In this document: in pieces, positions 1-37,877 of the stretch
Layout: every line of letters begins with the position of its first letter
Position numbering within the stretch: position 1 is the stretch's first letter
Origin: Kiritimatiellota bacterium
GTDB lineage: Bacteria > Verrucomicrobiota > Kiritimatiellia > CAIQIC01
DNA length: 37,877 nucleotides
Direction: 5' to 3'
NCBI GenBank assembly: GCA_026398385.1
Contig: JAPLSZ010000256.1
Span: 1-37,877, forward strand
The notes under the pieces: model-generated
Database searches by the model: none
Told to the model about the DNA's origin: nothing
The model's input: the letters and a program-made list of their open reading frames with translations, nothing else
Position numbers and translations under genes: made by a program

Positions 1-59
1 GATAGAGCATGGGATTTCTAATCCCAGGGTCGCAGGTTCGAGTCCTGCCGGGGGCGCCA
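1..59 (+). tRNA. tRNA-Arg(TCT), 5' end truncated by window edge
   Basis: Anticodon stem tggga/tccca with 7-nt loop tttctaa (anticodon TCT at 17-19); T arm gcagg-ttcgagt-cctgc; acceptor 3' strand, discriminator G and encoded CCA at 57-59. Confidence 0.9.
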
Positions 60-198
60 ATAAAGCCAAGAAGCATGGCGGATGGTTCGCGCTACGCGGT
101 GGATGGGGTTGGCATGGTTCATGGCCTGCGCGGTGAGTTGCTTGCCGTTAGCCTGCCGAATCGGCCGAATAGGTAGAACCATTTGCGCGGCGGAGTGA

Positions 199-346
199 GC
201 GGGGCCGGCGGATGGGGGGTGGACGATGCGGATCGTTTTCGCGGGAGCGGGCGAGTTGGGCTGTCCGGCGCTGGCAGCGCTGTTCAAAGACGAACGCGAC
301 GAGGTGGTCGCCGTGGTCACGCAGCCAGACCGGCCCCAGGGGCGCC
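199..346 (+). repeat. 148-bp direct repeat, other copy at 1615..1762
   Basis: Hand alignment at constant offset 1416, about 12 mismatches, flanking the 369..1454 CDS. Confidence 0.9.
226..346 (+). pseudogene. 5' fragment of methionyl-tRNA formyltransferase (MRIVFAGAGELGCPALAALFKDERDEVVAVVTQPDRPQGR)
   Basis: Near-identical to the start of the full fmt at 1642; homology stops at 346. Confidence 0.85.
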
Positions 347-368
347 ATGGTTCAAGGAGATGTAGATC

Positions 369-1454
369 ATGAGCAATCCGCAATGGCATAAACTCGGCTC
401 CGTGGCTGAACTGAAAAAACAGCCGCTGCAACACCTCCAGGCCGGATCCGTACCCATCGCGCTTTCCTATGCCAACGGCAAATTCGGCGCAATATTGGGA
501 ACCTGCCTGCATGACGGCGGCCCGCTGGGCGAAGGTACCCTTGAAAATGAATTCGTGGTCTGTCCCTGGCACGGCTGGATGTTCAATCGGCTGACCGGGG
601 AGTCCCCATCAGAACCGAACGCGGCCGTGGCCCGCTTTAATCTCAAGGAAGAAGCCGGCGATCTTTTCATTGACTTGGAACCGATGACCCCATCGCGGCC
701 GTCGGTTAAGCCGCCCCATCCCTTGACACGCGCTATCCAGCGCGAGCCCGGGCCGATCCGCGTGGTCGGCCTGTCCACAACCGCCATGAACCGTTCGCAT
801 CCCCGATTCTCGACTTCCGATCATCTCCTGGAAATCGCCCTGACGCATGCCCACGAGACGCATGGCGCGGAAACCCGGCTCATCAAGCTGAATGACCTGA
901 CCTTTCGACACTGCGAGGGCTATTACTCCAAGGGCGCGGACACCTGCACCTGGCCCTGCACCATCACGCAGCAGGATCCAGACGACGAACTGGTGGCGGT
1001 CTACGAAGCGCTTGTCTTCTGGGGCGATGTCATCCTGGTGGGAACGCCCATCCGTTGGGGCGCACCCGGATCGCTTTACTTCAAGATGATCGAGCGGATG
1101 AACTGCATCCAGAATCAAATCACCATCGCCAACCGGGTCCTGATCCGCAACAAGGTAGCCTCCTTTATTATTACAGGCGGGCAGGACAATATCCAGTCGG
1201 TGGCCGGTTTGATGATGATGTTTTTCGGTGAACTGGGTTTTCAATTCCCCCAATTCCCGTTCATCGCCCATAGCCGGGGCTGGACCGCCGAGGACATGGA
1301 GGTGAATGTGAACCAAGTGCGCGCCAGCTCCGAACTTCGCGAGGGTGCCTGCGCCTTGGTGGGGCGGTGCCTGGCCATGGCAAACGCGATGATCCACACC
1401 GAGCAACCTGTCACGAGCACCGAGCGTGGCGGCCGGAAGGCGCATCCGATTTAA
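369..1454 (+). CDS. Rieske [2Fe-2S] domain fused to a NAD(P)H-dependent FMN reductase/flavodoxin-like domain
   Basis: Rieske motifs CLHDGG...CPWHGW; then flavoprotein fold (IRVVGLSTTAMNRSHPRFSTSDHLL...VILVGTPIRWGAPGSLYFKMIERM). RBS aaggaga upstream. Confidence 0.85.
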   Translation: MSNPQWHKLGSVAELKKQPLQHLQAGSVPIALSYANGKFGAILGTCLHDGGPLGEGTLENEFVVCPWHGWMFNRLTGESPSEPNAAVARFNLKEEAGDLFIDLEPMTPSRPSVKPPHPLTRAIQREPGPIRVVGLSTTAMNRSHPRFSTSDHLLEIALTHAHETHGAETRLIKLNDLTFRHCEGYYSKGADTCTWPCTITQQDPDDELVAVYEALVFWGDVILVGTPIRWGAPGSLYFKMIERMNCIQNQITIANRVLIRNKVASFIITGGQDNIQSVAGLMMMFFGELGFQFPQFPFIAHSRGWTAEDMEVNVNQVRASSELREGACALVGRCLAMANAMIHTEQPVTSTERGGRKAHPI

Positions 1455-1641
1455 GGCTTGCGCTGCGGCCGGAGGGCTGCAACTAAGAAGCGAGCCCGTG
1501 CGTTTTCTCATGGCCTGCCCCTGGTGGCTTCTGTATTCTCGTGCGGTCGCAAGAATCGCCGCCGGAGCCGCCCGGGGCCACAAGGCTCGTGCACAGGCCC
1601 GGCGACGCGCGGGCGCGGGGCCAGCGGATGGGGGGTGGACG

Positions 1642-2577
1642 ATGCGGATCGTTTTCATGGGAGCGGGCGAATTGGGCTGTCCGGCGTTGGCGGCGCTGTT
1701 CAAAGACGAACGCGACGAGGTGGTCGGTGTGGTTACGCAGCCGGACCGGCCCCGGGGCCGCCGGCTCCAACTCGCGGCCTGCCCGGTGAAGCAGGCGTTG
1801 GTGGGCCAGACTGTGCCGGTGCTGACGCCGGAAAAGGTCGGGGACCCGGCATTCGTCGAGCAACTGCGCGCGCTGCGACCAGACGCGATCGTGGTGGCGG
1901 CCTACGGCCAATTCCTGCCGCGCGTCCTGCTGGACCTGCCGCCGCATGGCGTGCTCAACATCCATCCCTCGCTGCTGCCGAAGTACCGCGGCGCCGCGCC
2001 GGTCCAATGGACGCTGGCCAACGGCGAAAAAGAAACCGGCGTCTCCATCATCGCGCTGACGGAAAAGATGGACGCCGGCGACATCCTGGCGCAAGGACGG
2101 TTGCCGATCGGGGCGGAGGATAATGCCGCGACGCTGACGCACAAACTCGCCTGGCTGGGGGCGGAACTGGCGCTGCGAGTGATCGAGGACGTGCGCACCG
2201 GCACGGTGCGACGCACGCCGCAGGATGAGCGGTTGGCGACGCGTGCGCCGCTGCTGAAGAAGGAAGACGGCCGGCTGGACTGGGCGCTGCCGGCGGCGAC
2301 GCTGCATAACCGCATTCGCGGTTTCTTTCCGTGGCCCGGTAACTTCTTTGAGTACCCATGCGGCTCTGGTAAATACGTCAAGGTGCTGCGGGCCGCCCTC
2401 GCGGCGGGCGCGGGCGTCCCGGGGACGGTGCTGCAGGCCGATGCCCAGGGCCTGGTGCTGGCCGCGGGCCAGGGGGCGCTGCGCCTGCTGGACGTGCAGC
2501 CGGAGGGCCGGACGCCCCAGCCCGCGGCGGCGTTCGTCAACGGCGCCCGCCTGCTCGCCGGCTACGTGGCCGGATAA
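1642..2577 (+). CDS. fmt: Methionyl-tRNA formyltransferase
   Basis: MRIVFMGAGELGCPALAALF...VLNIHPSLLPKYRGAAPVQW...TGVSIIALTEKMDAGDIL. The track ORF start at 1426 is upstream of the likely start. Confidence 0.95.
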   Translation: MRIVFMGAGELGCPALAALFKDERDEVVGVVTQPDRPRGRRLQLAACPVKQALVGQTVPVLTPEKVGDPAFVEQLRALRPDAIVVAAYGQFLPRVLLDLPPHGVLNIHPSLLPKYRGAAPVQWTLANGEKETGVSIIALTEKMDAGDILAQGRLPIGAEDNAATLTHKLAWLGAELALRVIEDVRTGTVRRTPQDERLATRAPLLKKEDGRLDWALPAATLHNRIRGFFPWPGNFFEYPCGSGKYVKVLRAALAAGAGVPGTVLQADAQGLVLAAGQGALRLLDVQPEGRTPQPAAAFVNGARLLAGYVAG

Positions 2578-2643
2578 CAAACGGACGGACCGGCGGTGGT
2601 TGGTTAACATCCTGACAAGCGTTCCCATCAAGCAGGTGACAAC

Positions 2644-4326
2644 ATGAGCAAATATGCGATTGGCTTGGATTACGGCACCAACTCGGTGCGCGCACTGGTG
2701 GCGGACATTTCCACCGGGCGGGAGGCCGGCTCGCACGTCTGGCCGTACAAGCACGGCGACCACGGGGTGATCCTGGACCCCCGGCAGCCCGATCTGGCCC
2801 GGCAGCATCCCCGCGACTATCTCCAGGGCCTGGAGCAGTCGGTTCGCGGCGCCCTGGCCCAGGCAAAGAAAACCAGGGGGTTTTCGGCGGCGGACGTGAT
2901 CGGCATCGGCGTGGACACCACCGGCAGCACGCCCTTGCCGGTGGACGCGCAGGGCGAACCGCTGGCCTTCTCGAAGAAGTTCCGGAAAAATCCGGCCGCC
3001 CTGGCGTGGCTGTGGAAGGACCACACCGGCCACGCGGAGGCGGCGGAGATCACCGCGCAGGCCAAGCAGCACAAGCCGGAGTACCTGGCCAAGTGCGGCG
3101 GGACGTACTCCGCCGAATGGTTCTGGTCGAAGATCCTGCACTGTAAAAAAGAAGCGCCGGCGGTGTTCGCCGCGGCCGGCACCTGGGTCGAGATCGCCGA
3201 CTGGATTCCGGCGGTGCTGACCGGCACCACGCATCCCCGGCAACTGCGGCGCGGCATTTGTGCGGCGGGCCACAAGGCGATGTTCCACCCGGCGTGGGGC
3301 GGCTATCCCGCCGCGGACTTCCTCCGGCGGCTGGACCCGGCGCTGGCGCGCGTGCGCCAGTCGCTGCCGGATACGGCCTGTAGCATAGCCGACGCGGTGG
3401 GGCGTCTGACGCCCGCCTGGGCCCGGCGCCTGGGCCTGCCGGCCGGCCTGCCGGTTGCCGCCGGCGCGTTCGATGCGCATCTCGGCAGCGTGGGCGCCGG
3501 CATCGAGCCGGGCGTGCTGGTCAAGACCATCGGCACCAGCACCTGCGACTTGGCCGTCGCTCCGCTGAGCCAGTCGTTGCCGGATATCCCGGGCCTGTGC
3601 GGCATCGTGCCCGAGTCCGTCCTGCCCGGTTACTACGGCTTGGAAGCGGGGCAGTCGGCGGTGGGCGATATTTTCAACTGGTTCGTCAACCGGATCCAGC
3701 CCGGGGGCCCCAGCCGCGGTTCGCATGCGACCCTGACCCGCGCGGCGGAAAAACTGCGGCCGGGCGCCAGCGGACTGCTGGCGCTCGATTGGCACAACGG
3801 CAACCGCACGATCCTGGTGGACCAGCGGCTGACGGGCCTGCTGCTCGGCCTGACGCTGCAGACGACGCCGGCGGAAATCTACCGCGCGCTGATCGAGGCG
3901 ACCGCCTTCGGCGCCCGCGTGATCGTCGAGCGCCTCGAGCAGTACGGCGTCCAGATCGAGCGCGTGGTCAACTGCGGCGGCATCTCCGTGAAAAACCCGC
4001 TGGTCATGCAGATTTATGCCGATGTGCTCAACCGGCCGCTGGAAATTTCGCGCAGCACGCAGACGTGCGCGCTGGGCGCGGCCATGGCCGGCGCGGTCGC
4101 GGCCGGCGGTCACGCCACCTTCGCGCAGGCCGCCCGGGCGATGACCGGCGTGCTGGCGAAACGCTTCCGGACCAACGCCCGCAGCGCCGTGGTGTACGCG
4201 CGGCTGTACGCGCTGTACCAACGGCTGCACGATACGCTGGGGACGCGCACCGGGTCCGGCAACCAGTTTACGCTCATGAAGGACCTGCTGAACATCCGCG
4301 ATGAAGCGTTGCACGGCCGGCGCTGA
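2644..4326 (+). CDS. araB: Ribulokinase (FGGY carbohydrate kinase)
   Basis: MSKYAIGLDYGTNSVRALVADISTGREAGSHVWPYKHG...QHPRDYLQGLEQSVRGAL; NCGGISVKNPLVMQIYADVLNRPLEI. Confidence 0.88.
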   Translation: MSKYAIGLDYGTNSVRALVADISTGREAGSHVWPYKHGDHGVILDPRQPDLARQHPRDYLQGLEQSVRGALAQAKKTRGFSAADVIGIGVDTTGSTPLPVDAQGEPLAFSKKFRKNPAALAWLWKDHTGHAEAAEITAQAKQHKPEYLAKCGGTYSAEWFWSKILHCKKEAPAVFAAAGTWVEIADWIPAVLTGTTHPRQLRRGICAAGHKAMFHPAWGGYPAADFLRRLDPALARVRQSLPDTACSIADAVGRLTPAWARRLGLPAGLPVAAGAFDAHLGSVGAGIEPGVLVKTIGTSTCDLAVAPLSQSLPDIPGLCGIVPESVLPGYYGLEAGQSAVGDIFNWFVNRIQPGGPSRGSHATLTRAAEKLRPGASGLLALDWHNGNRTILVDQRLTGLLLGLTLQTTPAEIYRALIEATAFGARVIVERLEQYGVQIERVVNCGGISVKNPLVMQIYADVLNRPLEISRSTQTCALGAAMAGAVAAGGHATFAQAARAMTGVLAKRFRTNARSAVVYARLYALYQRLHDTLGTRTGSGNQFTLMKDLLNIRDEALHGRR

Positions 4327-4339
4327 TAAATCCGCCTGA

Positions 4340-5671
4340 TTACTGGTCCGGCGCCTCCCAGAGGTGCGTCCGCGTCTCCGCGACGATCACTCCCGCGAGG
4401 GCGAGCAGCGACACGAGATTCGGCAGCGCCATCAGCCCGTTGGCGATGTCGGCGAACGACCAGACCGCGGGGAGCGACACCACCGCGCCCACCATCACCG
4501 CCAGCACCCATAGCACGCGGTACGGCAGCACGCTCTTTACGCCGAAGAGATATTCCGCGGCGCGCTCGCCGTAGTACTCCCAGCCGAGGATGGTCGAGAA
4601 GACGAAGGTGAGCAACCCGACAGTCAGGATGATGGGTCCGATGGTGGGAATGTCCGTGAACGCCGCCCGGGTGAGCGCGGCGCCGTTGAGGCCCCGCTGC
4701 CAGTCGCCGGAATTCACCACCACGAGCCCGGTCAGCGCGCAGATGACCACGGTGTCCCAGAACGTGCCGGTGGACGAAACCAGCGCCTGCCGGACCGGGT
4801 TGCGCGACTGCGCCGCGGCGGCGACGATCGGCGCGCTGCCGAGCCCCGACTCGTTCGAGAACAGGCCGCGCGCGATGCCGAACCGGATGGCCTCCTTCAC
4901 GCCCGCGCCGAGGAAGCCGCCGACCGCGGCCTGCCCGCTGAAGGCGCCCGTCAGAATGGACGCCAGCGTCCGCCCCAGCGTCTGCCAGCCGATGGCGAGG
5001 AGGACAAGGCAGCCGAGCACGTAGAAGATCGCCATGAACGGCACGAGCTTCTCGCAGGCGCTGGCGATGGACTTGATCCCGCCCAGAATGACAATCGCGG
5101 TGCCCACCGTCAGAATCACGCCCGTGATCCACGGCGGGATGGCGAACGACTCCTTGACCAGGACGGCGATCGAGTTGGCCTGCACCATGTTGCCGATTCC
5201 GAAGGCGGCGACGGCGGTGAGCATGGCGAAAATCACGCCGAGCCACTTCGCGTTCATCCCGCGCTCCAGCGCGTACATCGGCCCGCCGGCCATCGTCCCC
5301 CGCGCCGTCACGATCCGGTACTTCACGGCCAGGACCGCCTCGGCGTACTTGGTGGCGATGCCGAAGACGCCCGTGAGCCACATCCAGAGCACCGCGCCGG
5401 GCCCGCCGGCCGCCACCGCCGTGGCGACGCCCACGATGTTGCCGGTGCCGATCGTCGCGGCCAGCGCGGTCATCAGCGCGCCGAAGTGCGTGACATCGCC
5501 CGCGCCTTCGCGCTCGCGGGAGAACGAGAGTTTGATCGCCCGCCAGAGGTAGCGCTGCGGAAAGCGCAGCCGCACGGTGAGGTAGAGATGCGTGCCGAAC
5601 AGCAGGATCAGGAGGGGGTAGCCCCAAACAAACCCGCTGATCTGATCGAGCAACTTTTCAAGCGCCGGCAT
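4340..5671 (-). CDS. Sodium:alanine symporter family (AGCS) protein
   Basis: GTGNIVGVATAVAAGGPGAVLWMWLTGVFGIATKYAEAVLAVKYR; SNESGLGSAPIVAAAAQ. Confidence 0.92.
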   Translation of the reverse strand: MPALEKLLDQISGFVWGYPLLILLFGTHLYLTVRLRFPQRYLWRAIKLSFSREREGAGDVTHFGALMTALAATIGTGNIVGVATAVAAGGPGAVLWMWLTGVFGIATKYAEAVLAVKYRIVTARGTMAGGPMYALERGMNAKWLGVIFAMLTAVAAFGIGNMVQANSIAVLVKESFAIPPWITGVILTVGTAIVILGGIKSIASACEKLVPFMAIFYVLGCLVLLAIGWQTLGRTLASILTGAFSGQAAVGGFLGAGVKEAIRFGIARGLFSNESGLGSAPIVAAAAQSRNPVRQALVSSTGTFWDTVVICALTGLVVVNSGDWQRGLNGAALTRAAFTDIPTIGPIILTVGLLTFVFSTILGWEYYGERAAEYLFGVKSVLPYRVLWVLAVMVGAVVSLPAVWSFADIANGLMALPNLVSLLALAGVIVAETRTHLWEAPDQ

Positions 5672-5850
5672 GCGTACGACTCCCGCTGCGCGATGGCGCG
5701 GTGCACCCTGGGTCCATCCTTACGGCGCGCGGCGCCCATGCCGGGGAGACGCCCGCGGCAATGCCGTGTTGCGGCCGAAAACCATCGCGCGCGATTATGG
5801 CCCGGCCAGCCGGACTGTCAAGCGCAACGCGCCGCCGCGCGTAATGGGTC

Positions 5851-5945
5851 ATGGTAGGGCGGTACAGCCTTGTACCGCCGCGGACAGGCGTCCCAATGCG
5901 GCATCAGGACACCACGGCCGGACTGGCAGTCCGGCCCTACCACCA
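5851..5945. repeat. Twin-hairpin intergenic repeat
   Basis: GGCGGTACA-GCCT-TGTACCGCC (5858-5879) and GGCCGGACT-GGC-AGTCCGGCC (5916-5936), enclosed by tggtagggc / gccctacca. Confidence 0.8.
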
Positions 5946-6036
5946 TGTTATTCCGCCAGTCGCAAGCGCTGCTTTCGCCACGACAGACATGTTTTTTTTG
6001 TTGCTGATGTCCAGGGTACCCCCTCACATTTACCGT

Positions 6037-6080
6037 TTGACAATTCATCGAAGACGGTGTATTTAATCAGATGATTAAAT
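6037..6080 (+). promoter_or_regulatory. Sigma70-like promoter overlapping a palindromic TetR-type operator
   Basis: TTGACA (6037-6042), 17-nt spacer, TATTTA (6060-6065); 20-bp ATTTAATCA-GA-TGATTAAAT at 6061-6080, just upstream of the TetR start at 6093. Confidence 0.75.
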
Positions 6081-6092
6081 CAAAGGGTTAAC

Positions 6093-6827
6093 ATGGGTCG
6101 CGAAAACAGCGCGCAGCGGCAGGCGATCCTCGCGGCGGCAATCACGGTCTTCGCCGAGCGCGGGCGCCGGGGCGCGACCATCCGCCTGGTCGGCCGCCGC
6201 GCCGGGGTTAACAGCGCCCTGATCTATTACTACTTCGAGAACAAGGAGACCCTCTTTGCCGAGGCCATCCGCCACGTGCTGCGCGGCTTCCTGGAACATT
6301 TGGGCGCCTGGCGGCAGGCGTTCCGCGGGGCACGCGACCGGCTGGCCTGGCTGGTGGACGGCCTTTTCGACTACTACTCCGCGCACCCGGACCGCATGCG
6401 GCTGATGGCCGTCGTGCTGACGCTCCAGCCGGAATTGCTGGGCCGCACGCTGAACAAGTTCCTGCCGGGCCGCGTGCTGATCCCGTTGGAGGTGCTGGCG
6501 GAGGGCGTGCGACGCGGCGAACTGCGCCCGGCGCATCCGCTGGAATGCTGGTGGAGCATCCTGAGTTTGTGCCTCTTCAGCCTGCTGTTCCAGCCGGTGC
6601 TGCGCCAATTTCGCCCGCCCGGCCTCGCCGTCCCGCCCGCCGGCCTCGCCGCCCGCCGCGAGCAGATTCTCGATTTGCTGGAGCGCGGCCTCGCCAGGCC
6701 GCGCAGCCCCGCGGCCGCCCGACGTAAAAGATCGTCGCCACGGAACGGCACGCCCGCCCCGGACACGGGACGTACATCGGGGCCGCGCGCCAAGCAGCTT
6801 GTGCAACCAGAAGGAGAACGGCTATGA
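6093..6827 (+). CDS. TetR/AcrR family transcriptional regulator
   Basis: N-terminal HTH: RQAILAAAITVFAERGRRGATIRLVGRRAGVNSALIYYYFENKETLFAEAI. Confidence 0.9.
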   Translation: MGRENSAQRQAILAAAITVFAERGRRGATIRLVGRRAGVNSALIYYYFENKETLFAEAIRHVLRGFLEHLGAWRQAFRGARDRLAWLVDGLFDYYSAHPDRMRLMAVVLTLQPELLGRTLNKFLPGRVLIPLEVLAEGVRRGELRPAHPLECWWSILSLCLFSLLFQPVLRQFRPPGLAVPPAGLAARREQILDLLERGLARPRSPAAARRKRSSPRNGTPAPDTGRTSGPRAKQLVQPEGERL

Positions 6828-7780
6828 AAAAGATACAGGGGCTGGGATGTAGCCTGACGGTCGCGGCGGCGCTGGCCGCCGGCTGCGGGGTCCGCCAGGG
6901 GCAACCGGACGGCTCCGGCACGATCGAATGCACCCAGGTGCAGGTGGCGCCGCAGGTCGCCGGCCGCGTGGCGGCCCTGCCGCCGCAGGAGGGGGCGGCG
7001 CTGAAAAAGGGCGACCTCGTGGCGCGGCTGGACGCGCGCGACTATGAACTCCAGCGCGACGAGGCCCAGGCGTCGTTGACGCTGGCCCAGGCGCAACTCG
7101 ATCTGCTGCGGGCCGGCGCGCGCGAGGAAGATGTGCTCCGCGCCCGCGCCGGCGTCCGTGAGACGCGCGCCGCCGCCGGGGCCGCGGCCGCCGACCGGCA
7201 GCGCGTGGAACAGGTTTTTACCGCCCGGAGCGCGACGCAGAAACAGCTCGATGACGCCCGCGCCCGCGCGGAACAGACCGCGGCCGCGCTGGCCGGCGCG
7301 GAGCAGAACCTGCTGCGGTTCGAGCGCGGCAACCGGCCGGAGGAAATTCGCGCCGCCACGGCGCAGGCCGCCCAGGCGCGGGCGCGGCTGGCCCAGGCGG
7401 AGAAGGCCGTCGCCGACTGCGTCGTCGCGGCGCCGCTGGACGGCGTGGTGACGACCCGTAGCCGCGAGGAGGGCGAGTGGGTCACCCCCGGCGCGCCGCT
7501 GGTTACGCTCTCGCGCCTCGATGAGGTTTGGCTTTCCATCTATGTGCCGGAAACCCGGCTGGGTAAGGTCAAGCTGGGCCAGCCGGCGCGGGTACAGTTG
7601 GATGGCGACGCGACCCGCTACGAGGGCGTCGTCACCTTCGTGGCGCCCGACGCGGAATTCACCCCGAAGAATGCGCAGACGCCGGACGAACGCGCCAAGC
7701 TGGTCTATCGCGTGAAGATCACGCTGAAGAACCCCAAAGGCATTTTCAAGCCCGGCATGCCGGCGGACGGGTACCTCTGA
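6824..7780 (+). CDS. HlyD-family periplasmic adaptor (YbhG-like), probable lipoprotein
   Basis: Lipobox-like LAAGC; VAPQVAGRVAALPPQEGAALKKGDLVARLD, coiled coil, DGVVTTRSREEGEWVTPGAPLVTL; ATGA overlap with the TetR stop. Confidence 0.9.
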   Translation: MKKIQGLGCSLTVAAALAAGCGVRQGQPDGSGTIECTQVQVAPQVAGRVAALPPQEGAALKKGDLVARLDARDYELQRDEAQASLTLAQAQLDLLRAGAREEDVLRARAGVRETRAAAGAAAADRQRVEQVFTARSATQKQLDDARARAEQTAAALAGAEQNLLRFERGNRPEEIRAATAQAAQARARLAQAEKAVADCVVAAPLDGVVTTRSREEGEWVTPGAPLVTLSRLDEVWLSIYVPETRLGKVKLGQPARVQLDGDATRYEGVVTFVAPDAEFTPKNAQTPDERAKLVYRVKITLKNPKGIFKPGMPADGYL

Positions 7781-7786
7781 AATAAG

Positions 7787-7828
7787 AAGAATACAGAAGT
7801 CAGAATACAGAATTCAGGAATCAGGCGA
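7787..7828. repeat. Degenerate tandem repeat (agaatacagaagtcagaatacagaattcagg)
   Basis: Reiterated CAGAAT/CAGAAGT units in the intergenic spacer. Confidence 0.6.
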
Positions 7829-7855
7829 CCGCAGGTGGATACGGTGGAGCTTTAA

Positions 7856-7926
7856 CCACAGAGGCACTCGGGATAAGACCGGCGGCAGAGTTTAGCCACG
7901 GATGAACACGGATTGACACGGATAAG
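7856..7926. repeat. Dispersed repeat: accacagaggcac... and gccacggatgaacacggattgacacgg
   Basis: gccacggatgaacacggatt (20 nt) recurs exactly at 10646; accacagagg recurs at 8899. Confidence 0.8.
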
Positions 7927-7942
7927 GAGCAAGCAGAAAGTA

Positions 7943-8899
7943 ATGACAGCGGCGACAGAAACGTTGGCGATTGAGGCGCGCGGGCTGGCGCGTGCGTTCG
8001 GCGGCCAGCCCGCCGTGGCCGCCCTGGATCTCAATGTCCGGCGCGGCGAGCTGTTCGGGCTGGTCGGTCCGGACGGCGCGGGCAAGAGCACCGCCATCCG
8101 CCTGCTGTGCGGGCTGCTGCGGCCCACCGGCGGCACGGCGCGCGTGCTGGGCCTGGACCTGCGGACCCAGCCCGACCGCATCAAGGCGCGCATCGGCTAC
8201 CTCTCGCAGAATTTCACGCTCTATGGCGACCTGACGGTGGACGAGAACATCGCGTTCTTTGCCGACCTGCACGGCGTCCGCGATTTCCGGGCGCGCCGCG
8301 ACGAGCTGCTGGCCTTCACGCGCCTGACCCCCTTCCGCCGCCGGCTCGCGCAGGCGCTGTCCGGCGGCATGCAAAAGAAACTCGCGCTGGCCTGCACGTT
8401 GATCCACACCCCGGAGCTGATCTTTCTCGACGAGCCCTCCACCGGCGTGGATCCCGTCTCGCGCGGCGAGTTCTGGAATATCCTCAGCGACATCCTCGCC
8501 CGGGGCGTCACCATCTTCATGACCACGCCTTACCTCGACGAGGCCGAGCGCTGTCACCGCCTCGGCTTGATGCACCGCGGCCGCATCATCCGCGCCGGCA
8601 CGCCGGACGACATCCGCGCGGCGCTGCCGGGCAAGGTTTTCCGCCTGGAAAGTCCCGCGCTGACCGCTGCCTACCACGCCCTGCGCCGCCACCGGCCGGC
8701 GGCCAGCCTGGTGCTCTACGGCGACCGGCTGCACTTCTGGACACAAGCCGGCGCAGACGGGGCGCGCGCCGCCGCGGCGGAGTTGGAGCAGGGCGGGCTC
8801 GGCCCCGTGGCCTGGCGCGAAATTGCGCCGTCGTTGGAAGATGTCTTTATCGGTTTGCTGGGTGCGGAAGGAGACGCTCATGAAAAGACGGGGAAATAA
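7943..8899 (+). CDS. ABC transporter ATP-binding protein (YbhF-like, first ATPase)
   Basis: Walker A GPDGAGKST, signature LSGGMQKKLALACTL, Walker B LIFLDEPSTGVDP. ATG 7943 preferred to the repeat-internal TTG at 7913. Confidence 0.92.
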   Translation: MTAATETLAIEARGLARAFGGQPAVAALDLNVRRGELFGLVGPDGAGKSTAIRLLCGLLRPTGGTARVLGLDLRTQPDRIKARIGYLSQNFTLYGDLTVDENIAFFADLHGVRDFRARRDELLAFTRLTPFRRRLAQALSGGMQKKLALACTLIHTPELIFLDEPSTGVDPVSRGEFWNILSDILARGVTIFMTTPYLDEAERCHRLGLMHRGRIIRAGTPDDIRAALPGKVFRLESPALTAAYHALRRHRPAASLVLYGDRLHFWTQAGADGARAAAAELEQGGLGPVAWREIAPSLEDVFIGLLGAEGDAHEKTGK

Positions 8900-9071
8900 C
8901 CACAGAGGTCACGGAGGTTTGGGAGGTTCACAGAGGATTTTACAAGCCTTGGAAAATGGGACGGTTGCTTTTTCCAGGCCTTGGAATAAACATGGTTTTC
9001 AGTTTCAAATGCTTGGAAAAATCCTCTGTGCCCTCTCTCTGCCTCTGTGTCCTCTGTGGTTAATTTTCCCC
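8890..9071. repeat. 182-bp imperfect inverted-repeat element with about 50-nt arms
   Basis: ggggaaataaccacagaggtcacggagg...cacagaggatttt versus aaaatcctctgtgccctctctctgcctctgtgtcctctgtggttaattttcccc; the interior carries ccttgg/ccaagg-type sub-palindromes. Confidence 0.85.
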
Positions 9072-10331
9072 GTTTCAGCCCAAGACGTCATCAAGCCAGA
9101 GCAGGTCGTGCAGGCGGTGCTGGCGCACAGCCCGCAGCTCCAGTCCGCCGCGCGCGAAGTGGACGCCACCGCCGCGCGCCAGACGCAGGCCCGCGCCGGC
9201 GGGCAAGCGGTGCTCTCCGCCGACGCCCGCGCCGCGCGTTACACCGGCCTCGTGGACAGCGCTTTCGGCCAGCAACTGATCATCCCGGCGATCGAGAGCC
9301 GCTACGGCGCGGGCCTGCAACTGACCCAGCCGCTGTACACCGGCGGCCGCGTCAGCAGCCAGCGCGAAGGCACTGACCTCCAGCGCGGGGCCGCCGAGCT
9401 GACGCAGCGTAGCACGCAAGCCGACGTCGTCTACCTGGCGCTGACGGCCTACTGGAATTGGTCCAAAACGCATTACGCCGTCGAGTCCTTCCAGTCCGCG
9501 GTCGCCCGCATGGCCGAACACCACCGCGACATGCAAAACCAGCACCAGGCCGGCCTGGCCACCGACAACGACGCGCTGGCCACCGAGGTCCAACTGGAGC
9601 AAACACGGTTAAAGCTCGAAGCTGCACTCCGCGCCGTGGAGTATGCCCGCGCCCGCCTGGCCTTCCTCACCGGTCGCGACTGGCCCGCCACGGCGGCGCC
9701 GCAGCCGGCCCCCACGCCCGTCGCGGCGGCCATGCCGGACGAGGCGACGCTGCTGGCCGCCGCGCGGACCAACCGCGCTGAGCGGGCCGCGCGCCGGATG
9801 GAAACGCAGGCCGCGGCGGCCCAGGTTCGGGCCAGCGGCGCCGACCGGCGTCCGCAACTGGCGCTGATCGCGCGCTACGAGCAGGGCCGGCCGAACCAGC
9901 TCAACATCCCGCCGCGGGACGAGTGGGCGGACGACGCCTACGCCGGCGTCGCGCTCTCGTGGAACTTCTGGGACTCCGGCCTGACCCGCGCCAAGGTCGC
10001 CGAGGCTGCCGCGCGGCTTGCGCAGAGCAAGCTGCGGCAGACGCAGACCGAGGACCAGATTGCGCTCGATGTCCGCGAGACGCGCCTCGCGTTGACCGAT
10101 GCCGGAGAGCGGCACACCGTCACCCAGCGCCTGGCGCAAAGCGCCCGGCGCAATCTGCAGGCGGCCACAGACCTCTGGAAAAACGGCTTGGCCCGCCACG
10201 CCGACGTGCTCGACGCCCACAGCCAGCTCACGGACGCCGAGTTCCAGGCCAGCGCCGCCCGCGCCGACATCGCCCTCGCGCGTGCCGCGCTGGACCGCGC
10301 CACGGGGAGCAAGACGGACAACGCGGAGTGA
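9009..10331 (+). CDS. TolC-like outer membrane efflux protein
   Basis: Two OMF-type repeats (VVQAVLAHSPQLQSAAREVDATAARQTQARAG; RNLQAATDLWKNGLARHADVLDAHSQLTDAEFQ). Signal peptide MLGKILCALSLPLCPLWLIFPVSA|Q if started at ATG 9009; the start is uncertain because the frame is open from 8823. Confidence 0.85.
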   Translation: MLGKILCALSLPLCPLWLIFPVSAQDVIKPEQVVQAVLAHSPQLQSAAREVDATAARQTQARAGGQAVLSADARAARYTGLVDSAFGQQLIIPAIESRYGAGLQLTQPLYTGGRVSSQREGTDLQRGAAELTQRSTQADVVYLALTAYWNWSKTHYAVESFQSAVARMAEHHRDMQNQHQAGLATDNDALATEVQLEQTRLKLEAALRAVEYARARLAFLTGRDWPATAAPQPAPTPVAAAMPDEATLLAAARTNRAERAARRMETQAAAAQVRASGADRRPQLALIARYEQGRPNQLNIPPRDEWADDAYAGVALSWNFWDSGLTRAKVAEAAARLAQSKLRQTQTEDQIALDVRETRLALTDAGERHTVTQRLAQSARRNLQAATDLWKNGLARHADVLDAHSQLTDAEFQASAARADIALARAALDRATGSKTDNAE

Positions 10332-10450
10332 TGGGAAACTGCGATGCGGCATGAGTGATCAGGAGAGAAAGAGTTTTTACGCAAAGGCCTAGCCCGGCGC
10401 AGCCGCAACCAAAGAAAAGTGAATTTTGAAAGGCAAGGAAGGCAGGGAGG

Positions 10451-10546
10451 TTTTGAACAGAAGATAACGAAGGTAACAAAGAAAATCAGCCGCTGGGTTG
10501 CTCGCTAATGCCGGCTTCGTTAACTTCGTTGCCTTCGTGTAAAATT
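10451..10546. repeat. Inverted-repeat element (aacagaagataacgaagg / cttcgttaacttcgttgccttcgtg)
   Basis: Arms at 10451-10482 and 10514-10546. Confidence 0.7.
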
Positions 10547-10652
10547 CTTCCGCTTGATCATGTTAAAATATCTTCTCAGAAAGAAACGATGTTAAAGGAT
10601 AGCACTGCGAAGTAAAAGACAGAAGTTGGCGCAAACGGAAGCATCGCCACGG

Positions 10653-11822
10653 ATGAACACGGATTACACTGATGAAGGCCGGAAGAGCGGAAATTCTGCG
10701 GCGGCCTTACGCCTTTTCTTCATGTCCGGCACGGGCAACACGTTTCGCGTAACGCAGTGGCTGGCGGAGGCGGCCCGCCGGCGCGGGCTGGCGGCCGGCG
10801 TAGCGGATATCGAGACGGCGCGGCGTGGCAAACTCGCGCCGCTGGCGGCGGGGGCGCTGCTCGGCGTATTGATGCCGACGCACGCTTTCACGGCGCCCTG
10901 GCCGGTGATCCGGTTTGCGCTGCGCGCGCCGCGCGGGCGCGGCGCGCCGGCCTTCGTTGTGGCCACGCGGGCCGGGACGAAATTCGGACGAATCAACTTC
11001 CCGGGCTTTGAAGGCACGGCCTGCTACCTGATCGCGCTGCTGCTGGCGCTCAAGGGCTGGCGGGTGCGCGGCGTGCTGGGGCTGGACCTGCCGTCGAACT
11101 GGATCGCCGCGCATCCCGGGCTGAACGCGGCCTGCGTGGCCGACATCGTCGCCAAGGCGCGTCCGAAGGCGGAGCGGTTTCTGGCCGACGTGCTGGACGG
11201 GCATCGCCGGTTCAGCGCGGGCAGCCTGGGTTATCTGGCGCTGGGGCTGCTGGTGGCGCAGGTGTCGTTGGGCTACCTGCTGCTGGGCCGCTTCCTGCTG
11301 GCGCGGCTGTTTTTCGCAAACAACCGCTGCACCGGCTGCGGGCTGTGCGCACGGAGCTGTCCGTTCGGCGTACTGAGGATGCGCGGCCGCCGGCGGGCGC
11401 GGCCGTATTGGACCGATGCTTGCGAAAGCTGCATGCGGTGTATGGGCTTCTGCCCGGAACAGGCCATCGAGGCGGGGCATGCCTGGGCCGTGCTGCTGTA
11501 TTTCGCCGTCACCCTGCCGTTCGCGTGGTGGCTGCTCAGCGCCGGCGCGCAGGCGGCGTTCTGGCCCGCCCCGGCGGCCGGCAGCCGCCTGGTCTGCTGG
11601 GTGCAATATCCGCTGACCCTGCTGGCGCTGGCCGTGGCCTACGCCGGGTTCTGGCTGCTCATCCGCGTCCGCTGGATCAACGCGCTGTTTGCCGCCACCA
11701 CCTTCACCCGGCGCTGGCGGCGGTACCACGAGCCGGACACTGTCCTGAATGATCTGTGTCGGCCGAACGGAATCGCAGAGGTGCCAGCAGAACCAGCGGC
11801 CACGACGGCTCGTGCTTCGTAG
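10653..11822 (+). CDS. Membrane-anchored flavodoxin/2x[4Fe-4S] ferredoxin (EFR1-like)
   Basis: RLFFMSGTGNTFRVTQWLAEAA; CTGCGLCARSCPFGVL and CESCMRCMGFCPEQAI; C-terminal hydrophobic segments. The start codon lies in a dispersed repeat. Confidence 0.85.
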   Translation: MNTDYTDEGRKSGNSAAALRLFFMSGTGNTFRVTQWLAEAARRRGLAAGVADIETARRGKLAPLAAGALLGVLMPTHAFTAPWPVIRFALRAPRGRGAPAFVVATRAGTKFGRINFPGFEGTACYLIALLLALKGWRVRGVLGLDLPSNWIAAHPGLNAACVADIVAKARPKAERFLADVLDGHRRFSAGSLGYLALGLLVAQVSLGYLLLGRFLLARLFFANNRCTGCGLCARSCPFGVLRMRGRRRARPYWTDACESCMRCMGFCPEQAIEAGHAWAVLLYFAVTLPFAWWLLSAGAQAAFWPAPAAGSRLVCWVQYPLTLLALAVAYAGFWLLIRVRWINALFAATTFTRRWRRYHEPDTVLNDLCRPNGIAEVPAEPAATTARAS

Positions 11823-12715
11823 CGAAGGCTAAGTTTACCGCTGTGGACCGCGTTTCATTCACCGTGCGGCGGGGCGAGATTTTCGGCTTTCTCGGGCCCA
11901 ATGGCGCGGGAAAGAGCACGACCATCCGCATGCTCTGCGGGCTGCTCGGTTCCACCTCCGGCACGGCGACGGTCGGCGGCTTCGATATCAACCGCGACCC
12001 GGAGCGGGTGCGGCAAACCCTGGGCTATATGTCGCAGCGGTTCAGTTTGTATCGCGACCTGACCGTCGCGGAGAACCTGGCCTTCTTCGGCGGCGTGTAC
12101 GGGCTGACGGGCGCGCGGCTGCGCGACCGTGCCGCGGCGGCGATCGCCCTGGCCGGGCTGAGCGGCATGGAGCGCCAGTTGACCGGCGCGCTGTCCGGCG
12201 CGCTGCAGCAGCGCCTGGCGCTGGGCAGCGCCGTGCTGCACGAGCCGCCGTTCCTGTTTCTCGACGAGCCAACCAGCGGCGTGGATCCGATCTCGCGGCG
12301 GCTGTTCTGGGACGTGATCCAGGGGCTGGCCGCGGGCGGCGTGACGGTGCTGATCACCACGCACTTCATGGATGAGGCGGAATTCTGCGGCCGGCTCGGC
12401 TTTATCAACGCCGGCCGGCTGATCGCGCTCGACGCGCCGGCGGCGCTGAAGCGCCAAGCGGTGGATGAGGATTTGTTCGAGGTGGATCTGCCCGTGCTGC
12501 GCGGCGCGGCGGAAAGACTGGCCGCGCTGAACGGGATCGCAGCCTGTTCCTATTTCGGCGCCCACCTGCACGTGTTCGCCCGGCGGGGCGCCTTCACGGC
12601 GGCAACGCTGACGCTGGCGCTGCGCGGCCGTGGGCTCGAACCGCGGCAGGTCGAACCCGCCGCCGTGACGTTGGAGGATGTGTTTATCCGCCTGGCGCAG
12701 AAGAAAGAGGCATAA
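11756..12715 (+). CDS. ABC transporter ATP-binding protein (second ATPase)
   Basis: FTAVDRVSFTVRRGEIFGFLGPNGAGKSTTIRMLCGLL; FLFLDEPTSGVDP. Atypical N-terminus overlapping the upstream CDS by 67 bp. Confidence 0.88.
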   Translation: MSAERNRRGASRTSGHDGSCFVAKAKFTAVDRVSFTVRRGEIFGFLGPNGAGKSTTIRMLCGLLGSTSGTATVGGFDINRDPERVRQTLGYMSQRFSLYRDLTVAENLAFFGGVYGLTGARLRDRAAAAIALAGLSGMERQLTGALSGALQQRLALGSAVLHEPPFLFLDEPTSGVDPISRRLFWDVIQGLAAGGVTVLITTHFMDEAEFCGRLGFINAGRLIALDAPAALKRQAVDEDLFEVDLPVLRGAAERLAALNGIAACSYFGAHLHVFARRGAFTAATLTLALRGRGLEPRQVEPAAVTLEDVFIRLAQKKEA

Positions 12716-12720
12716 GAAGA

Positions 12721-13529
12721 TGTAGGCCGGGTCTCCGACCCGGCGGAGAAAGAGAAAACATGGTGTAGGCCGGGTCTCCGACCCGGCGGAATGAGAGATG
12801 ATCATGAGCGAAGATCAAAAATTACCTCATCGGCTAAGACGACTTTGTGTCTCACGCACGGAACGAATGCGCCCGCTTTTCTTTGTGACCATTTGCGCCC
12901 ACAGCCGGTGTCCATTGCTGGCAAATGACGCTGTTCATCGGCAATTCCTAGATTTCTGCCGGCGCGCCCCGGAGAAGTTGCAGGTTCATGTGGGGCGTTA
13001 TGTCCTGATGCCCGATCACATCCATGTGTTCGTCTCTTGCGCGGGTTCTCAGACCTTGTCGCGTTGGGTCAAGGCACTGAAAGGATTTTTGGCGAAGGGT
13101 TGGAGAGAGCAGAATCTTGCCGCGCCGTTCTGGCAGAAAAGCTTTTTCGATCATCTGATGCGGTCCGGCGAGAGTTATGCGGGAAAATGGAGTTATGTCT
13201 GCCAGAACCCGGTGCGGGCAGGGTTGGTCAAGACCGCGGAAGAATGGTTGCTGGCCGGTGAAATCGAAAGGCTGACCTGGGATTAAACGCTGAACAAAGA
13301 ACGCCGCCTAGGAGAAGAAGATCTGTAGGCCGGGTCTCCGACCCGGCGGAATAATGGGAAACGGAGAACAAGAGCGCCGACTCGGAGAGTCGGCCTACAT
13401 TAGACTGGAAATAAGATCGTGTTGTAGGCCGGGTCTCCGACCCGGCGGGACAAAAGAAAAACATGGTGTAGATAAAAAGATCACGCGGAGAGAAAGAGAA
13501 AAGGCGCCGACTCGGAGAGTCGGCCTACA
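12721..13529. mobile_element. REP/BIME-like island around a RAYT gene
   Basis: Five hairpins flank the RAYT: 12721-12747, 12764-12790, 13324-13350, 13374-13399 (inverted), 13423-13449, plus a sixth at 13504-13529 (inverted). Core gccgggt-ctccg-acccggc or gccgact-ctccg-agtcggc, preceded by TGTAG. Confidence 0.9.
12798..13286 (+). CDS. REP-associated tyrosine transposase (RAYT, Y1_Tnp/HUH)
   Basis: MPDHIHVFV (HxH), candidate Tyr in SYAGKWSYVCQNPVRAGLV. Confidence 0.92.
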   Translation: MIMSEDQKLPHRLRRLCVSRTERMRPLFFVTICAHSRCPLLANDAVHRQFLDFCRRAPEKLQVHVGRYVLMPDHIHVFVSCAGSQTLSRWVKALKGFLAKGWREQNLAAPFWQKSFFDHLMRSGESYAGKWSYVCQNPVRAGLVKTAEEWLLAGEIERLTWD

Positions 13530-13557
13530 GCGCTGAAAATTACCACGCCGAAAACCC

Positions 13558-14611
13558 ATGAAACGGTTCCGGGCCATATTTATGAAGGAACTCCTGCAGG
13601 TGCGCCGGGACCCCTTGTCGCTGGGCATGCTGGTGCTCGTCCCCGCGCTGCTGCTGGCGCTGTACGGCTACGCCCTGTCGTTCGACGTGAAGCACCTCCG
13701 CGTGGCCGTGCTCGATCAGTGCCGGACGATGGAGAGCCGGCGGCTGCTCGACAGCCTGTTCCGGAACCCCTACTTCGAGCGCGTCGGCACATTGACCGCG
13801 CGCGGCGCAGCGGACGATTGGCTGATTCACGGCCGGGCCCGCGCGGTGCTCGTCATCCCGCCGGAGTACGCCCGCCGGCTGGCACGGGGCGAGACCGCCC
13901 GCGTGCAGGTGCTGGTGGTCGCTGCGGCTGGAAGTGCTGGCCCGCGCCGGCCTGGCGCCGGCCTTACCCTTGGTGACACCGGCGCCACGGGTCTGGTTCA
14001 ATCCGGAACTGGAAAGCGCGCGCTTCCTCGTCCCCGGCCTGATCGGCATGTTGCTGATGATCTCGTCGGTGGTCGCCACGGCGCTGTCCATTGTCCGCGA
14101 GAAGGAGCGCGAGACGATCGAACAGCTCATGGTCTCGCCCCTGCGCTCCGAGGAACTCGTCCTGGGCAAGACCCTGCCGTATCTGCTCATCGGCCTGGCC
14201 ACCATGGCGCTGATCCTGCTGCTGGGCTGGCAGTTGTTCGGCGTGGTGGTCCGCGGCTCATGGCTGCTGCTGGGGCTGGCCACGGTGCTGTTCCTGTTCG
14301 CCGGGCTGGGCCTGGGCGTGCTGATCTCGGCGCTCACCCGCTCGCAGCAGGTCGCCTTCCAGGTGGCGATCATCGCTTCGCTGCTGCCCGCGATCATCCT
14401 CTCCGGTCTGATTTTCCCGATCCGCAACATGCCGCTGCCGATCCAAGGCCTGTCCCTGCTGGTGGCGCCGCGCTATTTCATCGAGATTCTGCGCGGCGTC
14501 ATCCTCAAGGACACTGCCTTCGTCGAGCTCTGGCCGAACTTCGCAGCGCTGCTGGCGCTGGGCGCGGCCTACAACCTGCTCGCCGCGCACAAGATGAAGC
14601 AGGGGCTGTAA
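13558..14611 (+). pseudogene. ABC-2 type permease 1, frameshifted with apparent internal deletion
   Basis: MKRFRAIFMKELLQVRRDP...ARVQVLV in frame 1; LRLEVLARAGLAPALPLVTPAPRVWFNPELESARFLVPGLIGML...AAHKMKQGL in another frame. Junction near 13918-13930; about 25-30 residues present in permease 2 are missing. Confidence 0.85.
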
Positions 14612-14628
14612 CCACTGTGGTTCATACT

Positions 14629-15762
14629 ATGCTTAACCGAATCCGATGTCTGCTGATCAAGGAACTGACGCAGATCCGGCGCGATCCGCGCCTGTTCGGC
14701 ATCCTGATCATGGCGCCGATCATCCAGCTCGTCGTCATGGGCTTTGCCACCAACACGGACATCCGGGAAATTGCCCTGGCCATCCGCGACAACGACCGCT
14801 CCTTCCACAGCCGCGAGTACATCCGCGCCCTGGCCGCCAGCGGCTATTTTCGCGTGGCGGCGCTGCCCGGCCCCGTGGCGGGCGACGCCCGGCAGCTTGT
14901 CGCCGGCCGCGCCGGCCTGGTGCTGGTCATCCCCCCGGGTTTCGGCCGGCAGCTCGTGCGCCGTGCGCCGGCCACGGTCCAGGCGCTGGTGGACGGCGCG
15001 GACAGCAACTTCGGCATGCAGGGGGTGAATTACCTCAACCAGGCCACGCGCCTCTTCTCCGCGCGCTTCGCCCGCGAGGTGGCCGTGGATGCCCGGCTGC
15101 GCGGACTCGCGCTGCCGGCCGTCGCCGCCGAGACCCGCGTCTGGTACAACCCCGAGCTGACCTCGCGCTACTACATGGTGCCGGCGCTCATGGGCGTCCT
15201 GCTGCTGGTGACCACCATGCTGGTCTCCAGCATGGCGCTGGTAAAGGAGCGCGAGGAGGGCACGATGGAGCAGCTCATCGTCACGCCGCTCCGGCCCATG
15301 GAAATTATCCTCGGCAAGCTGCTGCCGTTCGTCGTCATCGGCTTCGCGGAGGTCACGCTGGCGCTGCCGCTGATGCGCCTGATTTTCGGCGTGCCACTGC
15401 GTGGCAGCGTGCTGCTGCTGTACGCCCTCTCCGGCGTATTTCTGCTGACCACGCTCGGCCTGGGGCTGTTCGTCTCCACGCTGGTCCGCACCCAGCAGCA
15501 GGCGATGCTGATCGCGGCCTTTTTCGTCATGATGCCCTTCATTTTGCTGTCTGGCTTCATCTTCCCGGTGGAGAACATGCCGCCGGCGTTTCAGGTGGTG
15601 GCGCAGTTCATCCCGCTGAAATACTACCTCACGATCATCCGCGGCATCTTCCTCAAGGGTGTGGGGTGGCACGCGCTCTGGCGCGACGGGCTGATCCTGC
15701 TGGCCTGGGGCGTCGGCATCCTCTCCCTGGCCGCGCTCAAATTCCACAAGCGGCTCGACTGA
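14629..15762 (+). CDS. ABC-2 type permease 2 (YbhS/YbhR-like)
   Basis: MLNRIRCLLIKELTQIRRDPRLFGILIMAPIIQLVVMGFATNTD...VWYNPELTSRYYMVPALMGVLLLVTTML; ATG 14629 in frame. Confidence 0.9.
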   Translation: MLNRIRCLLIKELTQIRRDPRLFGILIMAPIIQLVVMGFATNTDIREIALAIRDNDRSFHSREYIRALAASGYFRVAALPGPVAGDARQLVAGRAGLVLVIPPGFGRQLVRRAPATVQALVDGADSNFGMQGVNYLNQATRLFSARFAREVAVDARLRGLALPAVAAETRVWYNPELTSRYYMVPALMGVLLLVTTMLVSSMALVKEREEGTMEQLIVTPLRPMEIILGKLLPFVVIGFAEVTLALPLMRLIFGVPLRGSVLLLYALSGVFLLTTLGLGLFVSTLVRTQQQAMLIAAFFVMMPFILLSGFIFPVENMPPAFQVVAQFIPLKYYLTIIRGIFLKGVGWHALWRDGLILLAWGVGILSLAALKFHKRLD

Positions 15763-15782
15763 AGTGGAGTTTGCTCGCAAGC

Positions 15783-15840
15783 TTTCAAATCCGAATATCG
15801 AAGCGCTAAATTCGAAATAATATCGAATTTCGACATTAGC
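15783..15840. repeat. AT-rich tcgaa-type repeat with hairpin
   Basis: AAATTCGA (15808-15815)-AATAATA-TCGAATTT (15823-15830); reiterated ccgaatatcgaa-like units. Confidence 0.65.
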
Positions 15841-15972
15841 TTTTCGTGTTGCCCCTGCGAATTTATTGCGCATGAGGGCGAATTAGTTTGCCAGGCGGCG
15901 TGGGATGACTATAATACCACCCCTTCGCCGCTGGGCCCGGAAATCTTACCCGGACATTTCCTGGAACCGGCG

Positions 15973-18081
15973 ATGGCAACAGAAGAGGCGGTTATGGCGA
16001 GAACGATTCCACTGGATAAGATCAGAAATATCGGGATTATGGCGCACATTGACGCGGGTAAAACCACGGTCAGCGAGCGCATCCTCTTTTACTCGGGCAA
16101 GTCCCATAAGATCGGCGAGGTGCACGACGGGGCGGCCATCATGGACTGGATGCCCCAGGAGCGCGAGCGCGGCATCACCATCACCTCCGCGGCGACGACC
16201 ACGACCTGGCGCGACCATCGGATTACGCTGATCGACACCCCGGGGCACGTGGACTTTACCGTGGAGGTCGAGCGCAGCTTGCGCGTGCTGGATGGCGCGA
16301 TTGCGTTGTTCTGCGCCGTGGGCGGCGTGCAGCCGCAGTCGGAGCAGGTCTGGCACCAGAGCGAGAAGTACAACGTGCCCAAGCTGGCCTTCATCAACAA
16401 GATGGATCGCACCGGCGCGGACTTCTTCGGCGTGGTGGGGGAGATCCAGAGCGAGTTGGGCGCCAATGCCGTGCCGGTGGTCATTCCCCTCGGCCAGGAG
16501 GAGCATTTCCGTGGCCTCATTGATCTGATCACCATGAAGGCCATCCTCTACGATGAGGAATCCGAAGGCCGCGATTTCAACGAGGTGGATATTCCCCCCG
16601 AGAAGCTGGAGAAGGCCCGCAAGTGGCGCGCGAATCTGGTCGAAAAATGCGCGGAACAGGATGACGCGCTGGTGGAGAAATTCCTGGAGACCGGCGATCT
16701 TTCCGCGGAGGAAATCCAGGGCATTCTGCGCAAGGCCACCATTGCCCGGCGCGTGGTGCCGGTGTACTGCGGCTCCGCGTTCAAGAACAAGGGTATCCAA
16801 CGTCTGCTCGACGGCGTCATCCACTGCCTGCCGGCGCCCAACGAGATCCCGCCGATCATCTCGGCCCAGGAGGCGGATGTCGACGTCCGCGAGCCCAAGG
16901 ACGACGCGCCCTTCTCCGCGCTGGCGTTCAAGCTGATGGCCGACAAGCACATCGGCAAGCTGACCTATGTCCGCGTCTATTCCGGCTCGCTGAAGGCCAG
17001 CGACCTGGTGCTCAACAGCACCCGCGACAAGACGCAGCGCGTCGGCCGGATTCTGCGCATGCATGCCAACCGGCAGGAGCCCATTGACGCCGCGTATGCC
17101 GGCGACATTGTCGCCGTGGTCGGCTTGAGCGAAACCAAGACCGGCGATACGCTCTGCAGCGTGGATCATCCGATCCATCTCATGTCCATCGAGTTCCCGA
17201 CCCCGGTGGTGTCCATCAGCATCGCCCCGGAGACCAAGGGGGACAACGAGCGGCTCGGCGCGGCTCTGCATCGGCTGGCGGACGAGGATCCGACGTTCGT
17301 GGTGTCCTTCGATCAGGAGACCAACGAGACCATCATCTCCGGCATGGGCGAGTTGCACCTGGAAATCATCGTGGACCGTTTGAAGCGCGAGTTCAGCGTC
17401 TCCGCCAACGTCGGTCGGCCCGAGGTGGCCTACCGCGAAACGGCGACCATGGCGGTCAAGGGCCAGTACAAGCACGTCAAGCAGTCCGGCGGCCGCGGCC
17501 AGTATGCGGACGTGTACCTGAGCCTGGAGCCGACGGGCGCGGGCAGCGGTTTCGAGTTCGTCAACGACGTGGTCGGCGGCCGCATCCCGACCAACTTCAT
17601 TCCGGCCGTCGAGAAGGGCGTCATCAAGGCCATGCACCACGGCCCGTTTGCCGGCTACCCGGTGGTGGACATGCGGGTCTCCGTGTACGACGGTTCGTAC
17701 CACGAGGTGGATTCGAACGAATTTGCCTTCCAGGAAGCGGCGCGCGCGGGCTTCAAGCAGCTGTTCCTGAAGGCCGAGCCCACGCTGCTCGAGCCGGTGA
17801 TGTCCGTCGAGGTGGTGACGCCCGAAGAATTCATGGGCCCGGTGACGAGTTCGGTCTGCCAGCGCCGCGGCAAGATCGAATCCATGGAGAACAAAGGCGC
17901 GACGCGCATCATCACCGGCATCGTGCCGCTGGGCGAGATGTTCGGCTACGCCAACGCGCTGCGCACGATGAGCCAGGGCCGCGCCTCCTTCACCATGGTC
18001 TTCGAGCACTACGAGCCCGTGCCCTACGCGCTGACCGAGGAAATCATCAAGCGCCGCCGCGAGCAGAACAAGATCCGCTGA
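15973..18081 (+). CDS. fusA: Elongation factor G (start may be ATG 15994); resembles the spd-type EF-G subfamily
   Basis: [73 protein letters not shown]. Confidence 0.94.
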
Positions 18082-18082
18082 C

Positions 18083-18130
18083 CAGGCCCAGTTCTCGTGG
18101 GCCTGCCCCGCACTCCTAATCGGAGCGGGG
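18083..18130 (+). terminator. Tandem hairpins after fusA, possible terminator without clear U-tract
   Basis: CAGGCCCA-GTTCTCG-TGGGCCTG (18083-18105), then ccccgcactcc-taat-cggagcgggg. Confidence 0.45.
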
Positions 18131-18157
18131 CTTCGGCTGCTCTCGATCCAGTTCTTC

Positions 18158-18371
18158 GTGGGCGGGGCTTCTACTACTCTGCGAAGTGTCGACTCTGCTT
18201 CGCCGTGCGTAGCAGCTCTCTGCTATGCGTAGCGCTTCGCAGAGCATAGTCGCAGAGCAGGGAGCCCCTTCGCTTCCTTCTTCGCTCGGAAGCTTCGCAG
18301 GACAAGACGAAGCACGAGCAGCCCCGCGTCCGCAAGCGAAATACAACCGCGGGGCTGGAAGCCCCGCCCAC
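18158..18371. repeat. 214-bp MITE-like element, gtgggcggggcttc termini in inverted orientation
   Basis: gtgggcggggcttc...gaagccccgcccac; interior rich in cttcgcagag variants; related element at 32661-32771. Confidence 0.8.
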
Positions 18372-18472
18372 AAGCAGGCCGGCTCCCCGGCTACAGGATT
18401 CCGCATTTGCTTCGCCGTAAGGCCTCAGTCACATGGTGGTTCTTAGGGGCGTCACTGGCGATAAGATCATCC

Positions 18473-18497
18473 TGTAGGCCGGGTCTCCGACCCGGCG
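18473..18497 (+). repeat. Distant REP copy of the RAYT-associated family
   Basis: tgtaggccgggtctccgacccggcg. Confidence 0.9.
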
Positions 18498-18665
18498 AAA
18501 GGCGACGCCGGCGGGTTCGGCAAGCTCACCGCCGGCGGTCGCAGCAAGTCTGCGCCCCTATGTGACTGACCCATTACCGGCCGCCCGACTGGCTGCTAGC
18601 CAGAATAAAAAACAAGGTGTATATTCCATCAACCCCTGAGCGGGGCGAAGAAAAGGAGTGCGACG

Positions 18666-19220
18666 ATGAAAAAATACCTGGCGGTACTATGGCTGGCCGC
18701 GACGCTGACGGCTTCGGCGGGCACAGCCAGCATATTGAGCGGCGATGAAAACTGGCGCATGAATTTCCGGCCGGAATTCCAGTTTTCCAAGGTCGGCGGC
18801 GAATTTGCCGGCCTAGCGGGCGCGCAGTTGGGCGTTTCGCTCCAGCGTTCGTTCTACATCGGCGCGGCGGGCTATGGCCTCGTCAACAGCCTTGAGACGC
18901 AGGGCCCCGCCAGCCGGCTGAGCGCCCTCGATTTCTGGTACGCGGGCGGGTTCCTGGACGTCACCCTGTTTGCCAACCAGACGGTGCATGGCTCGTTCAA
19001 CACCGTGTTCGCCGGCGGCCGGGTAAAACCCGGCGGCGCGGAATCGGCCAACGTGTTCGTCGCGTCGCCCGGCGTCACGCTCCAAGTCAAGCTCGCGCCG
19101 CTGGTGGAGTTGGGCGTGGGCGCCGGCTACCGCTTCGTCAGCGGCAGCGACCTGCCCACCGACAGCGAACTCAGCAAGCCCTGGTGCAGCATCTTCCTGC
19201 GTTTCAACGAGAGCCTGTAA
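18666..19220 (+). CDS. Secreted/outer-membrane hypothetical protein
   Basis: Signal peptide MKKYLAVLWLAATLTASAGTA; beta-barrel-like alternation; RBS aaggag. Confidence 0.65.
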   Translation: MKKYLAVLWLAATLTASAGTASILSGDENWRMNFRPEFQFSKVGGEFAGLAGAQLGVSLQRSFYIGAAGYGLVNSLETQGPASRLSALDFWYAGGFLDVTLFANQTVHGSFNTVFAGGRVKPGGAESANVFVASPGVTLQVKLAPLVELGVGAGYRFVSGSDLPTDSELSKPWCSIFLRFNESL

Positions 19221-19372
19221 ACCGGCAAGCTGTTGATGAAACAGGGCGCAGGCGCGACGCAGGCGTAGCCGCGACATGCTTGTCGCCGGCCGCCGCGATT
19301 TTGGCGCGCGCCAGCCGTAAGAGCAACCAACGACGTTCGGCGCGAGGGCACGGAATCGCCGCCGTGGCGGCC

Positions 19373-19525
19373 ATGACCGCCTCCTTCACCGTGGCCGATC
19401 TCCAGCGGCTCTGTCCGGGCGTCAGCTTGGATATGATCCGCACCGTATTGGGAAATATGCAGACGGCGCGGCAAGTCGTCTGCATAAAGCGTGGCCGTTC
19501 ATCGAGTTGGGAACGAATTGGGTAA
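19373..19525 (+). pseudogene. Remnant of a C-terminal winged-helix domain, as in some Fic proteins
   Basis: TASFTVADLQRLCPGVSLDMIRTVLGNMQTARQVVCIKRGRSSSWERIG with no preceding domain. Confidence 0.45.
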
Positions 19526-19729
19526 TAGAGCTAATCCGGGTAATAAACTGTGTAATAGCCCGAATAGCTGCACGCTATCTGCGAGCTTGCCGGTGCCCGT
19601 CGTTTTCTGGTAATCGCCGGCGGTTGATAATCAACGAATGAAATAGAAAAATCAAAATTGATTTTGCGTAGCTTCGGCTGCTGTCCAAGACGAAACCTGG
19701 AAATTTCTGAATGGAGGACGGCGCTTTCG

Positions 19730-20384
19730 TCCTGCGGCGCCTGCAACGGGAAATGCGGCGCGTTGTGGCAGAGGTGCAGGTAAAACGGCTTCTTCGCCGC
19801 CAGCGCTTCGTCAATGAACTTGATGCCGAAATCGGTCCAGAGATCGGTCGAGTACCACTGGTTCGGAAGCGGGCCGCCGCGTGAACCAACGTTGGTGCCG
19901 TTGAGGAAGATCTCGGCCTTCGGCGAGTCGGGGTAATAGAATCCGCCGGCGGCGGCGTTGAGGCTGCGGTCGAAGCCGCGCGTCCATGGTGTCACGCCGC
20001 GTTCCTGGCCGACGTGCCATTTGCCGCTCATGATGGTGAAGTAGCCCGCGGGCCGCAAGACCTCGGCCATGGTGACGCAACGGTCGTTGAGGTGGCCCTG
20101 GTAGCCGGGCAAAGCTTTGTCCTCCATCATGTGGCCGACGCCGGCCTGGTGCGGGTAGAGGCCGGTCAGCAGCGCGCGGTATTATAGAACTGCGTGAAGC
20201 GCACGCCGCCCGCGGCGAGCGCGTCGAGGTTCGGCGTCGGGATCTCGCTGCCGTAACAGCCGATGTCGCTGTACCCCATGTCGTCCACCAGGATGACGAC
20301 GATGTTCGGCCGCGTCCCCGACAGGCCGGCCGCCCCGGCTTCCAGCGTGAGCAGCGCCAGGAGCACGGTCAGTATTCTTTTCAT
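19730..20384 (-). pseudogene. Sulfatase, N-terminal half only, frameshifted at the catalytic motif
   Basis: [48 protein letters not shown] then, in another frame, TGLYPHQAGVGHMMEDKALPGYQGHLNDRCVTMAEVLRPAGYFTIMSGKWHVG; similarity ends near HFPLQAPQDE. Confidence 0.85.
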
Positions 20385-20525
20385 GGTGTTCCGCTAGGCG
20401 CTCGCCGGACGCGCCGCCAGGCCGCTTTGAAAGCGCGCTTTCATGGGGTGGAAATTACCACGTCAGGGCTGGGGACGCAAACATCAGCGGCGCACCGACC
20501 CAATGAATTAACTTGTTTCCTTTTG

Positions 20526-20559
20526 TTGACGCCGCTGGAAATAGTTGCTATCAATGATA
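20526..20559 (+). promoter_or_regulatory. Candidate hicBA promoter with operator-like palindrome
   Basis: TTGACG (20526-20531), 17 nt, TATCAA (20549-20554), overlapping TATCA-A-TGATA (20549-20559). Confidence 0.55.
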
Positions 20560-20582
20560 TCTGTTTTACCAAGAGGTGCGCT

Positions 20583-20942
20583 ATGGCCAAAAAACAGATT
20601 CTCATTCGGGATCTGCCGGAAGCGTTATACGAATGGATTGAGACCGAACGCCACGCCAAACGTGTATCGCAAAAAGAGTTTTTGCTGAAGGTGCTTGGGA
20701 ATGCTGCCGCTCATTCCGCGCCGGATACGGGAATAGCGGGGCTTTCGGCATTCAGCCGGATGACTTTGGTGTATTGGAAGAGCAAGAAGTTCTGGCTGGG
20801 TAAACTGCTGGAACATCCTGAAATCATGACGCAGGGGCGTACCCTGAAGGAATTGGAGCAGAACATCCGCGAGGCGTTCCTGCTGATGGCGCTGGACGAG
20901 GTGCCCGAGAAGTACCAAATCCGCGAAGTGGCGATGGCATGA
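20583..20942 (+). CDS. hicB: HicB-like antitoxin with N-terminal ribbon-helix-helix-like extension
   Basis: MAKKQILIRDLPEALYEWIETERHAKRVSQKEFLLKVLGNAA, then MTLVYWKSKKFWLGKLLEHPEIMTQGRTLKELEQNIREAFLLMALDEVPEKYQIREV. RBS agaggtg. Confidence 0.8.
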   Translation: MAKKQILIRDLPEALYEWIETERHAKRVSQKEFLLKVLGNAAAHSAPDTGIAGLSAFSRMTLVYWKSKKFWLGKLLEHPEIMTQGRTLKELEQNIREAFLLMALDEVPEKYQIREVAMA

Positions 20943-21118
20943 AACGGCGCGAACTGCTTCGCCGGCTGCAACAGGAAGGTTGTGTCCTGCTTCGTTCCGG
21001 CGGACATCATGACATCTATGTGAACCGTCAGACGGGCAAGAAGCAGCCGGTCCCTCGACACAGCGAGATTGACGAGCACTTGGCCAAACACATCCTGCGC
21101 TATCTTGGTTTGGAATGA
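20939..21118 (+). CDS. hicA: HicA-like toxin, 59 aa (absent from supplied ORF track)
   Basis: Manual translation: MKRRELLRRLQQEGCVLLRSGGHHDIYVNRQTGKKQPVPRHSEIDEHLAKHILRYLGLE*. ATGA overlap with hicB; catalytic-His context SGGHHDIY. Confidence 0.88.
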   Translation: MKRRELLRRLQQEGCVLLRSGGHHDIYVNRQTGKKQPVPRHSEIDEHLAKHILRYLGLE

Positions 21119-21199
21119 GGTTTACGATGTCCGCCCAGGGGTGTTTAGCGCGGAGTGCCTACGTGAATTTTATGTCTGCTCATCCGTGACGTTCCGCGC

Positions 21200-22147
21200 T
21201 CAGGCCAGGACCGGCAGCGCGCGCACGGCGTCGAGCACGGCCACGAGGGGGACTTCTTCCAGCCGGCCGTCGGGGGCCTGGACAATGCGCACGGCGGGCC
21301 CGCGCGGACCCCAGGCCTCGGGATCGGTCGGCCCGAACAGCGCCACCACCGGCAACCCCAGCGCGGCCGCCAGATGCGTGATGCCGGAGTCGTTACCAAC
21401 ATAGGCGCGGCACGCCGCGAGCACGGCGGCCACCTCGACCAGCGCGCAGCCGGTCAGCACGGCGACGTCGGGCAGTTCGCGCGCCAGCACGGGCGCCAGC
21501 GGCTGATCGGCCTCGCCCAGCACGAGCAGCGGCGCGAGGTCGTCCCGTAGCGCGCGGATTAACGCGATGAACCGGTCCGCCGGCCAGTTCTTGTGCGGGC
21601 TGCCGCTGCCGGGGTGCACCGCCAGCACCGGCCCGCGCAGGCCGCGCGCCGCCAGGCCGTCGCGGCCCCGCTGACGCAGCTCCGCGCGCAGCGCCAACTG
21701 CGGACGCTCTGCGCCCTCGGCGTAGAGCGCGAGGGTCTCCAACGGCTGGAGGAACTGCTCGATGGCATGGCCGGCACGCAGGAGCGGCGAGCCATAGATG
21801 ACCTGACGCGCCCCGGCCATGAGCAGATTCTGGCGGACCACGTCGTCGGGGTCGTGCAGATAGCTGACCACCAAATCGAAGGATTGCACATGCTCCCGCT
21901 GCGCGCCGGTGAAGCGGGTCCCCCGGGCAAAGAAGCGGGCCATCTCGGCCTTGTCGAGGGAGACCACCCGCTCGACCAGCCCGCCGGCCAGCGCCAGGTC
22001 GGCGATATGCGGATAGCCGACCAGCTCGATGTAGGCCGTGGGCCAGCGCGCCCGCAGCTTCTGCAGCGCGGGCAGCGTCAGGATGAAATCGCCGATTGCG
22101 CCGCCGCGTAGCACCAGGATGCGGACTTGTTTAGGTGCGGAGGACAT
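21200..22147 (-). CDS. Glycosyltransferase family 9 (heptosyltransferase-like)
   Basis: RILVLRGGAIGDFILTLPALQKLRARWP; VLAVHPGSGSPHKNWPADRF; YVGNDSGITHLAAALGLPVVALFGPTDPEAWGPRG. Confidence 0.9.
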   Translation of the reverse strand: MSSAPKQVRILVLRGGAIGDFILTLPALQKLRARWPTAYIELVGYPHIADLALAGGLVERVVSLDKAEMARFFARGTRFTGAQREHVQSFDLVVSYLHDPDDVVRQNLLMAGARQVIYGSPLLRAGHAIEQFLQPLETLALYAEGAERPQLALRAELRQRGRDGLAARGLRGPVLAVHPGSGSPHKNWPADRFIALIRALRDDLAPLLVLGEADQPLAPVLARELPDVAVLTGCALVEVAAVLAACRAYVGNDSGITHLAAALGLPVVALFGPTDPEAWGPRGPAVRIVQAPDGRLEEVPLVAVLDAVRALPVLA

Positions 22148-22689
22148 CAAAATACGATCACGCCGAGCACGAGCAGCAGCAGCCCGAACGCCAGACGGGC
22201 CAGGCCGCCGCTGCGGCAGCGCGCGTCGGTCCGGGTGGCGAACCCGGCCGCCTGCCGGAAGCGGAACGGGCTGAGCACCAGCACGATGCCCGCCGCGACC
22301 CAGGCGTAGGCCAGCACGGTCATGACGAAATGCCACGCCGAAGGATGCCAGCGCGCGGCATTGAGCACCGGATTAGCGAGCAGCAATAGCAAGCCGCCTA
22401 ACGCGCGCGGCGCCAGAAGTTCGTCCATGAAGAACACGATCAGGCCAAAAGCCAGCGGCGTCAGCAGGAAAAGACTGGGCTTCAGGCCATCGAACCGGCC
22501 GAGGTCGGCATGGTAGACCACCCAGCTCGCCCAGACCAGGTCCACGGCTGTCAGCAGCCACGCCGGCCCGCGGCTGCGCGGAAAGGCCAGCAGCAGGCGG
22601 CGCAGCGGACCGGGCGCCAGCACGACGGCCAGATTGACCGCCATCATCACCGCGCCCACCGCGCACGCCCAAACAGCTAAAGGTGACAT
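22147..22689 (-). CDS. Small integral membrane protein, hypothetical
   Basis: Several hydrophobic helices; stop overlaps the start of the GT9 gene. Confidence 0.7.
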   Translation of the reverse strand: MSPLAVWACAVGAVMMAVNLAVVLAPGPLRRLLLAFPRSRGPAWLLTAVDLVWASWVVYHADLGRFDGLKPSLFLLTPLAFGLIVFFMDELLAPRALGGLLLLLANPVLNAARWHPSAWHFVMTVLAYAWVAAGIVLVLSPFRFRQAAGFATRTDARCRSGGLARLAFGLLLLVLGVIVF

Positions 22690-22847
22690 GTCCTAGTCCT
22701 CATCTTCACACAGGGGTTTGTTGGCGCTCATTCTGCTGGTTCACCGCGAAATGTCACGCCTGAATCTTGCCGGCCTGGCAGGGAGAAACATTGCATCGGA
22801 ACGGCGGCGGCGGTATTTTCGACCGCGACGCTTGGGGAGCTGCGGAC

Positions 22848-23513
22848 ATGTGCGGACGATTCATGGTGACGGTCAGCCGGCAACAACTGGCGGAACGCTT
22901 CGGCGTGGCGGGTAAACTGCCGGCGTTCGAGCCCAACGTCAATATCGCCCCCAGCCAAACGGCGGCGACGGTCGTCGCGGGCGCCCAGACCGGGCGGCGG
23001 TTGAAACTGATGCGCTGGGGGCTGACACCATCATGGCCCACCGCCGGCCGCGCGCTGCTGATCAATGCGCGCACCGAATCGCTGGCGGACAAACCGGCCT
23101 TTCAGCGGTTGCTGACGCATCAGCGCTGCCTGATTCCGGCCAACGGCTTCTATGAGTGGAAGGCTTTGCCCGGCGGCCGCCGGCAGCCGCTGCGCTATGC
23201 CTTGAAGGACGATGCGCTGTTCGCCATCGCCGGCCTGTGGGACACCGCGCGCGATGCCGCAGGCCGGGAAGTCCAAGCTTTCACCATCGTGACGACCGCG
23301 GCCAACGCGCTCATCAGCCCCGTGCACGACCGCATGCCGGCGCTGCTCGCGCCGGAGGCGGAGGCTGCCTGGCTCGATCCGGTCGGCCGGTCGCCGGCCG
23401 ACCTCCTGCCGCTGCTCCAGCCCTGCCCCGCGGATTGGCTGCAGAGCAGCGATGCGTCCAGCCTGCTCGAACGGCCCCGCGTCTCATCCGTGCAAGCCCT
23501 GCTGCCGTTTTAA
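22848..23513 (+). CDS. SOS response-associated peptidase (SRAP/YedK/HMCES family)
   Basis: MCGRF start; PNVNIAPSQ; MRWGLTPSW; NARTESLADKPAFQRLL; RCLIPANGFYEWK; VHDRMPALL. Confidence 0.95.
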   Translation: MCGRFMVTVSRQQLAERFGVAGKLPAFEPNVNIAPSQTAATVVAGAQTGRRLKLMRWGLTPSWPTAGRALLINARTESLADKPAFQRLLTHQRCLIPANGFYEWKALPGGRRQPLRYALKDDALFAIAGLWDTARDAAGREVQAFTIVTTAANALISPVHDRMPALLAPEAEAAWLDPVGRSPADLLPLLQPCPADWLQSSDASSLLERPRVSSVQALLPF

Positions 23514-23521
23514 CAGGTGGC

Positions 23522-24706
23522 TCAGCCTCCCGCCGGCGCTAGGCCGGCGTGCTTTTCCGCAATCTGCGCTGCCAGCCGATCCACGGCTTCCAGATCAGCG
23601 ACGCGCGGCAGGCCGGCGCAGAGCACCGGGTCCAGCACCTCGACCTTCAGGTGCGGCAGCATCTCGGCCGTCTTGCCGATCTGGCCGCGGCTCCAGCCGT
23701 AGGAGCCGAGGTAGCCGGCATATTTCACCGGCGGCTTGTAGGCATCCACCAGCGCGGCGACAAACGCCGCCAGCGGATGCGCCCCGCCCAGCACGGCCGG
23801 CGCGGCGAACACGATCGTCGCCGCGTCCACCAACGCCGCGGCGAACTGGTCCAGCCGCAGATGGGCCAGCTCGAACGGCTGCACGGACACGCCGCGGGCG
23901 GTCAAGCTCTCGATGAGCCGCTGCACAAGCAACGCCGTGCTGCCATGCATGGACACGTATGGCAGCACGACCTTGTTGGCCACCACGCCGCCGGCCCAGC
24001 GGCGGTAGGCTTCGAGGATCAGCGCCGGCCGGTCGTACACCGGCCCGTGGCTGGGCGCGATCAGCGCCGGGCCGAGCGCCTGAATGCGCTCGATGTACTT
24101 GCGGATCACCACGGGGGCATGCATCAGGATTTGCGCGTAATACATCCGCGCCGCGTCCAGCACCGCCGCTTCGTCCCGCGCCCAGAGGTCGGAGGTCGCC
24201 AGGTGCGAGCCGAACAGGTCGCACGGGAAAAGAACCTTGTCCTCCTCCAGAAAGGAAACCATGGTTTCCGGCCAGTGGACCCAGGGCATGTGCAGGAAGC
24301 GCAGGGTGCGCCCGCCCAACGCCAGCGTTTCGCCATCCTGCACGGCCTGCAGCCGGTCGGCGGGGACCGCCAGCAGTTCCTGCAGAAACTGGACGCCCTT
24401 GGGCGTGGCGAGCACTTTCGCCTCCGGAAAGCGCGCCAGCACGTCCGGAATCGCGCCGGAATGATCCTGTTCCGCATGGTGCGCGACGAGGTAGTCAATC
24501 CGTTCGACGCCCTCCAGCCGCTGGAACAGCACCGCGCGGAACGCCGGATCCACCGCATCCAGCAACGCGGTCTTCTCGCGGCCGCGCACCAGGTACGCGT
24601 TGTAGCTTGTGCCCCGCGGCAGCGGAATCAGTTCGTCGAACAACTGCCGCTGCCAGTCCACGGCGCCCACCCACTCGATCCCCGGCCTGATTTCCCGTCG
24701 GTTCAT
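23522..24706 (-). CDS. Flavodiiron protein (FprA family)
   Basis: HHAEQDHSGAIPDVL metal ligands; LPWVHWPETMVSFLEEDKVLFPCDLFGSH-type region; C-terminal flavodoxin domain VSMHGSTALLVQRL. Confidence 0.93.
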   Translation of the reverse strand: MNRREIRPGIEWVGAVDWQRQLFDELIPLPRGTSYNAYLVRGREKTALLDAVDPAFRAVLFQRLEGVERIDYLVAHHAEQDHSGAIPDVLARFPEAKVLATPKGVQFLQELLAVPADRLQAVQDGETLALGGRTLRFLHMPWVHWPETMVSFLEEDKVLFPCDLFGSHLATSDLWARDEAAVLDAARMYYAQILMHAPVVIRKYIERIQALGPALIAPSHGPVYDRPALILEAYRRWAGGVVANKVVLPYVSMHGSTALLVQRLIESLTARGVSVQPFELAHLRLDQFAAALVDAATIVFAAPAVLGGAHPLAAFVAALVDAYKPPVKYAGYLGSYGWSRGQIGKTAEMLPHLKVEVLDPVLCAGLPRVADLEAVDRLAAQIAEKHAGLAPAGG

Positions 24707-24905
24707 TTTCCCTCCGCGCAACGGCCTATAATAGCAACATGCTTATCAGGCGGCGCGCCTCCTGTAAATTCTGTTATCCCTTCGCTGTATCATTCCGTAC
24801 ACCGTCTTCGCGATACACCCGGCATCCCGCGGTCAAGCTGCGCCCTGGCGGACACAGCGGTCATGTTCGGCGGCGGGACACCCGAGCGCCACCAGGGCTG
24901 TGGCG

Positions 24906-25778
24906 TTATTTCGGAAGCTGCGCCGCCTCTTTCAGCCGCTGCCACTGCTGCTCGATGAGGCGGTCCACGTGGCCGTCGAGGAACAACACGTTGCGCGTGC
25001 CATCGGCGGCCGGCGTCTCCTCGTAGAACAGCACAACCTTGTCGGTTTTTTCGAACTCGGCCGGCTTGCGCCCCGCAAGCGCAGGGTTGGGCCGATACGG
25101 CTTCTTGCTCTGCGGCTGGAGAAAAACGTCCTTGCTGCCGGCATATAAAATGAGCTCCTGCTCCGCGGAGCGGATATTGGTGAGCAGCGGCAGCGCCTTG
25201 CGTTCGCTGATGTAGGTGTTGACCGCCACGCCCAGCTTGCGCAGGTTCTTGGCCGATGCATCGCTGTGCTCCTGGACGCGTTTCTCGTCCTCCGTCGCCG
25301 CGGCCGCTTCATTGCCGGTCAGCTCGAAATCGAGGTTGAACGGGCGGATGTCGGTGAAGCTGCCGGCGGTGCGCAGGTTCAGCAGCGAGAGGCTCAACAT
25401 CGTCTGCGCGGTCGGCTTCTCGGGTTCGGGCGGCTGGCCGGAGCGCATCAGCGCGTTCAGCTTGGCCGCATCCAGCGCTTTGTTCTGGGCCGCGTAGGCG
25501 ACGAGGTAGCTTTCGTTGCCGATGGTGATGGTCTGGCCCTTGGTGTAGGACACGCTGGATCCCATGGACCCTGCGCGCGCGCCGTAGATCAGGGCCAGCG
25601 GATTAGCCGTGTCCGAGCCGCTGCTGGGACTGACCCGCCGCCAGGTGTCGTCGAGGCTGCTCAATTTGATGGTCAGGGGCATCGTCTTGCCCGACAACGC
25701 TTCCTGGAGCGTCATGGTTTGCGCCGCCGCCGCACCGGCGAGGCCCGCGGCCACCATCACACCGAGGATCGTTTTCAT
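24906..25778 (-). CDS. Secreted hypothetical protein with C-terminal H-X9-DG-like motif
   Basis: Signal peptide MKTILGVMVAAGLAGAAAA; NLRKLGVAVNTYISE...RNVLFLDGHVDRL. Confidence 0.65.
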   Translation of the reverse strand: MKTILGVMVAAGLAGAAAAQTMTLQEALSGKTMPLTIKLSSLDDTWRRVSPSSGSDTANPLALIYGARAGSMGSSVSYTKGQTITIGNESYLVAYAAQNKALDAAKLNALMRSGQPPEPEKPTAQTMLSLSLLNLRTAGSFTDIRPFNLDFELTGNEAAAATEDEKRVQEHSDASAKNLRKLGVAVNTYISERKALPLLTNIRSAEQELILYAGSKDVFLQPQSKKPYRPNPALAGRKPAEFEKTDKVVLFYEETPAADGTRNVLFLDGHVDRLIEQQWQRLKEAAQLPK

Positions 25779-25779
25779 G

Positions 25780-27267
25780 TTAGTCCACTCCTTCCGTGTT
25801 GTCGCCGCCGATCACGCCGCCCCAGTCATCGTCTCCGTCCGCTTTCGGGCGCGGTGCGTAGATGTGGAATTGCACACGGCTGAACGCGTCGAACGCCGTG
25901 GTCACGCGGCCGCAGTTCTCGGTGCTGCCGGCCAGCACCTGGTCATTCATTTTTTCCAGCGTCAGGGTGAAGCGGCTGCCGTCCAGAAACGACGCCCGCA
26001 CGTCGCCGGCCTGCCGGCGGGCCATCCCGGCTTTCTGGCCGGCAAGTTCGATCAGGACGATCCGCTCCAGCGGCACTTTCATCTCCGAAAAACTGGTCGT
26101 CAAAACCGCTTCATCCTTGGCGATGCTCTTGACCATGCCGCTGACCTTGTCGCCGTTGGCGAAGCGGACCAGGTCGTCGCCGCTGGGCGCCACGCCGGCC
26201 GCCTCGCCCTCGAGCCGGCCATCCCACTGTGTGACCACGATGTTGGAGACGCGGAATTGGCCCTGCCCCTGCGAAGCGAAGATCAGCCCCTTGCCGCTGC
26301 CTACAAACTCCTCCGTATCGGTCCATTGTTTCACCAGCTCCTGGTCCAGGAACAAGGCGATGGTTTTCTTGGCCTTGTTGACGCGGATGGAGGCGCGGGT
26401 TTTGCTCTTATTTTGGAATTTGGGGATCTCCACGCTGCTGCCCATGTTGTTCGAGCCGCGATTGGGCGACGTGCGGTTCAGATACACGCTGGTGCCGTTC
26501 ATCTGCAACATGTAGCCGCCGGAACTGTACAGGTTGCTCAGATTGCTGTAGTAGAACCCGACTTGGAAATACAAGGGCCCGTGCCACACGAGGTCGAACT
26601 CGATGTTCGCCATGTCGGGCAGGTTCACATTGCGGCCGAGGCCGCCGCCGCTGCGGAGCGGGCTGTAGAAAGCGCCCCCTTTGTACTTCCAGGAGTTGCG
26701 CGGACCTTCGGCGGCGGTCCAGCCCGTCAGGCCCGTCGGCCCCGCGTACACCGCTTCGGGCTGCGCGGCGCGGCAGGCGATCCGCTGGACCATGGCCCGC
26801 TTCAGCTCCAGCCGGCCCGCGTACCAGGTGTCGAGCTTGAGCACTTTGTCGTTCAGCGCCATCACGTCGCCGGCGAGCCGGTCACCGTTCGTCAGCTCGA
26901 CCACTTGCCGATGCGGCGTGCGCGGCGTGCGCGGCGGCCGGGGCGCGAGCTGCAGCTCCAGCACATTGTCCGGGTTGAAGGAGACGGGGTCTTTGATGTC
27001 CGTGCGTCGCCAACGCAGCGCGCCATCCGCCTCCACGCTCACGAGCGTGCCGTGCAAGGCGTCGCCATTGCTGAATTTCAGCAGATCGCCGTCCGCTGCC
27101 GGACGGCTCGGCGCCTCGCCGGTCTCCGGCTTGACCACGGCGGCCACGCTTACTGTCCGCGTGCTGGTTGCCGCCGCCACCGGCTGAGGCGCCGCCACCT
27201 CCAACGCGCCCGGGACCTTCCCGGCCGCCCATAGTAAACCCAGCAAGCCCAGCGCTGTTATTTTCAT
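25780..27267 (-). CDS. Secreted hypothetical protein with three NGD-x-(L/V)-x-G modules and a LamG/DUF1080-like central region
   Basis: LKFSNGDALHGTLVSVE, VELTNGDRLAGDVMALN, VRFANGDKVSGMVKSIA; central RNSWKYKGGAFYSPLRSGGGLGRNVNLPDMANIEFDLVW. Confidence 0.65.
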   Translation of the reverse strand: MKITALGLLGLLWAAGKVPGALEVAAPQPVAAATSTRTVSVAAVVKPETGEAPSRPAADGDLLKFSNGDALHGTLVSVEADGALRWRRTDIKDPVSFNPDNVLELQLAPRPPRTPRTPHRQVVELTNGDRLAGDVMALNDKVLKLDTWYAGRLELKRAMVQRIACRAAQPEAVYAGPTGLTGWTAAEGPRNSWKYKGGAFYSPLRSGGGLGRNVNLPDMANIEFDLVWHGPLYFQVGFYYSNLSNLYSSGGYMLQMNGTSVYLNRTSPNRGSNNMGSSVEIPKFQNKSKTRASIRVNKAKKTIALFLDQELVKQWTDTEEFVGSGKGLIFASQGQGQFRVSNIVVTQWDGRLEGEAAGVAPSGDDLVRFANGDKVSGMVKSIAKDEAVLTTSFSEMKVPLERIVLIELAGQKAGMARRQAGDVRASFLDGSRFTLTLEKMNDQVLAGSTENCGRVTTAFDAFSRVQFHIYAPRPKADGDDDWGGVIGGDNTEGVD

Positions 27268-27435
27268 CGCTCCGCTTCTCCCGGTTTCCGCGTTCGTGCG
27301 GCCGTCACGGCCATCAAAACACCGCGTAGTAAAACACCCGTACGCACACCCGACAAGCTCATTCCCGGCCGGGCGCAGACCCTTCTGTGAAAGCCAGGGT
27401 TTCGCCCGCCCGCTCCTCTCCCGCCTTCGCTCCGC

Positions 27436-27479
27436 GACCTAACTATAGACCATCCGGCCGGATAGTCTATGGTTAGGTC
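27436..27479. repeat. 44-bp near-perfect palindrome abutting the paaX-like stop codon
   Basis: GACCTAACTATAGACCATCCGGCCGGATAGTCTATGGTTAGGTC, two mismatched pairs. Confidence 0.95.
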
Positions 27480-28286
27480 TCACAAACGGCTAATAATCTG
27501 CCGGGCCAGGGTTCTATGGGTCTGATACACCTGCTGACCCAGATAGTTGTCGGGCCACAATTCCGCCGGCAAGAGCGGATCCGCCTCCATGACGGTCAAG
27601 TAGGCAGACTGCTGTTCGCGCAACAGGGCGATCAATTTATCGGCCGACCATGAGCCGGTTGAAAGTTGCTGGCGTGTTTCGGCCAACGCTGCCAGGAACC
27701 ATGTGTGCGCCTGATGAAGTTGGTGAAAATCCCAGGCCGCCGCGGCCAGTGCTGGCCCAGACTGTCCCAGTACGGTGCGCGCCTCAAACAAGAAGGCATA
27801 TTCATCCAGGCCTGCCGCATGGGTCAGATCATCGAAATCGTGCCGGATATCCCTCGCCGAGAGCCACACACTGCCCTGTAAATTGCCCATACGCAAATGT
27901 TTAAGATAAACACGCAGCACCTGCCGGTACCCGTGCTTGCTCTCCGGAATGTCATACACCAGCACATACCACCGCCCCGGCCAGGACTGGCGCCATAACC
28001 GCTCCGGCTGCAGGGTCGCGGACACACGACGCAGGCCTGCGGGCGCCAAGCTGAGATGGCGTGTATCCCCCAGCAAATCGGTCTGCACCACCAACCCCTG
28101 GCGCCGCAGCCGGTGTGCCGCCATGAAATAGGCGTTGGGCTTGAAGCCGCGGGATAAAGAAAAGTAACGGCCCCGCGCGGCCACGACCCGCCCGAGCAGA
28201 AACAACAGATCGAGAACCTCGTCGGTCACGCGCCGCGCCAGTACCCGTGGACAGAATTGCGGATGATGTAACCACGTCGCTTTCAT
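27480..28286 (-). CDS. PaaX-like transcriptional regulator
   Basis: N-terminal wHTH-like region; central RWYVLVYDIPESKHGYRQVLRVYLKHLRMGNLQGSVWLSARDI; C-terminal AAWDFHQLHQAHTWFLAAL. Preferred ATG 28286; the track start (28322) lies in the palindrome. Confidence 0.8.
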   Translation of the reverse strand: MKATWLHHPQFCPRVLARRVTDEVLDLLFLLGRVVAARGRYFSLSRGFKPNAYFMAAHRLRRQGLVVQTDLLGDTRHLSLAPAGLRRVSATLQPERLWRQSWPGRWYVLVYDIPESKHGYRQVLRVYLKHLRMGNLQGSVWLSARDIRHDFDDLTHAAGLDEYAFLFEARTVLGQSGPALAAAAWDFHQLHQAHTWFLAALAETRQQLSTGSWSADKLIALLREQQSAYLTVMEADPLLPAELWPDNYLGQQVYQTHRTLARQIISRL

Positions 28287-28292
28287 TCCACC

Positions 28293-28334
28293 ACCTAACA
28301 TTATACGTTCCGGCCGGAACATATAATGTTAGGT
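28293..28334. repeat. 42-bp near-perfect palindrome upstream of the paaX-like gene
   Basis: ACCTAACATTATACGTTCCGGCCGGAACATATAATGTTAGGT, one mismatched pair. Confidence 0.95.
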
Positions 28335-28529
28335 TCAGTAGTGCAAGACAAACTGCGCGGCCGACATTGGCTATCATGATGGCGACGGGCTGGGCCAGGT
28401 GTGATGGACCCTGTTTACCGGGCAGGAACACTCCTGCGGAAGACTTTCAGTTCTCCTCCGAAAAACTTTCAGCCCGGCATCAACACGCGCCATAATGAGC
28501 AACATCCGGCAGCGCGGCCCGGACGCCGA

Positions 28530-29516
28530 TCAGCGCTCATAGATCGGCAGAAAACGATAATTCAGCGCCATCGAAAGCAGCGCGGTGGCGGTGGTGAAGG
28601 CGTCGCCATAGGGACCCTCCCAACCGCCCGCGGCGCCTTGCACACTGAACAACCGCTGCAGGTTGGCCGCGTTCCAATCGCGCCACACGCTCATGTCCGC
28701 CTGAAACCAGGCCTGGGCCGCGTAGTAGAGATAGTAGAAATAATACTGCCCGGCATCCTGTTCGCCGTGCGACTGCAGGAAATTCCACGCGCCGGCAAAC
28801 AGCCGCGAATCCTTGCGCTTGGCCAGCGCCGCCACCAGCGTGCCGATCGCGGTGCGCGGGCCGTTGCCGGATTCCTTGCCCGTGTAGCCGATGCCGCCGT
28901 CAGCGCTCTGGCAGGCGCGATAAAACGCCAGCCCTTTCTCGATCGCCTGGTCGGGAATCGCCAGACCGGCGTTGCGCGCGGCCAACAGGGCGACCAGCTG
29001 CGCGCCGCTCACGGTTGTGTCGGCATCGTCGGCGGTCGGCGTATAGCGCCAGCCGCCCTGCCGGTTCTGCGCCTGCGAGGTCAGGATCAGGTCCACGGCC
29101 TTTTTCAGCGCCGGGCCGATGCGCGGATCGTTCACGGCGCCGTAGGCTTCGGCCAGCGCCAGCGTGGCGAAGCCGTGCTGATACATGGAAGAACCCATGT
29201 AGCCGTTGCCGGCGGTCTGGCTCTTGAGGATGGCGTCCACGGCGCGGCGGCAGGTCGCGGCATACGGCCCGTAGTTGGGATCGTCGCCGTGCGCGAGGAT
29301 CGCCAGCAGCGCCAGCCCGGTGATGCCCGGCCCGCTCTGCTGTCCACTCCAGTTGCCGTCCGACCCCTGGCTCCGCATCAGGTAATTCAGGCCGCGCACA
29401 TAGGCCGCTTCCAACTCCGGCGGGATCGGATCGCCGTGATAGGTGTGGCCGTCCTGCGCCCAGCCACGTCCGGCGGCCAGCAGCAGCCCGCACAAGATCC
29501 AACGGCAGCGCGTCAT
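28530..29516 (-). CDS. Prenyltransferase/squalene-oxidase repeat protein, secreted
   Basis: YLMRSQGSDGNWSGQQSGPGITGLALLAILA; ILKSQTAGNGYMGSSMYQHGFATLALAEAYG; CQSADGGIGYTGK. Confidence 0.82.
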   Translation of the reverse strand: MTRCRWILCGLLLAAGRGWAQDGHTYHGDPIPPELEAAYVRGLNYLMRSQGSDGNWSGQQSGPGITGLALLAILAHGDDPNYGPYAATCRRAVDAILKSQTAGNGYMGSSMYQHGFATLALAEAYGAVNDPRIGPALKKAVDLILTSQAQNRQGGWRYTPTADDADTTVSGAQLVALLAARNAGLAIPDQAIEKGLAFYRACQSADGGIGYTGKESGNGPRTAIGTLVAALAKRKDSRLFAGAWNFLQSHGEQDAGQYYFYYLYYAAQAWFQADMSVWRDWNAANLQRLFSVQGAAGGWEGPYGDAFTTATALLSMALNYRFLPIYER

Positions 29517-32500
29517 GGTTTCACTCCTGCGCCGCGCAACGCGGCTTCCGCCTCGGTGGCGCTGAAAAATTCCTGCAGCACGTCGCGGTATTCCGCGGGC
29601 AGCGCGCCCGCATCGTTCCCGCCGCTCTGGCGCACCCGCCGGCGGCCGTCGGCCGCGCCCGCCGCGTTGCCGCCGAAGCGCGCGTTCTCGCGGTCGGTGG
29701 TGCCGCCGGCGGTGTTGCCGCCCGGCCTTTTGGCCGTCAGCATGGCCGCCAGTTCCTGCGCCGACGGTTCCGCGCTGCCGGTGGCGCCTGACGACGGCTG
29801 CACCATGCCGGCAAGGGTCTCGATCACGGCGGTCTGCAGCGCGATGTTGCCGCTGTCAGTCGCGCCCTCGCGGAAACGCCCTTCGACCGCTTCCATCATG
29901 CCGGCCAACTGTTCCACGCCCTGCGCCACCTGCGGGAATTTCGTTTTCTCCGCCAGCTTGCGCGTATTGGCGGTCACTTCGCCCTGCAGTGCGCCCAACG
30001 CGGCGCTGAGGGTCGCATGCGGCAGCGAGCCGGCTTTGATCTCTCCGGCCGCGCGGGTCTGTTCGCGCAGGCTCTCCTGCCGGACGCGCGCGCGCATCAG
30101 GCCCAGCAGCACGTCGGCCTCGATCTGCTGCTGCTCGCCGCTGCCGCCGCCGCCCCCGCCGCCGGCCTTTTCCAACTGGTCCGCCCAGGCGTTCAGTTTG
30201 CCTTGGAGCCGCTGCGCTTCGCCGATGGCCTGGCCGCCCATGTTCTTTGCGATCGTCGCGCCCAGCTCGCGCATTTCCCCGGCCACGTCCGGCGCGCTCA
30301 TGGCCTGCCGCACCTCCTCATACGCTTCCTTGCGCGTCAGGGTATAGAACCCGGCGAGATCGTCGTGCACCGCCTGCGTCGCGCGCCGGTTCCGCTCCTG
30401 CTCGGTCCCGGCGGCCGCCAGGCGCCCCCGCTCCGGCGCCGGCAGCCGGTCCGCCGGCAGGCCGGCGGTGGCCGGCAGGTCGTGTTGCAAAGCGCCGGCG
30501 ATCTCGTTCTGCTTCTTCGCGGCGTCGCGCAGGCGGTTGACGAAATTGCGGGCCGCCATCTGGTCGAGCGCCGCCTGCGCGCTGCGCTGCATCGCGCGCA
30601 TCTGCTCCAGCGCCTGCGCCTCCTGCTGCGCCGCGCGGTCGGTCTGCGGCTGCCGCTCCTGGGGGTCGGCTTGCGCGCCCGCCAGGGCCTGCGCCGCCCG
30701 GGCCATGGGCTGCGCCGCAATCTGGCGCATCTGGCTGGAGTTCTTCTGCCAGTCGCGCAGCGTGGCGTTGTCAATCTCGGTGTTGCGCAGCCCTTCGCGC
30801 GTCAGCTTATCCAGCTCGGCGGCCAGTTGTTCCAGTTGCCGGGCGTTGGCGCGTTCGCCCTGCTCGTTCTCGCGCAGTTCGCTCGCGGCTTTTTCGCTTT
30901 GCAGCTTTTCCGGCGGCTGCGCGGCCAGTTCCGCATTGGCCAGGAGCAGCCGCTCCTCCTCGCGCGCGAGGTCGTCAAGCCGCGCCAGCAGGTTGCGCGC
31001 CTGTTCCTGCAGCAGCTTGGCGTGCTCGGCGCGGCCCAGCACATACACGCGGAATACCGCCGAGGTCGCGGGTGCGCGGCCCGGCAGATAGTCCAGCGCC
31101 TGGGCGCACAACGCGATGGTCACGCCCTCCGGCACGCCCCAGGCCAGCGGCGCGATCCGGCAGGCCGCGTTCGTCGCGAGGCAATCCGGCGCGCCGGCGG
31201 CCAGCAGCCGGGTGGTGACATTTGATGGCAGCGACGCGACCGCGGCGTCGCGCTCGCGTTCCAGCCACCAGTCGAGCCAGACGCGCTGCAGGCCGTAATC
31301 GTCCTTCGCGGCCACGCGCAGTTCCACGACCTCGTCCGGCAGCACGGCCACGGCGCCCGCGAGGCCTTCGCATTGCAGCGCCGGCGGCTCGTCCGGCCGG
31401 CCGCTGAGTTCGAGCCGGTACGGCGCGGCGCAGCGCAGCCGGTAGGTGTCGGTCCAGACAAACGTCAGCGTGCGCGCGGGCGCCGGCTCCGCGCCGGCCG
31501 CGGGCTCCGTCAGGACGAGCGCCGGCGAGCGGAAACTTTCGTTAGTCACGGGCAGCGCGGCGGCGGCGCCGTTGGTCCACGCCGCGCTGCCCAGCGCGCG
31601 ATTGGCCCGGCCCGCGAAGCTGACCCGCGCGCCGTACAGCAGCGCCAGCCGGCCGTTGCTCAGGATTTCCGTGGACGCCGGGCGCTGGAGATAGTCCGGC
31701 CAGACGATGTGCGCCTGCAGCCGCAGCAGTTCCGGACGGAACAGCGGACGAATCCGCATGGACTTGATGAAATCGCCCGCGCGCACGCTGACGTTTGTCT
31801 GGACCGACACCTAAGCTCAGGATGGCGCGGCCGCCGCGGAACGACGCGCGCACCACCGGCTGTTCGCCCAGCCGCGCGCGAATTTCCGGCGGCCGCCAGC
31901 GCGACCAGCCGCTCAGCCCGCAGGCGATCTCGAACGGCTCGCCGTGCGGCGTGACGAGCTCGTCCGGCAGCGCTTCCAGCGACACAAAGGTGAAGCGCTC
32001 GACCGCCGCCAGCGGCTGGAGCCAGCGCCGCAGCGCGTTGCGCGCCGCCGGCGGCGCGAGCACCGCCGCCCCGAGCGCGAGCAGCAGCAGCAGCCCGAAA
32101 GCGAACGCTAGCCGGCGCGGCCGCTGCACCGGCGCGGCCTGGGCGAAGTCGTAGTGCTGCGATTCCGCCGCCACCTGCGCCAGCGCCGCGCGCAGCAGCG
32201 CCGGCGAGGCGCGCCGCTCCGCCGCGCCGCCGTCCTCGGACAGCTCCACCACACCCAGCAGCCGGTCGCCCAGCCGCGGGAACTGCCGTTGGACCAGCCG
32301 CGCAAGCTCGCGTCCGCTGCGCCGCCGCCAAAGCCAGTGACGCAGCCACCAGACGCCCGCGCCGCCCAGCGCCGCCGCGCCCACGAGCATCAGCAGCGCG
32401 CGCAGCGCCGCGGGCGTATCGCAGAACCGGTCGAGCGCGAAGACCAGCAAATAGGAGAGCAGCAGCCCGCCCAGCGCGCCGCAGAACGCCGCCAGCGTCT

Positions 32501-32639
32501 CCAGCCGCCGCAGGCGGCGCTCGAACACGGCCAACTGCGCCTGCAACCCTGGCGGCAGGACGATGGCTTGCCCGTCCTTGAAAATACCGGCGCCAGACCG
32601 TTCCGCGTCAGGCGTCTTTTGTCGCTGGCTCTGGTTCAC
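29513..32639 (-). pseudogene. Large membrane-anchored coiled-coil protein split by a 40-bp insertion
   Basis: N-terminal part (GTG 32639, RBS ggaagg) has two TM segments and runs to FRGGRAILS; C-terminal part (29513..31810) continues FIKSMRIRPLFRPELLRLQAHIVWPDYLQRP. Removing 31774-31813 joins them in frame. Confidence 0.75.
31443..31813. repeat. Perfect 40-bp inverted repeat (31443-31482 and 31774-31813)
   Basis: taggtgtcggtccagacaaacgtcagcgtgcgcgcgggcg and its exact reverse complement. Confidence 0.97.
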
Positions 32640-32660
32640 AACGCCCTTCCCGACAATTTG

Positions 32661-32771
32661 GTGGGCGGGGCTTCCAGCCCCGCGTTGTCTTTGCGGTTGC
32701 TGGTATTGCGCGGGACTGCTCGTGCTTCGTAACGAAGGCCTACTTCGCAGAATAGCAGAAGCTCCGCCCAC
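32661..32771. repeat. 111-bp element with gtgggcggggcttc-type termini, related to 18158-18371
   Basis: gtgggcggggcttccagccccgcg...gctcgtgcttcgtaacgaaggc...agaagctccgcccac. Confidence 0.85.
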
Positions 32772-32830
32772 AAGACCGGCATGCTTTTCCAGGGTTTTGT
32801 ACCGTGCATCACGCGACCCTCATCCCGACT

Positions 32831-35044
32831 TCATATCCGCCCCAGCCATTTCCGCCCGACCCAGTGGGCGCTCAACAAGGCGACAATAAAACCCAGCCAC
32901 AGCGGATGGCACCACAAGCGGAAGATTTCCTCCTCCGGCCGCCGCTCCGGCAACACATTGAGCCGCGCGACAAGCCGGTCAAGCTCGGCGGCCGCGCCGA
33001 ACTCGCCTTCGGTGACCGCGGCGATTTCGCGCAGCACGTCGGGGCGCGCCGGCCGGCCCACCTGCTCGCGCTGCGGCTGATGCACGTGCAGGGTTGCGGC
33101 GACTTTCCGCCCGGTTTCAACGCACTGCGCTTCGACCGCGTACGCGCCGCCTGCGCGCGGCACGTACCCGCCAGTGGACACGCCCCAACCGCCCGGCTCG
33201 GGAGTGAGGTCCAGCGTTTCTGCGCGGCCCGACGGCGCCCGAATGCAGACGCGCACGGTGCCCTGCGCCAGCGGCTGGCCGGCGGCGTCGAACGCGGTGG
33301 CGTGCAGGAACACGCGGTCGCCGACATCCGGCGCTTCCGGCGCGTAGAAGAAGCGCAGGCCCTCGGCGTGCGCCAGGTGCCGCTGATGCGCCATCCAGCG
33401 GATGACCTGGCCCCAGAAGCGGTAGTGATAGGTGTCCTCGACGCCGCGCCGCCAGCGCCAGGCGGCGTCGGTGCCCATGAACAGCACGCGGCCGTTGCCG
33501 GACGGGCGCGCGACGAGCAGCGGCAGACGGCCGTATTGGTTGCGCGCCTCGGAGTGCACGGCGAGCACGTCGGCGCCGGGCCTGGCGCGGAGCACCGGCG
33601 CGTACCAGAAGAAGCCCGGCAGGCCGCGCCAGAGCGCCTCGTTCTCCGCCGGCGTCGCGCCGAGCATCGTCAGGAGATGATCGCGGCCGCGCGTGGTCAG
33701 CGCCAGCCGGGATTCGAGGCCGAAGCCGTGTCCGCGGGACGCCGCGGCGTCCAGGGTGACCGGCAGCAGATCGCCGAGCGCCGAGTGCACCAGCGTCAGC
33801 TCGCGGCCGTCGCGGCCCGGCAGGAACACCAGGCCGCTGGCCTGCTGCTCGACCAGCCCTTTGAGCAGTTGCGCCTGCTCCTCGGTCAGTTCGCCGGGGC
33901 CGACGCCGATATCGCCCAGGAAAACCACGTCGTATTTGCTCAACTCGTCGCGCGCCGCCGGAAACGCCGCCAGGTACTCGCGCCCGCCGCCAACCTCCAG
34001 GCCCGGATGCAGCAGCAGCGTGTTGACGCGCACGCCGGGGTCGCGGAGCAGCGCGTTGCGGAGATAGCGGTATTCCCAGCGCGGCTTGGTTTCGATCAGG
34101 AGCACGCGCAGGATTTCGCGTCGCAGTGCGATGCGGAACGAGCGCGCGTTGTTGTCGACGCGCGTCTCCTCCGGCTCCACCGGCAAGCGGACGGTGAAGG
34201 TCTGCTCGCCCTCCGCGTCCGGCGTCAGCACCAGCGCGCCCTGCATCTGCGCCATCGGCGGCAACACCACCGGCTTGCGCACGACGACGCCGCGCGGCCC
34301 TTCCAGCGTCAGCGTCGTGCTGACCTCGCGGTTCAGGTGGCTCTGGATGGTGAACGGCAGGTTGATCTGCTCCTCCATCAGGCCGTAGGCCGGGGCGGAG
34401 ACCGATTGCAGTTCCAGGTCGGGCAGGAACTGGTCGCTGCCGGCGGCAACCGCGAACACGGGGATCTGTTTGAGGCGCAGGCGTGTGGCGGCGGTGACCG
34501 GCGGCGGGCCCGCATTCCAATCGCCGTCGCTGACGAGCAGCACGGCGCGCACCTGCGCGGCGTCGCGCAGCGCCAGCTCCAGTGCACCGTTGAGGTCGGT
34601 GCCGGCGTCGGCGATCGCCGCGGGCGCGGTATTGGTCGGCGGCGTGGCAAATTCCGCCACGCGCACGTCATAGCGGTTCTCCAGCGGCGCCCAGAACTTG
34701 CGCGCGCGTTGCGCGGCGAGCCAGTCGGCGCGGCTGAGCGCGCCGTGGGCCCCGCCAGCGACCACGTCCCGGGTGGCCATGCTGCCGGAGGCATCGCACA
34801 GCACAAGCACCTGCGGGCGCTCGGTGCGCGGCAGCACACGGACGCGCTCCGGCTTGAACAGGGTGCAGGCAAAGGCCAGCACCGCCAGCACGCGCAGCCA
34901 TTCTACCGCGCGCGCGCCGCGCCGCAGCCGTTCGCGTTCGCGCTGCACCTGCCGCCAGCCCAGCAGCGCGACAGCCGCCACCGCCAGCAGCGCGGCCAGC
35001 GCTTTCCACCAGGCCAGGTCGAAGGACCAGAACACGTGGTTCAT
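32831..35044 (-). CDS. Membrane VWA-type protein with glutamine-amidotransferase-like region
   Basis: VLVLCDASGSMATRD (MIDAS DxSxS); AGTDLNGALELALRD; RVLLIETKPRWEYRYLRNAL. Start overlaps the upstream stop. Confidence 0.82.
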   Translation of the reverse strand: MNHVFWSFDLAWWKALAALLAVAAVALLGWRQVQRERERLRRGARAVEWLRVLAVLAFACTLFKPERVRVLPRTERPQVLVLCDASGSMATRDVVAGGAHGALSRADWLAAQRARKFWAPLENRYDVRVAEFATPPTNTAPAAIADAGTDLNGALELALRDAAQVRAVLLVSDGDWNAGPPPVTAATRLRLKQIPVFAVAAGSDQFLPDLELQSVSAPAYGLMEEQINLPFTIQSHLNREVSTTLTLEGPRGVVVRKPVVLPPMAQMQGALVLTPDAEGEQTFTVRLPVEPEETRVDNNARSFRIALRREILRVLLIETKPRWEYRYLRNALLRDPGVRVNTLLLHPGLEVGGGREYLAAFPAARDELSKYDVVFLGDIGVGPGELTEEQAQLLKGLVEQQASGLVFLPGRDGRELTLVHSALGDLLPVTLDAAASRGHGFGLESRLALTTRGRDHLLTMLGATPAENEALWRGLPGFFWYAPVLRARPGADVLAVHSEARNQYGRLPLLVARPSGNGRVLFMGTDAAWRWRRGVEDTYHYRFWGQVIRWMAHQRHLAHAEGLRFFYAPEAPDVGDRVFLHATAFDAAGQPLAQGTVRVCIRAPSGRAETLDLTPEPGGWGVSTGGYVPRAGGAYAVEAQCVETGRKVAATLHVHQPQREQVGRPARPDVLREIAAVTEGEFGAAAELDRLVARLNVLPERRPEEEIFRLWCHPLWLGFIVALLSAHWVGRKWLGRI

Positions 35045-37059
35045 GGTGGGCCTCCGGCGGGCTTCGGCGGCGCGATTTCCTGGAGGGTCAAATAGGCCTC
35101 GAGCACCAACAGGGCCAGGCCGAGCAGGACGAACAGCGACCAGATCTCGTTCTGATTGGCCGCGCCGTTCTCGGCGGCGACGTGCTCCTCGGTCACCGAG
35201 CAATCCACGCCCGGCAGCAACCGGCGGGTTTGCGCGGCGGTCAGCGGTTCATACACATCCTCGGCCGCCGGACGATTCAGCGCGAGCCAGCGGTCGCCGC
35301 TGCGCCAGACGCCCGCCTGCGTCAGCGGATCGCTCGCGCCGGGCGGCGCGAGCGGCGTCCAGACGTCTTTGGCCGCCGCCGGCCGCCACTCGCCGCAGAG
35401 CGCATTTTCCGCCGTCGAGAAGCGCGCCGCGCCCTGTTCCAACATGCGCTGCACCATCGGCACCAGCACGCGGCCATCGCCGAGGTCCGACCAGTCGGGC
35501 AGCGGCAGCGTGGTGCAGGCATAGAACGTCCCGCGCCCCAGGTTACGCCGCGCCAGGAGCGGCTGGCCGTCGGTATAGGACGCGAGCGTGATCCAGCCGG
35601 CGGGGCGCGGGCCGGCAGGCGGCGCGCTCAACTCGTGCAGCGCCGCGCGGCGCGTCACCGCCAGTTGCGCCACCGGCAGGTTCAAACCCGCGGCGGTGCG
35701 TTCCAGCGGACCTTCGCGCTCTTCCCAGTAGGCGACGCGGAAAGGCTGCGCGGCTTCCGCCGTCGCGAGCGCGCCCCAGGCGAAGGCCGCCGGCCCGTTC
35801 GTGCCCGGCGCGGCACGGCCGCCCGTCGGCGGCAGCAACAGCACCACGCCGCCGGCTGTGACGTAGCGGTTCAATTCCTCCCACGCCGGGCCGGCCGGCG
35901 GCGCGCCCTGCCAGACGATCAAACCCACTGTGCCGGCGGTCAGCGCGCGGACCGCGCCCGGGGCGGCCAGTTCGCAGCGCCGCGAGCCGGTCGCCGACGG
36001 CGCCACCGCGAGCTGGAGCCAGCGGCCCGCCGCCGGGTCCTCCGCGACCACGAACCCGTGCTGCGGCGTTTCGCCGCCGTAGACGAAGTAGAGTTGGTTG
36101 TCGCGCAGGTTGTCGTCCGCCGGCAAGGTCCACGCGCCCCAGCCGGAGGCGCTGTCGGACGGCAGCGTCTGGTTCCAGTCGTCGCGCGCGGCGGCGCTGG
36201 CGAATTCCACGACCGCGCGCTGGCCGTTGAGCGTGGTGGTCACCGGCAGCGGGGCGGGCCACGGCGCGGCCTGCCGGCAGGTGGCGCTCACGCGCACGGT
36301 CCGCTTTTCGCCGACGCGCCCGGCGCGCACCTCGCGCAGCGCCAGCGCGCGATTGGCCGGCGCGAAGGCCGGCAGCGCCAGTATGCGGACGCGCACGCGC
36401 GGCGAAAAACCCGCCAGGCGCGCCGCGAGGTCGGCCCACGCCCGGTCGTCGGGATGCCAGTTGCTCGACTGCAAATCGGAAACGGCCCAGATGTCGGTGC
36501 GGCCGGATTTGTTCTTGAGCATCCAGTCCAGCGCCGCGCGGAACAGCGCGGGCCAGTCGGCGGCGGTATCGGTCGCGCGCGCCAGGTTCATGCCGGCGAG
36601 CGCCTCCGGGCCCGCCAGCGCCTGCGGCGTCAGCGTGGCGCTGTCGATCAGCACGTAGCGGCTGCCCGTGCCGTTGAGCCGGCCGGCCTCGGCCAGCAGG
36701 CGCAGCGCCTCCTCGCGCTTGGCGAGGCGGCGGCGCGGGTCGAGCGTTTCCATGCTCGCGGAGCGGTCGAACAGAATGAGCACCGTGTCGGGCCGGCCGC
36801 CGAAGGTCAGGCCGAGCCAGCCGCCGGCCAGCGGCCGCGCGGCGGCCCACGCCAGCAGCGCCAGCGCCAGCGCCCGGCAGGCGAGGATCAGCCACTGGCG
36901 CAGCCGCGCCCGGCGCGTGCTACTGCGCGCGGCGCGGACCAGGAACATCATCGCGCCCCAGGCCAGCGAGCGGAAGCGCAGCCGGTTGAGCAGGTGGATG
37001 ATCAGCGGCACCGTCAGCGCGCTCAGGCCCCACAACAGCGTTGGCTGCAGCAGGGTCAT
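35041..37059 (-). CDS. BatA-like protein with VWA domain
   Basis: MTLLQPTLLWGLSALTVPLIIHLLNRLRFRSLAWGAMMFL; TVLILFDRSASMETLDPRRRL. Confidence 0.88.
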   Translation of the reverse strand: MTLLQPTLLWGLSALTVPLIIHLLNRLRFRSLAWGAMMFLVRAARSSTRRARLRQWLILACRALALALLAWAAARPLAGGWLGLTFGGRPDTVLILFDRSASMETLDPRRRLAKREEALRLLAEAGRLNGTGSRYVLIDSATLTPQALAGPEALAGMNLARATDTAADWPALFRAALDWMLKNKSGRTDIWAVSDLQSSNWHPDDRAWADLAARLAGFSPRVRVRILALPAFAPANRALALREVRAGRVGEKRTVRVSATCRQAAPWPAPLPVTTTLNGQRAVVEFASAAARDDWNQTLPSDSASGWGAWTLPADDNLRDNQLYFVYGGETPQHGFVVAEDPAAGRWLQLAVAPSATGSRRCELAAPGAVRALTAGTVGLIVWQGAPPAGPAWEELNRYVTAGGVVLLLPPTGGRAAPGTNGPAAFAWGALATAEAAQPFRVAYWEEREGPLERTAAGLNLPVAQLAVTRRAALHELSAPPAGPRPAGWITLASYTDGQPLLARRNLGRGTFYACTTLPLPDWSDLGDGRVLVPMVQRMLEQGAARFSTAENALCGEWRPAAAKDVWTPLAPPGASDPLTQAGVWRSGDRWLALNRPAAEDVYEPLTAAQTRRLLPGVDCSVTEEHVAAENGAANQNEIWSLFVLLGLALLVLEAYLTLQEIAPPKPAGGPP

Positions 37060-37809
37060 GCCGCGCCCCCCGCGGTGGCGGTGCGCAGCCGCTGCAGGAT
37101 GAAGGCGCCCAGCACCTGCTCGTAGTCGCGGTCGGTGACGACGCGCTGGTAGTCCACGCCGAACTCGCGGCTGCCGCGCTGCAGTGTTTCGAGGTGCGCG
37201 TCGAACTCGCGCCGATAATCGGCCGCCATCAGGGCGGGGTCGGTGATGAGCTGGAACGAGCTTTCCAGATCCACAAAGCGCATCGGCCGGTCGAAGTCGA
37301 AGTTGACCTCGTCGCGGTCGAGCAGGTGAAAGAGCGCGAGGTCGTGCTTCTGATAGCGCATGTGCTGGCAGGCGTTGATCAGCGGCGCGGCCTCGGCGAA
37401 GAAATCGGAGACGACGATCACCAGCGCGCGCCGCCGGATTTTTTCGGCCACGTCGTGCAGCGCGCGCGGCAGGTCGGCTGCGCCGCCCGGCTGCACAGCG
37501 GCGAGTGCGTCGAAGATGGGGCGCAGGTGGCCGGGCGAACGGCGCGGCGGGATTTCCCGCGCGCCCCGGCCAGTGATGATCGTCAGGCCGACCGCGTCGC
37601 CCTGGTGCACGAACAGGTGCGCCAGGGTGGCCGTGAGGCGCAGGGCGTAATCGAGCTTGCGGCCGTGGCGGCCGGCGTAGCCCATGGAGCCGGTGGCATC
37701 GAGCACCAGCATGCAGCGCAGGTTCGTGTCGGCTTCGAATTCCTTGATATAGAAGCGGGCGGTGCGGGCGTAGACGCGCCAGTCCACGTGTTTGATCTCG
37801 TCGCCGGGC
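37056..37809 (-). pseudogene. DUF58 protein, N-terminus apparently lost at the moxR junction
   Basis: APGDEIKHVDWRVYARTARFYIKEFEADTNLRCMLVLDATGSMGYA; no canonical DUF58 N-terminus upstream in any frame. Confidence 0.75.
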
Positions 37810-37877
37810 GCGAGCGGCGCACCAGTTGGACCACGTGCTCGTACACGTGGTCCGGCACCGGCACGCGGCGGACGACC
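37810..37877 (-). pseudogene. Fragment of a MoxR-family AAA ATPase lacking its C-terminus (continues beyond window)
   Basis: VVRRVPVPDHVYEHVVQLVRRSRP resembles the MoxR C-terminal lid and runs directly into DUF58 sequence in another frame. Confidence 0.65.

Follow-up and report, generated by a model that had tools for sequence, protein, structure and literature searches.

A PaaX-like gene between two loopless palindromes

The stretch of DNA analysed here (the window, 37,877 nucleotides from a Kiritimatiellota bacterium) carries on its minus strand a gene for a PaaX-like protein of 268 amino acids beginning M-K-A-T-W (27480..28286), characterized with Pfam, AlphaFold and Foldseek. The gene lies between two palindromes that have no loop and were assigned to neither strand: a stop-side (3') palindrome of 44 bp, GACCTAACTATAGACCATCCGG|CCGGATAGTCTATGGTTAGGTC (27436..27479), in which 18 of the 20 central pairs are matched, and a start-side (5') palindrome of 42 bp, ACCTAACATTATACGTTCCGG|CCGGAACATATAATGTTAGGT (28293..28334), with 19 of 20 pairs matched. 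The stop codon (27480-27482) directly adjoins the former, and the likely ATG (28284-28286) is separated from the latter by 6 bp, which agrees throughout with the layout described in an earlier reading of the letters (hereafter the sequence-only reading). A second in-frame ATG at 28322 falls within the start-side palindrome, and the shorter start at 28286 is therefore preferred. Folded as single-stranded DNA, the stop-side and start-side palindromes reached z-scores of -5.4 and -7.3, respectively. An equally good palindrome occurred in about 1% of 272 control windows of the same size from related loci, compared with 56 of 72 gene-flanking windows, which excludes chance as an explanation for the flanking palindromes.

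The arms of the two palindromes differ at five positions, each of which had been described as matched in the opposite arm; three are indeed compensated, but the other two are mispaired in the stop-side palindrome. The TATAAT attributed to the gene strand of the start-side palindrome is present as well, but by symmetry it reads on both strands, it was not called in a promoter scan of the window, and it is gone from the gene strand of the congeneric orthologue (L017), which argues that it is no conserved promoter element. The neighbours of the gene encode a squalene-hopene-cyclase-like protein and proteins without a match, with a BatA protein further away; as the sequence-only reading had noted, there are no aromatic-catabolic genes among them. 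At 19531-20130 the window also contains a sulfatase-like ORF of 199 residues, which matches only profile positions 75-183 of 301 and is possibly a truncated gene.

Predicted fold and a Cas2/VapD-type site

Pfam recognised PaaX_M (1.6e-19) and PaaX_C (5.3e-5) in the window protein and no Y1_Tnp. Its layout comprises an N-terminal winged-helix region, a Cas2-like middle (approximately residues 101-178) and a PaaX C-terminal domain (approximately residues 186-265). The AlphaFold model is confident (pLDDT 86.7), and its best Foldseek matches are E. coli PaaX (8a39, E 5e-9) and Rv0674, which share the same predicted three-domain fold with PaaX_M and PaaX_C. The likeness of the middle domain to Cas2, proposed earlier, was upheld and extended to VapD, with weak matches in Foldseek (E 0.1 and above) and a weak match to the CRISPR_Cas2 profile (E 0.13).

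In an alignment of 22 family members, D112, E115, R121, Q137, S139 and D146 are invariant. The 12 sister-group proteins, too, all carry D112, R121, Q137 and S139, so that D112 is found in all 34; the codons of D112-I-P-E115, where the site begins, lie at 27942..27953 on the minus strand, as computed from the start at 28286. Cas2 and VapD depend on the equivalent Asp for their activity, to which Q33 and S35 also contribute in Sso Cas2 (PMC10491678); D112 and Q137/S139 match the catalytic Asp and Q33/S35 of the latter protein (PMC10491678). The central ferredoxin-like domain, the Asp on strand 1 and the Q-x-S turn are thus shared with Cas2/VapD (PMC10491678), whereas in the window protein this weakly similar domain is part of a fusion, with a winged helix before it and the PaaX C-terminal domain after it. 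We read D112/Q137/S139 in this family as a putative retained nuclease-type site, going by residue conservation.

PaaX repressors act by binding an operator and repressing transcription, and aryl-CoA releases them. The window protein differs from them in several respects. It scores 44.1 bits against the TIGR02277 equivalog, far under the cut-off of 264.55, and its gene lacks catabolic neighbours and has palindromes at both ends and dispersed. Its family keeps Asp112 and Gln137, which are absent from all five regulator-type PaaX proteins compared (three from plasmids, E. coli PaaX and Rv0674); two of the plasmid regulators adjoin aromatic-acid transporter and monooxygenase genes.

Paralogs, relatives and covariation of the palindromes

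The gene had been called solitary, which holds for the window contig but not for the genome: the source assembly (G000; Lentisphaerae-type, 3.66 Mb, 376 contigs) encodes three PaaX-like paralogs including the window gene, the other two being 71% and 54% identical and situated in other neighbourhoods. Each of the three has a palindrome of about 40-50 bp on both sides. These palindromes are alike within one copy, while their arms differ between copies (CCTAAC.., CCTCACATTTC.. and CATAACAAAAATC..), and TCCGGCCGGA is common to all. Solitary palindromes of the same three arm families are scattered over other contigs. In total, TCCGGCCGGA occurs 66 times in the source genome and its reversed control 22 times; among 55 sites that were read, about half are part of palindromes of the three arm families.

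With a profile of the three paralog proteins, relatives were found in 21 of 96 kin-group genomes, and a broader profile found PaaX-like relatives in 26 of 388 genomes across the phylum, the named records among them being uncultured Lentisphaerae. No relatives were found in viral contigs, and plasmids gave only distant matches of the regulator type. Flanking palindromes were present on at least one side in 33 of the 37 relatives examined and on both sides in 23; in four one-sided relatives, a contig end cuts the missing side, and four others (L024, L026, L028, L033) are without a good palindrome. In one gene copy after another of genus g53, the upstream palindrome comes right before the ATG, and the downstream one often overlaps the stop codon or else lies at it or close behind. 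The more distant sister group, which has a different N-terminus, is also palindrome-flanked, several of its palindromes being of the TGTCTCA type.

We aligned 52 palindromes by their centres. For 15 of the 20 pairs, Watson-Crick pairing holds in 42 or more of the 52, and for the weakest pair in 32; as only palindromes with at least 15 paired positions were included, these percentages are raised, but such a choice creates neither the common centre nor the variety of pair types. Eighteen of the 20 pairs beat the best of 300 shuffles, the other two being the fixed centre, and at 17 positions three or four pair types occur. CGRYCG, at the centre, is the only fixed part. Self-complementarity rather than sequence is therefore conserved across the palindrome family, as had been claimed from the window pair; the evidence is overwhelming family-wide, not in that pair. 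At the orthologous locus of g53, L214, L215 and L224 carry one palindrome type and L221 another at both ends. The N-terminal half of the L221 protein is 53% identical, compared with 63% in the remainder, a modest gap. This joint drift of both palindromes fits protein–DNA co-evolution.

Dispersed palindromes and their turnover

Eight genomes were searched with their own gene-flanking palindromes as probes, and all eight have matches elsewhere. Together with the flanks in 33 of 37 relatives, this answers in the affirmative the earlier question of whether palindromes and paaX homologs co-occur. G066 contains 17 copies identical over 40 bp and G036 contains 11 such copies of one palindrome family; in both genomes, the copies cease to be identical at the edge of the palindrome, and their flanks are unrelated. 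No direct repeats of at least 4 bp, as expected of a target-site duplication, were found at 51 palindromes. Solitary palindromes occupy convergent, tandem and divergent gene gaps, a placement that is rough as it relies on ORFs that are partly spurious in G000/G001 and G066, and this pattern is not that of promoter operators alone.

Comparison of G000 with G001, the only congeneric genome, revealed both shared and differing palindromes. Some solitary palindromes are common to the two genomes (L058/L153 and L054/L165), and those at G000:C109 and G000:C100:14815 are missing from G001 with both flanks aligning. The search for empty sites that the sequence-only reading had suggested showed presence or absence of palindromes between congeners, but no clean empty site of about 40 bp between G000 and G001, because these genomes, about 17% different in DNA, are too diverged between genes; the stretches missing in G001 comprise 140-300 bp of diverged intergenic DNA. 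Besides, the L106 and L152 palindromes of G001, at the 3' ends of an ACR3-like transporter gene and a short membrane-protein gene, are situated where gene order differs from G000, and may mark deletions or rearrangements.

Such dispersed sites could also be viewed as operators. An autoregulated DNA-binding protein would repress its own gene from the 5' palindrome, perhaps through a DNA loop to the 3' palindrome, with the solitary palindromes forming its regulon or serving as chromosome-organising sites (cf. Noc- and parS-type). The homology of the PaaX-like protein to transcriptional repressors, the promoter position of the 5' palindrome, the many intergenic solitary copies and the variation of palindromes between protein lineages, as with any operator, are all in line with this explanation. 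We nevertheless consider it unlikely, though the strongest of the rival explanations, since exact identity of 11-17 copies over 40 bp goes beyond the needs of an operator, copies are also located between convergent genes and differ between congeners, the stop-codon palindrome is conserved as well as the start-side one, and an invariant nuclease-type site would be without a role in plain regulation, D112 and Q137 being absent from the regulators compared. The earlier surmise that autoregulation does not account for the whole arrangement is borne out by the phylum-wide co-occurrence, the equal conservation of the 3' palindrome and the dispersal of solitary cognate copies.

Inheritance of the gene

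The window element is found at the same locus in the congener G001, 83% identical over 6.5 kb and with both palindromes kept; the stop-side palindrome of this orthologue (L017) has changes in both arms. In g53, one PaaX-like locus is common to four species. This conservation of position argues that the gene is mostly inherited vertically and is no simple IS-like unit. Among the matches found, there were no recent PaaX-like gene duplicates and no near-identical copies within a genome.

An autonomous element, in which palindrome, gene and palindrome move together and leave solitary palindromes as remnants, either decayed or non-autonomous, is accordingly improbable in our estimation. Its compact layout of one gene with a palindrome at each end, the copies at unrelated places within a genome and the patchy distribution (21/96 and 26/388 genomes) would suit such an element, but the orthologues are syntenic in G000/G001 and in the four g53 species, the paralogs within the source genome are only 54-71% identical and thus old, and the ends lack direct repeats. 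The small selfish element moving as an 899-bp unit, which the sequence-only reading had envisaged, is not supported, given the same syntenic genes, the age of the paralogs and the lack of a recent gene duplicate among the matches.

Y1 transposases and the RAYT of the window

Y1 transposases are present in all ten genomes tested, and the window itself carries a canonical RAYT (12798-13286, plus strand, within 12722-13470), flanked by GTAG REPs (GTAGGCCGGGTCTCCGACCCGGC) at 12722, 12765, 13325 and 13424, with another at 18474; many more GTAG REP copies occur in the source genome. The suggestion that another transposase (e.g. of the RAYT/IS200-type Y1 family) moves the palindromes, the role of the PaaX-like protein being confined to their control or protection, could appeal to these enzymes, but it is very improbable, as palindromes of the PaaX family were found at 0 of 30 Y1 transposase loci versus nearly every PaaX-like gene, and the GTAG REPs of the same genome are unlike the PaaX-linked palindromes in sequence and structure. 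The presence of a canonical RAYT with its REPs in the window thus indicates that the RAYT and PaaX-like systems coexist and differ.

Proposed mechanism and relation to known systems

We favour, with moderate confidence, a resident system that spreads (or maintains) palindromes, REP/RAYT-like and built on a PaaX-family protein. It appears that the palindrome of about 40 bp, and not the 899-bp unit, spreads, as in REP/RAYT. We infer that the PaaX-like protein mobilises the palindromes, through binding, dimerisation, cleavage and an insertion step. It would recognise two inverted half-sites of about 20 nt, probably as a dimer via the winged helix, which would seat the Cas2/VapD-like domains, with their Asp/Gln/Ser site intact, at the invariant CGRYCG centre. 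These domains could then cut or process the palindrome or its hairpin, and processing would lead to copies of the 38-42-bp unit being inserted elsewhere. The gene would remain mostly vertical, with the solitary palindromes as the mobile population.

Such a spreading system is favoured by the paralogs with a palindrome pair each, the dispersed copies identical over 40 bp, the flanking palindromes of most relatives with their covarying pairs, the invariant site residues, the placement in gene gaps of all three kinds, the lack of these palindromes at the 30 Y1 loci and the palindromes that differ between G000 and G001. The absence of a clean empty site of about 40 bp, of target-site duplications and of recent gene transposition speaks against the system, as do the four relatives without a good palindrome. 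Furthermore, another enzyme could move the palindromes, and Cas2-type nuclease chemistry alone does not explain the copying of a palindrome to a new place. A bolder proposal, which we advance tentatively, is that those PaaX-fold proteins whose Cas2/VapD site is intact constitute a new class of DNA-mobilising enzymes, each cutting its own 40-bp palindrome in hairpin or cruciform form and spreading it. If so, palindromes could be dispersed by a route that needs neither a Y1 nor a DDE enzyme, and the regulator PaaX proteins would be related proteins in which the catalytic Asp was lost.

The palindrome-spreading system favoured here has much in common with REP/RAYT, and the earlier comparison with IS200/IS605-type, palindrome-ended elements proved a good lead. 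In both, a gene stands between two cognate palindromes (PMC2817692), solitary copies are dispersed, partly identical and co-evolving (PMC3116915), each paralog has its own palindrome flavour (PMC2817692, PMC3116915), and the gene is single-copy, mostly vertical and apparently unable to move itself (PMC3116915). By contrast, RAYT (TnpA-REP, IS200/IS605-related) is a Y1 (HUH) enzyme, whereas a PaaX/Cas2 fold is predicted here; the PaaX-linked palindromes are symmetrical, loopless, about 40 bp long and centred on CGRYCG without a GTAG or GTGG head, and number in the order of 10-30 per genome, compared with hundreds of REPs. As the defining Y1 enzyme is absent, the PaaX-like system is no member of the REP/RAYT family. 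The CGTC-tagged REPs are likewise scattered palindromes for which a dedicated transposase is not known (PMC3733652), but these are tagged hairpins with unpaired ends and not loopless palindromes. Unlike a classical insertion sequence, the PaaX-like unit lacks target-site duplications and recent whole-unit copies.

A literature search, from whose scope preprints and most subscription journals were excluded, found no published description linking PaaX with dispersed palindromes. Our analyses suggest a new way of spreading short repeats, by a protein that has no known transposase among its relatives. To our knowledge, many bacterial repeats are without a known enzyme; here, gene and repeats are tied together phylum-wide, and residues for mutation are already marked. 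PaaX-fold proteins would gain a possible nuclease role, Cas2, VapD and PaaX could be linked evolutionarily beyond the CRISPR and toxin systems, and an independently evolved counterpart of REP/RAYT would let the persistence of such systems be asked about afresh.

Flanks and composite repeats

The bases next to solitary palindromes in G066, e.g. L119-L126, continue the palindrome for up to 7 nt, and do so significantly more often than in shuffled flanks (p 0.005 and 0.001 after removal of a shared repeat), a possible signature of hairpin-type insertion. One G036 family is marginal (p 0.016) and the extension is not significant elsewhere; as it is uneven between genomes, we do not rely on it as evidence of insertion. 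At L115, L118, L119, L121, L123 and L124 of G066, one edge of the 40-bp palindrome coincides exactly, in several copies, with the end of an AT-rich repeat of about 110-140 bp. This repeat may represent either a longer, non-autonomous element or some other repeat hit by palindrome insertion. In the source genome, two identical family-A palindromes lie 303 bp apart (L008, G000:C9, 250-594); their left flanks are nearly the same and their right flanks are related, and they probably represent a tandem duplication taking in the palindrome. At L047 (2249-2321), two adjacent GACGATCGTC-centred palindromes are nested in a larger inverted repeat, and this composite palindrome is located directly upstream of a sister-group PaaX-like gene.
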